Source: Crocinitomicaceae bacterium
Lineage (GTDB): Bacteria; Bacteroidota; Bacteroidia; Flavobacteriales_D; Crocinitomicaceae
Length of the DNA: 64,000 nucleotides
Assembly (NCBI GenBank): GCA_030730025.1
Contig: JANQWC010000012.1
Coordinates: 80,235-144,234, forward strand
Direction: 5' to 3'
The notes under the pieces: generated by a model
Told to the model about the DNA's origin: nothing
Database searches by the model: none
The model's input: the letters and a program-made list of their open reading frames with translations, nothing else
Shown here: positions 1 to 64,000 of the stretch, piece by piece
Layout: each line of letters begins with the position of its first letter
Position numbering within the stretch: the stretch's first letter is position 1
Position numbers and translations under genes: made by a program

Positions 1-251
1 GAAGTAGAGGCATCTACCTTTGAAATTTCTTCCATGGCAATGACGTAAGACAAGGTGTCCATGCCGCTGCCACCGTATTTTGGATCGACCATCATGCCCA
101 TAAAGCCGAGTTCGCCAAGTTGTTTGATTTCTTCGGCTGGAAACTTTTGTTGGTTATCGCGTTCGATAACACCTGGCTTCAGGATATTTTGTGCGAAATC
201 TCGGGCGGCTTCTTTGACGGCGAGGTGCTCTTCAGTGAGTTCAAAATTCAT
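1..251 (-). CDS. acyl-CoA dehydrogenase, N-terminal part (runs off the window)
   Basis: The reverse strand reads MNFELTEEHLAVKEAARDFA and continues into LGFMGMMVDPKYGGSGMD, which is the N-terminal helical domain of FAD-dependent acyl-CoA dehydrogenases. These enzymes introduce the alpha-beta double bond in fatty-acid or branched-chain acyl-CoA breakdown. Only the first 83 or so codons lie in the window, so substrate class and the catalytic Glu cannot be judged. The ORF track shows only the opposite-strand shadow (55..270). The ATG start is clear and a TAnnTTTG promoter box lies 25 bases upstream. Confidence 0.9.
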   Translation of the reverse strand, partial: MNFELTEEHLAVKEAARDFAQNILKPGVIERDNQQKFPAEEIKQLGELGFMGMMVDPKYGGSGMDTLSYVIAMEEISKVDAST

Positions 252-276
252 GTTGACTGATTTATTTTAATTTTGA

Positions 277-284
277 CAAAAATA
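277..284 (-). promoter_or_regulatory. -7 box for acyl-CoA dehydrogenase
   Basis: TATTTTTG on the minus strand matches the Bacteroidota -7 consensus TAnnTTTG. A TTG lies 24 bases further upstream, slightly longer than usual spacing. The surroundings are AT-rich, so a chance match is possible. Confidence 0.45.
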
Positions 285-301
285 AACGAAATCCGAAACT
301 C

Positions 302-1399
302 TTGAAAGCAAAAACCTACAATAATCTGCAGTTATTAGGTCTGATGTCTGGCACCTCGCTTGACGGGCTCGATATCGCACATGTCGCTTTCGACTTCTCA
401 AATTCAGAAAACACTGAATTTAAACTAGTTAACTACCGAACCTTTCCCTTATCTCAGCCCATTTTTGAGCAACTCAATCAAATATTTTCACTCAGCGCAC
501 AGCAAGTTTTTGAGCTCGATCAACAAATAGCGCATTTTTATGCCGCTTGTACCGCGCAATTCATCGCTGATTTTCAAATTGATCCAACCCAAATTACGGC
601 AATTGCCTCCCACGGACAAACCATTTTTCATCAGCCAGAGAAAGGCTTCACCACGCAAATTGGTTGCGGTGCCACGCTCAATTACCTCACCAAGATTCCG
701 GTCATCAATCAATTTAGAACGCTAGATGTGAGTGCAGGAGGGCAAGGCGCACCGCTTGTTCCGATTGGAGACCACTACCTCTTCTCGAAATTTGCCGACG
801 GTTTTCTCAACCTTGGTGGTTTTGCGAATATTTCTAGCCAACAAAATGCAGCGCCGCTCGCCTATGATATTGCACCTGCCAATTTACCCATGAACCGTTG
901 GATGCAAAGCATCGGAAAGGCCTACGATGAAAACGGAGCTTTAGCGCGAACTGGAAGTGTGGATTTGGCCACCTATCAAAAAGCAATGGCGCTTGAATTT
1001 TTCAAGCAAAGCGGGCCTAAATCCTTAGGGGTAGAATGGATGGAGCAAGCGTATTTACCACTCTTTGAAACCCTCTCCCTTGCCGATCGTTTGCGCACCC
1101 ATATAGAAGTACTTAAAACATTATGCATCAAGCATTTTGAAGCACTTGGCTTGCAAAAAGTTTACCTCACAGGCGGTGGTGCACACAATCAATTTTTAAT
1201 CGAAACGATCCAAAATGCTTTCGTTGGAAAGCTCATTGTGCCCGAGCCAGCACTGATTGATTTCAAGGAAGCCATCATTTTTGCATTTTTGGGCGCGCGC
1301 CATCTCAGAAACGAAACCACAACCCTCCAAGCGGTTACCGGAGCCCAAGAAGCATTGCGCACAGGTGTCTTACACGACTACCAAGGCGTACTCCGCTAA
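302..1399 (+). CDS. anmK: anhydro-N-acetylmuramic acid kinase
   Basis: AnmK phosphorylates and opens 1,6-anhydro-MurNAc released from peptidoglycan, giving MurNAc-6-phosphate for cell-wall recycling in the cytoplasm. The family signature MSGTSLDGLD sits at residues 15-24 (ATP binding), GQGAPLVPIGD at about 147-157 holds the presumed catalytic Asp, and LTGGGAHN near 290 is the second nucleotide-binding segment. At 365 aa the length is normal. The start is TTG: the next ATG codes for the Met inside the signature motif and would destroy it. It is divergent from the acyl-CoA dehydrogenase gene across about 50 bases. Confidence 0.93.
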   Translation: MKAKTYNNLQLLGLMSGTSLDGLDIAHVAFDFSNSENTEFKLVNYRTFPLSQPIFEQLNQIFSLSAQQVFELDQQIAHFYAACTAQFIADFQIDPTQITAIASHGQTIFHQPEKGFTTQIGCGATLNYLTKIPVINQFRTLDVSAGGQGAPLVPIGDHYLFSKFADGFLNLGGFANISSQQNAAPLAYDIAPANLPMNRWMQSIGKAYDENGALARTGSVDLATYQKAMALEFFKQSGPKSLGVEWMEQAYLPLFETLSLADRLRTHIEVLKTLCIKHFEALGLQKVYLTGGGAHNQFLIETIQNAFVGKLIVPEPALIDFKEAIIFAFLGARHLRNETTTLQAVTGAQEALRTGVLHDYQGVLR

Positions 1400-1428
1400 A
1401 AAATTGAGCCTAAACCGCGCAAAAATGG

Positions 1429-1436
1429 TATTTTTG
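1429..1436 (+). promoter_or_regulatory. promoter for the amino-acid dehydrogenase
   Basis: TATTTTTG (consensus TAnnTTTG) follows a TTG at 1404-1406 by 22 bases, which fits the flavobacterial -33/-7 layout. The start codon is at 1464, leaving a short 5' leader. Confidence 0.6.
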
Positions 1437-1463
1437 CAACGCTAACCACCTCAACAAATCCAC

Positions 1464-2693
1464 ATGAAAGACCTCCTCTCCAAATTTGAAAATAAAAGAC
1501 CAGAAATCGTTTTCGAATGGAAAGATGCACTCACCGAAGCAGAAGGCTGGGTTGTGATCAACTCGTTGAGAGGTGGCGCTGCCGGCGGAGGCACAAGAAT
1601 GCGCGTTGGCCTTGACAAACGAGAAGTTGAATCCTTGGCCAAAACCATGGAAGTCAAATTTACAGTAGCTGGCCCAGCCATTGGCGGTGCCAAATCAGGC
1701 ATCAACTTTGACCCCAAAGACCCGCGCAAAAAAGACGTGCTCAAGCGTTGGTTTGCAGCAGTTTCTCCCCTACTCAAATCTTACTACGGTACAGGCGGTG
1801 ACCTCAACGTGGACGAAATCCATGAAGTGATCCCGATGACCGAAGATTGCGGCGTGTGGCATCCACAAGAAGGTGTTTTCAACGGGCACTTCAAACCCAA
1901 CGACGACCAAAAAATCAATCGCATCGGCCAACTCCAACGAGGTGTTGCCAAAGTACTGCAAGACGCAACATACAGTCCTGAACTCAGCAATAATTATGTA
2001 GTTGCCGACATGATCACTGGTTACGGTGTGGCCGCCTCAATAGAGCATTACTACAACATTTGGGGTGGACAGTTAGCTGGCAAGCGCGTTTTGGTGCAAG
2101 GCTGGGGCAATGTTGGCTCTGCTGCAGCTTATTACCTTTCGCAAAAAGGCGCCAAAATTGTCGGTATCATTGACCGCGTTGGTGGGCTCATCCAAACCGA
2201 AGGCTTTAGCTTTGAACAAATCAAAGCCCTCTTCATCAACAAAAACGGAAACGAACTCAGCGACCCAAATATGTTGAGCTACGAAGAAGTAAACAACGCT
2301 TTTTGGTCTACTCCAGCCGAAATATTTATCCCATGTGCGGGTAGCCGCATGATCACCGAAGCCCAATTGACGCAATTGTTGAGCGCAGGTGTAGAGGTCA
2401 TCTCTTCTGGCGCCAACGTGCCTTTTGCAGACCAAGAAATCTTCTTTGGCCCAATTGCCGAAAAAGCAGATGCTTCACTAGCCCTGATTCCAGATTTTAT
2501 TGCCAACTGCGGCATGGCACGCGTTTTTGCTTATCTCATGAGCTCAGACCTCACCTCATTGGAAGACGCCCTCATTTTTGAAGATGCCAGTCAAACCATC
2601 CGCAAAGCCTTGCAAGCTACCTACCAAATCAATTCAAGCACGAGAGGCATCGCCAAAACGGCCTTCGAAATCGCGCTCAAACAACTTATTTAA
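1464..2693 (+). CDS. Glu/Leu/Phe/Val family amino-acid dehydrogenase
   Basis: This is an NAD(P)-dependent oxidative deaminase of the Glu/Leu/Phe/Val dehydrogenase superfamily (409 aa). The substrate-binding domain has LRGGAAGGGTRMR near residues 36-48 and AGPAIGGAKSG near 70-80, whose Lys is the catalytic lysine. TGGDLNVDE (about 111) supplies the conserved Asp. A Rossmann domain begins at VLVQGWGNVGS (about 209). The sequence does not tell which amino acid is used; leucine/valine-type or a glutamate-type enzyme are both possible. It precedes nhaD by 5 bases and is probably co-transcribed with it. Confidence 0.9.
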   Translation: MKDLLSKFENKRPEIVFEWKDALTEAEGWVVINSLRGGAAGGGTRMRVGLDKREVESLAKTMEVKFTVAGPAIGGAKSGINFDPKDPRKKDVLKRWFAAVSPLLKSYYGTGGDLNVDEIHEVIPMTEDCGVWHPQEGVFNGHFKPNDDQKINRIGQLQRGVAKVLQDATYSPELSNNYVVADMITGYGVAASIEHYYNIWGGQLAGKRVLVQGWGNVGSAAAYYLSQKGAKIVGIIDRVGGLIQTEGFSFEQIKALFINKNGNELSDPNMLSYEEVNNAFWSTPAEIFIPCAGSRMITEAQLTQLLSAGVEVISSGANVPFADQEIFFGPIAEKADASLALIPDFIANCGMARVFAYLMSSDLTSLEDALIFEDASQTIRKALQATYQINSSTRGIAKTAFEIALKQLI

Positions 2694-2698
2694 GCATT

Positions 2699-3964
2699 AT
2701 GGAGCTTTCACTCATCCTCATCTTTGTCATCGGCTATGCTGCCATCAGCTTTGAGCATTTGCTGCGCATAGACAAACTCATTCCGGCTTTGCTCATGATG
2801 ACCCTTTCCTGGGCCCTCATTGCTTTGAATACGCCAGATGTACATGCTTTAACAGATCAACTCTTGCATCATTTTGGCAAAACCACAGAGATCTTGATTT
2901 TCTTGATGGGCGCTATGGCTATTGTAGAAATGATCGATTATTTCGATGGTTTCAAAAGCGTGCAGGCCTTGATCAAAGTCAAAACCGCATACCAACTCCT
3001 CTTGGTTGTCTGCGTGCTTGCGTTTATATTATCCGCCATCATCGACAACCTCACTGCAACGATTGTCCTGATTTCTATTTTGCGCAAAATGGTCCCCGAC
3101 AAAGAACTACGCATGTGGATGGCAGGCTTCGTGATTATCGCTGCCAATGCAGGCGGCGCTTGGTCTCCAATCGGCGACGTCACCACCACTATGCTCTGGA
3201 TCGCTGGAAAAGTAAGCGCCCTCAAACTTGTAGAACACATCTTTTTACCATCTGTCGTGACCTTACTGATTCCTTTGCTGATTGCCAAAAAAATGAAGGT
3301 CTTCAAGCAAGAACTCCCCACTGCGCAAATCCTTGAAAAAAGTAAAGTAGCTGGTTTCATTTTACTCAGCGGTTTGGGCCTCATCATTCTTGTACCAATT
3401 TTCAAGACCATCACACACCTTCCTCCCTACATGGGCATGATGTTTTCACTAGCCCTTTTTGCCGTAATTGGCGAGATAGCAAGCAAGCGTCAATTGAACC
3501 TAAGCTCCCTAGACGAACAAAATCATGGCGGACATGTAGGGCCAACCCTCAAAGCGCTTAGCAAAATAGAAATGCCTTCCATCTTATTTTTCTTGGGTAT
3601 TCTGATGACGGTTGCCGGAATGGAAAACCTAGGCATGATCGAACAACTCGGCGAAAACGTATTGGCTTCAGGTATTTCAAAAGAGCTCTACATTTCCTTT
3701 TTAGGCCTGGCCTCTGCCATCATAGACAACGTACCGCTTGTCGCAGCTAGTATTGGCATGTTCAAAGACAGCATGGATGCCGATACCTGGCATTTCATTG
3801 CCTATACTGCAGGCACTGGCGGCTCCATACTCATCATTGGTTCTGCTGCTGGCGTGGTAGCTATGGGGATGGAAAACATCGGCTTTGGCTGGTACCTCAA
3901 GCGCATCTCACTTTTAGCATTGGCAGGTTACATCGGTGGTGTTTTGACCTTTTTATTGCTCTGA
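2699..3964 (+). CDS. nhaD: NhaD-type Na+/H+ antiporter
   Basis: This 421-aa membrane protein belongs to the ion-transporter superfamily and exchanges Na+ (or Li+) for H+ across the inner membrane. Many hydrophobic segments are visible. Family hallmarks are the N-terminal DNLTATIVLIS half-helix, the NAGGAWSPIGDVTT segment near residues 145-159 and the mirrored DNVPLVAASIG in the second half, which indicate the inverted repeat of the fold. It lies 5 bases after the dehydrogenase gene and 1 base before folC, so all three are likely one transcript. Confidence 0.88.
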   Translation: MELSLILIFVIGYAAISFEHLLRIDKLIPALLMMTLSWALIALNTPDVHALTDQLLHHFGKTTEILIFLMGAMAIVEMIDYFDGFKSVQALIKVKTAYQLLLVVCVLAFILSAIIDNLTATIVLISILRKMVPDKELRMWMAGFVIIAANAGGAWSPIGDVTTTMLWIAGKVSALKLVEHIFLPSVVTLLIPLLIAKKMKVFKQELPTAQILEKSKVAGFILLSGLGLIILVPIFKTITHLPPYMGMMFSLALFAVIGEIASKRQLNLSSLDEQNHGGHVGPTLKALSKIEMPSILFFLGILMTVAGMENLGMIEQLGENVLASGISKELYISFLGLASAIIDNVPLVAASIGMFKDSMDADTWHFIAYTAGTGGSILIIGSAAGVVAMGMENIGFGWYLKRISLLALAGYIGGVLTFLLL

Positions 3965-3965
3965 G

Positions 3966-5186
3966 ATGAAGCAAGAAAGCGCCTATCAAGCATGTGTCAA
4001 TTGGCTATTTGCGCGCTTTCCTTCGTTTCAAAATCTAGGTGGTGTAGCCTATAAACCAGGTCTTAAACGCGTGCATCAGCTCTTGGAACTCCTGCAAATT
4101 GACCCACAAAAACAGCCTAGCATTCATATAGCCGGAACCAACGGCAAGGGCAGTACAGCAGCATATTGTGCAAGCCTCTTGCAAGCATCCGGACTGAAAG
4201 TTGGTTTATTTACCTCACCACATATTTTTGATTTTTCGGAACGCATTCGCGTCAATGGCGAGCCCATTGCTGAGCAAGCGGTCATCGATTTTTGCACGCG
4301 GTATCAAGCATTAGATGCGAACATCGACGCCAGTTTTTTTGAACTCACCTTCGCAATGGCTTTGGCTTACTTTCAAGAACAAGCCTGCGACTACATCGTC
4401 ATAGAAACTGGCCTTGGAGGCAGACTAGATGCCACAAACGTCATCAGTCCAAAGGTGAGCATCATTACAAACATTGGGCTAGACCACCAAGAATTTCTAG
4501 GCCACACACTACCCGAAATTGCAACTGAAAAGGCTGGTATCATCAAAGCCCATACACCTGTTGTTATTGGCGAGAAATCGACCGCTACACAAGTAATTTT
4601 TGAGCAACAATCTAGCTTGCGCAACGCACCAATCTATTTTATCGACGATAACTATTTCGCTACAACTCACTTGAATTTAAGTGGTTACCGCTTGACCAAT
4701 TTCAAAACCGCCATTTTGGCACTCAAGGTAATTGGTTTTGGCCTTACGATACCAACTCAAATAGCAGCGCTAGAAACCCTCAGCAGCAATACCGGTTTTT
4801 TTGGTCGTTTAGAACTGTGGCAGCAGGAACCTAAAATCATACTTGATGTATCTCACAACCCTGCGGGCATAGCCGCTACCCTACCACTCATTGAAGAGCA
4901 ATGTGCCGGGCAACTCTTCATTCTATACGGTGCGTCCAAAGACAAAGACGCAAAGGAAATTCTCGATTTGTTTCCAAAGCAGGCCCAAGTTGCCGCTTGT
5001 GTATTTAGCAACCCCAGATCAAAAAGTGTAGCAGACTGGCAACAATTAGGCGTCGCAAGCATATTTGAAGACTTGCCAAGCGCAATTGCGCAGATAGAAA
5101 AACAAATGCAACCCCAGGACCTCCTCTGGATTACGGGTAGTTTTTTCTTATTATCTGATTTGCCTTCCCAAAAAAAGATTTTTTAA
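3966..5186 (+). CDS. folC: folylpolyglutamate / dihydrofolate synthase
   Basis: FolC is a Mur-ligase-family ATPase that adds glutamate to dihydropteroate and to reduced folates, so that they are kept in the cell. The P-loop GTNGKGSTAAY lies near residue 57. The folate/Mg segment GLGGRLDATNVI follows near 150, and LDVSHNPAG near 295 marks the C-terminal ligase domain. It is 406 aa, slightly short but complete. Whether it has both activities cannot be told from sequence alone. The stop codon is only 2 bases before the pyrR -7 box. Confidence 0.92.
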   Translation: MKQESAYQACVNWLFARFPSFQNLGGVAYKPGLKRVHQLLELLQIDPQKQPSIHIAGTNGKGSTAAYCASLLQASGLKVGLFTSPHIFDFSERIRVNGEPIAEQAVIDFCTRYQALDANIDASFFELTFAMALAYFQEQACDYIVIETGLGGRLDATNVISPKVSIITNIGLDHQEFLGHTLPEIATEKAGIIKAHTPVVIGEKSTATQVIFEQQSSLRNAPIYFIDDNYFATTHLNLSGYRLTNFKTAILALKVIGFGLTIPTQIAALETLSSNTGFFGRLELWQQEPKIILDVSHNPAGIAATLPLIEEQCAGQLFILYGASKDKDAKEILDLFPKQAQVAACVFSNPRSKSVADWQQLGVASIFEDLPSAIAQIEKQMQPQDLLWITGSFFLLSDLPSQKKIF

Positions 5187-5188
5187 AG

Positions 5189-5196
5189 TATCTTTG
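5189..5196 (+). promoter_or_regulatory. -7 box for pyrR-pyrB, 5 bases before the ATG
   Basis: TATCTTTG matches TAnnTTTG exactly and ends five bases before the pyrR ATG. Transcription from this box would begin at or next to the start codon, so the mRNA would be leaderless or nearly so. No good -33 TTG is seen at normal spacing. Confidence 0.55.
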
Positions 5197-5201
5197 CAGT
5201 A

Positions 5202-5762
5202 ATGGAAAAGCAAGTCATCCTCAATGCCACCCAGCTCGAACTGACGCTCAAACGCCTTTCCCATGAACTCATTGAGACCCACGATACCTTCGAGAACTCC
5301 GTTTTAATTGGCTTACAGCCGCGTGGTATTCACGTCACCACCCGCATCAAAGCCCAACTCGAAGCTATTTTAGGGCATCCCATTCAAGCAGGCAACTTAG
5401 ACATCACCTTTCACCGCGACGACTTCCGCCGCAGAGAAACTCCCCTGCTCCCGAGCATTACCAACATCGATTTCTCCATAGAAAATAAGCGCGTCATCCT
5501 CATCGACGACGTCTTGTTTACGGGTCGCACCATCCGTGCAGGGCTAGATGCGCTGCTTACGTTTGGCCGCCCGTCGCAAGTACAACTACTCGCGCTCATC
5601 GACCGTCGCTTTAGCCGCGATTTACCTATTCAGGCAGATTACATCGGCAAAACGGTAGATACACTTGCATCTGAGCGCGTGGCCGTCGAATGGAAAGAAA
5701 TCGAAGGACAAGACCAAATATTATTATTCACAAAAGAAGGCAATGAAGCAGCTCAGCGTTGA
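5202..5762 (+). CDS. pyrR: PyrR: uracil phosphoribosyltransferase / pyr regulator
   Basis: This 186-aa protein is a type I phosphoribosyltransferase. The PRPP loop VILIDDVLFTGRT is at about residues 97-109, and LQPRGIHVTTR near 38 and the C-terminal half fit PyrR. In Gram-positive bacteria PyrR binds pyr mRNA leaders and also has weak UPRT activity. Here the promoter box is immediately before the ATG and pyrB overlaps the end of the gene by 20 bases, so neither position offers room for a PyrR attenuator. UPRT activity or regulation elsewhere is therefore more likely (inference). Confidence 0.88.
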   Translation: MEKQVILNATQLELTLKRLSHELIETHDTFENSVLIGLQPRGIHVTTRIKAQLEAILGHPIQAGNLDITFHRDDFRRRETPLLPSITNIDFSIENKRVILIDDVLFTGRTIRAGLDALLTFGRPSQVQLLALIDRRFSRDLPIQADYIGKTVDTLASERVAVEWKEIEGQDQILLFTKEGNEAAQR

Positions 5763-6672
5763 TCACCTTACCGGTATTGTAGACCTCACGCGTCAAGACA
5801 TCGAACTCATCCTCGAAACTGCAGCTCGTTTCAAAGAAGTGATCAATCGCCCTATTAAGAAAGTTCCTTCACTCCGAGACATCACCATAGCCAATGTCTT
5901 TTTTGAAAACTCTACCCGCACACGCCTCTCCTTTGAATTAGCACAAAAACGCCTCTCTGCCGACGTCGTCAACTTTAGTGCCGCCAGCTCTTCAGTGAAA
6001 AAAGGCGAAACGCTCGTCGATACCGTCAACAACATCTTAGCGATGAAAGTAGACATGGTAGTGATGCGCCATCCAAACCCCGGAGCAGCCAAATTTTTAT
6101 CTCAAAAAATCAAAGCCCGTGTGGTCAATGCTGGAGACGGCACGCACGAACACCCTACCCAAGCACTGCTCGATGCCTTTTCTATTCAAGAAAAACTAGG
6201 CAGCGTCGAAGGAAAAAAGGTAGTGATTGTCGGTGATATCCTTCATTCAAGAGTAGCACTCAGCAACATCTACTGTCTTCAAAAGCTCGGTGCAGAGGTA
6301 ATGGTTTGTGGCCCCAGTACGCTCATCCCAAAATACATCTCCGAACTTGGTGTTCAGGTGTCTCACAACCTCCGCGAAGCACTCGAATGGTGCGACGTCG
6401 CCAATATGCTGCGCATCCAACTCGAACGTCAAGACATCAAATACTTCCCATCGCTGCGCGAATACACCCAATTGTTCGGCCTCGACAAAGCCCTGCTTGA
6501 TAGTCTCTCTAAAGAAATTGTCATCATGCACCCAGGTCCCATTAACCGCGGTGTCGAGATTTCTTCGGACGTCGCCGACAGCCCTCAAAGTATCATCTTA
6601 GATCAAGTAGAAAACGGCGTAGCTGTTCGAATGGCTGTAATTTATTTGCTCGCCGCAAAAATCGAAAGATAA
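5743..6672 (+). CDS. pyrB: aspartate carbamoyltransferase, catalytic subunit
   Basis: PyrB condenses carbamoyl phosphate with aspartate in the first committed step of pyrimidine synthesis. The carbamoyl-phosphate loop FENSTRTRLSFE is near residues 50-61 and the HPTQALLDAF motif near 135. The Asp-binding part MHPGPINRG is near 264. The ORF track begins at 5665, but that N-terminus would lie inside pyrR. The ATG at 5743 gives the family N-terminus (MKQLSVDHLTG) and 309 aa, overlapping pyrR by 20 bases, which implies translational coupling. No pyrI regulatory subunit is next to it. Confidence 0.95.
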   Translation: MKQLSVDHLTGIVDLTRQDIELILETAARFKEVINRPIKKVPSLRDITIANVFFENSTRTRLSFELAQKRLSADVVNFSAASSSVKKGETLVDTVNNILAMKVDMVVMRHPNPGAAKFLSQKIKARVVNAGDGTHEHPTQALLDAFSIQEKLGSVEGKKVVIVGDILHSRVALSNIYCLQKLGAEVMVCGPSTLIPKYISELGVQVSHNLREALEWCDVANMLRIQLERQDIKYFPSLREYTQLFGLDKALLDSLSKEIVIMHPGPINRGVEISSDVADSPQSIILDQVENGVAVRMAVIYLLAAKIER

Positions 6673-6700
6673 TTTAGTTATTTTTGAGCAAATCCTTGCT

Positions 6701-7042
6701 ATGAATTTCTCCGTGGACCCTCAGGGCCAAATTGTGGTTGTCAGTACCGAAGTTGAGAAACTCGACGCCAGTAATGCCCCAGAACTCAAAGCCCACTTTT
6801 TGCAGCTCAATAAAATCGGTACCAACTATATCGTATTGGACATGAGCAAAACCAAATACTGCGACTCTTCCGGCTTGTCTGCAGTGCTCATCGCCAACCG
6901 ACTTTGCAAAGATACCAACGGAAAATTTGCCCTCTCTGGTTTGCAGCCCAATGTGCGCAAGCTCATCGAAATTGCGCAGCTAGACAAAGTACTCACCATC
7001 GGAAATAACACTGACGCAGCCCTAGATTTGATCGCAAAGTGA
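6701..7042 (+). CDS. STAS-domain protein (anti-sigma factor antagonist type)
   Basis: This 113-aa protein is a single STAS domain like SpoIIAA/RsbV. The segment YCDSSGLSAVLIANR near residues 53-67 carries the Ser that partner-switching kinases phosphorylate in this family. No anti-sigma kinase or phosphatase lies nearby, so its partner is unknown. Because its stop overlaps the GTG start of RNase Z (GTGA), the two genes are translationally coupled. Confidence 0.85.
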   Translation: MNFSVDPQGQIVVVSTEVEKLDASNAPELKAHFLQLNKIGTNYIVLDMSKTKYCDSSGLSAVLIANRLCKDTNGKFALSGLQPNVRKLIEIAQLDKVLTIGNNTDAALDLIAK

Positions 7043-7995
7043 GTTTTGAACTCCACATACTCGGCTCTGGCGCAGCATTACCTACCAGCAAAAGGCAAGC
7101 ATCTGGCCAATATGTCAATTGCAATGAAAGACACATCCTCATTGACTGCGGCGAAGGGACCCAACAGCAATTACGCAAATATGGACTCAAGCTGCAAAAA
7201 ATCCAGTTTATCCTGATTTCGCACCTCCATGGCGATCACTTTTTTGGTTTGCCAGGCCTGCTTTCTACCATGCACTTGCTCGGTCGCAATAAAAAACTAA
7301 GCATTTACGGGCCTCCGGGTTTAGAAGCACTGATCAGCGCCATGCTCGCCGCCGGCGGACACCCATTGCAATTTGATCTTACTTTTCACACCATTCAGCC
7401 CGGTGCGTCACAACTTATATTTGAAGACCGCCTGATTGAAATCTATGCCTATGCCCTCAAACACCGCGTGCCCACGCTAGGTTACAGAATCAATGAGAAA
7501 CCCAAATTACTCAACCTCGATAAAGCAGCTATTTCGGCAGCGGGAATATTGATAGAAGACTTACCCAAATTAAAGGCTGGTATTTCCATCGAGAGAAATG
7601 GTAAAAAATACAATTATAAGAACTACACCCTACCCGCTCAACCCGTTTATAGCTATGCGTATTGTTCCGATACCAAGCCCAGCCCAAGTTATTTAGAAGC
7701 CATTAATGAAGTTGATTTGCTTTACCACGAAGCTACATTTAACCAACAACACCTCGAGCGCGCCAAAAGCACCTTTCACTCTACGGCCCAGCAAGCCGCC
7801 CAACAAGCCGTACTCGCCAATTGCAAATACCTTTTGCTCGGGCATTTTTCGTCGCGCTATGACGACGCCCTGCAGCACCTTACGGAAGCCAGAATGGTGC
7901 ATTCCAATGTGGGTGCAGCCGAAGATGGCATGAAACTAACTTTAGGAAAATGGGGACTTATTTTTGGGAGCGCTGATAAAAAACAAGCGCAATAA
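7039..7995 (+). CDS. rnz: ribonuclease Z
   Basis: RNase Z cleaves the 3' trailer of tRNA precursors. The metallo-beta-lactamase core is plain: SHLHGDHFFGLPG at about residues 59-71 (HxHxDH), YHEATF near 232 and LLGHFSSRY near 272 complete the zinc ligands. At 318 aa it is the short bacterial form. The GTG start overlaps the STAS stop by 4 bases, and the next in-frame Met is too late. Its 3' end overlaps the convergent lptG-like gene by 38 bases. Confidence 0.93.
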   Translation: MSFELHILGSGAALPTSKRQASGQYVNCNERHILIDCGEGTQQQLRKYGLKLQKIQFILISHLHGDHFFGLPGLLSTMHLLGRNKKLSIYGPPGLEALISAMLAAGGHPLQFDLTFHTIQPGASQLIFEDRLIEIYAYALKHRVPTLGYRINEKPKLLNLDKAAISAAGILIEDLPKLKAGISIERNGKKYNYKNYTLPAQPVYSYAYCSDTKPSPSYLEAINEVDLLYHEATFNQQHLERAKSTFHSTAQQAAQQAVLANCKYLLLGHFSSRYDDALQHLTEARMVHSNVGAAEDGMKLTLGKWGLIFGSADKKQAQ

Positions 7996-9034
7996 CTGCA
8001 AAAAGCACATTGGGTAACCAAACCGACCAAAGCGTGGGGAAACCCACTTTTACAGCTGCTACCGTCAGCATTTTCATGGCAAAAATATAGACGAAAATAA
8101 ACGCCAAACCAATCGCGATATTCATGCCGATGCCACCGCGCTTTTTCTGAGAGGCCACAGACACCCCAATGAGCGTGAGAATGTAGGTCGCAAAAGGAAA
8201 TGCTGTGCGCTGATGCAGTTCTATCTCGAAGTCAGGAACGAGCTTAGAGCCTTTTAATTTTTCGCGTTCAATTGCGTTTTTAAGCTCGGTAAAAGTAAGG
8301 GCTTGCGCAGCGTTGTCTCGCTGGGCCATTTCTTCGATGCGGTAAACAAAAGTGGTGTCTTTGTGGCGGCCATGGATGAGTTTGGCCTTGGGGAAATCAT
8401 AGTTTTTTTCGTAGTAGTCGGTGAGTTGCCATTCGTTCGTGCCTGGCTTATTTTTGGCGAAACGCGCGCGTAAAAAATAAATTGGCTGGTTGTCTTTGTT
8501 CCATTTTTGAATGGTGAGGTCATTGACGCGCTGCTCTTCTGCGGCATAATTCGAGAAATAGACCAGCTCATTGCCAGGATACTCAGCTTGGTAGTTATTG
8601 ACCGTCAGGACATCTCGGTAATAGCGCTCTTCAAACGCCAAACGGATTTTATTTGTCCTTGGAATAATGAGGTGGTTGAGTACCAAAGACATGACCGTAA
8701 GGATGGTGGCCCCAATAAAATAAGGTCGCAAAAAGCGCGTCACGGGCCGGCCTGAAAACCAGATGGGAATGATTTCGGTGTTTTGCGCCATTTTACCTGT
8801 AAACCAGATGACCGATAAAAAAATGATCATGGAAGAGAAGGTATTGCCGTAATAGAGGATAAACGTGACGTAATAACGGAAGAAAATCTCTTGCAACGGG
8901 GCTTTGTTGCTGATGAACTCGCTTAGTTTTTCAGAGATATCGAATACGACCGAAAACAACATGATCAAGCCGAGCATGAAAAAAAACGTGCTCAGGAATT
9001 TCTTGATGATATAGCGGTCGATGCGTTTGAGCAT
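7958..9034 (-). CDS. lptG: LptF/LptG-family LPS export permease
   Basis: This protein belongs to the YjgP/YjgQ family, the membrane half of the LptB2FG transporter that extracts LPS from the inner membrane. It has three hydrophobic segments in the first 110 residues, a soluble periplasmic domain of about 170 residues, and three more segments at the C-terminus, as expected. The ORF track begins at 9079, inside tgt. The ATG at 9034 (MLKRIDRYIIKKF) gives the normal family start two bases after the tgt stop and yields 358 aa. LptF versus LptG cannot be decided from sequence. No lptB is adjacent. Confidence 0.88.
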   Translation of the reverse strand: MLKRIDRYIIKKFLSTFFFMLGLIMLFSVVFDISEKLSEFISNKAPLQEIFFRYYVTFILYYGNTFSSMIIFLSVIWFTGKMAQNTEIIPIWFSGRPVTRFLRPYFIGATILTVMSLVLNHLIIPRTNKIRLAFEERYYRDVLTVNNYQAEYPGNELVYFSNYAAEEQRVNDLTIQKWNKDNQPIYFLRARFAKNKPGTNEWQLTDYYEKNYDFPKAKLIHGRHKDTTFVYRIEEMAQRDNAAQALTFTELKNAIEREKLKGSKLVPDFEIELHQRTAFPFATYILTLIGVSVASQKKRGGIGMNIAIGLAFIFVYIFAMKMLTVAAVKVGFPTLWSVWLPNVLFAVIALVFYQRSQK

Positions 9035-9036
9035 GT

Positions 9037-10167
9037 CTACAAGCGCTGCCCTAGTTTTTGAACAACTTGGTTTTTCCAAGTGACGAATTCACCACTTGCT
9101 ATTTTTTCGCGGGCCACTCTCATGAGCTCGAGGTAAAACGCCAAGTTGTGAATGGTGGCAATTTGAATACCGAGGTATTCACTTGATTTGATCAGGTGGC
9201 GCAAATAGGCTTTGGTATACACTTGATCTACCCAAACCTTACTCGACGGATCGAGCGGGCTGAAGTCATTGGCCCATTTTTGATTTTTGATATTGATGGT
9301 GCCTTCCCAAGTGTACAGAAGGCCATGACGCGCATTTCTGCTTGGCATCACGCAGTCAAACATATCTACCCCGAGGGCGATAGATTCTAGCAAATTGGTA
9401 GGCGTCCCGACTCCCATTAAATAGCGCGGTTTATCCTGCGGTAAAATATTACAAACCAAATCGGTCATTTCGTAGAGTTCGTCGTCGGGCTCCCCAACAG
9501 ACAAGCCGCCTATTGCGTTACCTACGGCATCAAATGAAGCAATAGCATGTGCAGATTCTTCTCTTAAGTCTTTGTAGGTACTGCCCTGTACAATCGGAAA
9601 CAACGCTTGCTCGTAACCATATTTAGGCTCGGTTTGCTCCATTGCGGTAAAACAGCGCCCCAACCAGCGGTGTGTGAGGTGCATAGAACGCTTGGCATAA
9701 GCGTAGTCGCAGGGATACGGCGTGCATTCGTCAAAAGCCATGATGATATCGGCGCCAATACTGCGCTGAATTTCAATGGCTCGTTCGGGCGTGAAAAAAT
9801 GGTAACTGCCGTCGATGTGCGACTGAAATTTGACGCCTTCTTCTTGAATTTTTCTTGAACCGGAAAGCGAATAAACCTGATATCCACCACTATCGGTTAA
9901 GATCGGACGCTCCCAACCCATGAACTGGTGCAAGCCACCCGCAGCCTCTAGCACGTCAGTGCCGGGTCGCAAAAACAAATGATAGGTATTGCCCAAAATG
10001 ATTTGTGCGCTGATATCGTCGCGGAGCTCTTGCTGATGCACCCCTTTTACCGAGCCAACGGTGCCAACCGGCATAAAAATGGGGGTTTCTATGGTGCCGT
10101 GGGCGGTGTGCAACCTTCCGAGGCGTGCTTTGGATTGAGAATCTGTCTTTAAAAGATCAAAGTGCAT
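9037..10167 (-). CDS. tgt: tRNA-guanine transglycosylase lacking the usual zinc cysteines
   Basis: Tgt exchanges guanine-34 of certain tRNAs for the queuosine precursor. It is 376 aa and keeps the core: TDSGGYQVYSLS (Asp92), the GIxSVGEP-like GGLSVGEPDDE, the YLMGVGTP strand and DMFDCVMPSRNARHG with the presumed nucleophile Asp. In most bacterial enzymes a CxCxxC cluster plus a His bind zinc just before the AYLxHL helix. Here the segment DPSSKVWVDQVYTKAYLRHL contains no Cys, though the His of TIHNLAFY remains. It heads a two-gene unit with the lptG-like gene. Confidence 0.94.
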   Translation of the reverse strand: MHFDLLKTDSQSKARLGRLHTAHGTIETPIFMPVGTVGSVKGVHQQELRDDISAQIILGNTYHLFLRPGTDVLEAAGGLHQFMGWERPILTDSGGYQVYSLSGSRKIQEEGVKFQSHIDGSYHFFTPERAIEIQRSIGADIIMAFDECTPYPCDYAYAKRSMHLTHRWLGRCFTAMEQTEPKYGYEQALFPIVQGSTYKDLREESAHAIASFDAVGNAIGGLSVGEPDDELYEMTDLVCNILPQDKPRYLMGVGTPTNLLESIALGVDMFDCVMPSRNARHGLLYTWEGTINIKNQKWANDFSPLDPSSKVWVDQVYTKAYLRHLIKSSEYLGIQIATIHNLAFYLELMRVAREKIASGEFVTWKNQVVQKLGQRL

Positions 10168-10191
10168 AACAATGTTGAAAAATACCTAAAG

Positions 10192-10199
10192 CAAAGATA
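10192..10199 (-). promoter_or_regulatory. -7 box for tgt-lptG
   Basis: TATCTTTG on the minus strand matches TAnnTTTG and ends 24 bases before the tgt ATG. No clear -33 element. On the other strand CATCTTTG (10221-10228), one mismatch from consensus, precedes the glycosyltransferase gene by 9 bases. Confidence 0.5.
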
Positions 10200-10237
10200 C
10201 GGGTATTTAATTTCCCTAGACATCTTTGTACTCAGAG

Positions 10238-11374
10238 ATGACCTACTTACCTAGCATTCAAAACGATTATTGGGCATATTTGCTTTTCAGCGGCATTTTT
10301 TTGGGCGCCGTTCAATTATTTTATGTGCTTTATTTTTACGCCCGCTTTGCCTTTAAAAGCAAGAAAGCAAAGCCAGAAGCACCCAATTACCCGCCTGTTT
10401 CCGTCATTATAGCTGCTCGAAACGAATCCGACAACCTTTACGAGCACCTACCCACGGTGCTGAGTCAAGATTACCCACAATATGAAGTGGTTGTCGTCAA
10501 TAACCAAAGTATCGACGACAGCAATTGGATTTTAACTGCCTTCGCACATCAATTCAAGCAATTAAAAGTGGTCGAAATCTCGCGTAGCCCACACCTTAAA
10601 CTCGGCAAGAAACTCCCCATTACACTGGGCATCAAAGCGGCATCTTACGACCATTTTGTGCTCACCGATGCCGATTGTCAGCCCCTGAGCTCTCAATGGC
10701 TCAAACAAGTGATGAGCAAGTTCAATACGAAGCAACAACTTGTCATTGGCTATAGTCCTTTTACCAAAACCAAAGGTTTTTTCAATAAGCTGGTGCGCTA
10801 TGACAACGCCTGGATGGGCGCAAGCGGTTTTAGTTACGCCCTAGCTGGCAATGCGTTCAAAGCAAACGGACGCAATTTAGCCTATTCAAAGCAATTGTTT
10901 CAAAAAGTCAACGGCTTCAAATCTCATTATGCCATTAGCCCAGGCGACGACGACCTCCTCTTAAAAGACGCCCTAAAATTCAGCAAGGTCAACATCTCCG
11001 AAGATCCCAGTTCATTTGTCCGGTCTGCGGCACCAGCAACTTGGTCCGATTGGCTCAGACAAAAAGCTAAATACCACATCAGTTCTGCACGTTATTCGTT
11101 TATTAAGAAAGTATTGTTAGGAATCTATCCCCTCAGTCTGATTTTGATGTGGATTTCTTTTGTTGCTTTGTGCATGAATTTAAATTACTTGCCTCTAGGG
11201 GCGAGTATATTTACAGGCATCATTGCAATCAAATGGTGGCTACAAGGTACTTGCCTGAATCGACTCGGCGAAAAGAAACTCATGTTGTTTTTTCCAGCCT
11301 GGGATTTATGCTACAGTATCCTGATGCCCATCGTTTACTACATATCCGAAAGGCAAAAATATTACCGATGGTAG
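10238..11374 (+). CDS. membrane glycosyltransferase, family 2
   Basis: This GT-A fold glycosyltransferase (378 aa) is inserted in the inner membrane. One membrane segment near residues 12-32 is followed by the catalytic domain: VSVIIAARNESDNL, the metal-binding LTDADC (DxD), and GDDDLLLKDA as the acceptor-side acidic motif. Three hydrophobic segments close the protein. It probably adds sugars to a lipid carrier or an exopolysaccharide, but donor and acceptor are unknown. I chose the ATG at 10238 over the TTG at 10226. The stop overlaps the start of the sigma factor gene (ATGGTAG). Confidence 0.82.
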   Translation: MTYLPSIQNDYWAYLLFSGIFLGAVQLFYVLYFYARFAFKSKKAKPEAPNYPPVSVIIAARNESDNLYEHLPTVLSQDYPQYEVVVVNNQSIDDSNWILTAFAHQFKQLKVVEISRSPHLKLGKKLPITLGIKAASYDHFVLTDADCQPLSSQWLKQVMSKFNTKQQLVIGYSPFTKTKGFFNKLVRYDNAWMGASGFSYALAGNAFKANGRNLAYSKQLFQKVNGFKSHYAISPGDDDLLLKDALKFSKVNISEDPSSFVRSAAPATWSDWLRQKAKYHISSARYSFIKKVLLGIYPLSLILMWISFVALCMNLNYLPLGASIFTGIIAIKWWLQGTCLNRLGEKKLMLFFPAWDLCYSILMPIVYYISERQKYYRW

Positions 11375-11973
11375 AACACGAGCATTTATCTGATAAAGCC
11401 AAACAAGACCTGCACCTGGTTGCTGCAGCCCGTTCTGGAAGCCAAGCCGCCTACGCAGATCTTTTGGACCGCTACCGCGACTCCATCTACTTCATGATGC
11501 TCAAGATGGTCAAAAACTCCGACGATGCCGATGACCTCACCATAGAGGCATTCGGAAAAGCATTTGCCCGACTAGACCAATACTCTCCGAGCTTCGCCTT
11601 TAGTACTTGGCTCTTCAAAATTGCCTCCAACAACTGCATCGATTTTATCCGCAAAAAACGCATAGAGGTCACGTCCATTGACCGAGGCATCACCACCAGC
11701 GACGGCGAACGCATGCACATAGATGCGAAATCTCAAACCCTGAATCCGGAAGAAACCATTATTCAAGGCCAGCGCTTGATACACATGCGCTTGTTGGTCA
11801 GTAAGCTCAAGCCTAAATACCGCGAACTCGTTGAGAAGCGTTATTTTGAAGAAAAAAGCTACGAAGAAATCGCCGAAGAACTCAACTTGCCACTCGGTAC
11901 CGTCAAAGCACAACTATTCCGCGCCCGAGACTTCTTAGCCGCCATGATGCAGCAGACCAAAGACAGCATCTAA
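11368..11973 (+). CDS. ECF-type RNA polymerase sigma factor
   Basis: This is a 201-aa sigma-70 family factor with region 2 (DLLDRYRDSIYFMML to TWLFKIASNNCIDFIRKKR, about residues 28-95) and region 4 (YRELVEKRYFEEKSYEEIAEEL to VKAQLFRARDFL, about 148-192). The linker of about 50 residues is longer than in the smallest ECF factors. No anti-sigma gene is adjacent. The track ORF begins at 11149 inside the glycosyltransferase; the ATG at 11368 gives the expected N-terminus. It overlaps the glycosyltransferase by 7 bases and rsmG by 1 base, so all three are co-translated. Confidence 0.9.
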   Translation: MVEHEHLSDKAKQDLHLVAAARSGSQAAYADLLDRYRDSIYFMMLKMVKNSDDADDLTIEAFGKAFARLDQYSPSFAFSTWLFKIASNNCIDFIRKKRIEVTSIDRGITTSDGERMHIDAKSQTLNPEETIIQGQRLIHMRLLVSKLKPKYRELVEKRYFEEKSYEEIAEELNLPLGTVKAQLFRARDFLAAMMQQTKDSI

Positions 11974-12599
11974 TGACCCTTCTTCAGCACTACTTTCCCG
12001 ACCTAAGCCAAGAACAAATTCAGCAATTCGCAGCTTTAGAAGCGCTTTATCACGAATGGAACGCACAAATCAATGTCATCTCTAGAAAAGACACCGAGCA
12101 CTTTTACGAAAGACACGTCTTGCACTCTTTGGCCATTGCAAAAGTGGCGCAGTTCTTGCCCGGGGCTCAAGTTTTAGATATTGGCACCGGAGGAGGTTTC
12201 CCGGGTATTCCGCTCGCCATTCTTTTTCCAGAGGTGCAATTTCATTTGGTCGATTCCATCGGAAAAAAGATCAAGGTGGTACAAGAAGTAGCTGCAAGCC
12301 TTGGTTTGCAAAATGTAAAAGCCAGCCACGCCAGAGCAGAAAGCATCAAAGAACGCTACGATTTTATCGTCAGTAGAGCCGTCACTCAAATGCCTGTATT
12401 TTTAACATGGGTAAAAGGCAAGAGCGCCAAAAAGAACTTACACACCTTCAAAAATGGGATTTTCTACCTCAAGGGTGGAGACCTCAGCGAAGAACTCGCA
12501 GGAATCAAATATCCTTATAAAGAGTTTCCAATATCAGCATTCTACAAAGAGGACTTCTTTGAAACCAAAAAGGTGGTTTACGTGCAATTAGTACCCTAA
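11973..12599 (+). CDS. rsmG: 16S rRNA (guanine-527-N7)-methyltransferase
   Basis: RsmG (GidB) methylates G527 of 16S rRNA with SAM. The SAM-binding motif VLDIGTGGGFPGIPLA is at about residues 67-82, with the acidic LVDSIGKKIKVV following, and FIVSRAV near 132 is typical. Length 208 aa is normal. The start overlaps the sigma-factor stop (TAATG). It converges with ispF with only 3 bases between the stops and no terminator hairpin. Confidence 0.94.
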   Translation: MTLLQHYFPDLSQEQIQQFAALEALYHEWNAQINVISRKDTEHFYERHVLHSLAIAKVAQFLPGAQVLDIGTGGGFPGIPLAILFPEVQFHLVDSIGKKIKVVQEVAASLGLQNVKASHARAESIKERYDFIVSRAVTQMPVFLTWVKGKSAKKNLHTFKNGIFYLKGGDLSEELAGIKYPYKEFPISAFYKEDFFETKKVVYVQLVP

Positions 12600-12602
12600 T
12601 CG

Positions 12603-13094
12603 CTAAAGCTGATAGAGCAAAGCCGACGCATACGCTTTAATAGCGCGTTGCTCGCCAAAAGAATCAACTTTTTCGTGGGTTGTGGCCTTGATGCTGATTT
12701 CGTCGCTAGCCAAATCTAATATACCTGCCAAAACGAGCTGCATTTGTTCGATATGCGGATTGACTTTTGGCGTTTCTAAAATAACGGTCGCGTCGATATT
12801 GACAATGCCGTAACCCTTTTCACTCACCAATCTATAAACTTCTTTGAGCAGAATCTTAGAATCGATGCCTTTGTATTTGGGATCTGTATCGGAGAAGTGA
12901 AAACCGATATCTCTGAGGGCTAAAGCCCCGAGCAAAGCATCGCAAATGGCATGAATCAGTACATCTGCATCTGAATGACCAACTGCGCCGAGTGGAGATG
13001 GCAATTGAATACCGCCAATCCAGAGCGGATAACCCTCCGCGAGCTGATGGACATCTACGCCGTAGCCAATGCGCAATTTGGGTTTGGACTGCAT
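12603..13094 (-). CDS. ispF: 2-C-methyl-D-erythritol 2,4-cyclodiphosphate synthase
   Basis: IspF forms the cyclic diphosphate in the MEP route to isoprenoids. The Zn ligands Asp14 and His16 lie in GYGVDVHQL, and the third His in the GHSDADVLIHAICDAL stretch near residue 48. FHFSDTDPKYKG and the C-terminal KATTHEKV are also canonical. It is 163 aa. The ATG abuts the porV stop with no gap, so ispF is the last gene of a porU-porV-ispF transcript; ispF next to porV is common in flavobacteria. Confidence 0.95.
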   Translation of the reverse strand: MQSKPKLRIGYGVDVHQLAEGYPLWIGGIQLPSPLGAVGHSDADVLIHAICDALLGALALRDIGFHFSDTDPKYKGIDSKILLKEVYRLVSEKGYGIVNIDATVILETPKVNPHIEQMQLVLAGILDLASDEISIKATTHEKVDSFGEQRAIKAYASALLYQL

Positions 13095-14357
13095 TTAGTT
13101 TCCGCCGAGGTTGAGACGCAAGGTAAAGCGCAAGGTATTGGCCAACGGGCTCTGGCGACCATTGAGCGAAGCCAAATAGGAGAAGTCAATAGCGAACATA
13201 TTGTACTTGAGGGAAGCGCCTAAATTCAAAAACTGGCGATTTCCTTTGTTTTTGTTTTCGTAAAACACGCCGCCACGCAAAGCCAATACATCGCTGTACC
13301 ACCACTCTGCACCTGCTGCAATATTGATTTCTGCCAATTCTTCTTTGAGGCGGGTGCCTTTGACAACTTCGTAAGCGCCTGCTGTATTTTGAATGTAGTT
13401 ACCATTTTCATCTTCGGCTAAAACACCTGGTGCGTCATAGAAAGATTGCATCATGGAAGTGATGATCCCTACATCGCCGTCCATCCCGGCTAACATGACG
13501 TAGTCGCCATTGATCAGCTTGTAAATTGCTGGCGTTGGCACCAATAAACGCTGTAGATCCACTGAAAATGTCACTTTGTTGTATTCGTCGAATTCGGCCA
13601 AAAAGCTATTGCCAATTTTGAGGTTCATCGGGATGAAATCGCGGCGAGACAATTCTGAGTATGAAACCTTGTTACCGATGTTATTGATGGTCATGCCGAA
13701 GGTATATGTGCCGTCGGTGCTACCGATATGAGCGTCGTCGTTGAAATAACTAAATGATAAATCTGCGGCACCTACAACACCTGGCTTGGTATTGACGCCC
13801 GCAACAGTTAAGCCACCCGTTAAATTCGAGTATGCAAATTTGCCATTGACACCAATACTAAAACGCTCAGCCAATTTGAAAGCATAAGCACCTACGAGCT
13901 CAAACTCACTTGGTTTGTCGTCGCGAAGGACATCGCCGTTGATATCGGTAAATGTGATTTCACCAAGGCTAAAATAACGCAGCGCACCACCAACTGAGTG
14001 CACTTTATTGAGCTGCTTGTAGCCCGCTAAATATGACAAATGGATGTCGTTGGTGAGTTGACGCAACCACGGCGTATAAGACAAACTTACTTCAGATTTT
14101 TGCTTGGCAAAGCTCAATAGCGATGTGTTCCAATAGACCGATGTCGAGTTGGCGCTGAGCGCTGTTCCGGCGTCGCCCATACCGCCTGCGCGAGAGTCTG
14201 GGGTAATGGCCATGAAGGGCAATGAAGTTGTAAGGGTATTGAGCTGCAGGTCGTTGTCGGTGACGCCAGAACCGCCCGTAGGCTGAGCAAAAGCGTTTTG
14301 AGAAACGAATACCAAACAAATACTGAGTGCTAATGTGTAAAATCCAGAACTTTTCAT
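13095..14357 (-). CDS. porV: T9SS outer-membrane protein PorV (LptO)
   Basis: PorV is a FadL-like outer-membrane beta-barrel that carries T9SS cargo from the translocon to the attachment complex. The 420-aa protein has a signal peptide ending in FAQ (about residue 24). A PorV-type start to the barrel follows: LPFMAITPDSRAGGMGDAGTALS and SVYWNTSLLSF. Alternating beta strands run to an aromatic/LRLNLGG end. It lies 33 bases downstream of porU and directly upstream of ispF. The identity rests on family resemblance plus the porU neighbour. Confidence 0.92.
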   Translation of the reverse strand: MKSSGFYTLALSICLVFVSQNAFAQPTGGSGVTDNDLQLNTLTTSLPFMAITPDSRAGGMGDAGTALSANSTSVYWNTSLLSFAKQKSEVSLSYTPWLRQLTNDIHLSYLAGYKQLNKVHSVGGALRYFSLGEITFTDINGDVLRDDKPSEFELVGAYAFKLAERFSIGVNGKFAYSNLTGGLTVAGVNTKPGVVGAADLSFSYFNDDAHIGSTDGTYTFGMTINNIGNKVSYSELSRRDFIPMNLKIGNSFLAEFDEYNKVTFSVDLQRLLVPTPAIYKLINGDYVMLAGMDGDVGIITSMMQSFYDAPGVLAEDENGNYIQNTAGAYEVVKGTRLKEELAEINIAAGAEWWYSDVLALRGGVFYENKNKGNRQFLNLGASLKYNMFAIDFSYLASLNGRQSPLANTLRFTLRLNLGGN

Positions 14358-14390
14358 AGAGAGGGTAAAGATAGGGAATTTGAGGAATTT

Positions 14391-17300
14391 TTATTTTAAG
14401 ATCACAAGTTTTTCGGTTTGCTCTGCATAAGCGCCATCTGGCGTTTGTACCCTTAAGCGGTAAAGATAAGTACCTCTTGCAAGTTCAGCACCAAAATCAT
14501 CGCGGCCGTCCCAATACAAACCGGCTATTCTGAAGCCGCTAGTGGGCACTTCTTGAGCGATGGTTTTGACCAAACGGCCCGAAACGGTAAAGATTTGAAT
14601 TTGCACATCTAATGAAGAACAAGATTGGTTGTGTTCAAACATGAATTCGGTGCGCGTTGTAAAAGGATTAGGGTAGTTGAGCACATGTTGTAAGATGGGC
14701 TCTTCTTTGGATTGCACCACAAAATCAATCTGAGACGTGGATGAATTGTTATTGACATCCCAAACCTTTAAAGAGAGTGTATGCGGGCCAGGGCTTAAGT
14801 TTTGGAACTGATAACGCACCTCACCAGACTGATACGCATCGAGGTTCGCCGCATAAAAATCATTGAGCACAATTGGCTGAGCAGTTTGTCCATCGAGTAC
14901 CGCAACGATATCGTGGCCGATGCCATTGCCAACCGTATTGATGCCGTTATCGTCGGTTACCTTTGCCAAAAGCACCGGGTTTTCATCGGTCACGGATCCA
15001 TTGACAAAACCTTCTTGGTTCATGTAAAGTTGTACCGTTGGACCTTGGTCATCGGCTACGCCGTTCGGATCAATGCCACCTACATAAAACAAGGTATCAA
15101 AGCCTTGCGCATCGGTTTGTCCGTTGTGGCCATAATAGGAGATTTTTCCGAAATCAATTTGTAGCGCAATATCTTTAGGAACCACAAATTCGAACTCAAA
15201 TTGGCCATTGGTGATACTGCTTTGTCCGCGGTAGATGCGGTTGGTTTGCTGCTCATAAGCAATAATCGGTGAGGCTTCGTCCTGACCAAGTGTATTTTGA
15301 ATTTTTCGCTTGTCAAAAACAGTTGGTGTGAGCACGCCATTCCAACCCGTCAAAACAGTGCCGCTGAAGTCTTCAATATGGCCCTTGATGTTCACTTTGC
15401 TCAAGGCCCGTAGCGTATCCAATTGTTGCTGCGGATCGAGGCCGTTGATGCTATCCGTAACAATGCGGTATCGGGGCAAAGCCAAGCGCAGCGCAGGATC
15501 GCCAATAAGCGTAAAGCTTCTTTTATTTGAAGAGCTCACCGATGCGGCATTTTTGGTTCTGCGCGCAATTTCGCCAAACTCATATGCTTCACCATTGGGG
15601 TAGCGATTGAAAACGCGTTCAATCAATTTGATGCCGATATTACTGTTGACCCCGAAGTATACAGAGCGCGTGGTGGTGAGCATGGCAATGGCACCACCAG
15701 CCGGATTGAGGTACAACCACTCCCCTGCAGATACGCGCTCAGGGTCATCAAAACGCGTGAACTCGCACGTTGCAGAAACAAACAAATTCAAAGCATGAAT
15801 ATTGCTCCAGCTATTGACTTGATCTACCGTAACCACACGCTCCTCGGCCAGGCCAACTTCTCCCCCATGACCAATATAATTGGCAACAAGTACACCGCGT
15901 TGGATATTGGCATCTATAGCATTGACCATTGCAGGAAAGCGCTCGCCACCCGCAGTTATGACCTTCGGAAAGGCGTCCATGTAAAGTTTGTTGTAGTTGA
16001 TTTCAGGGTTCAACATTTTAGAAATTCCGTACTGCGGTTCGGCATCTGTGTTGATGAAATAGCCGCCCTCGCGGTTGTCGGTCATGAGCAAGTATTGGTT
16101 GCGCCAATCGCCAAAAGTTTTGTCGGTTTGGGTTCCCATGCAACATGAACTTGTCACTGGATAAAAATTTGAGCCATTTTTCATGTAATGCTCAATTTTA
16201 TCGACCATTTGTTTGGCCTGTAAACTGCTGCTGACAATAATACGCCCTACCCCAATATCCATCATGTCGGCTGCACTCATCGATTCTGCGTCGTCGAGCA
16301 AACCAAAAAAATCATCCACCACCATAGCGTCAATAGCGTTTTCACTGCTGAGCATTTGATAGGTCACGATGAAATTATTGTTATTGGGTTCTCTGTTTTT
16401 AGGGTCGTAGGTACCATCGCCAAATAGGAGCAGGTATTTAGGTTTAGCAGCGGGGTCGTTGAGGAGTGCGCGGTCGTAGAACATCTTGACAAAGCGGCGA
16501 ATGGCCCCTGGATCTTGCATGCCAGAGCTGAACTCGTTGTAAATAGCTTGGGGCTGTACCACATGAACAGTGAGTCCGTTGGCGCGGTGTAGATCTGCTA
16601 AGCGATTGGCTTCTGATAAAAAATCTGGATGCGAGACCATTAAATAGTCTGCAAATGGAAGCTGATGCAAGTTTTGAAATGACACACTACCCACTTTTTC
16701 TGGTGTAAAAAACGATGCGCCGCTCGCCATCACCAATTCCTTGTATACTGCTGCTGTTTTGAACGTTCCTTGATTGCCCTGCACCGTTAGTGGAATGCGA
16801 ACCGGCACGTGGCGATCAGAAACATCCCAAACAAAGGTAATTGCATTGACGCTGCCAATCTCATAGCTCGCCCAGTTTGCCGCAGCACCCCATTTTGAAA
16901 CGCGAAAATTCTGCTGAGACCCCGCTAAGATGAGGTTGCGCTGGGCGTTGATCAAAATACGATCGAGATAGGTTACCACATTTGGATTCAGTCTATTGAC
17001 CGTTAAAGACAGATTGAGGGCTGAACTTGGCGTAGAATCGGTACAAAGCAGCGTACCGCGTTGGTAATAAGACCCCGAATGCGGCATGACCATTTGACCA
17101 AGCAACTCTGAACCGTTCTTCAAGGAAATTTGATTGCCTGTAGTCCTCGAATTGGAGGCAAAAGAAACCTGAAAACGAACTGGCGCAGTAGTTATGTTTG
17201 GAATCGTAAAATTGAAATTCTGACTGAGATTGACATCGAACTCTTCCCCATACCAGCGCTGTCCACCTTTCACCAAGTTTTCGAGGTCATTTTCATAGAC

Positions 17301-18218
17301 GTCACGGTAGTCATATGCAGTTACTATTGTATCTGCGGGCGCATCGATGACAGAAGCGTCGACAATACGCAAGGGCGCAACGTCAGAACCAACATATATA
17401 TAATAGTATGACTGATCTGAGTAAGGGTGTCTCACCTGAGTGTATTGATTGCCGCCTGAGAGCTCCCAGCGATGCGCTCCCCACCCATAAAACAATAAAT
17501 AATCATTGGCATCAAATGTACCGTCAGCTTCTCCGCTCACCACAATTGCATTTTGAGCTAAATCATCTGTAATTGGGCTCGAATTAGCTTCGGCAATGAC
17601 ACCTTCTCCGTTACCATATATATGAATGTGCGCTGGATTCAAATTGGTGGTATTGAATCCGCAAGCTTCTAAAAAGGGTTTGTCAATTTTATAAATCCCA
17701 TCCTTATTGACAGCAATGCGATACCATTTGCCTGTGGTACTACCCAAGACAGAAGAACTTACGTAATCCTTGGTCTGAAAATTAGTCTTTGCTTTAAAAA
17801 GGTAATCTACTTGAACCAAGCGCTCTAGTGAACCATTCACAGTGCGCATTGGTAAAATGTAACAAGAGAATAATGGCTGGCCGCCATCCGAAACAATTTT
17901 AGCCTCGATTTGGGCCTTATCCGAAAAAGCCAAGCCCAAACGCTCGTATATCAGCTGCTGCGCTTTAGGTATTTTTTCGTACACCACTGCAAGTATTTCA
18001 ACTTCTTGTTGCATCGAGCCATGCTTCTGTTGAATGGCATAAAAAGGCTGACCATTATCGAGACCAAAACCTTTAACTGTTTGGACATCATAGCCTTCTT
18101 CACCTATATTTACGCGCTCGGTGCCGCTCCAGTCTAAAACGATGGTTTGGACCTGCGCAGCGGAGGAGAAGCTGGCGATTAAACATAAAAAAAGAAAGCA
18201 ATTGCGAAAATAAATCAT
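14391..18218 (-). CDS. porU: type IX secretion sortase PorU
   Basis: PorU is the gingipain-family (C25) sortase that removes the C-terminal sorting domain of T9SS cargo at the cell surface and helps attach A-LPS in species that make it. The signal peptide ends at SSAAQ (about residue 21). The C25 domain covers roughly residues 510-930, with catalytic His near 783 (YIGHGGEVG) and Cys near 817 (SATCEFTRFDD). A C-terminal FlgD-like sorting-type domain begins at LNYPNPF near 1185 and ends in EKLVILK. Length 1275 aa is in the family range. It is the first gene of porU-porV-ispF. Confidence 0.94.
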   Translation of the reverse strand: MIYFRNCFLFLCLIASFSSAAQVQTIVLDWSGTERVNIGEEGYDVQTVKGFGLDNGQPFYAIQQKHGSMQQEVEILAVVYEKIPKAQQLIYERLGLAFSDKAQIEAKIVSDGGQPLFSCYILPMRTVNGSLERLVQVDYLFKAKTNFQTKDYVSSSVLGSTTGKWYRIAVNKDGIYKIDKPFLEACGFNTTNLNPAHIHIYGNGEGVIAEANSSPITDDLAQNAIVVSGEADGTFDANDYLLFYGWGAHRWELSGGNQYTQVRHPYSDQSYYYIYVGSDVAPLRIVDASVIDAPADTIVTAYDYRDVYENDLENLVKGGQRWYGEEFDVNLSQNFNFTIPNITTAPVRFQVSFASNSRTTGNQISLKNGSELLGQMVMPHSGSYYQRGTLLCTDSTPSSALNLSLTVNRLNPNVVTYLDRILINAQRNLILAGSQQNFRVSKWGAAANWASYEIGSVNAITFVWDVSDRHVPVRIPLTVQGNQGTFKTAAVYKELVMASGASFFTPEKVGSVSFQNLHQLPFADYLMVSHPDFLSEANRLADLHRANGLTVHVVQPQAIYNEFSSGMQDPGAIRRFVKMFYDRALLNDPAAKPKYLLLFGDGTYDPKNREPNNNNFIVTYQMLSSENAIDAMVVDDFFGLLDDAESMSAADMMDIGVGRIIVSSSLQAKQMVDKIEHYMKNGSNFYPVTSSCCMGTQTDKTFGDWRNQYLLMTDNREGGYFINTDAEPQYGISKMLNPEINYNKLYMDAFPKVITAGGERFPAMVNAIDANIQRGVLVANYIGHGGEVGLAEERVVTVDQVNSWSNIHALNLFVSATCEFTRFDDPERVSAGEWLYLNPAGGAIAMLTTTRSVYFGVNSNIGIKLIERVFNRYPNGEAYEFGEIARRTKNAASVSSSNKRSFTLIGDPALRLALPRYRIVTDSINGLDPQQQLDTLRALSKVNIKGHIEDFSGTVLTGWNGVLTPTVFDKRKIQNTLGQDEASPIIAYEQQTNRIYRGQSSITNGQFEFEFVVPKDIALQIDFGKISYYGHNGQTDAQGFDTLFYVGGIDPNGVADDQGPTVQLYMNQEGFVNGSVTDENPVLLAKVTDDNGINTVGNGIGHDIVAVLDGQTAQPIVLNDFYAANLDAYQSGEVRYQFQNLSPGPHTLSLKVWDVNNNSSTSQIDFVVQSKEEPILQHVLNYPNPFTTRTEFMFEHNQSCSSLDVQIQIFTVSGRLVKTIAQEVPTSGFRIAGLYWDGRDDFGAELARGTYLYRLRVQTPDGAYAEQTEKLVILK

Positions 18219-18342
18219 GAAACTTGGAGTTTTAAGCGCTAGAAAAACGTCAATTTATTTATTTTATTTGAATAAATATTCGATATTTGTAACCTTTGAA
18301 ACCTGAATAACGTTAAGATTGTTCGTGCTAAAACCAACTTTC

Positions 18343-19323
18343 GTGAAAATAGTCAAACCGCTTCTAGTCGCTCAGATTAGCCTCATTACACTGATAATGA
18401 GCTCCATATCATGGGCTCAAGACCCTACTTTTACGCAATTCTATGCCAACCCAACCTACTTAAATCCTGCCCTCGCAGGTTCATCAGGTTGTCCTAGAGT
18501 TTCGTTAAACTACCGCAACGAATGGCCGCAACTAACCGGCAATTACGTCACTTATGCGGCAGCCTACGACACCTACGCCAAAAATATCTCTGGTGGTTTT
18601 GGTTTGCTCGCCATGCACGACATGCAAGGTCAAGGCACCATCCAAACATCCATGATTGGCGGCATCTATTCTTACAATGCTAAGATTACCCGCAAATTTT
18701 CTCTCATGTTCGGAGCTCGTGCTGCTTACTTCCAAAAATTCCTCGATTGGGACAAACTCACTTTCGGCGACATGATCGACCCGCGTCGCGGCTTCATCTA
18801 CCAAACCGGAGATGTACCACGCGGAAACGGACGCCGAGGTTTCTTTGACGTCAGCTTTGGAATGGTGGGTTTTACCAAAAATTTCTATGTTGGTTTAGCA
18901 GGTCATCACCTCAATCGCCCAGACGAATCCATGATTTTAGGTGAATCTCGCTTACCAATGCGTTTCACCGGGCACATCGGATCCAACATCAAACTTGGCC
19001 AGAGAGGTCGTTACTCCAGCACAACTTTCTTATCTCCAAACATCATTTACCAATACCAAAACGGGTTCCAAGAACTCAACATCGGAGCCTACCTTAAATA
19101 TGAAAACTTTACTGTAGGTGCTTGGTACCGCAACCGCGATGCCTTCATCATGACCGTTGGGATCAACACAGACAAATTTAAAGTCGGTTACAGTTACGAC
19201 CTAACTGTATCCAAATTAGGTAACGGCATTTCAGGTGGCTCCCATGAAATTTCTATGGGTATCAACCTCAAATGCAAGAGAAAGCCTAAAAACTTCAGAA
19301 AAACGTCTTGTCCGTCTTTCTAA
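18343..19323 (+). CDS. PorP/SprF-family type IX membrane protein
   Basis: PorP/SprF proteins are outer-membrane barrels associated with T9SS and with secretion or attachment of SprB-like adhesins. The mature protein begins QDPTFTQFYANPTYLNPALAG, which is the family signature. Alternating strands run through NPIIYQYQ-like and YSYDLTVS segments to the end. I chose the GTG at 18343 because it gives a compact signal peptide (MKIVKPLLV..SISWA); the track uses TTG at 18319 in the same frame. It lies between porU (divergent) and gldJ, 49 bases upstream of gldJ. Confidence 0.9.
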   Translation: MKIVKPLLVAQISLITLIMSSISWAQDPTFTQFYANPTYLNPALAGSSGCPRVSLNYRNEWPQLTGNYVTYAAAYDTYAKNISGGFGLLAMHDMQGQGTIQTSMIGGIYSYNAKITRKFSLMFGARAAYFQKFLDWDKLTFGDMIDPRRGFIYQTGDVPRGNGRRGFFDVSFGMVGFTKNFYVGLAGHHLNRPDESMILGESRLPMRFTGHIGSNIKLGQRGRYSSTTFLSPNIIYQYQNGFQELNIGAYLKYENFTVGAWYRNRDAFIMTVGINTDKFKVGYSYDLTVSKLGNGISGGSHEISMGINLKCKRKPKNFRKTSCPSF

Positions 19324-19372
19324 GTGTAACCAAACGAATAAACAGAACTTTACGTTATAAACGCAAAAAAAT

Positions 19373-21763
19373 ATGAAGCGATTGATTCAAAACATCTTCG
19401 GAATTGCACTGACAGGAATGTTAGTGCTTTCTTCGTGTTCTAAAGAGCGCTCTTCAGCTACGGGTTGGGAATTCAATAACTACAAAAATGGTGGTTTTGA
19501 GAAATTCGATGCCCGCGAGCAAGAAACAGGCCCTGGTTTAGTCATGATTGAAGGCGGTACCTTTACTATGGGCCGCACCGAACAAGACGTGATGTCCGAC
19601 TGGAACGCACGTGCTTCTCGCGTTACTGTTGCCTCTTTCTACATGGACCGTACTGAAGTCACCAACTTCCATTGGTTAGAGTACATGTATTGGATGCGCC
19701 GCGTTTATTACAAAACTTATCCGCACGTTTACAAAAAATGCTTGCCTGATACACTCGCTTGGAGAACTGCTTTAGGCTACCGCGAAAAATACGTCAATTA
19801 CTACTTGCGTCACCCATCTTACCGCGACTACCCTGTAGTAGGTGTTTCTTGGTTGCAAGCAAACGACTTCTGTAAATGGCGTACTGATCGTGTCAATGAA
19901 GCAATTCTTGTTCGCGAAGGTATCTTGAAATGGCATTTTGCCGAAGAAGGCTCTGCCGATGTAGGTGCTGCCAACAACCCCAACTACAATAAAAAATATG
20001 CTTCTGTTCCACAGAACATGTTCTCTACAGAAAACTACCTCAACGGTAACTATACTGTAGAATCTGAAGGTGGTTACGTAGTCAACAAAGACAGCAAACC
20101 AAAACCTAAAGTAGATTCTAAAACCAAAAGATCCGTTCCACGCGATCCATACCAACTCGAAAACTACGATCCTATTTATGCTGACATGGACAACGGTCGT
20201 TTGGGCACGCGCCCTGTCAAAATGGAAGATGGTATCTTATTGCCTTCCTACCGCCTCCCTACTGAAGCAGAATGGGAATTCGCAGCCATGGGCCTCATCG
20301 GGAACCTTGACCCTAACTCTGAAAACATCAACGATCGTCGTATCTATCCTTGGGATGGTCACTACGTTCGTCAAGAAGAGGAGCAATATGCCGGAGCAAT
20401 CCAAGCTAACTTTATGCGTGGAAAAGGCGACATGATGGGTGTTGCGGGTCGTCTCAACGACGGTGCCGACATCTCTGATCGCGTAGATTCATTCTGGCCA
20501 AACGACTACGGTCTTTACCACATGGCTGGTAACGTATCAGAATGGGTAATGGATGTGTATCGTCCACTTACCTCTGAAGTAGCTGAAGGATTCATGCCTT
20601 TCCGCGGTAACAAGTTCCAAACACAACTTCTTGTGCCAGATGGCCTTTATGACAAACCAGTCAAAGCCAACGAAAACATCTATGATGTACACGGCATGAA
20701 AGAATTTGTCAACGAGTTTGCTCGTGTCAAATACCTCGCTCACGCGAACAAAAAGTACAGCCAAGACGCTGGCAACAATTACCAGTCTAACATGTCTGGT
20801 CAAGGTGCTACCAAAGACACTAGCAACGGCAATAAAGATACCGCAGGTGCACAAGGCGCTCCTAAAACAGGTTCTGTCAACAACGCGCCAATGAATTCAC
20901 GCATTTACGCCAAACAAGATCCGCGTAAATACCAATTCAATGCGCCATCTAACTATTACGTATCGAACAACTCACAATTCACCTCTCAGGAGCGCATGCA
21001 ATTTGAGTTCTTAGATACCCTCAACATTATGCTTGACACCGCTATCGTCCTTCACAACCAAGGCCGTACGATTGCAGCGTCTGCCTACATCGAGCGCGTA
21101 TTGTTCAACAAAGACCTTCCTGCAGAAATTAAAGAAGGCGCCAAAAAACAAGACCTTCTCGAGCTTATGGCTTTGGCTTTTGATTACTCACAACCTACCG
21201 CCTACTTAGGTATCGACACAGCACTTTTCAGCCGTGAATACCTAGAGCGCAAGTTTTTATCTTACAGTACTGACCCAACCATCACCACCTGGATCATTAC
21301 CCTTCGCAATGGCCTTAGTGAATTCATCACTACCACTAAAGGAAGCCAACGTTGGAGAGATGTAACAGTTGAGGAAACCGCAGGTCGCTTGAACTACCGT
21401 AAAGACGACTACATTGACTACCTAGATGGCGATTTAGAATCTTCTATCTACTACAACAATGCCAAACGCAAAGAAGAAATCAACAGCGGTATGCGCGACC
21501 CTAAATTGGTCATGTATCAAAGCAAGCACGAAAACAACAACCTACTCAACGAGCAAATCAATGCAGGTAAATCAGGTTGGCCAACAACCCTTATCTCAGA
21601 CAAGAGCCGTGTTTACAAAGGTGGTTCTTGGGCAGATATGGCCTACTGGCTTGCAGTTGGCAACCGTCGCTTCTTAGATGAAGACAAAGCCTCTGCGACC
21701 ATTGGTTTCAGATGTGCCATGGACCGCATCGGTAGCTCACGCAGACCAGACATCAAAGAATAA
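19373..21763 (+). CDS. gldJ: gliding/T9SS lipoprotein GldJ with a large insertion
   Basis: GldJ is an outer-membrane lipoprotein needed for gliding and stable T9SS components. The lipobox LVLSSC gives Cys22. The formylglycine-generating (sulfatase-modifying) fold opens with GLVMIEGGTFTMGRTEQD near residue 53 and closes with VYKGGSWADMAYWLAVGNRR and IGFRCAMDRIGS near 750-785. Between about residues 410 and 685 lies extra sequence: a low-complexity Ser/Asn/Gly/Lys stretch and a helical part (LDTAIVLHNQGRTIAASAYIE). That makes 796 aa, versus about 560 in F. johnsoniae (from memory). It is followed by murF, as in other flavobacteria, but with a terminator between. Confidence 0.92.
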   Translation: MKRLIQNIFGIALTGMLVLSSCSKERSSATGWEFNNYKNGGFEKFDAREQETGPGLVMIEGGTFTMGRTEQDVMSDWNARASRVTVASFYMDRTEVTNFHWLEYMYWMRRVYYKTYPHVYKKCLPDTLAWRTALGYREKYVNYYLRHPSYRDYPVVGVSWLQANDFCKWRTDRVNEAILVREGILKWHFAEEGSADVGAANNPNYNKKYASVPQNMFSTENYLNGNYTVESEGGYVVNKDSKPKPKVDSKTKRSVPRDPYQLENYDPIYADMDNGRLGTRPVKMEDGILLPSYRLPTEAEWEFAAMGLIGNLDPNSENINDRRIYPWDGHYVRQEEEQYAGAIQANFMRGKGDMMGVAGRLNDGADISDRVDSFWPNDYGLYHMAGNVSEWVMDVYRPLTSEVAEGFMPFRGNKFQTQLLVPDGLYDKPVKANENIYDVHGMKEFVNEFARVKYLAHANKKYSQDAGNNYQSNMSGQGATKDTSNGNKDTAGAQGAPKTGSVNNAPMNSRIYAKQDPRKYQFNAPSNYYVSNNSQFTSQERMQFEFLDTLNIMLDTAIVLHNQGRTIAASAYIERVLFNKDLPAEIKEGAKKQDLLELMALAFDYSQPTAYLGIDTALFSREYLERKFLSYSTDPTITTWIITLRNGLSEFITTTKGSQRWRDVTVEETAGRLNYRKDDYIDYLDGDLESSIYYNNAKRKEEINSGMRDPKLVMYQSKHENNNLLNEQINAGKSGWPTTLISDKSRVYKGGSWADMAYWLAVGNRRFLDEDKASATIGFRCAMDRIGSSRRPDIKE

Positions 21764-21791
21764 TTGGTATATCCACTTATATAATCCTTCA

Positions 21792-21820
21792 AAAGCCCGA
21801 GCAATCGGGCTTTTTTTTTT
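21792..21820 (+). terminator. intrinsic terminator after gldJ
   Basis: A perfect 9-bp stem (AAAGCCCGA / TCGGGCTTT) with a GCAA loop runs into a tract of ten or more T. It separates gldJ from murF, whose near-consensus -7 box CAACTTTG starts within two bases of the T tract. Confidence 0.92.
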
Positions 21821-21821
21821 G

Positions 21822-21829
21822 CAACTTTG
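21822..21829 (+). promoter_or_regulatory. probable -7 box for murF, 4 bases before the ATG
   Basis: CAACTTTG differs from TAnnTTTG only at the first base and ends four bases before the murF ATG. With the terminator directly upstream, murF needs its own promoter, and this position would give a leaderless or nearly leaderless mRNA. Confidence 0.4.
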
Positions 21830-21833
21830 TTTT

Positions 21834-23108
21834 ATGGAAAAATGGCTTTCAATTTTTGATGCATGTAGTGGTGTAAGTACCGACAGCCGAAACATTCAAA
21901 AAGATGTATTGTACATCGCCCTCAAAGGTGCAAACTTTGATGGGAATCTGTATGCTCAACAAGCCATAGACAACGGGGCAAAATATGCGGTTGTAGACAA
22001 CCCAAACCTTGCCAACGGAACCAATATTTTGGCGGTACCAGATGGCCTCACCTTTTTACAAGACCTAGCGCACGCGCATCGCCTGCGCTTTGACATCCCC
22101 GTTTTGGGCATCACGGGAAGCAACGGCAAAACCAGCACCAAAGAATTAGTCAATTGCGTGCTCCAAACACAATTCAAGGTGTTGTGTACTGAAGGCAACC
22201 TCAATAATCATATTGGTGTGCCGCTGACACTTTTAAAGCTCCACGCAGCACATGAATTAGCGATCATTGAAATGGGTGCCAATAAGCCCCTTGACATCGA
22301 TGAATTGTGTCGGATTGCCAAACCCACCCATGGCCTGATCACCAATATAGGAAAGGCCCATTTGGAAGGATTCATCAATTTTGAGGGTGTTCTGAAGACC
22401 AAATCAGAGCTCTACGATCATGTAGCGCAAGAACAGGGCGCTGTATTTGTCAATGCAGACGACACTATTCTTATGTCTGCTGCAGCGCAGCGCAAGAGTA
22501 CAATAATGACCTATGGTGCCAACGCTGGAGAACTCCAAGGGCAACTGCGATCTTTAGATCCGTATGTACATCTCTCTTGGACATATCAATCCTATGCGTC
22601 TGCTGCGATTGACACACAAATGATCGGTAAATACAATTTTTATAATTTCCTTGCTGCCTTGCGCGTGGGCATGCACTTTGGTATCGATGAAGCGAAAATG
22701 AATGCCGCAATTGCCAATTATGTGCCAACTAATAAACGCTCACAAGTAGAAAAAACACAACACAACACCCTGATCGTCGATTGCTATAATGCCAATCCGT
22801 CGAGTATGATGAGCGCGCTCAGTTCGTTTATGGAGATTGATCATCCTCAAAAATTGGTCATTCTTGGCGATATGCTAGAACTCGGTGCCGACGGACCCTC
22901 CGAACATCAAAAAATACTTGATTTTCTGCATGCAAATGAGCTGAAATTCATGACAGTAGGCCCTATCTTTAAAAAATTAAACAAGGATGGGTTTGACAAC
23001 GTAGCCATGTTGCGAGAAAAACTAGCAGAACAAGATTTGAAAGCTTGCTTGATATTATTGAAAGGATCTAGAGGAATTGCACTAGAGCAATTGATCGACT
23101 GCCTTTAA
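21834..23108 (+). CDS. murF: UDP-MurNAc-tripeptide-D-Ala-D-Ala ligase
   Basis: MurF adds D-Ala-D-Ala to the UDP-MurNAc tripeptide, the last cytoplasmic step of the peptidoglycan precursor. The N-terminal part has GVSTDSRNIQKDVLYIALKG, the ATP loop GITGSNGKTSTKE is at about residues 91-103, and VDCYNANPSSM (about 317) and ILGDMLELG (about 343) are Mur-ligase C-domain motifs. The track ORF begins at 21678 inside gldJ; the ATG at 21834 gives the normal N-terminus and 424 aa, after the terminator. Confidence 0.95.
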   Translation: MEKWLSIFDACSGVSTDSRNIQKDVLYIALKGANFDGNLYAQQAIDNGAKYAVVDNPNLANGTNILAVPDGLTFLQDLAHAHRLRFDIPVLGITGSNGKTSTKELVNCVLQTQFKVLCTEGNLNNHIGVPLTLLKLHAAHELAIIEMGANKPLDIDELCRIAKPTHGLITNIGKAHLEGFINFEGVLKTKSELYDHVAQEQGAVFVNADDTILMSAAAQRKSTIMTYGANAGELQGQLRSLDPYVHLSWTYQSYASAAIDTQMIGKYNFYNFLAALRVGMHFGIDEAKMNAAIANYVPTNKRSQVEKTQHNTLIVDCYNANPSSMMSALSSFMEIDHPQKLVILGDMLELGADGPSEHQKILDFLHANELKFMTVGPIFKKLNKDGFDNVAMLREKLAEQDLKACLILLKGSRGIALEQLIDCL

Positions 23109-23157
23109 TCGTCCACGGTATTGTGCAATGTAGAGTGAGATGATGAGCGGCTACAAC

Positions 23158-24240
23158 TTAAGAGCCGTATTGCATCAAAAAAGCCTTTAAGAACGGGTCG
23201 AGCGCACCGTCCATAACGGCATCTACGTCGCCAGTTTCTGTGCCGGTTCTGACGTCCTTGACTAATTTATATGGATGCATCACGTAATTGCGGATTTGGC
23301 TACCCCACTCTATTTTCTTTTTACCCGCCTCGATTTCATTGCGTTTCTCCATGCGCTCGCGCAAGATGACTTCGTACAACTGAGAGCGCAACAATTGCAA
23401 GGCTTTTTCTTTATTGGCCAATTGCGAACGAGATTCGGAGTTTTCAATGATGATACCTGAAGGTGCGTGACGCAAACGAACGGCGGTCTCGACTTTGTTG
23501 ACGTTTTGCCCCCCTGCACCGCCTGAACGGAAAGTTTCAAAGGAAATATCGGCCGGATTGATATTGATTTCAATTTGGTCGTCTACCAAGGGGTACACAT
23601 AAACCGAAACAAAACTGGTGTGTCTTTTGGCATTTGAATCGAAGGGTGAGATGCGCACCAAGCGATGCACGCCGTTTTCACCTTTGAGGTATCCAAATGC
23701 AAATTCGCCTTCAAATTCTAGCGTGACGGTTTTGACGCCCGCTACATCTCCTTCTTGAAAGTTGAGTTCAGTGATTTTATAGCCATGTTTTTGACCCCAC
23801 ATGAGGTACATGCGCATGAGCATACTGGCCCAATCGCAGCTTTCTGTACCACCTGCTCCAGCGGTAATTTGCAGGACCGCCGAGAGGCCATCTTCTTCAT
23901 TAGACAGCATGTTTTTGAGCTCGAGTTCTTCAATTTCTTCAAGTAGCTTGGCATATTGCGCATTGAGCTCCGCTTCTTCTGCCATGCCTTCGCGAACGAA
24001 TTCCATCAGGACATCGAGGTCTGCAACCGAAGTAGCGGTGCGGTCAAAGGTTTCGACCCAAAATTTGAGCCCGCGGATTTGCTTCATTTTGTCTTCGGCC
24101 TTTTTGGGGTCATCCCAGAAGGAGGGGTCTTGGGTCTTGAGCTCCTCCTCTTTTAACTGCATGCGCTTCTCATCGATTTTAAGAAAGGTCTGAATGGTTG
24201 AAAGTCTGTTTTGTAGGGCCTTGTACTGTTCGGTTGTCAT
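23158..24240 (-). CDS. prfB: peptide chain release factor 2
   Basis: RF2 ends translation at UAA and UGA. The GGQ loop ([13 protein letters not shown]) lies near residue 240, and SPF within [15 protein letters not shown] near 200 is the RF2 stop-codon discriminator. The 360-aa frame is open from ATG to stop. The position that in many bacteria holds an in-frame UGA and a +1 frameshift site reads [13 protein letters not shown] with no stop, so the classical autoregulatory frameshift is absent. It converges with murF across about 50 bases in which I see no hairpin. Confidence 0.95.
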
Positions 24241-24307
24241 GGAGCAAAGTTAAGCATTCTAGCAAGGAAAGAAAAGGAAGGAGCGCTCATGATTCAGTCA
24301 AAATGTG

Positions 24308-24315
24308 TACATTTG
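24308..24315 (+). promoter_or_regulatory. -7 box for gcvH
   Basis: TACATTTG matches TAnnTTTG and ends 17 bases before the gcvH ATG. No convincing -33 element. Confidence 0.5.
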
Positions 24316-24332
24316 TCTCAAATCAATGTAAC

Positions 24333-24710
24333 ATGAATATTCCAGCTGAACTCAAGTACACCAAAGACCACGAATGGGTAAAACTCGAAGGTGACATTGC
24401 CACAATTGGCATTACCGAATTTGCACAAAGCGAACTCGGAGACATCGTTTATGTCGAAGTAGAAACCGTCGGAGAAACAATGGCGCAAGAAGAAGTTTTT
24501 GGTAGTGTAGAAGCTGTCAAGACCGTTTCTGATTTGTTCTTGCCAATGAGCGGCGAAATCATCGAATTCAACGATACACTTGAAGCCAATCCTGAGTTAG
24601 TCAACAACGACCCTTACGGTGCAGGCTGGATGGTCAAAGTTCGCGTGGCTGACGCAGCTGAGTTTGCAGCGCTTTTGGACGCCGAAGCTTACGCGCAAGA
24701 AGTTCACTAA
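24333..24710 (+). CDS. gcvH: glycine cleavage system H protein
   Basis: GcvH carries the lipoyl arm that shuttles the aminomethyl group between the P, T and L proteins of glycine cleavage. The lipoyl Lys63 sits in [24 protein letters not shown] near residue 10 and [13 protein letters not shown]-type [10 protein letters not shown] near 95 are family hallmarks. The protein is 125 aa. The track ORF begins at 24198; the ATG at 24333 gives the standard N-terminus and follows the promoter box. No other gcv gene is near. Confidence 0.96.
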
Positions 24711-24759
24711 GCAAAATACCTTTCAATATATTCTTAGGATTTTAATCCTTCCTCATTCT

Positions 24760-24782
24760 AAACCGCCCAAAAGGCGGTTTTT

Positions 24783-24784
<2 letters not shown>
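24760..24784. terminator. bidirectional terminator between gcvH and the nuclease gene
   Basis: AAACCGCC and GGCGGTTT form an 8-bp stem around CAAAA and are followed by T (plus strand), with AAA on the other side giving a short U run on the minus strand. The minus-strand nuclease stop codon overlaps its right edge. Confidence 0.8.
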
Positions 24785-27528
<2,744 letters not shown>

Positions 27529-27543
27529 TTAATTTCGTGTAAA

Positions 27544-27551
27544 CAAAAATA
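27544..27551 (-). promoter_or_regulatory. possible -7 box for gyrB
   Basis: TATTTTTG on the minus strand fits TAnnTTTG and lies about 39 bases before the gyrB ATG. It overlaps the U tract of the terminator of the upstream peroxidase gene, so the match may be due to that A/T run. Confidence 0.35.
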
Positions 27552-27579
27552 AAAAAAAGCACCTCGCAAAAGGTGCTTT
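27551..27579 (-). terminator. terminator of the glutathione peroxidase gene
   Basis: AAAGCACCT and AGGTGCTTT form a 9-bp stem around CGCAAA. On the minus strand the hairpin is followed by eight or more U, so it ends transcription from the peroxidase gene ahead of gyrB. Confidence 0.88.
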
Positions 27580-27628
27580 CATAGGGCGCTAAGGCCTTAA
27601 CTTATCAACAAAATTTCAACGATTTGAA

Positions 27629-28165
27629 CTATTGCTCAATCCACGCAATAATACTCGGATCATTTGGCAAAACACGCGGTGAAATCACTTTCGACAAATG
27701 GCCGTTTTCATCGATGAGGTACTTTTGAAAATTCCATTCAACTTTGCTGTCTTCTTTGCCATTTTTGGCTTTTTGCGTTAAGAATTGATAAACCGGATGC
27801 ATTTCTTTCCCTTTGACAGAAATTTTGGACATCATCGGAAAACTCACCCCATAATTTAGCTGGCAAAACTGAGCGATTTCTTGGTCTGTACCCGGCTCTT
27901 GCGACATGAAATCATTGGCCGGAAAGCCGACAATGACAAAATTCTTTGATTTGTACTTGGTGTATAAAGCCTCTAACTCCTCATATTGTGGTGTTAGGCC
28001 GCATTTAGAAGCAGTATTGACTACCATTATCTTTTTGCCTTTTAAAGTGGCAAAATCAAAGGTTTTGCCGTTGATGTCTTTGACTTTAAATTGGTAAATA
28101 CTTGCGGAATCAGCGGAGATAAAACTCATAAGGAGGATACTTAAAGAAAATAAGAGTGTTTTCAT
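27629..28165 (-). CDS. exported glutathione peroxidase-family thiol peroxidase
   Basis: This 178-aa protein is a Cys-type glutathione-peroxidase homologue that reduces hydroperoxides, probably with thioredoxin-like donors. The peroxidatic Cys is in NTASKCGLTPQYEELE, and KVEWNFQKYLID supplies the Trp/Asn pair. The usual FPCNQF motif reads FPANDF, so the Gln of the catalytic tetrad is Asp here. A signal peptide (MKTLLFSLSILLMSFISADSA) indicates periplasmic or surface location. I start at ATG 28165 rather than the track's 28192, because MKTLL gives a clean signal peptide. Confidence 0.9.
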   Translation of the reverse strand: MKTLLFSLSILLMSFISADSASIYQFKVKDINGKTFDFATLKGKKIMVVNTASKCGLTPQYEELEALYTKYKSKNFVIVGFPANDFMSQEPGTDQEIAQFCQLNYGVSFPMMSKISVKGKEMHPVYQFLTQKAKNGKEDSKVEWNFQKYLIDENGHLSKVISPRVLPNDPSIIAWIEQ

Positions 28166-28245
28166 GGTCGTTTTTATTAAGAACAATACCAAACAAAGAT
28201 AGTTCAGCTTGGAACAAAATTTTGATTTTTACGAATAAGAAACGC

Positions 28246-29073
28246 ATGAAGCAGCTTTTACTGTATTTCCTTTTTTGCACACCGCTCTGCTGGGGGCAAA
28301 AGATGACTGGTTTTTGGCAAGGAATGCTCTTTTCTGCTTCGGATCAAACGGCCATGATTCCCGTTTACCTCAATATTTTTGTTACGAACGGCTTAATAGA
28401 CGGTAAAATCAGAATTGAAAACCAAGAAGGTGCCTGCGTTTATCCGGTAGTTGGGCGTTATGAAAACAACGAGCTGCAACTCATTACAATGAAAGCCATG
28501 TGGTATTACCTACCCGAGTTCTCGCTTTCCCCATACGTTTATACGCTCAAATTCAATCCTCAAAATGGCTACTTAGAGGGTACTACCGACAATGGAGATT
28601 ACCGCCTCATTGCTTTTCAAAGCCAAGGAGAGATTTCAACCGACAAAACACCTTATCTCCCCAAAGAATGGCTGCAGCGCTTCAAGCAGGAGTTGGCAGA
28701 TGGCGTTTCGGCTCCTCAAATCAGAAAAAAAGAGTTGCAAAACTTTGCGTTCCAACCGGTATACTTTGATTACGACCAAGCGGTGATCAGACCAGAATAC
28801 GAAGCGTATCTTAAAGAATTGATCAGAATGGTAAAGAGTCATTCCGATTTGCGCATTGAAATTACGGGACACACCGATGCAGATGGATCTGAAGGTTACA
28901 ACTTAGTCTTATCTAAAAAACGCAGCGAAGCCCTCCTGTCTTTTTTTGCGCAAAATGGCTTGCCAAAAGACCGCGTGGTGATCAGGTATAAGGGTGAAAA
29001 AGAACCCGTCGATCAGAACAAAACAGATGAAGGCAAGCAGCGCAATAGACGCGTCGACTTCAGGTTTATTTGA
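28246..29073 (+). CDS. exported OmpA-like peptidoglycan-binding protein
   Basis: The protein (275 aa) has a signal peptide (MKQLLLYFLFCTPLCWGQ). Its N-terminal domain of about 140 residues (GFWQGMLFSASDQTAMIPVYL) resembles beta-rich modules that I cannot name. The OmpA C-terminal domain at about 165-275 has PVYFDYDQAVI, ITGHTDADGSEGYNLVLSKKR and the final RNRRVDFRFI, which bind diaminopimelate in peptidoglycan. It likely tethers an envelope activity to the wall. The track ORF begins at 28156; ATG 28246 starts the signal peptide. It converges with valS with one base between them. Confidence 0.88.
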   Translation: MKQLLLYFLFCTPLCWGQKMTGFWQGMLFSASDQTAMIPVYLNIFVTNGLIDGKIRIENQEGACVYPVVGRYENNELQLITMKAMWYYLPEFSLSPYVYTLKFNPQNGYLEGTTDNGDYRLIAFQSQGEISTDKTPYLPKEWLQRFKQELADGVSAPQIRKKELQNFAFQPVYFDYDQAVIRPEYEAYLKELIRMVKSHSDLRIEITGHTDADGSEGYNLVLSKKRSEALLSFFAQNGLPKDRVVIRYKGEKEPVDQNKTDEGKQRNRRVDFRFI

Positions 29074-29074
29074 C

Positions 29075-31699
29075 CTAGAGACTCTTTAGTTTTTCTTCGA
29101 GAATAGCAATTTTATTGAGCGCATCAGCTTCTTTATTGCGTTCGTTGGTTACAACCGCCTCAGGTGCGCCGGCCATGAATTTTTCGTTTTGCAATTTTGA
29201 CTGAACACTTTTGAGAAACCCTTTGGTGTAATGCAATTCTTCTTCTAGCTTTTTCTTTTCGGCCTCGAGGTCAATTTGCTCGCCAAATGGCACAAAAAAC
29301 TCGATGCCATCTACGATAAAGCTATTGGCTTGCGCGACTTTTTCTTGGACATAAGCCAACACAGATAAGTTGCCCATTTTGATAATAATGCTGTCTGCAT
29401 CTGTTGCGCGGCTAGGGTCTGCTTTGATGTAAAGCTCCATCTGGATTTTGGTCGCGATGTTGTTTTGCTTGCGGATATTGCGGAGTTGCGTAATGACTTT
29501 TTCGTTGAAAGCAAACTGCGCGAGTGGTGCAGTAGCAAGCTCTTGAACAGCTGGCCAGGCCGCAATGACGATGTCGTCGCCTGCTTGGCGCTCACGAAGG
29601 GCGTGGTAGAGCTCTTCGGAGACAAATGGCGTGAACGGATGCATGATTTTCAAGATGCGCTCAAAGAAATCGAGGGTGTGTTCGATGGTTTGGCGATCGA
29701 TGGGCTGCTGATAGCCCGGTTTGATCATTTCCAAATACCAAGAGCAGAAGTCGTCCCAAACGAGTTTGTAGGTCGACATCAGGGCGTCGGAGATGCGGAA
29801 TTTATCGAAGTTACTGTTGATTTCGCTCAAGACCTGCGCAAAACGGTTGTCGAACCATTCGATGGCAACTTTGCTAGAAAGTGGCTGCGCGATATCGCGG
29901 ACTTCCCACGACGAAACCAAGCGATAGGCGTTCCAGATTTTATTGGTGAAATTACGGCCTTGCTCGCACTGAGAACTGTCAAATGGGAGGTCATTGCCTG
30001 CTGGCGATGAAATGAGGACCCCAACACGCACGCCGTCGGCGCCGTATTGATTGATGAGTTCGATAGGATCTGGTGAATTGCCCAAAGACTTGGACATTTT
30101 GCGCCCTAGTTTGTCGCGGACAATACCGGTGTAATAAACATTTTTGAAGGGTTGTTGACCCATGTATTCGTAACCCGCAATGGCCATGCGCGCCACCCAA
30201 AAGAACATGATTTCGGGTGCCGTAACGAGGTCGTTGGTCGGGTAGTAGTAATTGATTTCGGGGTTGTTGGGCTGTGTGAGGCCATTGAAAACAGAAATGG
30301 GCCATAACCAGCTCGAAAACCAAGTATCGAGGACGTCTTCGTCTTGGCGCAATTCGGAAACGACTACTTGACGACCCGCTTTTTCAGAAGCAAGTACCAA
30401 TGCTTCCTCTTGGGTTTTGGCGACCACGAAGTCAGCTGGGCGGTCGCTGTAGTACCAAGCCGGGATGCGATGACCCCACCAAAGCTGACGAGAAATACAC
30501 CAATCTTTGACGTTTTCCATCCAGTGACGATAGGTGTTTTTGAATTTCTCAGGGTGGAATTGGATGTTGCCATTCATGACGTTTTCCAAGGCTGGTGCCG
30601 CGAGTTCTTTCATCGAGACAAACCATTGCAAAGAGAGTTTAGGCTCAATAACGGCGCTGGTGCGCTCAGAAAAACCAACTTTATTGATGATGTCTTCGGT
30701 TTTGACTAAAAAGCCTTTGTCTTGGAGTTCTTTTTCGATTTCTCGACGGACCTCAAAGCGGTCTTTGCCCTCGTAATGAGCGCCGTGCGCATTGAGCGTG
30801 CCGTTGTCGTTGAATAAGTCGATGCTCGGCAAATTGTGTTTTTGACCGAGTTCGTAGTCATTGGGGTCGTGGGCTGGCGTTACTTTTAGGCAACCTGTTC
30901 CAAAATCTTTGTCTACGTATTCGTCGGCAATAACCGGGATTTCGCGGTTGATGAGCGGAACCAAAACGGTTTTGCCAATGAGGTGTCGGTAGCGCTCGTC
31001 TTCGGGATGCACGCAAATGGCGGTATCTCCGAGGATGGTCTCGGGACGCGTGGTGGCGATAGTGAGCCATTGGTCTGTCTGACCAAGGACTTGATAGCGC
31101 ACGTAAAATAATTTCGAATTGACTTCTTTGTAATTAACCTCTTCGTCGGAAAGCGCAGTGAGGGCTTCTGGATCCCAGTTGACCATGCGCACGCCACGGT
31201 AAATTTTACCTTTTTGAAAGAGGTCGATGAAAACGGCAATAACCGACTCTGAGTATTCGGGGTCCATGGTGAAGTGCGTACGCTCCCAGTCGCAAGAAGC
31301 ACCGAGGCGCTTGAGTTGCTCGAGGATGATGCCGCCGTGCTTTTCTTTCCATTCAAAAGCATGGGCAAGGAATTGCTCGCGGGTGAGCTCAGATTTAGAA
31401 ATACCTTCGGCCTTGAGTTTCTGAACAACTTTGGCTTCTGTGGCAATGGAGGCGTGGTCGGTGCCGGGAACCCAGCAAGCGTTTTTACCGAGCATACGCG
31501 CTCTGCGCACCAATACATCTTGGATGGTGTTGTTGAGCATGTGGCCCATGTGCAACACACCAGTGACGTTTGGTGGTGGAATGACGATCGTGTAAGGCTC
31601 GCGGTGGTCTGGGGTAGAATGAAAATAACCCTTATCTAACCAGTGCTGGTACCATTTTTCTTGTGCAAGTTGCGGCTCGTATGTTTTTGCAATCTCCAT
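29075..31699 (-). CDS. valS: valyl-tRNA synthetase
   Basis: ValS charges tRNA-Val and edits threonine. The class I signature is [12 protein letters not shown] (HMGH at residues 50-53) and KMSKS lies in [14 protein letters not shown] near 534. The editing domain is between them, the anticodon-binding part follows, and the C-terminal coiled coil ([17 protein letters not shown]) is present. At 874 aa it is full length. A promoter box (31717-31724) precedes it. Confidence 0.97.
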
Positions 31700-31716
31700 G
31701 ACTTCGTTTAAAGTGG

Positions 31717-31724
31717 CAAAGATA
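31717..31724 (-). promoter_or_regulatory. -7 box for valS
   Basis: TATCTTTG on the minus strand, an exact TAnnTTTG match ending 17 bases before the valS ATG. Confidence 0.5.
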
Positions 31725-31753
31725 GCAAATATCTGAGCGCGCGCAGCGACTAT

Positions 31754-32167
31754 CTAGTTGATCACCGGAGAATCTGAGGGCGTCAAGACCGTGCCTTTGA
31801 TGGTGAGTACAATTGGGTCTCCGACATTAGAAAAAACAGTGATTGTTTTGGTGAAAGCACCAACGCGCTTGGTGTCGTAATGCACTTTAATAACGCCTTT
31901 TTTGCCTTTTCTGATCGGTGTTTCGGGACGGTCAGCTGCTGTACAACCACAACTTGTTTGGACGTTTGTAATGACCGCTGCTTTCTTTGCGGTGTTCTTG
32001 AATTCAAAAACGAAGAGGTCTTCTGAACCGTAAGGAATATCTTGGCGCTCAATTTCGAGTACGTTGAAACGCAATGTAGGCTGGGCTGTTTTTTTGCCTT
32101 TTTCGGTAGTTTGGGCAAATAGCAACTGTGACAAGCATAAAAACAAAGAGAGTTGAAGTAATTTCAT
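31754..32167 (-). CDS. exported DUF1573 protein
   Basis: This 137-aa protein has a signal peptide (MKLLQLSLFLCLSQLLFAQ) and one DUF1573 domain, an Ig-like fold common in Bacteroidota. Signature segments are FEFKNTAKKAAVITNVQTSCGCT and the C-terminal ITVFSNVGDPIVLTIKG. Function is not known. The ATG at 32167 is preferred to the track's 32197 because it starts the signal peptide. It may follow the NUDIX gene in one transcript (about 90 bases between). Confidence 0.88.
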   Translation of the reverse strand: MKLLQLSLFLCLSQLLFAQTTEKGKKTAQPTLRFNVLEIERQDIPYGSEDLFVFEFKNTAKKAAVITNVQTSCGCTAADRPETPIRKGKKGVIKVHYDTKRVGAFTKTITVFSNVGDPIVLTIKGTVLTPSDSPVIN

Positions 32168-32257
32168 GAGATAGTGATTTAGGATGGATATGTTCATTAA
32201 TGTTCTAGGGGCAAGTTTAAATAATTCATTGCGGCCCGAAATAAAATTAACACATTT

Positions 32258-32851
32258 TTAGCAAGTTGCCGTCAATAATTCTCTCAAACCGGGGTATGTT
32301 TCGGCCAAACGACTGCGCCATTCTTGATCTGAAAGCCAAAAAACAGCTTCGATTCCTTCTTCTGCTTGCGCTTTAAGTTGAGCCTCTCCTAAGAAGCGAA
32401 AACGAAACCAATGATTTTGCTTCAAAAATGAACGTCCCTTCATTTCGTAAACGTGATACGTACAAGCTAAAGTATCGAGGCGTTCGAATTGACCATTCAA
32501 ACCTGTTTCTTCTTCAATTTCGCGAATAGCGGCCTGAACCGTCCCCTCCCCTTTTTCTATTTTTCCCTTGGGCAAATCGAGGTGCGCAAAACGGTGCATC
32601 CACAAAAAAGCATCTGCTTGGGCTTGCTGCACCAAACCACCTGCTGTTTGCACAAACTTAAAATGCTTGAAAAAATCGTGCATGGCCTGCTCGGGGTCTG
32701 GAGCTAGGACTTGAAAATTCGTCTTTTGGAGCCCATTGACCAATTCATCGATAGCCTTTGGGCGTTTATGAGGCCAATTTGGCAGCCCTTGATCGGCAGC
32801 ACTAAAAATGATGTAAGTCGTTTCGATGAAAACTTTGTATTTTTGCAGCAT
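32258..32851 (-). CDS. NUDIX hydrolase
   Basis: This protein (197 aa) hydrolyses nucleoside diphosphate-linked or related substrates. The Nudix box runs from GKIEKGEGTVQAAIREIEEETG at residues 97-118, matching GX5EX7REUXEEXGU. The N-terminal part (YKVFIETTYIIFSAAD) is typical of flavobacterial homologues. The ATG at 32851 shares two bases with the divergent pyrE ATG (CATG, 32849-32852). The track start at 32929 would place the N-terminus inside pyrE. The substrate is unknown, but the link to pyrE is conserved in flavobacteria (from memory). Confidence 0.88.
   Translation of the reverse strand: MLQKYKVFIETTYIIFSAADQGLPNWPHKRPKAIDELVNGLQKTNFQVLAPDPEQAMHDFFKHFKFVQTAGGLVQQAQADAFLWMHRFAHLDLPKGKIEKGEGTVQAAIREIEEETGLNGQFERLDTLACTYHVYEMKGRSFLKQNHWFRFRFLGEAQLKAQAEEGIEAVFWLSDQEWRSRLAETYPGLRELLTATC
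32838..32845 (+). promoter_or_regulatory. -7 box for pyrE inside the NUDIX gene
   Basis: TATTTTTG fits TAnnTTTG and ends four bases before the pyrE ATG. It lies within the first codons of the opposite-strand NUDIX gene. A leaderless pyrE mRNA is predicted. Confidence 0.5.
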
Positions 32852-33500
32852 GAATGTGAACAAAGATTTGAGCCTAAAGGTAGCAGAATTGCTCCTCAAA
32901 ACAAAAGCAGTACGTCTACAACCCGACAAACCCTTTACTTGGGCTTCCGGCTGGAAGTCTCCAATTTACTGTGACAACCGCATCACACTTAGTTTTCCGG
33001 AGGTGCGCACACACATTCGCCAAGGTTACGCCCAAACAATTCTCGATCAATTCGGCAAACCCGATGTCATTGCAGGTGTAGCCACCGGTGGCATCGCACA
33101 AGGTGCGCTTATTGCTCAAGAACTTGGCTTGCCTTTTATTTATGTGCGCAGCGCCGCAAAAGGCCACGGAATGGAAAACCTCATTGAAGGTGCTTATCAA
33201 GAAGGGCAGCGCGTGGTGGTCATTGAAGACCTCATTTCAACGGGCGGCAGCAGCTTGAAAGCCGTTGAGGCACTTCGTGCTGGCGGACTCGATGTCAAGG
33301 GCCTTGTTGCCACTTTCACGTACGGATTTACGCTAGCCGAACAACAATTCAACGCAGCCAATTGTCCATACGTTTGCCTCACAGACTACAGCACGCTCAT
33401 TGATGTAGCCACCAAAACAAACTACGTGAGCGCAGCCGACGAAGCCACCCTACACGCTTGGCGCAACAACCCAAGCACCTGGATGCAAGACGCCCAATAA
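32850..33500 (+). CDS. pyrE: orotate phosphoribosyltransferase
   Basis: PyrE joins orotate to PRPP to give OMP in pyrimidine synthesis. The PRPP loop VVVIEDLISTGGSSLK lies near residues 119-134, the flexible loop AAKGHGMENLIEG near 102, and FTWASGWKSPIYCDNR near 30 is the orotate site. It is 216 aa from ATG 32850; the track start at 32826 would add eight residues before the promoter box. Its stop is 8 bases before the SRPBCC gene. It is unlinked to pyrR-pyrB. Confidence 0.96.
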   Translation: MNVNKDLSLKVAELLLKTKAVRLQPDKPFTWASGWKSPIYCDNRITLSFPEVRTHIRQGYAQTILDQFGKPDVIAGVATGGIAQGALIAQELGLPFIYVRSAAKGHGMENLIEGAYQEGQRVVVIEDLISTGGSSLKAVEALRAGGLDVKGLVATFTYGFTLAEQQFNAANCPYVCLTDYSTLIDVATKTNYVSAADEATLHAWRNNPSTWMQDAQ

Positions 33501-33508
33501 CAATAAAA

Positions 33509-33916
33509 ATGCTGACACTCAAAAGCCAAGAATTCAACTTAGCAGCGCAAGCTGAGCAGGTTGTGAATTTCTTGTCGGAGACCAAAAACTACGCACTTCT
33601 GCTTCCCGAAAACCAAACTTCAGGTTTTCAGTGCTCCCCTAGCCAATTTAGTTTCAAAGCTGCAGGTCAAATCGAGTTAACGCTTGAAAAACAGTTGGTA
33701 GAAAACAACTTTCTTCATTTCAAAGGGGCAAAAAGCAACCCATTCGCTTTCGATCTGTATGTCCGGATTCAAGCCGAACAAAACATCACCAAAGGTTATA
33801 TTGAAATCAAGGCCGATCTAAATATGATGCTCAAAATGCTCGTCGAAAAGCCCTTGCAGAAACTCCTGACAGAAATGGCGAGCAACCTCGCTACTCAGTT
33901 AAGCGCTGGGAAATAA
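33509..33916 (+). CDS. SRPBCC-like small protein
   Basis: This 135-aa protein resembles the START/SRPBCC proteins that sit between pyrE and birA in flavobacteria. A beta-rich core (AGQIELTLEKQLVENNFLHFK and YIEIKADLNMMLKMLVEKPL) ends in a long helix (LLTEMASNLATQL). The cavity fold suggests binding of a hydrophobic ligand, but no ligand is known. I start at ATG 33509 because the track's earlier start lies inside pyrE. It overlaps the convergent birA gene by 18 bases. Confidence 0.78.
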   Translation: MLTLKSQEFNLAAQAEQVVNFLSETKNYALLLPENQTSGFQCSPSQFSFKAAGQIELTLEKQLVENNFLHFKGAKSNPFAFDLYVRIQAEQNITKGYIEIKADLNMMLKMLVEKPLQKLLTEMASNLATQLSAGK

Positions 33917-34639
33917 AAACCGGATTTCTTGATTGCCAAAACTAACTGGCTTCCCGTCGACTTCTACTTGTAGTTCACCTTGCACATTTACCCCCAAAAT
34001 TTTTCCCTCAAAGATGAGTCCGTCTTTTTTTTCGAATCGAAGTAGTTGGTTTCGAAAGCCCATGCATTCTTCAAATAAGGCCTTGAGTTTTAAAAAATCG
34101 CCGTTGAGTATTTGTTGTTGCGCATTGAGTAAATCGAGGTACTCAGTCAGAACAGTTTGCGGTTTAAATTGACGACCCGTTTGGGCTAATATACTCGTCG
34201 CTTGCTGAAGTTCAGGTGCATCATTGACGTTGATCCCACAACCGAGAATGCTCCATTCGAGCTGACTTCCTTTCAATTGCTGCTCGATGAGGATGCCCCC
34301 TATTTTAGAACCCTGCACATAGATATCATTTGGCCATTTGATTTGTGTGCTCAAACCAAAACGCAACAAGCATTGCTGCCAAATAATGGCACTGTACCAA
34401 GCCAAGCGGATTTGCTCTTCTAAGGGGTATTTGGGTTGAAATGCGATGCTAAACATGAGGTTTGCAGCACTGACAGACTGCCATGAATTGCCGCGTTGCC
34501 CCCTGCCCATTGTTTGATAATCTGCCATAATTACCGAACCATCTTGACAACATCCTTGTTGAATAAGATTGGCAGCATAATTGTTGGTAGAATCGACCGA
34601 TGCTAACTGAATGAAAACAGAACCGAATTTGGTCATCAT
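33899..34639 (-). CDS. birA: biotin--[acetyl-CoA-carboxylase] ligase
   Basis: BirA attaches biotin to the carboxyl-carrier protein of acetyl-CoA carboxylase. The biotin/ATP site shows DYQTMGRGQRGNSW near residue 44-57 and IKWPNDIYVQGSKIGGILIE near 102-121. There is no DNA-binding domain, so it is the monofunctional type. The C-terminal SH3-like part (FEGKILGVNVQGELQVE) is present. The track begins at a TTG (34648); I use the ATG at 34639, giving 246 aa. Its promoter and the rsfS promoter overlap on opposite strands. Confidence 0.94.
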   Translation of the reverse strand: MMTKFGSVFIQLASVDSTNNYAANLIQQGCCQDGSVIMADYQTMGRGQRGNSWQSVSAANLMFSIAFQPKYPLEEQIRLAWYSAIIWQQCLLRFGLSTQIKWPNDIYVQGSKIGGILIEQQLKGSQLEWSILGCGINVNDAPELQQATSILAQTGRQFKPQTVLTEYLDLLNAQQQILNGDFLKLKALFEECMGFRNQLLRFEKKDGLIFEGKILGVNVQGELQVEVDGKPVSFGNQEIRFLFPSA

Positions 34640-34655
34640 GAAAATCAAGTGGATT

Positions 34656-34663
34656 CAAATTTA
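34656..34663 (-). promoter_or_regulatory. promoter for birA
   Basis: TAAATTTG on the minus strand (TAnnTTTG) follows a TTG (plus 34686-34688) by 22 bases, giving the complete two-part flavobacterial promoter, 16 bases before the ATG. Confidence 0.62.
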
Positions 34664-34668
34664 TCAGT

Positions 34669-34676
34669 TAGTTTTG
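34669..34676 (+). promoter_or_regulatory. -7 box for rsfS-ftsH
   Basis: TAGTTTTG matches TAnnTTTG, 16 bases before the rsfS ATG. It lies between the -33 and -7 elements of the divergent birA promoter, so polymerases on the two strands probably compete. Confidence 0.5.
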
Positions 34677-34692
34677 TAATAGAAACAAATCA

Positions 34693-35067
34693 ATGGCAAA
34701 AAAGAAAAAATTAGAGCCCTCTGCGTTGCTCGTCGACGTAATTATCGAAGGGATGCAAAATAACAAAGCGCAAGACATCACCATTCTCGACCTCCGCGAA
34801 CTCGACAGCGCCGTATGCGACTTCTTCGTCATTTGCAGTGGTGAATCCAGCACGCAAGTAGATGGTATCGCAAGTAACGTACAGCGCAATACCCGTAAAG
34901 AACTCAAAGAAAAACCTTGGCATACAGAAGGAAAGTCCAATTCAGAATGGGTTTTGCTCGACTACATCGATGTAGTATGTCACATTTTTTACAAAGACGC
35001 ACGCTCTTTTTATGACATCGAAGACCTCTGGGCCGATGCCAAGCGTACCGATCTCCCCAACTTATAA
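34693..35067 (+). CDS. rsfS: ribosome silencing factor RsfS
   Basis: RsfS (Iojap/DUF143) binds L14 on the large subunit and blocks subunit joining when nutrients are low. The family core DFFVICSGESSTQVDGIASNV is near residues 37-57 and VLLDYIDVVCHIFYKDARSFYDIEDLW near 79-105. At 124 aa it is full length. It begins a run with ftsH (11 bases), cdsA (overlap) and psd (overlap), most likely one operon. Confidence 0.95.
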   Translation: MAKKKKLEPSALLVDVIIEGMQNNKAQDITILDLRELDSAVCDFFVICSGESSTQVDGIASNVQRNTRKELKEKPWHTEGKSNSEWVLLDYIDVVCHIFYKDARSFYDIEDLWADAKRTDLPNL

Positions 35068-35078
35068 TCTCCGTCAAC

Positions 35079-37082
35079 ATGTCTGAAGAAAAAAGAAAAA
35101 ATCCATTTTCCGTATACTGGATTTACATTGCGTTTGTTCTTGTATTGGTCAGCACGCACCTCTACATCAACAGTGAAACGACCACCACAATTAAATACAA
35201 AGAAACGCTACTCGATCTTGTAGAAGCAAAAGGTGTAAAGCAAGTCAAGATTGTCAATCAAAGCACGGCTAGGTTCCAGTTGCGCAAAAGCGCCACTACT
35301 TATATCAATAGCCGCAAAGACCTCGACTTCCCGAAACTACGCAAGTTGTTGGCCAACAAAAATGCACAGCCATCCAAAATTGTTTTTGAGTTAGAAAACA
35401 TTGGAAACCATGCCAATTTTGAAAAAGCATTGGACGAGCGCGGTTACCACGACTACGAAAACGTCATTGAAACCAACTGGATTGCTCAAATCTTGGGTTA
35501 TTTATTGCCTTTTGGTATCATTGTCTTGATCTGGATGTTCGTCATGCGACGCATGTCTGGCGGCGGAGGCGGCGGAGGTGGCGGAGGCCAAATCTTCAAT
35601 ATTGGGAAGTCGCGCGCTCAAGTCTATGAAAAAGGCAAAAGCACCAACATTACCTTTAAAGACGTTGCGGGCCTAGAAGGCGCCAAAGAAGAAATCGTAG
35701 AAATCGTAGAATTTCTTAAAAACCCTAAAAAATACACCGAACTCGGAGCCAAAATTCCAAAGGGCGCCTTGCTTGTAGGCCCTCCAGGAACAGGTAAAAC
35801 CTTATTAGCCAAAGCTGTTGCTGGCGAGGCTAAAGTGCCGTTTTTCTCGCTTTCGGGCTCAGATTTTGTCGAAATGTTTGTTGGGGTTGGGGCCTCACGC
35901 GTTCGCGATTTGTTCCGTCAGGCCAAAGAAAAAGCACCTGCCATCATCTTCATCGATGAGATCGATGCCATTGGGCGCGCACGTGGCAAAAACAACGGTT
36001 TCAACACCAACGACGAACGCGAAAACACCCTCAATCAACTCCTCACCGAAATGGATGGCTTTGGCACCAATTCGGGCGTGATCATCTTGGCCGCTACCAA
36101 CCGTGCCGATGTACTCGATAGCGCACTCATGCGTGCGGGTCGTTTTGACCGTCAAATTTATGTCGACATGCCCGATCTCAACGAACGCAGGGCTATTTTT
36201 GGTGTTCACTTGAAGCCACTCAAGCTGTCTACAGAAATCGATGTGGAGTTCTTGGCCAAGCAAACACCAGGTTTCTCAGGTGCAGATATTGCTAATTTAT
36301 GTAACGAAGCTGCGCTCATCGCCGCTCGTCACAACAAAACACAAGTTGAAAAACAAGACTTCTTAGATGCAGTAGACCGCATCATCGGTGGTCTCGAAAA
36401 GAAAAATAAAATCATTACACCAGAAGAAAAGAAAACGATTGCCTACCACGAAGCGGGGCACGCAGCGGTTTCTTGGCTCTTACAATACGCGAATCCTTTG
36501 GTGAAAGTGACTATTGTGCCACGCGGCCAGTCTTTAGGTGCAGCATGGTACTTGCCGGAAGAACGTAGCATCACTACCACCGAACAACTCCTCGACGACA
36601 TGTGTGCGACCCTCGGCGGCCGTGCAGCGGAGCAACTCACGTTCAAACGCATTTCTACAGGTGCACTATCTGATTTAGAACGCGTCACCAAGCAAGCTTA
36701 CGCCATGACCTCCATTTATGGCCTCAACGAGCGCGTGGGTAATATCTCCTTCTACGACTCACAGGGCAGAGATGCCTTTACCAAGCCTTATTCTGAGGAT
36801 ACCGCTAAAGTCATCGACGAAGAAGTCAGCAAACTCATCGAAGGTCAGTACCAACGCGCACTTCAATTACTTGGTGAAAACCAAGATAAATTAGGGCAAC
36901 TCGCCGATCGCTTGCTCACTTCTGAAGTCATCTTTAAAGAAGACCTCGAAGCAATTTTCGGTAAACGCCCTTGGGACCCTATCGAAGAAATTTCAATAGA
37001 AATCGAGGCAGCTACTATCGAGAGCAACCCAGACAACATGTTGGAGACTGGCGAAGAAACAGAACCAACGGCTAACGCATGA
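35079..37082 (+). CDS. ftsH: ATP-dependent zinc metalloprotease FtsH
   Basis: FtsH is a membrane hexamer that degrades misfolded or regulated membrane and cytosolic proteins. Two membrane segments (residues 12-29 and about 135-155) flank a periplasmic domain, followed by an unusual run of ten glycines (about 160-171). Walker A is GPPGTGKT near 232, Walker [12 protein letters not shown] near 290, and the SRH region [20 protein letters not shown] near 345. HEAGH near residue 457 binds zinc. Length 667 aa is normal. Confidence 0.97.
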
Positions 37083-37900
37083 TTGGAAATCTAGGGCAAC
37101 GCATGATCACTGGTGCTGTTTTTGGCACCCTTGTGATCGGTTCTATGCTCTGGAATCCTTACGCTTTTGCACTCGTCTTTTCTTTTTTCATGATTGTGGG
37201 CTTGTGGGAGTTTTATAACTTCTTCAAGCAGCACCAAGTGGTAGAAGTATCGAATGAAATTGGCATTTTTATCGGCATTTTCATCTACATCCTTTTGGTT
37301 GGGATCAGTTTTGAGTGGTTCTCCGTAATCTCTCTAAGTCTGATTTTTCCGCTCTTCTTTACGCTCATCCTCAACGAACTTTGGGCCAAGCACCAGCACC
37401 CATTGCTCAATATTTCGGTATTGGTTTTCGGTATCATTTATGTCGTTGGGCCCTTTTATTTGAGCATCGATTTACATGTCCGCGACACCTCACCTCTACC
37501 CAAAGTACTCGGCATGTTTTTACTCATCTGGACCAACGATTCTTTCGCTTATTTTAGTGGTAGAGCTTTTGGAAAACACAAGCTTTTTGAGCGAATTTCT
37601 CCTAAAAAAACCTGGGAGGGAACCTTTGGTGGCATCTTGTTTACCTTGCTACTCGGTTTCATTATCGGGTCTTACATCAACAAAGGGGAAGTGTTATTCT
37701 GGATGATTTCAGCGCTCATTATTGCACCTGGCGCCATCTTCGGCGATTTGCTCGAATCGCTATTCAAAAGAAGTTTGGCAGTCAAGGACAGCGGCAAAAT
37801 CTTGCCCGGTCATGGTGGCGTTCTAGACCGTTTTGATGCCGCTCTTTTTACCATTCCATTTTTCTATTGTTGGTCAATAATCTATCTTTACTGGAAATGA
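37079..37900 (+). CDS. cdsA: phosphatidate cytidylyltransferase
   Basis: CdsA makes CDP-diacylglycerol, the precursor of the membrane phospholipids. It is a 273-aa integral membrane protein with about eight hydrophobic segments. The C-terminal signature is SPKKTWEGTFGG followed by GDLLESLFKRSLAVKDSGKILPGHGGVLDRFD, matching the CDP-DAG synthase pattern. The ATG overlaps the ftsH stop by 4 bases (ATGA), and its own stop overlaps psd in the same way. Confidence 0.95.
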   Translation: MIGNLGQRMITGAVFGTLVIGSMLWNPYAFALVFSFFMIVGLWEFYNFFKQHQVVEVSNEIGIFIGIFIYILLVGISFEWFSVISLSLIFPLFFTLILNELWAKHQHPLLNISVLVFGIIYVVGPFYLSIDLHVRDTSPLPKVLGMFLLIWTNDSFAYFSGRAFGKHKLFERISPKKTWEGTFGGILFTLLLGFIIGSYINKGEVLFWMISALIIAPGAIFGDLLESLFKRSLAVKDSGKILPGHGGVLDRFDAALFTIPFFYCWSIIYLYWK

Positions 37901-38562
37901 TGACTTTTCACCGCGAAGGACGCTCCATTATGCTTGGGAGCATTGTTATATTTCTGGGCTTAAGCGCCCTCAATTATTATCTGTTAGCCTGCTCTATTTT
38001 CGGCCTATTTCTATTTCTGGAAATCGGATTTGTGGTTCTGCTTTACCTCATCATACAATTTTTTCGCATTCCAAAAAGGACTTGCACGGGTGGCCCTGCC
38101 GATATCATGTGCCCTGCGGATGGTAAAGTAGTGGTCATTGAAGAGGTCGAGGAAACGGAATACTTCAAAGACAAGCGCATTCAAGTTTCGATTTTTATGT
38201 CGCCAATGAATGTGCACGCCAATTATTATCCGATAGCCGGTGAGGTGAGTTATACCAAATATCACCCGGGCTTGTTTTTGGTTGCCTGGCACCCAAAGAG
38301 CAGCACCGACAACGAGCGCAGTACATGCGTGGTGAAGCACAGCAGCGGTACAGAAATCTTATTTCGTCAAATTGCAGGTGCCTTGGCGCGCCGAATTTGT
38401 TACTACGCCCAAATTGGCGACAAAGCCCAACAAGGCGAAGAATTTGGATTTATTAAATTTGGGTCTCGCGTCGATTTATTTTTGCCTTTAGGCACGAAAA
38501 TTGATGTGGAGCTCGGACAAAAAGTGCAAGCCAAACTTACCAAGCTTGGTACTTTAAATTAA
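37897..38562 (+). CDS. psd: phosphatidylserine decarboxylase proenzyme (short form)
   Basis: Psd converts phosphatidylserine to phosphatidylethanolamine using a pyruvoyl group made by self-cleavage. Two hydrophobic segments are near residues 12-50. The catalytic region shows MCPADGKVVVIEE, MSPMNVHANYYPIAGEV with the conserved His, and the cleavage site FIKFGSRVDLF (Gly-Ser near residue 189-190), the GS form of the short PSD-A group. The protein is 221 aa from ATG 37897; it overlaps cdsA by 4 bases. The track start at 37867 lies inside cdsA. Confidence 0.95.
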   Translation: MMTFHREGRSIMLGSIVIFLGLSALNYYLLACSIFGLFLFLEIGFVVLLYLIIQFFRIPKRTCTGGPADIMCPADGKVVVIEEVEETEYFKDKRIQVSIFMSPMNVHANYYPIAGEVSYTKYHPGLFLVAWHPKSSTDNERSTCVVKHSSGTEILFRQIAGALARRICYYAQIGDKAQQGEEFGFIKFGSRVDLFLPLGTKIDVELGQKVQAKLTKLGTLN

Positions 38563-38588
38563 TTTGTAACTTTATAAAAAAAAACGCC

Positions 38589-38807
38589 ATGAAAAAAGTA
38601 TTTGTAGCAATTGCCCTTACCACATTCGTAGGTTCTATGGCAAGCACAGCTTATGCAGCTGTAAACGGAACGCAAATCGTTAAGAAAGACGACGACAAGC
38701 GCAAAAAGAAAAAGAAAAGCGGTAGCTGCTGCTCTTCTAGCTCTACACAAAAATCTTGCTCTTCTAGCAACTCGACTCAAAAGTCTTGTTCTGGAGAAAA
38801 GCATTAA
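38589..38807 (+). CDS. small secreted Lys/Ser/Cys-rich peptide
   Basis: I do not recognise this 72-aa product. A signal peptide (MKKVFVAIALTTFVGSMASTAYA) is clear. The mature part starts AVNGTQIV, then has a charged stretch with a run of lysines (DDDKRKKKKK). It ends with a repeat: CSSSSTQKSC followed by CSSSNSTQKSC. There are five Cys in a tail of about 30 residues, which could bind metal or form disulfides (inference). It follows psd by 26 bases in the same direction and is closed by a strong terminator. Confidence 0.75.
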   Translation: MKKVFVAIALTTFVGSMASTAYAAVNGTQIVKKDDDKRKKKKKSGSCCSSSSTQKSCSSSNSTQKSCSGEKH

Positions 38808-38830
38808 TTCTAGTTACTCATCGTAACGCA

Positions 38831-38856
38831 AAAAGCCGGCTCACGCCGGCTTTTTT
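38831..38856. terminator. bidirectional terminator
   Basis: AAAGCCGGC and GCCGGCTTT form a 9-bp stem with a TCAC loop, flanked by T on one side and A on the other. It can end both the psd/small-peptide transcript and the acyl-CoA synthetase gene on the minus strand, whose stop is about 20 bases away. Confidence 0.9.
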
Positions 38857-38874
38857 ATGGTCTATACTTTTCTT

Positions 38875-40641
38875 TTAGGCACCATAGATGGCCTTGTATT
38901 GTGCTTGGTATTTTTCCAATATTTTTTTGCGCTTGAACTTGAGCGTTGGCGTGAGTTCGCCGCCTTCAATGGTGAACTCTTGTGGCAAGAGCTTGACTTT
39001 TTTGAGTTGCTCCCAAGAACCGTATTCCTTATTGATCGTTGTAATTTCTTCATTGATGCGGTCTATCAATGCCTGGTTCTCAATGATGGCGTCGTTAGAA
39101 AGCTTTGAAAAATCAAGTGCGTGACGCTGCGCCCATTCTTTTACAAAAGCAAAATTGGGAACAATAAATACAGCTGGGAATTTCTCGCCCTCACCAATCA
39201 CCATGGCCTGCTCAATAAAACGAGATTGTTTGAGTCGGTTTTCCATCGCTTGTGGCACAATATACTTGCCGCCAGAGGTCTTGAAAATCTCTTTTTTGCG
39301 ATCGGTAATCTTCAAGAACTTGCCCTCCTGGAAGGTACCGATATCACCGGTACAAAACCAGCCATCGGCATCAAAAACTTCATTAGTGGCTTCTTGGTTC
39401 TTGTAGTAGCCCATCATGACGTTTGGTCCTTTGACAAGGATTTCGCCATCTTCGGCAATTTTGACCTGTACGTTTTCTACTAAGGGGCCAACAGAACCAA
39501 TTCGGATACCCGTATTGAAGTTATTGACTGTTACCACCGGAGAAGTTTCGGTGAGGCCATAACCTTCGAGAATTGGAATATCTGCCGCCAAGAAGATTCT
39601 GGCCAAACGCGGTTGTAGCGCCGCAGACCCAGAAGCAATTGCCTTCACGTTACCGCCGAGCGCATCTTGCCACTTCGAGAAAATGAGCTTGCGCGCAAGA
39701 GCCAATTTGACTTTGTAAAATATTGATTTTCCAATGACGTCGTAGTCTTCGGCAACGCCTACAGCCCAGAAGAAGAGTGCGCGTTTGACACCAGAGAGCT
39801 CATCGCCTTTGGCCATGATTTTGTCGAATACCTTTTCGATCAGGCGCGGCACGGCAGAGAATACATCTGGCTTTACTTCACGGATGTTGTCGCCGATGGT
39901 ATCCATCGATTCGGCAAAGTGAATAGAGCAACCAATATACATGTACAAATAATGGAGCATGCGTTCGTAGATATGACATACGGGCAGAAAACTCAAAACC
40001 TTGGAATTTTTATCGGCCGGAATTGGATCGATACATGCCGCTACGGTTGAAAGGATATTGGAATGCGATAACATGACGCCCTTTGGATTACCAGTGGTGC
40101 CAGAGGTATAAATAATGGTGACTAAATCAGAGGTCTTGACCTCGCGCATGCGCTGCTCCACAGCTTCTACTTCCGTTTGGGCTTTTGCAGCTTCAATTTC
40201 TGACCAATGTGGACAGTTTGGCAAGTGATCAAAGGCAAATAAATGTTTAAGGCTCGGTACTTCATTTCTGACAGAACTAATTTTATCGACCAATTCTTGA
40301 TTGGAAACCACACAGATTTCTACCCCTGCATCGTTGAGAATGAAGCGGTAATCGGATTCAGAAATATTGGGATATAGCGGTACTAGAATAGCGCCTACTT
40401 GCTGTACAGCGATATCGAGCACATTCCATTCAAAGCGATTTGAGCTGGCAACTGCCACGCGGTCTCCGGCCTGAACACCCATGGAAATGAGCCCGCGAGA
40501 AACGTTCATGGCAGCATCAAGGAAGTCGGCGGTGGCAAGCGGAACCCAAATGCCTTTTGTCTTGGTGACAAACATGTTGGGATTAGGGTAATTTTTGAGT
40601 TGATGTCTAGGGACATCGAATAAACGATCTATAGTTAGCAT
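38875..40641 (-). CDS. long-chain acyl-CoA synthetase (AMP-forming)
   Basis: This 588-aa ANL-superfamily enzyme activates fatty acids as acyl-AMP and then acyl-CoA. The P-loop motif TIIYTSGTTGNPKGVMLSHSN is near residues 175-195, GYGLTETSP near 360 and DGWFCTGDIG near 430, with the KTSGGKYIVP hinge in the C-domain. It is of the fadD15-like group that lacks an N-terminal membrane segment. The exact chain length is not visible from sequence. The SLC13 gene is the next gene upstream on the same strand but has its own spacing of about 40 bases. Confidence 0.92.
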   Translation of the reverse strand: MLTIDRLFDVPRHQLKNYPNPNMFVTKTKGIWVPLATADFLDAAMNVSRGLISMGVQAGDRVAVASSNRFEWNVLDIAVQQVGAILVPLYPNISESDYRFILNDAGVEICVVSNQELVDKISSVRNEVPSLKHLFAFDHLPNCPHWSEIEAAKAQTEVEAVEQRMREVKTSDLVTIIYTSGTTGNPKGVMLSHSNILSTVAACIDPIPADKNSKVLSFLPVCHIYERMLHYLYMYIGCSIHFAESMDTIGDNIREVKPDVFSAVPRLIEKVFDKIMAKGDELSGVKRALFFWAVGVAEDYDVIGKSIFYKVKLALARKLIFSKWQDALGGNVKAIASGSAALQPRLARIFLAADIPILEGYGLTETSPVVTVNNFNTGIRIGSVGPLVENVQVKIAEDGEILVKGPNVMMGYYKNQEATNEVFDADGWFCTGDIGTFQEGKFLKITDRKKEIFKTSGGKYIVPQAMENRLKQSRFIEQAMVIGEGEKFPAVFIVPNFAFVKEWAQRHALDFSKLSNDAIIENQALIDRINEEITTINKEYGSWEQLKKVKLLPQEFTIEGGELTPTLKFKRKKILEKYQAQYKAIYGA

Positions 40642-40681
40642 ACAATAGGTTTGGTGGCGAAAAATAGCAATATTGTTTCAA

Positions 40682-41989
40682 TTAAAGAAACAAAATCACA
40701 AAAAGGATGATGAGGGCCAAGCTAATGAGGTTGAGCACAAATCCGTAGCGAATCATGTCTTTGATGCGCAAAAAACCAGAGCCAAAAACAATTGCGTTTG
40801 GAGGTGTGCCGACCGGCATCATGAAAGCCAAACTTGCGCCAAGTGTGAGTGCCATGGCAAGCGGAACTAAAGGCAGCCCCGTTTGCTGAGCAAAAATACC
40901 TACGACTGGAATAAATAGCGTAACCATCGCTAGATTGGAGAGCACCTCAGAAATAAAAATAGCGAGCGTGGTCAGGATGGCGATTGCTGTCAGTAAGCCG
41001 ATGCCATGGAAGGATTCAAAAGTGCTGGCTAAAAACTGCAGCACCCCATTTTTTTCGAGGACTGCTGCCAAAGCCAAGCCGCCACCAAAAAGCAAAAGAA
41101 TGCCCCAAGGGAGTTTTTCGGTGTCGGACCAGCGCAAGACTTTTTCTTTAGCCGTTTGGCCACTCGGCATCAAGAACATAGCCAATGCACCTAAAATAGC
41201 GGCGTTTTCATCGCGATAGTTAATGCCTAAATACGTTCCGATGGCTTCGCGGAAAATCCAGAGACCCGCAACAATAGAAAAGATCCAAAGAACGCGTTTT
41301 TGGGCCTTGGACCAAGGCAGCGTATGGAAATTTAGGTCGTGGACATCTTTGCGCTCCACACCTAATAAATAATTGAAAATGAGAAACATCAACAACAAGA
41401 GCAGAATAGCGAGCGGCATGCCGATTTTCATCCAGTCGAAAAAACTGATCTCGATGTTGAAACTTTCGGAAAGAATGCTCGCCATTTGCGTATTGGGCGG
41501 CGAGCCAATGAGCGTACCCACACCCCCAATATTTGCAGCATAGGCAATGGAAAGCATCAAAAATACACTGAATTTGGATTGGCGATGTGCAGGTGGCATA
41601 GCCTCTACAACTGCAACGGCCATAGGAAGCATCATGAGGGCAGTAGCGGTGTTGGAAATCCACATCGAGATCAGACCCGTACTGAGCATAAAACCCAATA
41701 AAATATTTGATTTTTTATCGCCTACAACGGCAATTATTCGCCTGGCAATTTGCTCGTGTACGCCCCATTTTTCGAGTGCAAGTGCCATCACAAAGCCTCC
41801 AAAGAATAAAAAGATATTGGAGTCGCCGTAGCATTGTGCGAGGTCTTTGGGAGTGAGTAGACCAAACGGAACCGCCAACAAAAGAGGGAGCAGCGCGGTG
41901 AGGTAAACCGGAATCCATTCGGAAATCCAGAGTACCACCATCAGACCTGCTAAAATAAGCGCAAGTGTAAAACCTTCAAAAACCCACAT
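40682..41989 (-). CDS. SLC13-family sodium/anion symporter
   Basis: This membrane protein (435 aa, about 11-12 hydrophobic segments) belongs to the DASS/SLC13 family that takes up dicarboxylates, citrate or sulfate with Na+. The two SNT-like motifs are ISNTATALMMLPMA near residue 110 and the second-half SEVLSNLAMVTLFIPV near 350; GTPPNAIVFGSG near 405 is the family signature. Which anion is used cannot be told. The small 86-aa gene lies 13 bases upstream and is probably co-transcribed. Confidence 0.9.
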   Translation of the reverse strand: MWVFEGFTLALILAGLMVVLWISEWIPVYLTALLPLLLAVPFGLLTPKDLAQCYGDSNIFLFFGGFVMALALEKWGVHEQIARRIIAVVGDKKSNILLGFMLSTGLISMWISNTATALMMLPMAVAVVEAMPPAHRQSKFSVFLMLSIAYAANIGGVGTLIGSPPNTQMASILSESFNIEISFFDWMKIGMPLAILLLLLMFLIFNYLLGVERKDVHDLNFHTLPWSKAQKRVLWIFSIVAGLWIFREAIGTYLGINYRDENAAILGALAMFLMPSGQTAKEKVLRWSDTEKLPWGILLLFGGGLALAAVLEKNGVLQFLASTFESFHGIGLLTAIAILTTLAIFISEVLSNLAMVTLFIPVVGIFAQQTGLPLVPLAMALTLGASLAFMMPVGTPPNAIVFGSGFLRIKDMIRYGFVLNLISLALIILFVILFL

Positions 41990-42002
41990 TGGGCAGTAGA
42001 AA

Positions 42003-42263
42003 TTATTTGTTTAGGGCGTTGAGCGCCTCTACAAAATAGACAGCTTTTGCTTCTACTTCGTTTGCAATTGCACGGAACTCAGCCTTGCCTTTTGCTTGAT
42101 TCATTTTTGTCAACATTTCGTCTTGAAACGAAGCTGCTTCATCGATGAGCTTAGCCGAACGGTCTGCTTTGTCTGGAGCTGTCATTTCAAAAAAGAAGCA
42201 TTCTTCTACCACATCAAAAACCATTTCATTGATGTTTCTTTTGAGGATTCGTTTGTTGGCCAT
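42003..42263 (-). CDS. small conserved-looking protein of unknown function
   Basis: This 86-aa, mainly helical, cytoplasmic protein has no family I can name. It begins MANKRILKRNINEMVFDVVE, has a FFFEMTAPDKADRSAKLIDEA stretch and ends AVYFVEALNALNK. There is no signal peptide. The ATG at 42263 follows a TAnnTTTG box; the track start at 42290 would run into that box. It precedes the SLC13 gene and is divergent from rlmI. Confidence 0.8.
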   Translation of the reverse strand: MANKRILKRNINEMVFDVVEECFFFEMTAPDKADRSAKLIDEAASFQDEMLTKMNQAKGKAEFRAIANEVEAKAVYFVEALNALNK

Positions 42264-42279
42264 AACTCTTAATTTTTGA

Positions 42280-42287
42280 CAAATGTA
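42280..42287 (-). promoter_or_regulatory. -7 box for the small gene and SLC13
   Basis: TACATTTG on the minus strand, an exact TAnnTTTG match, 16 bases before the ATG. It lies within the spacer of the divergent rlmI promoter. Confidence 0.5.
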
Positions 42288-42300
42288 CACTTTTTCGGGC

Positions 42301-42308
42301 TATTTTTG
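42301..42308 (+). promoter_or_regulatory. promoter for rlmI, 3 bases before the ATG
   Basis: TATTTTTG (TAnnTTTG) follows a TTG (42276-42278) by 22 bases and ends only three bases before the rlmI ATG. A leaderless mRNA is predicted. Confidence 0.62.
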
Positions 42309-42311
42309 CAC

Positions 42312-43499
42312 ATGTCTTATCCCCTACTGACCATCGCCAAAGGCAAAGAGCACTCTATTCAACGCAAACACCCTTGGGTCTTCTCAGGGGCTTTGGCTAG
42401 CGATACCTCCGAATTGCAAGATGGCGACCTCGTCTGCCTCACCACCAAAAAACAACAGATTCTTGGTATCGGCCATTTCCAGCACGCCACTATTTCTGTT
42501 CGCATCCTTAGCTTTGACTACGAAACCATAGACGAGGCTTTTTACGAGCGGCGCCTTTCCAATGCCTACCAATTGCGCTTGCGCATCGATTTGCTCAACG
42601 CCAGCAACAACATTTTTCGCATTTGTCATGGTGAAGGCGACCTACTGCCGGGCCTGATCATCGATTACTACAATGGCGTAGCCGTTATTCAATGTCATTC
42701 TTTTGGTATGTACCGACAAGTTGACCTCATCTCGCAGGCCCTGCAAAAAGTAATTGGCCCAGAACTCAAGGCTATCTATCACAAATCCAGCGACACCCTT
42801 CCCAAAAGAGAGGTAGCTGCAGATGGAGCACCAGATGGCTATTTATTTGGAGAAGCAGCGACGCCGCATTTAGCGCAAGAAAATGGTGTTCAGTATCAAA
42901 TTGACTGGATCAATGGACAAAAAACAGGCTTTTTCATCGATCAACGCGAAAACCGAGCACTACTCGGCAAATATGCGCAGGGCAAAAAAGTCCTCAATAC
43001 CTTTTGTTATTCGGGAGGCTTTAGTTTGCAAGCGCTGCAACATGGCGCAACACTCGTGCATTCCTTGGATAGCTCTAAAAAAGCAATTGTCTTGACCGAC
43101 GCCAATGTGGCACTCAATCAGTTTGAAGAAAGACATGGCTCGATATGTGAAGACGCCATGGACTACATGAAAAACCTGCCCGAAGACTACGACATCATTG
43201 TCTTGGATCCGCCGGCATTTGCCAAGCACCGAGACAAACGCCATCAGGCTATTCAAGGCTACAAGCGCCTCAACGCGCACGCCATTCGCCAGATCAAACC
43301 CGGAGGGCTCATCTTTACGTTTTCTTGCTCGCAAGTGGTAGACACCCTCCTTTTTACAAATACCGTCATTGCCGCAGCCATTGAAGCGGGGCGTTCTTGT
43401 CGTATTTTGGAGCAACTCCACCAACCTGCAGACCACCCCATTCAAGCTTTTCATCCAGAGGGTGCCTATCTCAAAGGGCTCGTCATCCAAATCGATTAA
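42312..43499 (+). CDS. rlmI: 23S rRNA (cytosine-1962-C5)-methyltransferase
   Basis: RlmI methylates C1962 of 23S rRNA. The N-terminal PUA domain starts at HPWVFSGAL near residue 21, and the SAM-dependent domain has VLNTFCYSGGFSLQAL near 229 and IIVLDPPAFAKHR near 295. The protein is 395 aa. The track starts at 42276, but the ATG at 42312 gives the family start and follows the -7 box by three bases. The stop codon touches the MATE gene start. Confidence 0.93.
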   Translation: MSYPLLTIAKGKEHSIQRKHPWVFSGALASDTSELQDGDLVCLTTKKQQILGIGHFQHATISVRILSFDYETIDEAFYERRLSNAYQLRLRIDLLNASNNIFRICHGEGDLLPGLIIDYYNGVAVIQCHSFGMYRQVDLISQALQKVIGPELKAIYHKSSDTLPKREVAADGAPDGYLFGEAATPHLAQENGVQYQIDWINGQKTGFFIDQRENRALLGKYAQGKKVLNTFCYSGGFSLQALQHGATLVHSLDSSKKAIVLTDANVALNQFEERHGSICEDAMDYMKNLPEDYDIIVLDPPAFAKHRDKRHQAIQGYKRLNAHAIRQIKPGGLIFTFSCSQVVDTLLFTNTVIAAAIEAGRSCRILEQLHQPADHPIQAFHPEGAYLKGLVIQID

Positions 43500-44828
43500 A
43501 TGCTCGCACTCAATTACAAGACAATTTTAGGCGTGGCCCTACCCATGATGGTGACGGGCTTCATTCAATCAATTGTCTTGCTCACCGATGCCTCTTTAAT
43601 TGCAAGGTATTCAACAGAAGCCTTTGATGCGGTTGGCAACGCGGGCTTGCTCTACGTGACTTTATTTATGTGTTTGGCAGGGATGGCTGATGGCGCACAA
43701 ATCATTATTGCCAGAAGAATCGGACAGCAAAAACCAGAGCTGATTGGCCAGGTTTTTGGTAGCACTGTTTGGGTCTTGTGCACCTTGGCACTGGCTTTAT
43801 TTGGTCTGCTCTATTTTGTGATGCCAAATATGGTAGAGGCCTACTCTGAACAAGCAGAAATTGCCCGACTTCAGGGCATTTATATCGAACAGCGGAGTTT
43901 TTCGTTATTCTTTGCCATGATTACCCTTTCTATTCAAGCATTTTTCTTGGCAGAAGGAAAATCTTGGGTGGTATTGGTGACTTCAGTGCTCACCGCGAGT
44001 TCGAATGCGTTGTTGGCCTACGCACTTATTTTTGGTGAATTCGGACTGCCCGAAATGGGTATCAGAGGTGCGGCATTGGCTTCAACAATTGCCGATGGCC
44101 TCGGCATGGTGAGCATGCTCTGCTTTTTGTTCTTTTCCAAGGAGCAAAAAAAATACCAACTACTCGCCTATTTCAAGGTGGATTTTAGCTCCATAAAGGA
44201 GCTACTCAAAGTCGGAAGCCCGCTGATGTTACAAGGTTTTTCTGCCCTCGCCACCTGGACACTCTTCTTTACATGGCTCGAACAAAAAGGCACTTTTGAC
44301 CTCACGGTTTCTCAGAATATCCGCTCCATTTACTTTTTGGCTTTTGTACCCATTTGGGGCTTTGCCGGCACTACCAAAACATATATTTCACAGTATTTGG
44401 GCGCCAAAAAAATGGCCCAAATTCCGCAAATTCAAAGAAAAATTCAGTTGCTAACTGTTTGTTTTATGCTGCTCACCTTTCACGGGGCGCTGCTGTACCC
44501 CGAAGCGATGATCAGAATGGTGAACCCCGCAGAGGCGTATGTAGCCAAAAGTGCTGAAATCCTGAAACTGATTGCGGTATCCATTCTGCTCTTTGGCTTT
44601 ATTTCGGTTTATTTTCAGACCATTCACGGCAGTGGCAATACACTGCACTCCATGCTCATTGAGTTTTTTACGGTAGGTGTTTACAGCATCTTTTGTTACC
44701 TTTTCATCAAGGTTTGGGCACTTGACGTCTATTGGATTTGGACGGTAGAATACATTTATTTCGGAATATTAGGGATTGTTTCTATTGCGTATCTCAAAAA
44801 ATATAACTGGCAAAACAAACAAGTATGA
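43500..44828 (+). CDS. MATE-family efflux transporter
   Basis: This 442-aa inner-membrane protein has about twelve hydrophobic segments and belongs to the MatE group of Na+- or H+-driven multidrug/toxin exporters. Helix 1 has MMVTGFIQSIVLLTDASLIA and a NAGLLYVTLFMCLAGMADGAQIIIARRIGQ stretch follows, as in this family. Substrates are unknown. It starts directly after the rlmI stop and overlaps fmt by 4 bases, so rlmI-MATE-fmt form one operon. Confidence 0.9.
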   Translation: MLALNYKTILGVALPMMVTGFIQSIVLLTDASLIARYSTEAFDAVGNAGLLYVTLFMCLAGMADGAQIIIARRIGQQKPELIGQVFGSTVWVLCTLALALFGLLYFVMPNMVEAYSEQAEIARLQGIYIEQRSFSLFFAMITLSIQAFFLAEGKSWVVLVTSVLTASSNALLAYALIFGEFGLPEMGIRGAALASTIADGLGMVSMLCFLFFSKEQKKYQLLAYFKVDFSSIKELLKVGSPLMLQGFSALATWTLFFTWLEQKGTFDLTVSQNIRSIYFLAFVPIWGFAGTTKTYISQYLGAKKMAQIPQIQRKIQLLTVCFMLLTFHGALLYPEAMIRMVNPAEAYVAKSAEILKLIAVSILLFGFISVYFQTIHGSGNTLHSMLIEFFTVGVYSIFCYLFIKVWALDVYWIWTVEYIYFGILGIVSIAYLKKYNWQNKQV

Positions 44829-45778
44829 GTACAGCACTACGCATCGTTTTCATGGGTACACCTGCCTTTGCAGTGCGCATTTTAGACGAGCTCCATCAAA
44901 GTCAGCATAATGTTATTGGCGTGGTCACGGTTGCCGACAAACCAGCGGGCAGGGGTCAACTCATGCACCAAAGCGCGGTCAAGACCTATGCGCTCGCACA
45001 CCAATTGCCTTTATTGCAACCCGATAAACTCCGCAACGACGACTTCCTCGAGGCGCTTTCGCAATGGCAAGCCGATGTATTTGTAGTGGTGGCCTTTAGA
45101 ATGCTCCCAGATGTGGTTTGGAAGCTCCCAAGACTTGGCACGTTTAATTTGCATGCATCTTTGTTGCCGGCCTACCGCGGCGCAGCACCCATCAATTGGG
45201 CGCTCATCAACGGCGATAGCGAAAGTGGTGTGACCACGTTTATGATCAATGAAGAAATTGATGCCGGAAGTATTCTCAAGCAAGCTAAAGTTGAACTCAC
45301 ACCAAACATGACGGCAGGCGTTTTACACAACCAACTTCAAGAACTTGGTGCTGCACTCACCCTACAGACTTGTAATGACTTGGCTTCGGGTCACATTGAG
45401 CCAAAAGCACAAACGCCCATTTCGGGTAAGCGCGCATTGGCCCCCAAACTTTTCAAGGAAAATACAAAAATAGACTGGGCACTACCCGCCCAAGAAATAC
45501 ACAATCTTGTCAGAGGCCTCGATCCGTATCCAGCGGCATGGTGTCAGCTTTGGTCCGAACAAAAAGAGACATGGGTACAATTCAAAATTTTCAATACATC
45601 TGTATCCGATGCGCCATGTACTCGCCCAGATGGGCCACAAGCGTACAAAGAAGGCATCCTCTTCCCATGCGGCGAGCACACCACTTTGTTGATCAAAGAA
45701 ATTCAGATGGAAGGCAAAAAGCGCATGGACGCCAAAGCCTTTATGGCAGGCAATGACCTACAGCTCTTCCGTTATTGA
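44825..45778 (+). CDS. fmt: methionyl-tRNA formyltransferase
   Basis: Fmt formylates initiator Met-tRNA with 10-formyl-THF. The N-terminal RIVFMGTPAFAVRIL, NLHASLLPAYRGAAPINWALINGD near residues 112-135 (the SLLPxxRGxAPI signature with its His/Asp partners) and the C-terminal oligonucleotide-binding part (NLVRGLDPYPAAW) are all present. The 317 aa length is normal. The ATG overlaps the MATE stop by 4 bases. The 3' end overlaps the convergent TonB_C gene by 7 bases. Confidence 0.96.
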   Translation: MSTALRIVFMGTPAFAVRILDELHQSQHNVIGVVTVADKPAGRGQLMHQSAVKTYALAHQLPLLQPDKLRNDDFLEALSQWQADVFVVVAFRMLPDVVWKLPRLGTFNLHASLLPAYRGAAPINWALINGDSESGVTTFMINEEIDAGSILKQAKVELTPNMTAGVLHNQLQELGAALTLQTCNDLASGHIEPKAQTPISGKRALAPKLFKENTKIDWALPAQEIHNLVRGLDPYPAAWCQLWSEQKETWVQFKIFNTSVSDAPCTRPDGPQAYKEGILFPCGEHTTLLIKEIQMEGKKRMDAKAFMAGNDLQLFRY

Positions 45779-46947
45779 GGAATATTCAAAGAGATGCCAA
45801 AACGCATTGGGTAAACACCTGCAGTAGTTCCTTCTTTGAACATGCTGAGGATGGCATAATTAGCGAAAAATCCAAAATATCCGTAACCTGCGCGCACTGT
45901 AGCATCTAACATCCAGGTGTTGAGGTTGAATTTAGATTTGGTGATGTTTTCAAAATCATTGCCATTGGCATAGGTGCCCGTAAAGCGTTGGTGACTGTAC
46001 AAACGGACGCCGCCAATAACGCCAGCATTGAAATAAAAAGACTTTTTAAAGGCCTTATTGGCCGTGAAATCTAAAAGAACTGGAACCGTCATGTAGGCGC
46101 TATAAAGCGAATTACGTTTGTATTCCTGATTGATGTTGCTTACGGCAAAAACAGTATCTGCAGTGTGTTCGATGACATAAGAAGACGTGATTTCGGTGGT
46201 GCCAAAGTTAAAGCCATAGCCGGTTGTGATACCGAAAACATCGCCAATTAAGTTGAACTTATGTTGAAATGCATTGAAGTTTAACAAGATACTTTTGGCC
46301 GAATTGTTTTCCCAATATGGTGTAGTAGAGAAGGTGGTAGTTGGGTCGAGAAAACCTATCGTATTGAGCTGAAAACCCAATTCAAAACCGGCCCAATGTG
46401 CTTTTGTGCTGTTTTCAAATTCGTCTTCAAAATCGAAGTCATCATCTATCTCTAAGTCGAGGTCAAAAATAATTTGCAGGCGATAAGACGCTACTATTGG
46501 CGTTCCGTTTTCATCTAGTGCAGGTATCCAGAGCGGCATACTGCGGACAATCTCAAGAGCAGCGCTATCGAGTGCCGCGTTGTAACCCATTTCGATGAGC
46601 GGGTTGCTTAGCTGGCCATCGGTACCAATCTCAAACGCAACATAAACAGATTCTCCCCAAGGAAAGGTCTCGTTGGTGTCGGCAAAAATGAAGCTTTCTA
46701 CGGCGTCTTTCAGATACATATCTAGTGCTTCTTGCCCACCCGGAAACTGTGGTGTGCTGCGGTCCTCTGCTTCAACTGTAATGTCCATCACTTGAGTGAT
46801 TTGGATGGGCGGCTCGGCTATCTCGACTACTTTTAAATTACTTTGACTACTTGTATCTATTTTTTCTACGAGTTGTGGCTTTTCTAGAACTTGGGCATTG
46901 GCCAAAAAACACAACAAAACAGCAATAGAGGCGAATATCTTTTTCAT
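45772..46947 (-). CDS. exported TonB C-terminal domain / outer-membrane beta-barrel hybrid
   Basis: This 391-aa protein has a signal peptide (MKKIFASIAVLLCFLANAQ). At about residues 60-165 a TonB_C-type domain is visible: STPQFPGGQEALDMYLKDAV, VYVAFEIGTDGQLSNPLI, ALEIVRSMPLWIPA. After an acidic stretch (EIDDDFDFEDEFEN) the rest (about 180-391) alternates like an outer-membrane barrel and ends YPMRFGISLNIPQ. I know TonB_C domains at the end of inner-membrane TonB proteins; fusion to a barrel is unusual. It lies downstream of the TPP-controlled receptor but has its own promoter box. Confidence 0.72.
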   Translation of the reverse strand: MKKIFASIAVLLCFLANAQVLEKPQLVEKIDTSSQSNLKVVEIAEPPIQITQVMDITVEAEDRSTPQFPGGQEALDMYLKDAVESFIFADTNETFPWGESVYVAFEIGTDGQLSNPLIEMGYNAALDSAALEIVRSMPLWIPALDENGTPIVASYRLQIIFDLDLEIDDDFDFEDEFENSTKAHWAGFELGFQLNTIGFLDPTTTFSTTPYWENNSAKSILLNFNAFQHKFNLIGDVFGITTGYGFNFGTTEITSSYVIEHTADTVFAVSNINQEYKRNSLYSAYMTVPVLLDFTANKAFKKSFYFNAGVIGGVRLYSHQRFTGTYANGNDFENITKSKFNLNTWMLDATVRAGYGYFGFFANYAILSMFKEGTTAGVYPMRFGISLNIPQ

Positions 46948-46949
46948 GT

Positions 46950-46962
46950 GGAGAATTTCTCC
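46950..46962. promoter_or_regulatory. perfect inverted repeat between promoter and start codon
   Basis: GGAGAA-T-TTCTCC is a 13-bp perfect palindrome with a single central base. It lies directly after the TATCTTTG box and three bases before the ATG of the 391-aa barrel gene, where a repressor would block transcription initiation. It could also form a small hairpin at the 5' end of the mRNA. Confidence 0.45.
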
Positions 46963-46969
46963 AAAGATA
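46962..46969 (-). promoter_or_regulatory. -7 box for the TonB_C/barrel gene
   Basis: TATCTTTG on the minus strand, an exact TAnnTTTG match, 14 bases before the ATG, in the 27-base gap between this gene and the TonB-dependent receptor. Confidence 0.5.
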
Positions 46970-46974
46970 GAGAA

Positions 46975-49227
46975 TTAAAACTGGATGTTCATTTTCACTA
47001 AAAAATGTCTGCCAGCTTGCGGATAGTAAAAGTTTTCAGTGGTGGTTTGGCCGCCGTATTGGTAGCTGAACGTATAGCCATTGTTGGCATACAGCGCATT
47101 AAACAAGTTATTGACCAACAAACCAATTTCCATTTCTTTGGCAAAGTTCTGCTTGACTTTATAATTGCAAATGAAATTGGTAAAGGTGAATGGATCGAGG
47201 CTTCTGGCTACATTAGAGGTGTTGTCTAGGTATTGACGCGAGACATATTTACTTTGTAGGGCCAATGAAAGCGCGGCTGTAGGCTGATACTGCAAACCTA
47301 AAGTATGAATGAAATTGGGTGAAAATGCCAAATCAGTGGTGCCGTGTTCAATTTGCGCCTGGGTATAATACGGCGCTTCGTCTAGGTAGACATCGACATA
47401 TTCGACGAAATTCAAGATCTTGTTCTGGCTGAGTGTTGTTGCGCCTTGCAGACGCCATTTTTCACTCATTTGGTAAGCAAATTCAAGCTCCAAGCCCGCT
47501 CGGTAGCTTTGGTCTACGTTGGTGCGGGTATAGCCACCTACGTCATTGATTTGGCCCGTTAAAACCAACTGATCTTGGTAGTACATTAAGAACAAATTGG
47601 CTTGCGCCGTCCAGCGCTTGTAGGCGGTTCGATAGGCGAGTTCTGCATCGTACATGCGCTCTGGCAAGGGTCTATTTTCAGGGGTGCTTTCTCTGAAATC
47701 GCGGCGAACGGGTTCTCGGTTGGCAAGCCCAACAGAACCAAATATTTTGTGCGTCCCCATCGTTTTGACAAACGCCATCTTTGGATTGAAAAAATGGTAT
47801 TGCACATTTTGCGTGACGTCAGACAACACACCACTGACTTGGTCAACACCCAAAAATGAATAGGCAATGGCGCGGTATTGCAAGTCGAGTTGGAGGTCCC
47901 AGCCCTTTCTTGTATAGTTTGACTTCAGATACGTACTCAACTCCGATTTATTGGCGGAGTTATCATAATAGCGCTCGTAAATTTGACTATTGGATGCAAA
48001 TTCGGCCCAAATGATCTCGCCAAAATGCTCACCAGTATAGCGGTTTGCAGCGCCACCCAAGGTAAACTTCCAGAATTCGGAATATTGATGATTGAACCCA
48101 TAAATCAGACCGACAAAGTGGTTGTCTAGCCAACGACGGCGGATCAGATCAGTACTCATAATAGAATCTGTACCGACTACAACTGGTGCAAGACCGTAGA
48201 CTGAGAGGTCATCTTGAGTTCTGTATTCTTCGTAGTAGCCTCTTCCATAGGTGTAATGTGCTGCAACATTCAAATTGGTTTTAGCAGAAAAGCGATGGAT
48301 AAAATGCAATTGATAGTTGTCTTGATTGTAGTTGTCTACTTGGTTGGCGTAGGTATAGTAATTGTATGTTCTACCAGCATTCAATAGATTTGCTGTTTCC
48401 ATCTCGCTGAGGCCATTGCGCGCCGCGTAGTCGAGCATGCCTTGTTCATCTGCACGGTAACGGCTTTCGGGCGTGCCATACCAGGCCTGATACGTGCGCT
48501 CAGCGCCATTCAAGACCACCGCTTTCCAGATAGATTTTTTTGTCAAATACGTGGCGGTGAGCGCGAGCGAGCGCAAATCGGCACGCGAGCGGTCTAGGTA
48601 GCCATCTGAACGGATTTCTGAGAGGCGCGCGTCTAAAGAAAAGCGGTTGTTGAGCAAGCCTGTAGAAGCCTGCACCGTACCTCTGAGGGTGCCAAAAGAA
48701 CCTCCGGATAAATCGATGCGGGCCGCTGGCAGCGCGCGCAAATCATTGGTTTTGATATTGACACTGGCACCAAAAGCAGCCGCGCCATTGGTAGAAGAAC
48801 CTACGCCGCGCTGGACCTGCATGTTTTCGATGGAGCCTGCGAGGTCGGGCATATTGACCCAATAGACATCGTGAGATTCTGGGTCATTGACCGGCACACC
48901 GTTGATCGTTACATTGATGCGGCTGGCATCCACGCCCCGGATCCGAAGGCCACTGTAACCGATTCCGGCGCCGGCATCGCTGGTGGTCACGACCGATGGC
49001 GTAAACTCCAAGAGCGTGGGCATATCTTGACCAAAATTCTTGGTGTTGAGCGCCGATTTAAAAACGGTTGTGTTGTTGGGCGCATCTTTGGCGCGCAAAC
49101 CGTTGACCACAACACCCTCGACATCTTGAATGCGGCGGATGGTATCGCCAGCAACTTTAGCTGGGTTCTGCTGCGCCAAAACGACATGGCTTAGCCCAAA
49201 TATAAAAGGTAAAAATCTTGTTTTCAT
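46975..49227 (-). CDS. TonB-dependent receptor under TPP-riboswitch control (probable thiamine-related uptake)
   Basis: This outer-membrane receptor (750 aa) imports a scarce nutrient with TonB energy. A signal peptide (MKTRFLPFIFGLSHVVLAQ) is followed by a TonB-box-like GVVVNG near residue 40 and the plug (LRIRGVDASRINVTINGVPVNDPESHDVYWVNMP, about 95-130). A 22-strand-type barrel then ends in an aromatic HFLVKMNIQF. It lacks the N-terminal carboxypeptidase-like domain of SusC receptors. A TPP riboswitch in its leader points to thiamine or a thiamine precursor as substrate (inference from regulation). Confidence 0.93.
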   Translation of the reverse strand: MKTRFLPFIFGLSHVVLAQQNPAKVAGDTIRRIQDVEGVVVNGLRAKDAPNNTTVFKSALNTKNFGQDMPTLLEFTPSVVTTSDAGAGIGYSGLRIRGVDASRINVTINGVPVNDPESHDVYWVNMPDLAGSIENMQVQRGVGSSTNGAAAFGASVNIKTNDLRALPAARIDLSGGSFGTLRGTVQASTGLLNNRFSLDARLSEIRSDGYLDRSRADLRSLALTATYLTKKSIWKAVVLNGAERTYQAWYGTPESRYRADEQGMLDYAARNGLSEMETANLLNAGRTYNYYTYANQVDNYNQDNYQLHFIHRFSAKTNLNVAAHYTYGRGYYEEYRTQDDLSVYGLAPVVVGTDSIMSTDLIRRRWLDNHFVGLIYGFNHQYSEFWKFTLGGAANRYTGEHFGEIIWAEFASNSQIYERYYDNSANKSELSTYLKSNYTRKGWDLQLDLQYRAIAYSFLGVDQVSGVLSDVTQNVQYHFFNPKMAFVKTMGTHKIFGSVGLANREPVRRDFRESTPENRPLPERMYDAELAYRTAYKRWTAQANLFLMYYQDQLVLTGQINDVGGYTRTNVDQSYRAGLELEFAYQMSEKWRLQGATTLSQNKILNFVEYVDVYLDEAPYYTQAQIEHGTTDLAFSPNFIHTLGLQYQPTAALSLALQSKYVSRQYLDNTSNVARSLDPFTFTNFICNYKVKQNFAKEMEIGLLVNNLFNALYANNGYTFSYQYGGQTTTENFYYPQAGRHFLVKMNIQF

Positions 49228-49265
49228 TTTCTAAAAAATTAAACAAGAATAAGGGGCTCTTCTTG
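49228..49265 (-). terminator. putative riboswitch expression platform (terminator-like hairpin)
   Basis: On the minus strand CAAGAA and UUCUUG (6 bp, 10-base loop) are followed by a U-rich tract reaching the receptor ATG. The loop holds CCCCUUA (plus 49250-49256), the exact complement of UAAGGGG in the aptamer (plus 49353-49359). Pairing of these two would break both the aptamer and the hairpin. The mechanism is inferred. Confidence 0.5.
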
Positions 49266-49287
49266 ACAGTGTTTGTAAGTTAAGCGC

Positions 49288-49364
49288 GTCATCTTCCCTT
49301 CGCTGGCATTATCCAAATCAGGTTCAATGGGTATGTTCTCAGCCTTCCGGCACCCCTTAGAGAC
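49288..49364 (-). ncRNA. TPP (thi-box) riboswitch
   Basis: The minus strand carries the conserved elements in order: GGGGTGCC, GGCTGAGA, ATACCC, GAACCTGAT, GGATAATGCC and AGCGAAGGGAA. The P1 helix is GTCTCT with AGATGAC (one bulged U), and P3 is a minimal GCC-GGAA-GGC hairpin, so the aptamer is only 77 bases. It ends about 60 bases before the TonB-dependent receptor ATG. TPP binding should turn the receptor off. Confidence 0.96.
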
Positions 49365-49445
49365 GGTACAAAAATACGTTTTTTTAAATGACCCCTTCCA
49401 AATCAAAATTAAAATTCATTTCAACTTGGATAAAAAGAATTGATC

Positions 49446-50429
49446 CTATGCCGATAGGGCTGAGACCAACTTTGCAATCTGGACCGCGTTTGTAGCAGCG
49501 CCTTTGCGAAGGTTGTCGGCGACAATCCACAAATTGATGGTGTTGGCTTGGCTTTCGTCGCGGCGAATGCGCCCAACGAAGACGTCGTCTTTGCCTTGTG
49601 CCATGCGCGGCATCGGGTACTCAAATTGTGCAAGATTATCTTGAATGGTAAGACCGGGGGTTTGGGCGAGTAATTGTCTGACTTCTTGCAAATCGAAGTC
49701 GTTTTCAAAGGAAATATTCACGGCTTCTGAATGTCCGCCTACTACAGGCACGCGCACAGCTGTTGCCGTGACGTTGATGCGGGGGTCTAAGATTTTTTTG
49801 GTCTCGTTGGTGAGTTTCATCTCTTCTTTGGTGTAACCGTTGTCTAGAAAAGAGTCGCACTGCGGGATGCAATTTTTATCGATCGGATAGTTATAGGCCA
49901 TGTCGCCGGTGATGCCTGCACGCTCGTTTTCTAGCTGCTGCACAGCTTTGACGCCGGTTCCGGTGATCGATTGATAGGTAGAAACCACGACGCGCTTGAC
50001 GCCGTATTTTTGGTGCAATGGCGCCAATACCATGACGAGCTGAATAGTGCTGCAATTTGGATTGGCGATGATGAGGTCTTGTTTGGTGAGCAGTTGTCCG
50101 TTGATTTCCGGAACGATGAGCTTTTTTGTTGGATCCATGCGCCAAGCAGAACTGTTGTCAATCACAACGGTTCCTTTCTCGGCAAAACGAGGCGCCCACT
50201 CAAGTGAGGTCTCTCCACCGGCAGAAAAAATTGCGATATCTGGCGCGGCGTCTACCGCGGTTTGCAAGCCAATGACAGCATATTCCTTACCCTGAAACGT
50301 TAGTTGCTTACCAACGCTGTTTTCGGAGGCGACCAAAAGCAATTCAGTAAAAGGAAATTGTTGTTCTGCCAACACCTCTAACATCACTGAACCAACCATA
50401 CCGGTGGCTCCTACTACAGCTATTTTCAT
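49446..50429 (-). CDS. asd: aspartate-semialdehyde dehydrogenase
   Basis: Asd reduces aspartyl phosphate on the path to lysine, threonine, methionine and diaminopimelate. The Rossmann motif VVGATGMVGSVMLEVL opens the protein, the active Cys126 is in NPNCSTIQLVM, and the catalytic His lies in RVPVVGGHSEAVNI. It is 327 aa. Its stop lies about 80 bases upstream of the TPP riboswitch of the receptor, with no other gene between. A promoter box (50444-50451) precedes it. Confidence 0.96.
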   Translation of the reverse strand: MKIAVVGATGMVGSVMLEVLAEQQFPFTELLLVASENSVGKQLTFQGKEYAVIGLQTAVDAAPDIAIFSAGGETSLEWAPRFAEKGTVVIDNSSAWRMDPTKKLIVPEINGQLLTKQDLIIANPNCSTIQLVMVLAPLHQKYGVKRVVVSTYQSITGTGVKAVQQLENERAGITGDMAYNYPIDKNCIPQCDSFLDNGYTKEEMKLTNETKKILDPRINVTATAVRVPVVGGHSEAVNISFENDFDLQEVRQLLAQTPGLTIQDNLAQFEYPMPRMAQGKDDVFVGRIRRDESQANTINLWIVADNLRKGAATNAVQIAKLVSALSA

Positions 50430-50443
50430 TGTTAAATTTTTTA

Positions 50444-50451
50444 CAAAAATA
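50444..50451 (-). promoter_or_regulatory. -7 box for asd
   Basis: TATTTTTG on the minus strand, an exact TAnnTTTG match, 14 bases before the asd ATG. On the plus strand a near match, AATCTTTG (50451-50458), is 6 bases from the ATG of the lamin-tail gene, so the two promoters share 35 bases. Confidence 0.45.
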
Positions 50452-50464
50452 ATCTTTGTTTGAC

Positions 50465-52738
50465 ATGCGCCTCTTTCTGATTCTTTTTTTCCTTCTATCG
50501 GCTTGCACGCCCAGACCTGTTTTAGCCCAAGTATTTGATGATTTTCACGACCAAAGTCTTTTTCAAGGACTGCTCTGGGGCGGCGATATTGGTGCGTTTC
50601 AGACCAACAGCAATCGGCAATTACAACTCAATGCAGCCAGTGCCGGAGCGGCCAACCTCTACTTTGCGCACCAATTGAACAACAGCACCAACTGGGAATG
50701 TCAGTTTTGGTTGCGACTCAACTTTAGCCCCTCAAGCCTCAATTTTGGGCGCTTTTACCTCGTGGCGAATCAAAGTGACTTGCTCTTGGCCGACCAAGCG
50801 CTGTATCTAGAATTTGGCGAAGCTGGAAGCCAAGATGCACCCAAGTTATTTTGTAGGCAAAATGGGATCGATAGCTTGGTCGGGGTGGGCCCCGCCGGCA
50901 GCGTTGCGGCGGCGTTTCAATTATTTTTTAGCTTCAAGTACAACAATGGTGTTTTTACGCTCGAGACCAAAACGAGTACTGCCGCCGCAAGCAACCTTTG
51001 GTTGTCAGGGCAGTTGCCCTGGCTGCCGGCGGGGCCTTATGCAGGCCTCAGTTGTATTTTTACGAGCGCAAATAGCCAAGGATTTTATCTAGACGATCTG
51101 TATGTGGGGCCGCTACTCGAACAACAAGTACCCAATTTGTTCATTACTGAATTAATGGTTGACCCAGAGCCACAGCAAGGCCTGCCCAACGCAGAATACA
51201 TCGAAATCTACAATGCCGGTGCCAATGCCCAACAACTCAATGGTTTTGTGTTGAGCGACGCCACTGGAAGTTGCACACTGCCCTCCTATTGGCTGCAGCC
51301 CGGAGCTTACGCCACGCTTGTCGGAACCGGACAAAGCAGTGGTTTCAACCCGTCAAAGACCATTGAAGTCAGTGCATTTACAAGTCTGAATAACACAGGT
51401 GAAACCCTCCAGCTCAAGAATGCCCATGGACTACTTTTGGATCAGGTGGCCTACCAAATCAGTTGGTACCAAGATTCCGTCAAAATGAATGGCGGCTATA
51501 GTTTGGAGCGTTGTTCGTTACTTGATCCGTGTTCTGCGGCAGATAATTGGCGTGCGACTCAAGCGCAGCTTGGCGGCACGCCCGGGCTCCAAAATTCGGT
51601 TTTTGAAGCCGCGCCCGATACACTGGCACCGTTCATAAGTTGGGCAGAAGTCCGTGATTCCAACCAAGTTGCATTTGTCTTCTCAGAACCAATGGACAGT
51701 GCCAGTTTAGCACTTTGCGCCATCTCGTTTGATCACAATCTGGGTGCTTTTACACGAACGGCGCTCAATTACTTGCAAATCCAAAATGGCGCACAGCTAC
51801 TTTTGATATTTGAAAATTCCCTTCCCAAAAGTGAGCCCATTGAGGTGTCATTTACAACGATCAAAGATTGCTGGGCCAATACCAATAACCAACAAGCTAC
51901 TTTTATTCGCTATGAAGTACCCCAACCTGGCGACCTCCTGATCAATGAAATTTTATTTGACCCCCCGAGCAATGGCTCAGATTTCATTGAACTTTACAAT
52001 GTAAGTCAGAAATATCTTGATTTGAAACAGTGCAGTATCGGTAACGGACAAGCTACTTATGCCATTACCAAACCATCCATTTCGCCGCGCGATTATTTGG
52101 CACTGAGCCCGGATACAAGCTTTTTAAGTGTTTTTTATCCCAATACACCGAGTGAAAAGACCGCTTTTCAAACCCTTCCCTACTTATACAATGACAGCGG
52201 AACATGCATCTTATATAGCAACGGGAGCGTCTTGGACCAATTGACCTACAACGACACTTGGCATACTGCGCTCATTATCGATACCGAAGGAGTTAGTTTG
52301 GAGCGCTTGGATGCTGCAGCGCCAACACAAAATCCAAATAATTGGTTTTCAGCCGCTCAAAATGTGGGGTTTGCCAGCCCAGGCCGAAGCAATTCACAGC
52401 AAATTGGCGCCAAACAAAATGGCGCACTTTACCTTACCCAACCAGAGTTTAGCCCAGATCAAGACGGCTACCACGATTTTTTAGAAATTCAATACGAATT
52501 GCCTGCGCCAAATATGTTGGTACAGGCCGACATCTATACGCTCGGTGGTAACTTAGTTAAAAAATTAATTGTCAATGAATTATTTGGCACGAAAGGTGTC
52601 TTGATTTGGGATGGCAGCACAGAATACGGCACAATTGCGACCAACGGAATTTACATCTTGGAATTCAAAGCCTTTTCAACAGACCCAAGTGTATTTTTTA
52701 ATCGCAGATTGAGTTTTGCGCGCTGTATTAAACGCTAA
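50465..52738 (+). CDS. secreted lamin-tail-domain protein with T9SS-like C-terminal domain
   Basis: This 757-aa exported protein has no enzyme signature that I recognise. The N-terminus gives either a lipobox (FLLSAC) or signal peptidase I cleavage after VLAQ. Two lamin-tail (LTD) domains are visible: ITELMVDPEPQQGLPNAEYIEIYN near residue 222 and LLINEILFDPPSNGSDFIELYN near 495. The end (SPDQDGYHDFLEIQYELP to the FlgD-like IWDGSTEYGTIATNGIYILEF) resembles a T9SS sorting domain. Cell-surface attachment is likely. The track starts at a TTG at 50456; ATG 50465 is better. Confidence 0.8.
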   Translation: MRLFLILFFLLSACTPRPVLAQVFDDFHDQSLFQGLLWGGDIGAFQTNSNRQLQLNAASAGAANLYFAHQLNNSTNWECQFWLRLNFSPSSLNFGRFYLVANQSDLLLADQALYLEFGEAGSQDAPKLFCRQNGIDSLVGVGPAGSVAAAFQLFFSFKYNNGVFTLETKTSTAAASNLWLSGQLPWLPAGPYAGLSCIFTSANSQGFYLDDLYVGPLLEQQVPNLFITELMVDPEPQQGLPNAEYIEIYNAGANAQQLNGFVLSDATGSCTLPSYWLQPGAYATLVGTGQSSGFNPSKTIEVSAFTSLNNTGETLQLKNAHGLLLDQVAYQISWYQDSVKMNGGYSLERCSLLDPCSAADNWRATQAQLGGTPGLQNSVFEAAPDTLAPFISWAEVRDSNQVAFVFSEPMDSASLALCAISFDHNLGAFTRTALNYLQIQNGAQLLLIFENSLPKSEPIEVSFTTIKDCWANTNNQQATFIRYEVPQPGDLLINEILFDPPSNGSDFIELYNVSQKYLDLKQCSIGNGQATYAITKPSISPRDYLALSPDTSFLSVFYPNTPSEKTAFQTLPYLYNDSGTCILYSNGSVLDQLTYNDTWHTALIIDTEGVSLERLDAAAPTQNPNNWFSAAQNVGFASPGRSNSQQIGAKQNGALYLTQPEFSPDQDGYHDFLEIQYELPAPNMLVQADIYTLGGNLVKKLIVNELFGTKGVLIWDGSTEYGTIATNGIYILEFKAFSTDPSVFFNRRLSFARCIKR

Positions 52739-52759
52739 ATTTGAATTAAAATTCAGCAC

Positions 52760-53212
52760 ATGAAAGCGTTATTATTTTTACTCAGCTTATTGTTCACCCT
52801 ATCTGTTTCAGCTCAGCGCTACACCAGCGCAATTGGCCTCAGGGGAGGCAGTCCGAACGTCACCTACCTGAACGCCAAATACAGAATGAACCAACAAGCC
52901 TATGAAGTCGGAATTGGCGGCAATCTCGGTGCGGTTTGGCTGCATGGCAATGCCTATTATCAGACCGAACTCAACGATGTACTCGATTATTACTACGGTT
53001 TTGGTGCAAATGTCGGTCTGGGCAAAATGAAACAGTTCGACGCCAACTTCAGCGGTCTTGGTTTAGGAGCCAACGCGGTTATCGGGCTTGAGCACACACT
53101 CGAAGAATTCCCCTTCACGGTTTCACTCGATTTAGGTCCGGGGCTGTATGTCTTGCCTAGATTGCAATTTGGCTTTGCATGGGCATTTAGCGTGCGGTAT
53201 GTCCTCCACTAA
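52760..53212 (+). CDS. small exported beta-barrel-like protein
   Basis: This 150-aa protein has a signal peptide (MKALLFLLSLLFTLSVSAQ). The mature part (RYTSAIGLRGGSPNVTYLNAKYR) alternates glycine, aromatic and polar residues and ends FAWAFSVRYVLH, as in small outer-membrane eight-strand barrels. Function is not known. It begins 21 bases after the lamin-tail gene and overlaps the next gene by 14 bases. Confidence 0.75.
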   Translation: MKALLFLLSLLFTLSVSAQRYTSAIGLRGGSPNVTYLNAKYRMNQQAYEVGIGGNLGAVWLHGNAYYQTELNDVLDYYYGFGANVGLGKMKQFDANFSGLGLGANAVIGLEHTLEEFPFTVSLDLGPGLYVLPRLQFGFAWAFSVRYVLH

Positions 53213-54488
53213 TCTAGATTTTTCTCCCGGATCCAAAAATTGGATTGCTAAATTCTTCGAGCTCCTCGACCGAGGCGTTTTTGGCATTGACGACGACCTC
53301 ATTCACCAGAAGGAAAGCAACCTCACCCACTTTATCTCGCATCAAACAGGCCTAATTTACGGCACGTCCAAATCTTTTATCTTTTCAAATACCCTCGACA
53401 AGAAAAGTTTCAATCCCGACGAGCAACTTCAATTATTGCTTTTTGAAACTTTGCTGTTTACATACATACGCAAACAACAAAAACCGACGACTGCCAAAGC
53501 ATTTACGGACATCCTTTTGTCGTTTTATAAAGGATATGAGGGTGCGAACCTCATCGACCGCATCAAATATAAAACCTCATCACAAGCCACCAATCAGCTA
53601 GAAGTACTGCTGGCATCAAGGGTTGGTATCAAGAGCTCCTTTCTAGGCGCCAATTATTGGCTCAATCACCTCTCGAATGCATTTATTTTTTTAGATGTCA
53701 TTCTGTTCAGGGCATTTTTAGAAGGAGAGCAAGCGCCATTTGTAGACAATTACCAGCGCTACACCTCATCGGTCCTGAATGGACTCATTTACGTTGCGCT
53801 TGTCGATGGCAAAGTCGAAGAAAAAGAAAGAAAAATACTCAAGCACTTCATTGCCTCTGCAGCCCTTCCGCTCGCGCTCAAAAAAAGATACAACGAACGC
53901 ATCAAGGTGGGCATTCCCTTCAAATTACTACAGCAAGAACTGGTCAAAGACGAACTTTTGGCACAGATCACCTTTGAATTTGGGCACTTACTTTTGCAAA
54001 GTACACATGTGATTGCACCTAGAGAACGTCAAAAACTTGAAGCGCTCGGCAGTGCTTTGGATTTGAATACAGCTCAGATGCTTTTGTCTGAAGAAATGTG
54101 TTTGGCTTTTATTTCGCAAAGTGGCCCCAAAGAACTTTTGGTCTACAAGCAATCTACCGAAGCGAGTTTTGCCTTTAAGGAAACCTCTAAAAGATGGCTG
54201 CGCATTATTGGCCGCAATCGCGATCGCTTGCTGACCGAAATGCGCGAAAGCAAAGACCTGATGGCGCTTTTGCAGAAGTCTACCAAAGAAGACCTCAGCC
54301 CCGAAGAAAAAGAACAGGTCAAAGCGCAATTTTACGACATCCTTAAATCCATGCCTTCGCTGGCCTTATTTCTCTTGCCAGGCGGCAGCCTCTTGCTTCC
54401 AATCGTCATGAAACTCGTGCCGGAACTCATCCCCTCTGCTTTTAAAGTCAATGAAGTAGAGAAAAAACACACTGAAGATGAATTGTAA
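53199..54488 (+). CDS. LETM1-related protein
   Basis: This 429-aa protein resembles what is annotated in flavobacteria as a LETM1-related biofilm-associated protein. The C-terminus SMPSLALFLLPGGSLLLPIVMKLVPELIPSAF is the LETM1-like hydrophobic hairpin. A TerB-like acidic-helical segment (YVALVDGKVEEKERKILKHFIA) lies near residue 200. The function is unknown; mitochondrial LETM1 handles K+/H+ or Ca2+. I start at ATG 53199 because the track start (53148) runs through the previous gene. It overlaps its neighbours by 14 and 11 bases. Confidence 0.78.
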   Translation: MSSTNLDFSPGSKNWIAKFFELLDRGVFGIDDDLIHQKESNLTHFISHQTGLIYGTSKSFIFSNTLDKKSFNPDEQLQLLLFETLLFTYIRKQQKPTTAKAFTDILLSFYKGYEGANLIDRIKYKTSSQATNQLEVLLASRVGIKSSFLGANYWLNHLSNAFIFLDVILFRAFLEGEQAPFVDNYQRYTSSVLNGLIYVALVDGKVEEKERKILKHFIASAALPLALKKRYNERIKVGIPFKLLQQELVKDELLAQITFEFGHLLLQSTHVIAPRERQKLEALGSALDLNTAQMLLSEEMCLAFISQSGPKELLVYKQSTEASFAFKETSKRWLRIIGRNRDRLLTEMRESKDLMALLQKSTKEDLSPEEKEQVKAQFYDILKSMPSLALFLLPGGSLLLPIVMKLVPELIPSAFKVNEVEKKHTEDEL

Positions 54489-54906
54489 AATACACATCCA
54501 TTTGCTCAACGAGCTATTCTCTCAAGAACTCGCCGATGAAAAACACGGCGGCAAAGAATCTGCCGACAACCTGCGCTATGACTGGGAAGACGAACTAGAC
54601 ATTACCTCAGCAGTAACCAAGGTTCAAGAAAAAACAGATGCGGTTTATACTTTAGCTGGTTACGACGAAAACGATGCGCTATTTTCTTACGAGATTCCAG
54701 CCATGCATCTTTTTGAAATTCATTGCGAAACCGACCCAATTACTTATGTTGGTGCCTCCAAAAGCATTGTAGACCACTGCACGCATGCTACGGCAGACAA
54801 CGGCCACACCATCCGCATTTTCCTCAAAGACTACGAGCCGATGGCCAATCCGGTGCCCGGAATTTTTATTGCCTCCAAAGCATTTCCTAAAGCGCTCATC
54901 CGATGA
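54478..54906 (+). CDS. small protein of unknown function
   Basis: I do not recognise this 142-aa protein. It has no signal peptide and begins MNCKIHIHLLNELFSQELAD. The middle is beta-rich and acidic (DAVYTLAGYDENDALFSYEIP), and the Cys/His stretch IVDHCTHATADNGH near residue 95 is notable. It overlaps the LETM1-like gene by 11 bases and the ABC ATPase by 4 bases, so it is translated with both. Confidence 0.7.
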   Translation: MNCKIHIHLLNELFSQELADEKHGGKESADNLRYDWEDELDITSAVTKVQEKTDAVYTLAGYDENDALFSYEIPAMHLFEIHCETDPITYVGASKSIVDHCTHATADNGHTIRIFLKDYEPMANPVPGIFIASKAFPKALIR

Positions 54907-55820
54907 TTGAACTCAAAGGTATTCAACTCACGTATCAAAAACCTGTGCTGAAGTCCTTGAACTTGGCCGTCAAGCGCGGCGAAATACTTGGGCTCGTCGG
55001 TAAAAGCGGAGCAGGCAAATCTTCTTTGCTCAAAATATGTGCTGGGCTACAAGACCCCGACGACGGGCAAATCACGATTGATGGCAAAATGCAAACGCGC
55101 GTGCGGCATTTATTGGTTCCGGGTTTTAAGGGGCTAGCTATCGTGAACCAAGATTTCAAGCTCGATCCGTATCATACCGTAGAGGAAAACATCCGCGAAG
55201 CTATTTTGCATTGGCCTTATGAAAAAAGGGACAAGCGCGTTCAAAAACTATTGCGTCTTTTTGGACTCAAAGAAATAGGCCCAACCAAGGCACACCTTAT
55301 TTCGGGTGGCGAACAGCAGCGCGTGGCCATTGCCCGTGCTATCGCCGATCAGCCCGCTTACCTCCTGCTCGACGAGCCTTTTGGTCATCTCGATGCGCAT
55401 TTGCGTCAGAAATTGAGTAGTCACCTGATGGACCTCCGCGACGAAGAAAATACCGGTATCATTTTGGTGTCGCACGAAGGGCAAGATGTTCTAGGCTTGT
55501 GCGATCATATTTGCATCTTACAAAATGGCAAATTGTCCAAAAAACTGCAGCCCGAAGCCGTTTATTACCATTATAAAGCGCCTGAACGCGCTAGGCTTTT
55601 TGGCCCCTTGAACACGCTAAAAATGGGCGCCGAACTATTGCATTTCAGACCAGATGAATACAAAGTGAGCCACTCAGGCGTGCCCGTTCAATTTGAAAAA
55701 GCCATGTTTGTAGGTGGGCTCTATCACAACTATGTGCGCAGCAACAACAACGAACGTTTGCTGCTCTACGCCTTTGAAAAATTAACCGAGATCCAAGCCA
55801 TTGAAATCTGCAAAAAATAA
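54903..55820 (+). CDS. ABC transporter ATP-binding protein, no adjacent permease
   Basis: This 305-aa ATPase has Walker A GLVGKSGAGKSS near residue 35, the signature ISGGEQQRVAIARA near 135 and Walker B LLLDEPFGHLD near 155. The domain order is that of importer ATPases such as PotA or PhnC. A C-terminal extension of about 85 residues (YHYKAPERARLFGPLNTLK) follows, perhaps a regulatory domain. No permease or binding protein gene is near. The next gene is a BrkB-type membrane protein overlapping by 20 bases. Confidence 0.85.
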   Translation: MIELKGIQLTYQKPVLKSLNLAVKRGEILGLVGKSGAGKSSLLKICAGLQDPDDGQITIDGKMQTRVRHLLVPGFKGLAIVNQDFKLDPYHTVEENIREAILHWPYEKRDKRVQKLLRLFGLKEIGPTKAHLISGGEQQRVAIARAIADQPAYLLLDEPFGHLDAHLRQKLSSHLMDLRDEENTGIILVSHEGQDVLGLCDHICILQNGKLSKKLQPEAVYYHYKAPERARLFGPLNTLKMGAELLHFRPDEYKVSHSGVPVQFEKAMFVGGLYHNYVRSNNNERLLLYAFEKLTEIQAIEICKK

Positions 55821-56715
55821 ACACGGCAAACTGCGCCTTGCACTGCAGGCCTTCTGGACCGCCCTCAAAGGGTATGTTCAGGACGGCGCCTTTCACCATG
55901 GTGCGGCCTTGGCCTACTACACGCTTTTTGCTTTCATTCCGATCATCTACCTCACCACCTCTATTTACGGGCGCATCATCGGGCAGCAAAACATGCGCGA
56001 CATCATCACCACCTTGCTCAAATCCGAACTTGGGCTCCAAGACCCTGCTTCTATTCTACAGCTCGTAGACAGCATGTCTTTTGACAAGCCCAATTTCTTT
56101 TTGGAACTCGTCAGTATTGGCGTGTTGCTCTATACTTGTTCGGCCTTTATGATTTCGCTGAAAAGAAGCTTGAATGAGTTTTTTCATGTCAGTAAAAAAA
56201 GCCGACAAGAGTCCAATCTTTTTATGGAAATCATTGGTTTTCGCTTTGTAGGCGTATTGCTCTTGGCCGTTTTTGCCTTGGTGATCATCCTTTTTTACTT
56301 TCTGCAGATATTTATCTTTTCGGCCCTCACGGGTTGGTTGCAATGGAATAACGGCTTTGTTGATTTCTCACTGCAATTGCTGCAAATTTTCTTGACACTG
56401 CTTTCAAATGTACTGATCTTCACACTCATCTTTAAATACATGCACAATGCCAAGGTGAGTTGGCGCATTGCCCGCGATGGCGCTATTGTGACGGCTATTT
56501 TATTGTACCTGAGTCAGTGGGTGATCGGTTACTACTTGCAGCACTACTTCATCATGGGCAAACTCGGGGTAGCCAATTCGATTTTCATCATGTTGGCGTG
56601 GGTCCACTACTCCGCTCAGATTGTCTTTTTTGGGGCCCAATTTACGTATCAAATTGGCAAGGTTTTTCAAGACCGAATTCTGTCAGACATCAAAGAAACG
56701 ACGGCGGTTTCCTGA
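55801..56715 (+). CDS. YihY/BrkB-family membrane protein
   Basis: This 304-aa inner-membrane protein has about six hydrophobic segments and belongs to the YihY/BrkB (old RNase BN) family, whose role is unclear; flippase or transport roles have been proposed. FHHGAALAYYTLFAFIPIIYL near residues 31-51 is the family signature. The start is TTG (55801), giving a short basic N-terminus; no ATG fits better. It overlaps the ABC ATPase gene by 20 bases and the convergent lptD by 26. Confidence 0.87.
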   Translation: MKSAKNKHGKLRLALQAFWTALKGYVQDGAFHHGAALAYYTLFAFIPIIYLTTSIYGRIIGQQNMRDIITTLLKSELGLQDPASILQLVDSMSFDKPNFFLELVSIGVLLYTCSAFMISLKRSLNEFFHVSKKSRQESNLFMEIIGFRFVGVLLLAVFALVIILFYFLQIFIFSALTGWLQWNNGFVDFSLQLLQIFLTLLSNVLIFTLIFKYMHNAKVSWRIARDGAIVTAILLYLSQWVIGYYLQHYFIMGKLGVANSIFIMLAWVHYSAQIVFFGAQFTYQIGKVFQDRILSDIKETTAVS

Positions 56716-59215
56716 ATTCAATTTTGGCGTCTCGGAAAATACTAGAGGTGTTGCGGATGGTCAGCAAGAAGCTTTTGTTGCCGCCAATTGGCACATAATA
56801 GAACGAAAGCGCCCAGCAATGCATATTCCGATTCAAGGAAAAATAAGCGTTGGTTAGCCTGCCTTCTTGCAAATTGATATTGAGATTGCCCGATACATTC
56901 CAGCGCTTCGTGAAACTTAAATCTCCGCTCAGCACCAATGTTTGTACATATTGCCAAGCCGCTGGACTCGTTGAAGAAATTTGCTGATTGGCCTGTATGC
57001 TGTAAACGTGCGACACGTTCATCTTCCAAGGAATGTCGTAATAAATGGCGCGTTCGGGGTGCAATGCATAGTAGTTCAGATCAGCATTCCAGTCTTGTTC
57101 GTTGAACAAAGTACTATGGTCTTGTAACTTTTTGCGGTCTTTTTTGGGCGCCAATACCAGTGTAGTAGTCAGGTTGGTGGTGGTGAGCCTACCCAATTTT
57201 TGTGCATTTTGCCAAGCGTAGGTTCCGATACTTGCACCGGTTGTGGTCCAGGCGTAGGGGCTCCATTGTGCATTGGAAACAAAATTGATCCAGCTAGCCG
57301 GGCTAATGCGCAAATTGAGTGCTAAATCAGAGAGCTTCATGCTGTCTTTAGTGAAGTCGTAGTTGCCTGTCACTGAGAATTGATCGATGAGCCGCACTTT
57401 TTTATAGCCCGTCAGCGTATCTTGCTCCGATTTGAACTTGAGTTCTGCCGTATTATTGATGCCAAAAGTGAGCAAAGACGCCTCTCTGACTGAGCCAACG
57501 GAATAAATACTGCGCTCAAATGGCGAATAAGAAATTGTACTTTGATTTGGGCCTACATTGGCGCTCACGAGCGGATTCCAACCTGGCGTATACCGATAGC
57601 CGATATTTGGCGTCATGAGGTGGCGCAATCTGGCTTGTTTGGGGCCCACAAAACGGTAATAGCCATAAAGTACGGTTGTGGCAGTCAAATTGAAATTGAG
57701 CTCGTGGCGCAAGGCCATTTGCCTGACGGTATCCACGAGGGTCTTGTTTTCTAAAGGATCGTAAGACTTGACAATTTGCTGGAAATTGATTTTGTTGCCA
57801 TAATTGAGACTCGGATTGATCTTCACGGCATTTTTAAACAACCCGGTATTGGTCTGGATGCTGATGCCCTGACTGATGCCGTTCATCAGACGCTGGCTAA
57901 TGGCCGTGAAATCGCCGTTGGTGAGCAAGGAGTCTGCAAATTGGGAGCGGTTTTGCGCCTCTAAATTATAAGTGATGCCAATGCGCTGAATGGTTTTTTT
58001 CCAGTTTTTGTCTGCGGTTTCAAAAAGATCTTTGAAAGGGAAAACGCGCGTAACGTTCACGTTCAGCACAGGACTCGTGAAAGAGATGTTCTGCGCAATG
58101 GAGTTTTGGCGCAACGACATTTTGAGCCCCGTATTGATGGGCTTTCCAGGAAAATTACGCGCTAAATTGATGTCTGAATTGAAAGAGTTCGAGAAATATT
58201 CCGGGTTGATCGGATCTAGCGAATTCTTGGATTTATTGTCGGAGATAAAATTGACGTTTGAAGAAAAATCCCAAAACGGATTAGACTTTTGCGCCTTGCG
58301 GTGGGTCCAGCTCACGGTTACCTTGTTGGCCTTGACATTAGTTGGGAAGCCGCTGTTGAATTGCTGAAAACCCAACGACAAGCGTCCGTTGTAGCCGTAG
58401 CGCTTGGCGTAATCGAGGTCGTTGCGCAAGCCCCAAGAACCACGGCTGTATAAATTGGCATACACAGAAGTTTGGTAGCGGTCGTTAATTGGGAAATACC
58501 AACCCAAATTTTGGAAACCAAATCCGTAGGCTGAAAGCGGAATAAACTCCGGAAACAACAAACCAGAGGTGCGCTCCTTTTGATTGGTCGGAATAAATGC
58601 AAAAGGCAAACCAAGTGGTGTTGGAATGCCCGAAACCCATAAATTCATGGGGCCCGTTACAATGCGTTCATTTGGCACCAATACACCTTTACTCAGCTGA
58701 AAATGGTAGTGTGGCTCTTCTAAATCACAAGTGGTGAGGATCCCCTGACGCAAATGGAGCTCTTCGTTGGCTTGGCGTTTGGCGGTACCCATCCGAAAAT
58801 AAAACTCATCTTGCTTGATTGCAAGCGCCTTGATATAAGCTTTCTGGGTTTTGTAATTCATTTTGAGTGTCTCGCAGCGAATGGTTTCGGTGCCTTCGGT
58901 AAGCTCTGGAAATTCAACTTTTTCCCCTAAGCTATCGACCCGATAACTCGCCTCCACCTGATTGGAATCGATGTCGATGAGGATGTACCCAGCTTTCAAT
59001 GTAAAGCCCTCGCTCTGCACTTCGGCGTTACCATAGAGGTAAATTTTGCGGTTTTGAACGTCGTGCCTGATTTTTTCACTCGCCTTGTAAGTCACGATCT
59101 GATTGAGACTTTCTCCGTCGACAAACAGGGTATCTTGGGCTGTAACCAATACCTGATGGCACATTATTAACAATGTGACGAAGAAAAGTTGTAAAAAGCG
59201 CTGGCGCTGGCTCAA
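56690..59215 (-). CDS. lptD: LPS-assembly outer-membrane protein LptD
   Basis: LptD is the outer-membrane barrel that inserts LPS into the outer leaflet. A signal peptide (FLQLFFVTLLIMCHQVLVTAQ) is followed by the OstA/LptA-like jellyroll (NRKIYLYGNAEVQSEGFTLKAG, about 55-110) and a long barrel ending NTSSIFRDAKIEFRKPP. The protein is 841 aa, within the family range. The start is TTG: there is an in-frame stop four codons upstream, and the next ATG falls inside the signal peptide. The intergenic distance to the divergent amidase gene is only 22 bases. Confidence 0.9.
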   Translation of the reverse strand: MSQRQRFLQLFFVTLLIMCHQVLVTAQDTLFVDGESLNQIVTYKASEKIRHDVQNRKIYLYGNAEVQSEGFTLKAGYILIDIDSNQVEASYRVDSLGEKVEFPELTEGTETIRCETLKMNYKTQKAYIKALAIKQDEFYFRMGTAKRQANEELHLRQGILTTCDLEEPHYHFQLSKGVLVPNERIVTGPMNLWVSGIPTPLGLPFAFIPTNQKERTSGLLFPEFIPLSAYGFGFQNLGWYFPINDRYQTSVYANLYSRGSWGLRNDLDYAKRYGYNGRLSLGFQQFNSGFPTNVKANKVTVSWTHRKAQKSNPFWDFSSNVNFISDNKSKNSLDPINPEYFSNSFNSDINLARNFPGKPINTGLKMSLRQNSIAQNISFTSPVLNVNVTRVFPFKDLFETADKNWKKTIQRIGITYNLEAQNRSQFADSLLTNGDFTAISQRLMNGISQGISIQTNTGLFKNAVKINPSLNYGNKINFQQIVKSYDPLENKTLVDTVRQMALRHELNFNLTATTVLYGYYRFVGPKQARLRHLMTPNIGYRYTPGWNPLVSANVGPNQSTISYSPFERSIYSVGSVREASLLTFGINNTAELKFKSEQDTLTGYKKVRLIDQFSVTGNYDFTKDSMKLSDLALNLRISPASWINFVSNAQWSPYAWTTTGASIGTYAWQNAQKLGRLTTTNLTTTLVLAPKKDRKKLQDHSTLFNEQDWNADLNYYALHPERAIYYDIPWKMNVSHVYSIQANQQISSTSPAAWQYVQTLVLSGDLSFTKRWNVSGNLNINLQEGRLTNAYFSLNRNMHCWALSFYYVPIGGNKSFLLTIRNTSSIFRDAKIEFRKPPSFL

Positions 59216-59225
59216 GATGCTTACT

Positions 59226-59233
59226 TAGATTTG
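59226..59233 (+). promoter_or_regulatory. -7 box for the amidase, 4 bases before the ATG
   Basis: TAGATTTG is an exact TAnnTTTG match that ends four bases before the ATG; a leaderless mRNA is predicted. No -33 TTG at normal spacing. Confidence 0.48.
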
Positions 59234-59237
59234 TAAT

Positions 59238-60419
59238 ATGCAGGAAAAACGTACAAAGCTACCAATTTTCAATGGCTTGCAAAAAAACGCAATTCGCGTC
59301 TTTTTATTGGCAGCGTTGTTTTTAATTTCAAACAACTTCATTTGGGGGCAAACAAGTAAAATCAAAACCATTGTAATCGATGCCGGACACGGCGGACACG
59401 ACCCTGGTTGCCATGGCGCTCAGAACAACGAAAAAGAAGTCTGCCTCTCAATGGCACTAAAGTTGGGCGCGCTCATCAAAGAACGTTACCCCGACATCAA
59501 AATCATTTACACCCGCAGCACAGATGTGTTTGTAGAACTCGCAGAGCGCGCAAACATTGCCAATCGCAACAACGCCGATTTGTTCATTTGCATACACGCC
59601 AACGCCGGCAGCACCACGGCTTACGGGTCAGAAACATACGTTTTGGGTCTGCACCGCACAGACGCCCAACAAAAAGTTGCCGAACGAGAAAACGCCAGTA
59701 TTGCCCTCGAAGACGACAAAGGCGCCAAATACCGTTCCTACGACCTCACACCAGACGGCATCATCGCCCTACAGTTTCAATTAGCTGTTTTTCACCGCCA
59801 GTCTATTCTTTTTGCCGAAATGATCCAAAAGGAATTCAAGCGCATTGGTCGTTATGACCGCGGTGTCAAACAAGCTGGCTTTTTGGTACTCTACAAAACC
59901 ACCATGCCGAGCGTATTGATTGAAACGGCATTTTTACCCAACCCCGCTGAAGAAAAACTCATCGGGACCGCAGGAGGCCAACAAAAAATGGCGCAATCGA
60001 TGTTTCAAGCGTTTGTCAACTACAAAAATGCGACTGAAGGCAAAACCGTTGTGGGCGGAACCACCGCGCAACAAGCGCCTGCCGATCCGAAAATAATTGA
60101 TGTCAAGCCACCTAAACCCGTAGAAATACCGAAAGAAGCCCCAAAAGAGCAAGGACTTGTATTTAGGGTGCAAATTGAGACCTCCAATAAGGCCATACCG
60201 ACCAAGTCAAGCCATTTCAATGGACTTGAAATATTTGAATATCAAGACAATACACTTTTCAAATATTGCACTGGAACCTTTCCAAATGACCTTCCAGCTG
60301 CCAAAAACTACAAAAACGAACTCATTCAAAAAGGCTTTCCTCATGCATTTGTAGTGGCTTTCCTCGACGGAGAACGCATCAGTATTGAAAAAGCCATTAA
60401 ATTAGCAGAAAAAAACTAG
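59238..60419 (+). CDS. N-acetylmuramoyl-L-alanine amidase (Amidase_3) with a SPOR-like tail
   Basis: The enzyme cuts the amide bond between MurNAc and the stem peptide, usually during cell separation. Zn ligands are in VIDAGHGGHDPG near residue 46, NNEKEV near 62 and CIHANAGS near 117, with the catalytic Glu in VLIETAFLPNP near 228. The signal/anchor segment is near residues 17-37. A proline-rich linker (DVKPPKPVEIPKEAP) leads to a C-terminal domain (LVFRVQIETS to GFPHAFVVAF) that resembles SPOR. The length is 393 aa. MlaD follows after one base. Confidence 0.92.
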   Translation: MQEKRTKLPIFNGLQKNAIRVFLLAALFLISNNFIWGQTSKIKTIVIDAGHGGHDPGCHGAQNNEKEVCLSMALKLGALIKERYPDIKIIYTRSTDVFVELAERANIANRNNADLFICIHANAGSTTAYGSETYVLGLHRTDAQQKVAERENASIALEDDKGAKYRSYDLTPDGIIALQFQLAVFHRQSILFAEMIQKEFKRIGRYDRGVKQAGFLVLYKTTMPSVLIETAFLPNPAEEKLIGTAGGQQKMAQSMFQAFVNYKNATEGKTVVGGTTAQQAPADPKIIDVKPPKPVEIPKEAPKEQGLVFRVQIETSNKAIPTKSSHFNGLEIFEYQDNTLFKYCTGTFPNDLPAAKNYKNELIQKGFPHAFVVAFLDGERISIEKAIKLAEKN

Positions 60420-60420
60420 C

Positions 60421-61458
60421 TTGAAATTCTCCAAAGAAATCAAAGCCGCGCTCATCGCGCTTGTGGCCATTGTGGTGCTTATTGCCGGCATCAACTTCCT
60501 GAAGGGCAATAGCTTTTTTGGTGGTGACGACGTCTACACCGCTTATTTCCCTAATTCTGGCCAGCTCATGGTGTCTTCAAACGTGACACTCGATGGCGTC
60601 GAAATTGGCAAGGTCATGAGCATCCAATCCAATCCGACCGGCGATTCACTGCACAAAGTCAAAATGACTTTCAATATCCACAACAGCGATATTCGGCTGC
60701 CTAAAGGTACGATTATCGAAATTGGTTCACTTGATTTCTTTACCAAAGCACTTGTTGTCCAACTCCCTGTAGTCGGTGATGGTAAATTTTACAAAGTTGG
60801 CGCCACCATTCCAGGACGCGTTTCTGTAGATATGGTCACGCAAGTAAAGGCCTACGCAGATCCGATTTCTCAGAAATTACAAACCATGATGCTCTCCGTA
60901 GACAAAATGGTCAGCTCCCTTTCTTCATTTTGGGACACCACCGCTACGTCAGAGCTAGAAGGTAGCCTCAAACAAGTCAAACTCACCATCAAGAAATTGG
61001 GCAACGTAGCCGACGAACTCCAAGGCTTTGTGGCTGTCGAACGCGCTCAATTCTCCAAAATCATGGCCAATGTGGAAGCCATTACCCTCAATTTGCGCAA
61101 AAGCAACGACCAAATTGCAGGCATCATTGGCAATACCCGCAAAATTACCGATGAGCTCGTCACTGCTGATTTCAAAGGCACTATTTTAGAAGCCCAAACG
61201 ACGCTCAAGAAGTTCAATATGGTCCTCACCGAAGTCGAAAAAGGACAAGGCACACTTGGCAAGCTCATCCACGACGACAAACTTTACGCCGAACTCGTGG
61301 CCACCAACAACGATCTTCAAAATTTAGTGAAAGACCTCGAGGCGCATCCAGAGCGCTACGTACACTTATCCCTTATTGGTGGCAAAACCAAAGGATTGCA
61401 ACTTTCTAAGCAAAACGAAGACAAGCTCCTCAAAATACTGGACAGCTTGCCTGAATAA
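60421..61458 (+). CDS. MlaD/MCE-family lipid transport protein
   Basis: This 345-aa protein has one membrane anchor (IKAALIALVAIVVLIAGINFL), then an MCE domain at about 38-118 (VYTAYFPNSGQLMVSSNVTLDGVEIGKV) and a long helical tail with predicted coiled coil. MCE proteins move phospholipids between inner and outer membranes. No mlaE or mlaF gene is next to it. The start is TTG, directly after the amidase stop (1 base gap), which implies co-transcription; no better ATG exists before the anchor. Confidence 0.88.
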   Translation: MKFSKEIKAALIALVAIVVLIAGINFLKGNSFFGGDDVYTAYFPNSGQLMVSSNVTLDGVEIGKVMSIQSNPTGDSLHKVKMTFNIHNSDIRLPKGTIIEIGSLDFFTKALVVQLPVVGDGKFYKVGATIPGRVSVDMVTQVKAYADPISQKLQTMMLSVDKMVSSLSSFWDTTATSELEGSLKQVKLTIKKLGNVADELQGFVAVERAQFSKIMANVEAITLNLRKSNDQIAGIIGNTRKITDELVTADFKGTILEAQTTLKKFNMVLTEVEKGQGTLGKLIHDDKLYAELVATNNDLQNLVKDLEAHPERYVHLSLIGGKTKGLQLSKQNEDKLLKILDSLPE

Positions 61459-61467
61459 ACTGTACTC

Positions 61468-62772
61468 ATGCAACAACTCATTTTTGGCGTCCTGACGCTC
61501 TCCAGTTTTGGTTTTTTTGCATTCAACTTGCGCAAAATTGCTCAAAACATTCACATGGGTCTGCCCCTAGACCGCACTGATCGCAAAGCAGACCGTTGGC
61601 GCACCATGCTTTTGGTGGCACTTGGCCAAAAGAAAATGTTCACGCGCCCCATTCCTGCACTCCTGCATTTGACCATCTATGCCTCGTTTGTCATCACCCA
61701 AATTGAGCTCATCGAAATTTTAGTCGATGGCATCAGTGGCTCACATCGTTTTTTCCAAGATAGCCTTGGCGGCTTTTATACTTTCATGATCAGCTTCATT
61801 GAGGTGTTGTCTGTTTTGGCATTTATTGGCACCGTTGCTTTTTTGGCGCGCCGCAACATGCTCAAGCTACCACGCCTCAACATGAAAGAACTCGCGGGCT
61901 GGCCTACCCAAGATGCCAACCTCATCCTCGTATTTGAACTCATTTTAATCAGCTTCATCTTCACGATGAACGGCGCTGATGAAGTCTTGCAAGGATATGC
62001 TGGCAACTCCAACGGTTTTGCAATCAGTTCTTGGTTAGGACCTATTTTATTTGAGGGCAAGAGCGCGCATACCCTGCATGTGTTGGAACAAATAGGCTGG
62101 TGGGGCCACATCATCATGGTTTATACTTTCATGAACTACCTGCCCTACTCTAAGCATCTTCATATTTTCATGGCTTTTCCGAACACCTATTTTTCCAAAT
62201 TGGAACCAAAAGGACAATTTACAAATATGGCGAGCGTAACAGCTGAAGTCAAGCTCATGCTCGACCCCAATGCAGATCCTTACGCTGCGCCGGCTACCGA
62301 TGCTGCACCTTCTCGCTTTGGCGCCAAAGACGTCACCGACCTCACCTGGAAAAACCTCATGGACGCCTACAGCTGCACTGAATGTGGGCGCTGTACGTCT
62401 GCTTGCCCTGCAAATACAACAGGTAAATTACTTTCGCCGCGCAAAATCATGATGGACACCAGAGACCGCATGGTAGAACTCGGCGACTACAAACGCAAAA
62501 ATGGCAGCGACGCCGAAGACGGAAAAAGCCTCTTGGGCAACTACATTACTGAAGAAGAACTATGGGCTTGCACCAGCTGCAATGCTTGTGTTCAAGAATG
62601 CCCAGTGAATATCGATCCGCTTTCCATCATCATCGATTTACGCCGCTTTTTAGTCATGGAAGAATCCAAAGTACCGACAGAGCTCACCGGCATGCTCACC
62701 AATATTGAAAACAACGGTGCACCATGGCAATTTGCGCCAACTGAACGCATGAATTGGGCAAACGAAGAATAG
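61468..62772 (+). CDS. membrane-bound 4Fe-4S dicluster protein
   Basis: This 434-aa protein has about five to six membrane segments in its first 240 residues, resembling the gamma (cytochrome b-like) subunit of nitrate reductase or HdrE. A soluble domain then carries two 4Fe-4S clusters: CTECGRCTSACP near residue 308 and CTSCNACVQECP near 371. With the next gene it forms an HdrBC/GlpC-like electron-transfer pair. The electron donor and acceptor are unknown. No flavoprotein dehydrogenase lies next to it. Confidence 0.9.
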   Translation: MQQLIFGVLTLSSFGFFAFNLRKIAQNIHMGLPLDRTDRKADRWRTMLLVALGQKKMFTRPIPALLHLTIYASFVITQIELIEILVDGISGSHRFFQDSLGGFYTFMISFIEVLSVLAFIGTVAFLARRNMLKLPRLNMKELAGWPTQDANLILVFELILISFIFTMNGADEVLQGYAGNSNGFAISSWLGPILFEGKSAHTLHVLEQIGWWGHIIMVYTFMNYLPYSKHLHIFMAFPNTYFSKLEPKGQFTNMASVTAEVKLMLDPNADPYAAPATDAAPSRFGAKDVTDLTWKNLMDAYSCTECGRCTSACPANTTGKLLSPRKIMMDTRDRMVELGDYKRKNGSDAEDGKSLLGNYITEEELWACTSCNACVQECPVNIDPLSIIIDLRRFLVMEESKVPTELTGMLTNIENNGAPWQFAPTERMNWANEE

Positions 62773-62788
62773 TCAAAAAGACCTAGCA

Positions 62789-63577
62789 ATGAGCATACAA
62801 GTACGCACAATGGCCGACATGATGGCCTCAGGAGAAAGCCCAGACATCTTATTTTGGGTAGGTTGCGCCGGATCTTTTGATGACCGCGCCAAAAAAATCA
62901 CCAAAGCATTGGTCAAGATTTTGAACCATTGTAAGGTCAATTTTGCGGTCCTCGGAGCCGAAGAAAGCTGCACCGGCGACCCCGCTAAACGCGCTGGCAA
63001 CGAGTTCACCTTTCAGATGCAAGCACTCATGAACATTGAGTTGCTCAATGGCTACGAAGTCAAGAAAATCGTAACAGCGTGTCCGCATTGTTTCAATACG
63101 CTCAAAAACGAATATCCTGAGCTCGGTGGCACTTATGAAGTGATCCACCACACCCAACTCATCCAAGACCTCATCAATACCGGTAAATTGACCCTTGCCG
63201 ACAACGGTACTTTCAAGGGCAAGAAAATCACGTTCCACGACCCGTGTTACCTCGGACGCGCCAACGACGTCTACGAAGCCCCACGCGAGCTCATCGTCAA
63301 GCTAGATGCTGCTTTGGTCGAAATGAAACGCTGTAAAACCAATGGTTTGTGCTGTGGTGCAGGCGGCGCGCAAATGTTCAAGGAAGCCGAAAAGGGCAAC
63401 AAAGAAATCAATATTGAACGCACCGAAGACGCCATTGAAACCAGCGCCAATATCATCGCAACAGGTTGCCCATTTTGCAACACCATGATGACCGACGGCG
63501 TCAAGCACTTCGAAAAAGAAGAAGACGTCAAAGTCATGGACATCGCCGAACTCATCGCCAATGCTGCAGATCTCTAA
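62789..63577 (+). CDS. CCG-domain Fe-S protein (HdrB/LldE-like)
   Basis: This 262-aa protein has two cysteine-rich CCG domains as in HdrB, GlpC and LldE, which bind 4Fe-4S clusters in some members. Motifs are WVGCAGSFDDRAKK near residue 25, AGAEESCTGDPAKR-type EESCTGD near 65, TACPHCFNTLKNEYPELGG near 92 and GLCCGAGGAQMF near 188. No signal peptide, so it is cytoplasmic and likely docks on the membrane Fe-S protein encoded 16 bases upstream. Confidence 0.9.
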   Translation: MSIQVRTMADMMASGESPDILFWVGCAGSFDDRAKKITKALVKILNHCKVNFAVLGAEESCTGDPAKRAGNEFTFQMQALMNIELLNGYEVKKIVTACPHCFNTLKNEYPELGGTYEVIHHTQLIQDLINTGKLTLADNGTFKGKKITFHDPCYLGRANDVYEAPRELIVKLDAALVEMKRCKTNGLCCGAGGAQMFKEAEKGNKEINIERTEDAIETSANIIATGCPFCNTMMTDGVKHFEKEEDVKVMDIAELIANAADL

Positions 63578-63974
63578 TTTAGCGCCACACTTTGGCCCCG
63601 AGTGTCGGGTCTGGGTATTTATTGGCAAACGCGCCCTAGACGCCACAGAAGCAGCTTGGGCTAATGAAATGCTCGTGTCTTTCACCCAAACATGGCAAAC
63701 GCACGGCAAAGCCATGAATGCCTCCGGATTTGTTTTCGAAAACCACGCGTTGGTCATTGTTGCCAACGAAGCAGGCGTTCAAGCCTCTGGCTGCTCTATG
63801 GATAAAATCAATCAGCAAATCCGCCAAATGGGCACCGAACTCGGTGTCGACTACTTCGAGCGCATGAACACCCTCGTTTGGGATAACAACACTTGGGCTC
63901 TCAGCACCTTCTCACCTACCGAAACACGCCGCACTGTTTCAGCTGCAACGCAGTTATTGGGGGAGTTGATGTAG
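63561..63974 (+). CDS. small protein linked to Fe-S genes, unknown function
   Basis: This 137-aa protein resembles a short flavobacterial protein often annotated (without good reason) as an ABC transporter ATPase. I see no Walker motif. Visible segments are CRVWVFIGKRALDATEAAW, VIVANEAGVQASGCSMDKI and FERMNTLVWDNNTWA. It overlaps the CCG gene by 17 bases, which suggests a shared role with the Fe-S pair. The window ends 26 bases later. Confidence 0.75.
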   Translation: MLQISNLAPHFGPECRVWVFIGKRALDATEAAWANEMLVSFTQTWQTHGKAMNASGFVFENHALVIVANEAGVQASGCSMDKINQQIRQMGTELGVDYFERMNTLVWDNNTWALSTFSPTETRRTVSAATQLLGELM

Positions 63975-64000
63975 TTGTTTCGGATTTTGAAAATTGCTTT

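Follow-up and report, generated by a model that had tools for sequence, protein, structure and literature searches.

The window, the whole 64,000-nt stretch of Crocinitomicaceae DNA analysed here, contains a TPP riboswitch aptamer and the gene of a TonB-dependent receptor on the same strand; all features described below lie on the minus (-) strand. The receptor gene (46975..49227) starts with the ATG at 49227-49225 and encodes an OMthi/OMR1-like protein of 750 aa, recognised by its Pfam Plug domain (PF07715, E 3.1e-12). The aptamer (49278..49367) ends 50 nt before the receptor start and matches the full RF00059 model (positions 1-105) with 57.6 bits in cmscan (E 1.1e-8; gathering score 54.3), which confirms the riboswitch proposed in the earlier note for this leader. 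Its P3 is a 3-bp GCC/GGC stem capped by a GGAA loop, so that the minimal P3 described before is also seen in the model alignment. The match is the only one to RF00059 in the genome, a 1.78-Mb, 81%-complete MAG.

The receptor lacks the N-terminal CarboxypepD_reg domain present in longer relatives (PF13620 in L033); the genus relatives that have this domain are ~820 aa long. The 750-aa form is shared by a subgroup composed of the window receptor and those of L032, L034, L035 and L039, which retains the leader and the MKTR start. The closest solved structure, 9gbc, is a partial match covering profile positions 3-259. In addition, the gene of a 391-aa outer-membrane beta-barrel protein with a TonB_C-like part (45772..46947; PF13568, weak PF03544) starts 27 nt past the receptor. 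A homologue of it adjoins the receptor in 10 genus loci, and the protein is a probable operon partner of the receptor.

A Bacteroidota-type -7 promoter box, TATTTTTG (consensus TAnnTTTG, 49369..49376), is located just upstream of the aptamer, assigned from its sequence and from the recurrence of the motif. The box occurs in 60 of 70 family leaders, its distance to GGGG being exactly 12 nt in 47, vs a mean of 3.6 and a maximum of 9 in shuffles, and a TTTG at 49399-49402 may represent the -33 box. Because the -7 box lies at a conserved distance upstream, the 5' end of the transcript probably coincides with that of the aptamer; a start downstream of the aptamer, which the earlier note had named as a way in which its proposal could fail, is not indicated.

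Receptor relatives with taxon names assign the window to Crocinitomicaceae, Flavobacteriales. TPP riboswitches are present in 106 of 120 Crocinitomicaceae genomes. We retrieved 123 further TPP riboswitch loci and sorted them by downstream gene: 71 leaders, the window counted, precede a receptor homologue, and the remainder mostly precede thiamine biosynthesis genes. A separate group in genus g7 (L065, L081, L096, L121 and L122) has the riboswitch before a class I SAM-dependent methyltransferase of ~241 aa (PF08241), which is not among the known thiamine genes; three of these five leaders show strong pairing against the aptamer. Receptor homologues range from Flavobacteriales to Bacteroidales and follow TPP aptamers both in the genus and across the phylum, including Cytophagales, Sphingobacteria and Bacteroidales, with RF00059 above cut-off at 32 of the 53 receptor-homologue loci scanned. 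The riboswitch element and the receptor are thus members of known families. The element shares with the RF00059 THI element the aptamer core, a thiamine-related downstream gene and the expected OFF switch, and differs from the textbook types only in its downstream expression platform. TonB receptors controlled by TPP riboswitches (OMthi/BT2390 and OMR1) were predicted earlier, and OMthi has been tested genetically in Bacteroides (PMC5613172). The window receptor resembles them in being TonB-dependent, behind a TPP riboswitch and from Bacteroidota, the likeness resting on the plug domain and the riboswitch. The unnamed receptor specificity pointed out in the earlier note is accordingly not new in kind, OMthi and OMR1 having been known before (PMC5613172).

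Nearly all of the 71 receptor leaders share one order of elements, A-F-E-B-C-AUG-D. Element A (UAAGGGGU, 49352..49359) belongs to the aptamer, where it forms J1/2 and the 5' strand of P2, and its exact complement makes it the partner of B when the aptamer is open. Element F (GCUUAACUU, 49277..49285) directly follows P1 and pairs with the E/B junction in the Vienna fold of the post-aptamer RNA. Element E (CAAGAA, 49260..49265) was proposed before as the 5' arm of a terminator hairpin and is delimited here by the conservation of E:C pairing. Element B (GCCCCUUA, 49250..49257) is the hairpin loop able to pair with aptamer strand A and is recognised by the recurrence of the CCCC loop. Element C (UUCUUGUUU, 49241..49249) takes either the upstream E or the coding-region D as its partner, according to the post-aptamer folds; its UUCUUG (49249-49244) is followed by the U-rich run UUUAAUUUUUU. 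Element D (AAACAAGA, 49216..49223) corresponds to codons 2-4 of the MKTR start, and its pairing with C encloses the start codon. The exact 24-nt platform pattern was absent from the viral contigs searched, and no phage copy was seen.

Comparison and folding both support the complementarity of A and B. The exact match between UAAGGGG (49359-49353) and CCCCUUA in the downstream loop, pointed out previously, is present and conserved: the A:B duplex amounts to -11.6 kcal/mol, and 96.7% of A:B cells are paired among 49 distinct family leaders. Leaders of other TPP-controlled genes in the family (n=48) also contain anti-aptamer pairing, built from different sequences, with a mean of 8.2 Watson-Crick pairs vs 5.1 in shuffled sequences. 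Since the pairing is so consistent within the family and recurs at other TPP-controlled genes, the complementarity is above chance. Beyond the family, a CCCC-loop hairpin with unrelated stems (for example AAAGCUA-CCCCU-UAGCUUU in L217) recurs across Bacteroidota: of 31 receptor leaders counted, 17 contain it, vs a mean of 1.0 and a maximum of 5 in shuffles, and 13 of these belong to the 26 more distant leaders in the set; the strength of this test is to be read in the light of its having been framed after the sequences were inspected, and of shuffles that tend to destroy the CCCC run itself (CCCC in 19 real leaders vs 5.9 shuffled). A broader test in other orders, accepting any hairpin loop within 162 nt with complementarity to the 5' strand of the aptamer, is weak, with p<=0.05 at 3 of 26 loci.

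The E:C hairpin carrying the CCCC loop is likewise supported by comparison and folding. Its cells are paired in 86.3% of cases, with two-sided changes in five of six pairs among the 49 leaders; the window and L035 stand one column off in E, which slightly reduces the E:C count of these two. In L037 and L174 the stem is exchanged for ACAAGU:ACUUGU. The F:E pairing has a probability of 0.90 in the window and exceeds 0.5 in 40 of 69 leaders (Vienna, post-aptamer RNA). It reads GCUAAUU:AAUUAGC in most relatives and GUUAAUU:AAUUAAC/AAUUGAC in L089 and L074, and is missing from some leaders, such as L102 and L049. In the 49-leader alignment, the structure combining A:B and E:C has 6 pairs with two-sided changes vs 2.7 when shuffled, and that combining F:E and C:D has 11 two-sided cells vs 3.8; the permutation and slide controls remove relatedness only in part. 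High sequence conservation keeps covariation within the family modest, and four of the eight A:B pairs are invariant.

A stronger partner for UUCUUG than CAAGAA, also conserved, is provided by codons 2-4 of the receptor. The pairing UUCUUGU:AACAAGA closes a hairpin around the AUG at -7.6 kcal/mol, vs -3.9 kcal/mol for E:C. When the aptamer was set aside in folding, mimicking the TPP-held state, 67 of the 69 distinct leaders gave C:D with p>0.5 and 5 gave E:C. The pairing of the AUG reaches 0.76 vs 0.56 in 44 other genes of the window (p 3e-5). Moreover, all 57 MKTR starts use ACA for codon 3 and AGA or AGG for codon 4, whereas elsewhere in the same genes ACA makes up 31% of threonine codons and AGA plus AGG 32% of arginine codons; the 57 receptors are related, so these frequencies are not multiplied as independent probabilities. 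As judged from this codon use together with the folds, codons 3-4 of the receptor are constrained as RNA. When the coding region no longer provides D, a copy in the untranslated leader pairs with C (L029, L064, L115 and the group L047/48/50/51): in L029 the replacement hairpin is UCUUG-CAAAA-CAAGA, and in the L047 group UUGUUAAA/UUUAACAA finishes at the AUG. C:D was observed in the Crocinitomicaceae leaders only.

These pairings suggest two alternative sets, one composed of the aptamer, F:E and C:D with the AUG buried, and the other of A:B and E:C with the AUG open. The earlier statement that the two folds are mutually exclusive does not hold strictly, as A:B and E:C cross and a pseudoknot is topologically possible; the conservation of both suggests that they belong to the same state. 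We propose that the TPP riboswitch acts most likely on translation initiation, repressing an OMthi/OMR1-type receptor whose cargo would be thiamine or a phosphate of it, and give this reading a probability slightly above one half. Transcription would begin at the upstream boundary of the aptamer. Once TPP is bound, strand A would be locked within the aptamer and F would pair with E, leaving C available for D, so that the AUG would be buried in the C:D hairpin over codons 2-4 (OFF). Without TPP, A would pair with B, the CCCC loop that E:C closes, in a kissing or pseudoknot interaction, E would hold C, and the AUG would be open (ON). The comparison with relatives thus points to concealment of the start codon as the mode of control, and not to a halt in transcription.

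The energetics bear on the two states differently. The start region is buried in the post-aptamer fold, as expected of a translational riboswitch, whereas the calculated energies give no opening in the free state. The pseudoknotted set of A:B and E:C lies outside what standard folding represents; the ligand-free OFF fold has an energy of -28.3, vs -11.4 for the nested part of the ON fold plus -11.6 kcal/mol for A:B, so the ON state is the weaker one, and C:D still forms when A:B is forced. Because nearest-neighbour energies leave the AUG unfreed without TPP, the ON state needs either kissing-loop stabilisation or co-transcriptional trapping. The opening of the AUG without TPP would thus follow from the comparative evidence combined with an assumed stability of the kissing loop or an assumed order of folding.

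The best surviving alternative, although unlikely, is a switch with two partners only, in which A:B alone would open the ribosome site in the absence of TPP through a steric, coaxial or mRNA-stability effect and E:C would have no role. The truncated ligand-free transcript is indeed predicted to form A:B, and the biosynthetic TPP leaders use a single anti-aptamer segment that pairs with either the aptamer or the start codon. In the biosynthetic leaders L009, L011, L014, L019, L020 and L024, CAUUCCUAAAGU has two alternative partners, ACUUUAGGGGUG in the aptamer and GGAAUG(AC) in the start region, and by these pairings the leaders of this type are a clean, predicted two-partner start-codon switch. 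In the receptor leaders, however, B and C are adjacent without overlap, so A:B fails to displace C:D; E:C is conserved, and its counterparts in other orders have unrelated yet paired stems.

Transcription attenuation is less probable still. Here TPP would free CAAGAA/UUCUUG as an intrinsic terminator followed by its U run, and without TPP the pairing of UAAGGGG with CCCCUUA would block it. The U-rich run directly after the hairpin in the window and its nearest relatives fits this scheme, as do the conserved pairing of E and C (86% of cells) and the opposition of A:B to the hairpin in a nested model. The hairpin that the earlier note had interpreted as a terminator is present, but its terminator role is unsupported: at -3.9 kcal/mol the stem is AU-rich and not GC-rich, and a terminator scan calls none. 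The OMthi operon transcript of B. thetaiotaomicron shows no significant change with thiamine, and the authors regarded the level at which TPP riboswitches act in Bacteroidetes as uncertain (PMC5613172). The unchanged transcript speaks against attenuation and fits translational control. Comparison and folding also reveal that the U run is interrupted in L029, L037, L040, L041, L049 and the MFKDMKTR group, with the other elements largely kept. On the weak stem, the negative scan and the loss of the U run, we reject a CAAGAA/UUCUUG terminator as the main mechanism. That C:D is incidental and control takes another route is very improbable: Lys/Arg-rich signal-peptide starts such as MKTR are frequent and pairing comes easily to an A/U-rich leader, but the invariant ACA and AGA/AGG in all 57 starts, the untranslated copies that substitute for a lost D and the folding of C:D in 67 of 69 leaders argue against it.

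The proposed start-codon switch can be compared with the translational TPP riboswitch of E. coli thiM, in which a segment pairs with either the aptamer or the ribosome site and conceals the Shine-Dalgarno sequence. Unlike in thiM, no Shine-Dalgarno sequence is expected here; it is the AUG that the hairpin covers, by means of codons 2-4, and a CCCC-loop hairpin faces the P2 strand. In Flavobacterium johnsoniae, of a phylum without Shine-Dalgarno sequences, structure in the start region tunes initiation (PMC6847099). Because Bacteroidota lack these sites, the textbook model of hiding the Shine-Dalgarno sequence is inapplicable as such. We found no description of a start-codon platform without a Shine-Dalgarno sequence in the open-access papers searched; subscription papers may hold one.

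The thiamine economy of the organism bears on the ligand of the receptor. The MAG encodes four TPP-enzyme domains and ThiL, and no ThiC, ThiE, TPK or PnuC was detected in its 81%-complete sequence, where absences may be assembly gaps. The genus counts are firmer: among 61 genomes, ThiL is present in 60, TPK in 5 and PnuC in 53, with ThiE above cut-off in one and ThiK above cut-off in none. Since precursors are unusable without ThiE, the cargo is likely thiamine or its phosphate, and import of a precursor, which the earlier note had allowed, is unlikely, given that the MAG yields no ThiC or ThiE hit and that ThiE scores above cut-off in only one genome of the genus. One exception in the same genus is L036 (G065), where a second TPP riboswitch precedes a ThiM homologue with ThiE just downstream; the genus otherwise looks auxotrophic, and this locus is a salvage operon.

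In Bacteroides, OMthi accompanies pnuT and tnr3 (a thiamine transporter and a thiamine pyrophosphorylating enzyme), often in one operon, and B. thetaiotaomicron deleted for both OMthi and the biosynthetic operon needs more thiamine (PMC5613172). The present genus differs in that no TPK is found in the MAG or in most members, and the inspected copies of PnuC lie beside a NadR-like kinase. A role of PnuC as the thiamine transporter of the genus was considered and is not supported, as this AAA-type kinase adjoins PnuC in all seven loci fetched; Pfam AAA_28 was confirmed on the kinase equivalents in L135 and L136. In L135, PnuC lies beside a fused cytidylyltransferase/AAA_28 (NadR-like) protein and the end of the preceding ORF resembles an outer-membrane receptor, a cluster that is possibly a nicotinamide riboside uptake operon.

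As a tentative extension, with the odds against it, TonB thiamine receptors of Bacteroidota in general may be governed by a conserved pseudoknot switch, in which the CCCC loop would capture the P2 strand of the aptamer in the absence of TPP and thereby keep another strand from covering the start codon together with codons 2-4. As no thiamine kinase is recognisable in the pathway that the receptor would supply in this genus, the import may be of a thiamine phosphate that is converted by ThiL. Our analysis highlights a metabolic gap in this genus, which combines apparent thiamine auxotrophy with a riboswitch-controlled TonB receptor and ThiL, while in most members neither a thiamine kinase nor an inner-membrane transporter dedicated to thiamine is recognisable. 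For the control of the receptor, the start-codon hairpin and the CCCC-loop hairpin supply a concrete mechanism that is open to clean mutational tests.
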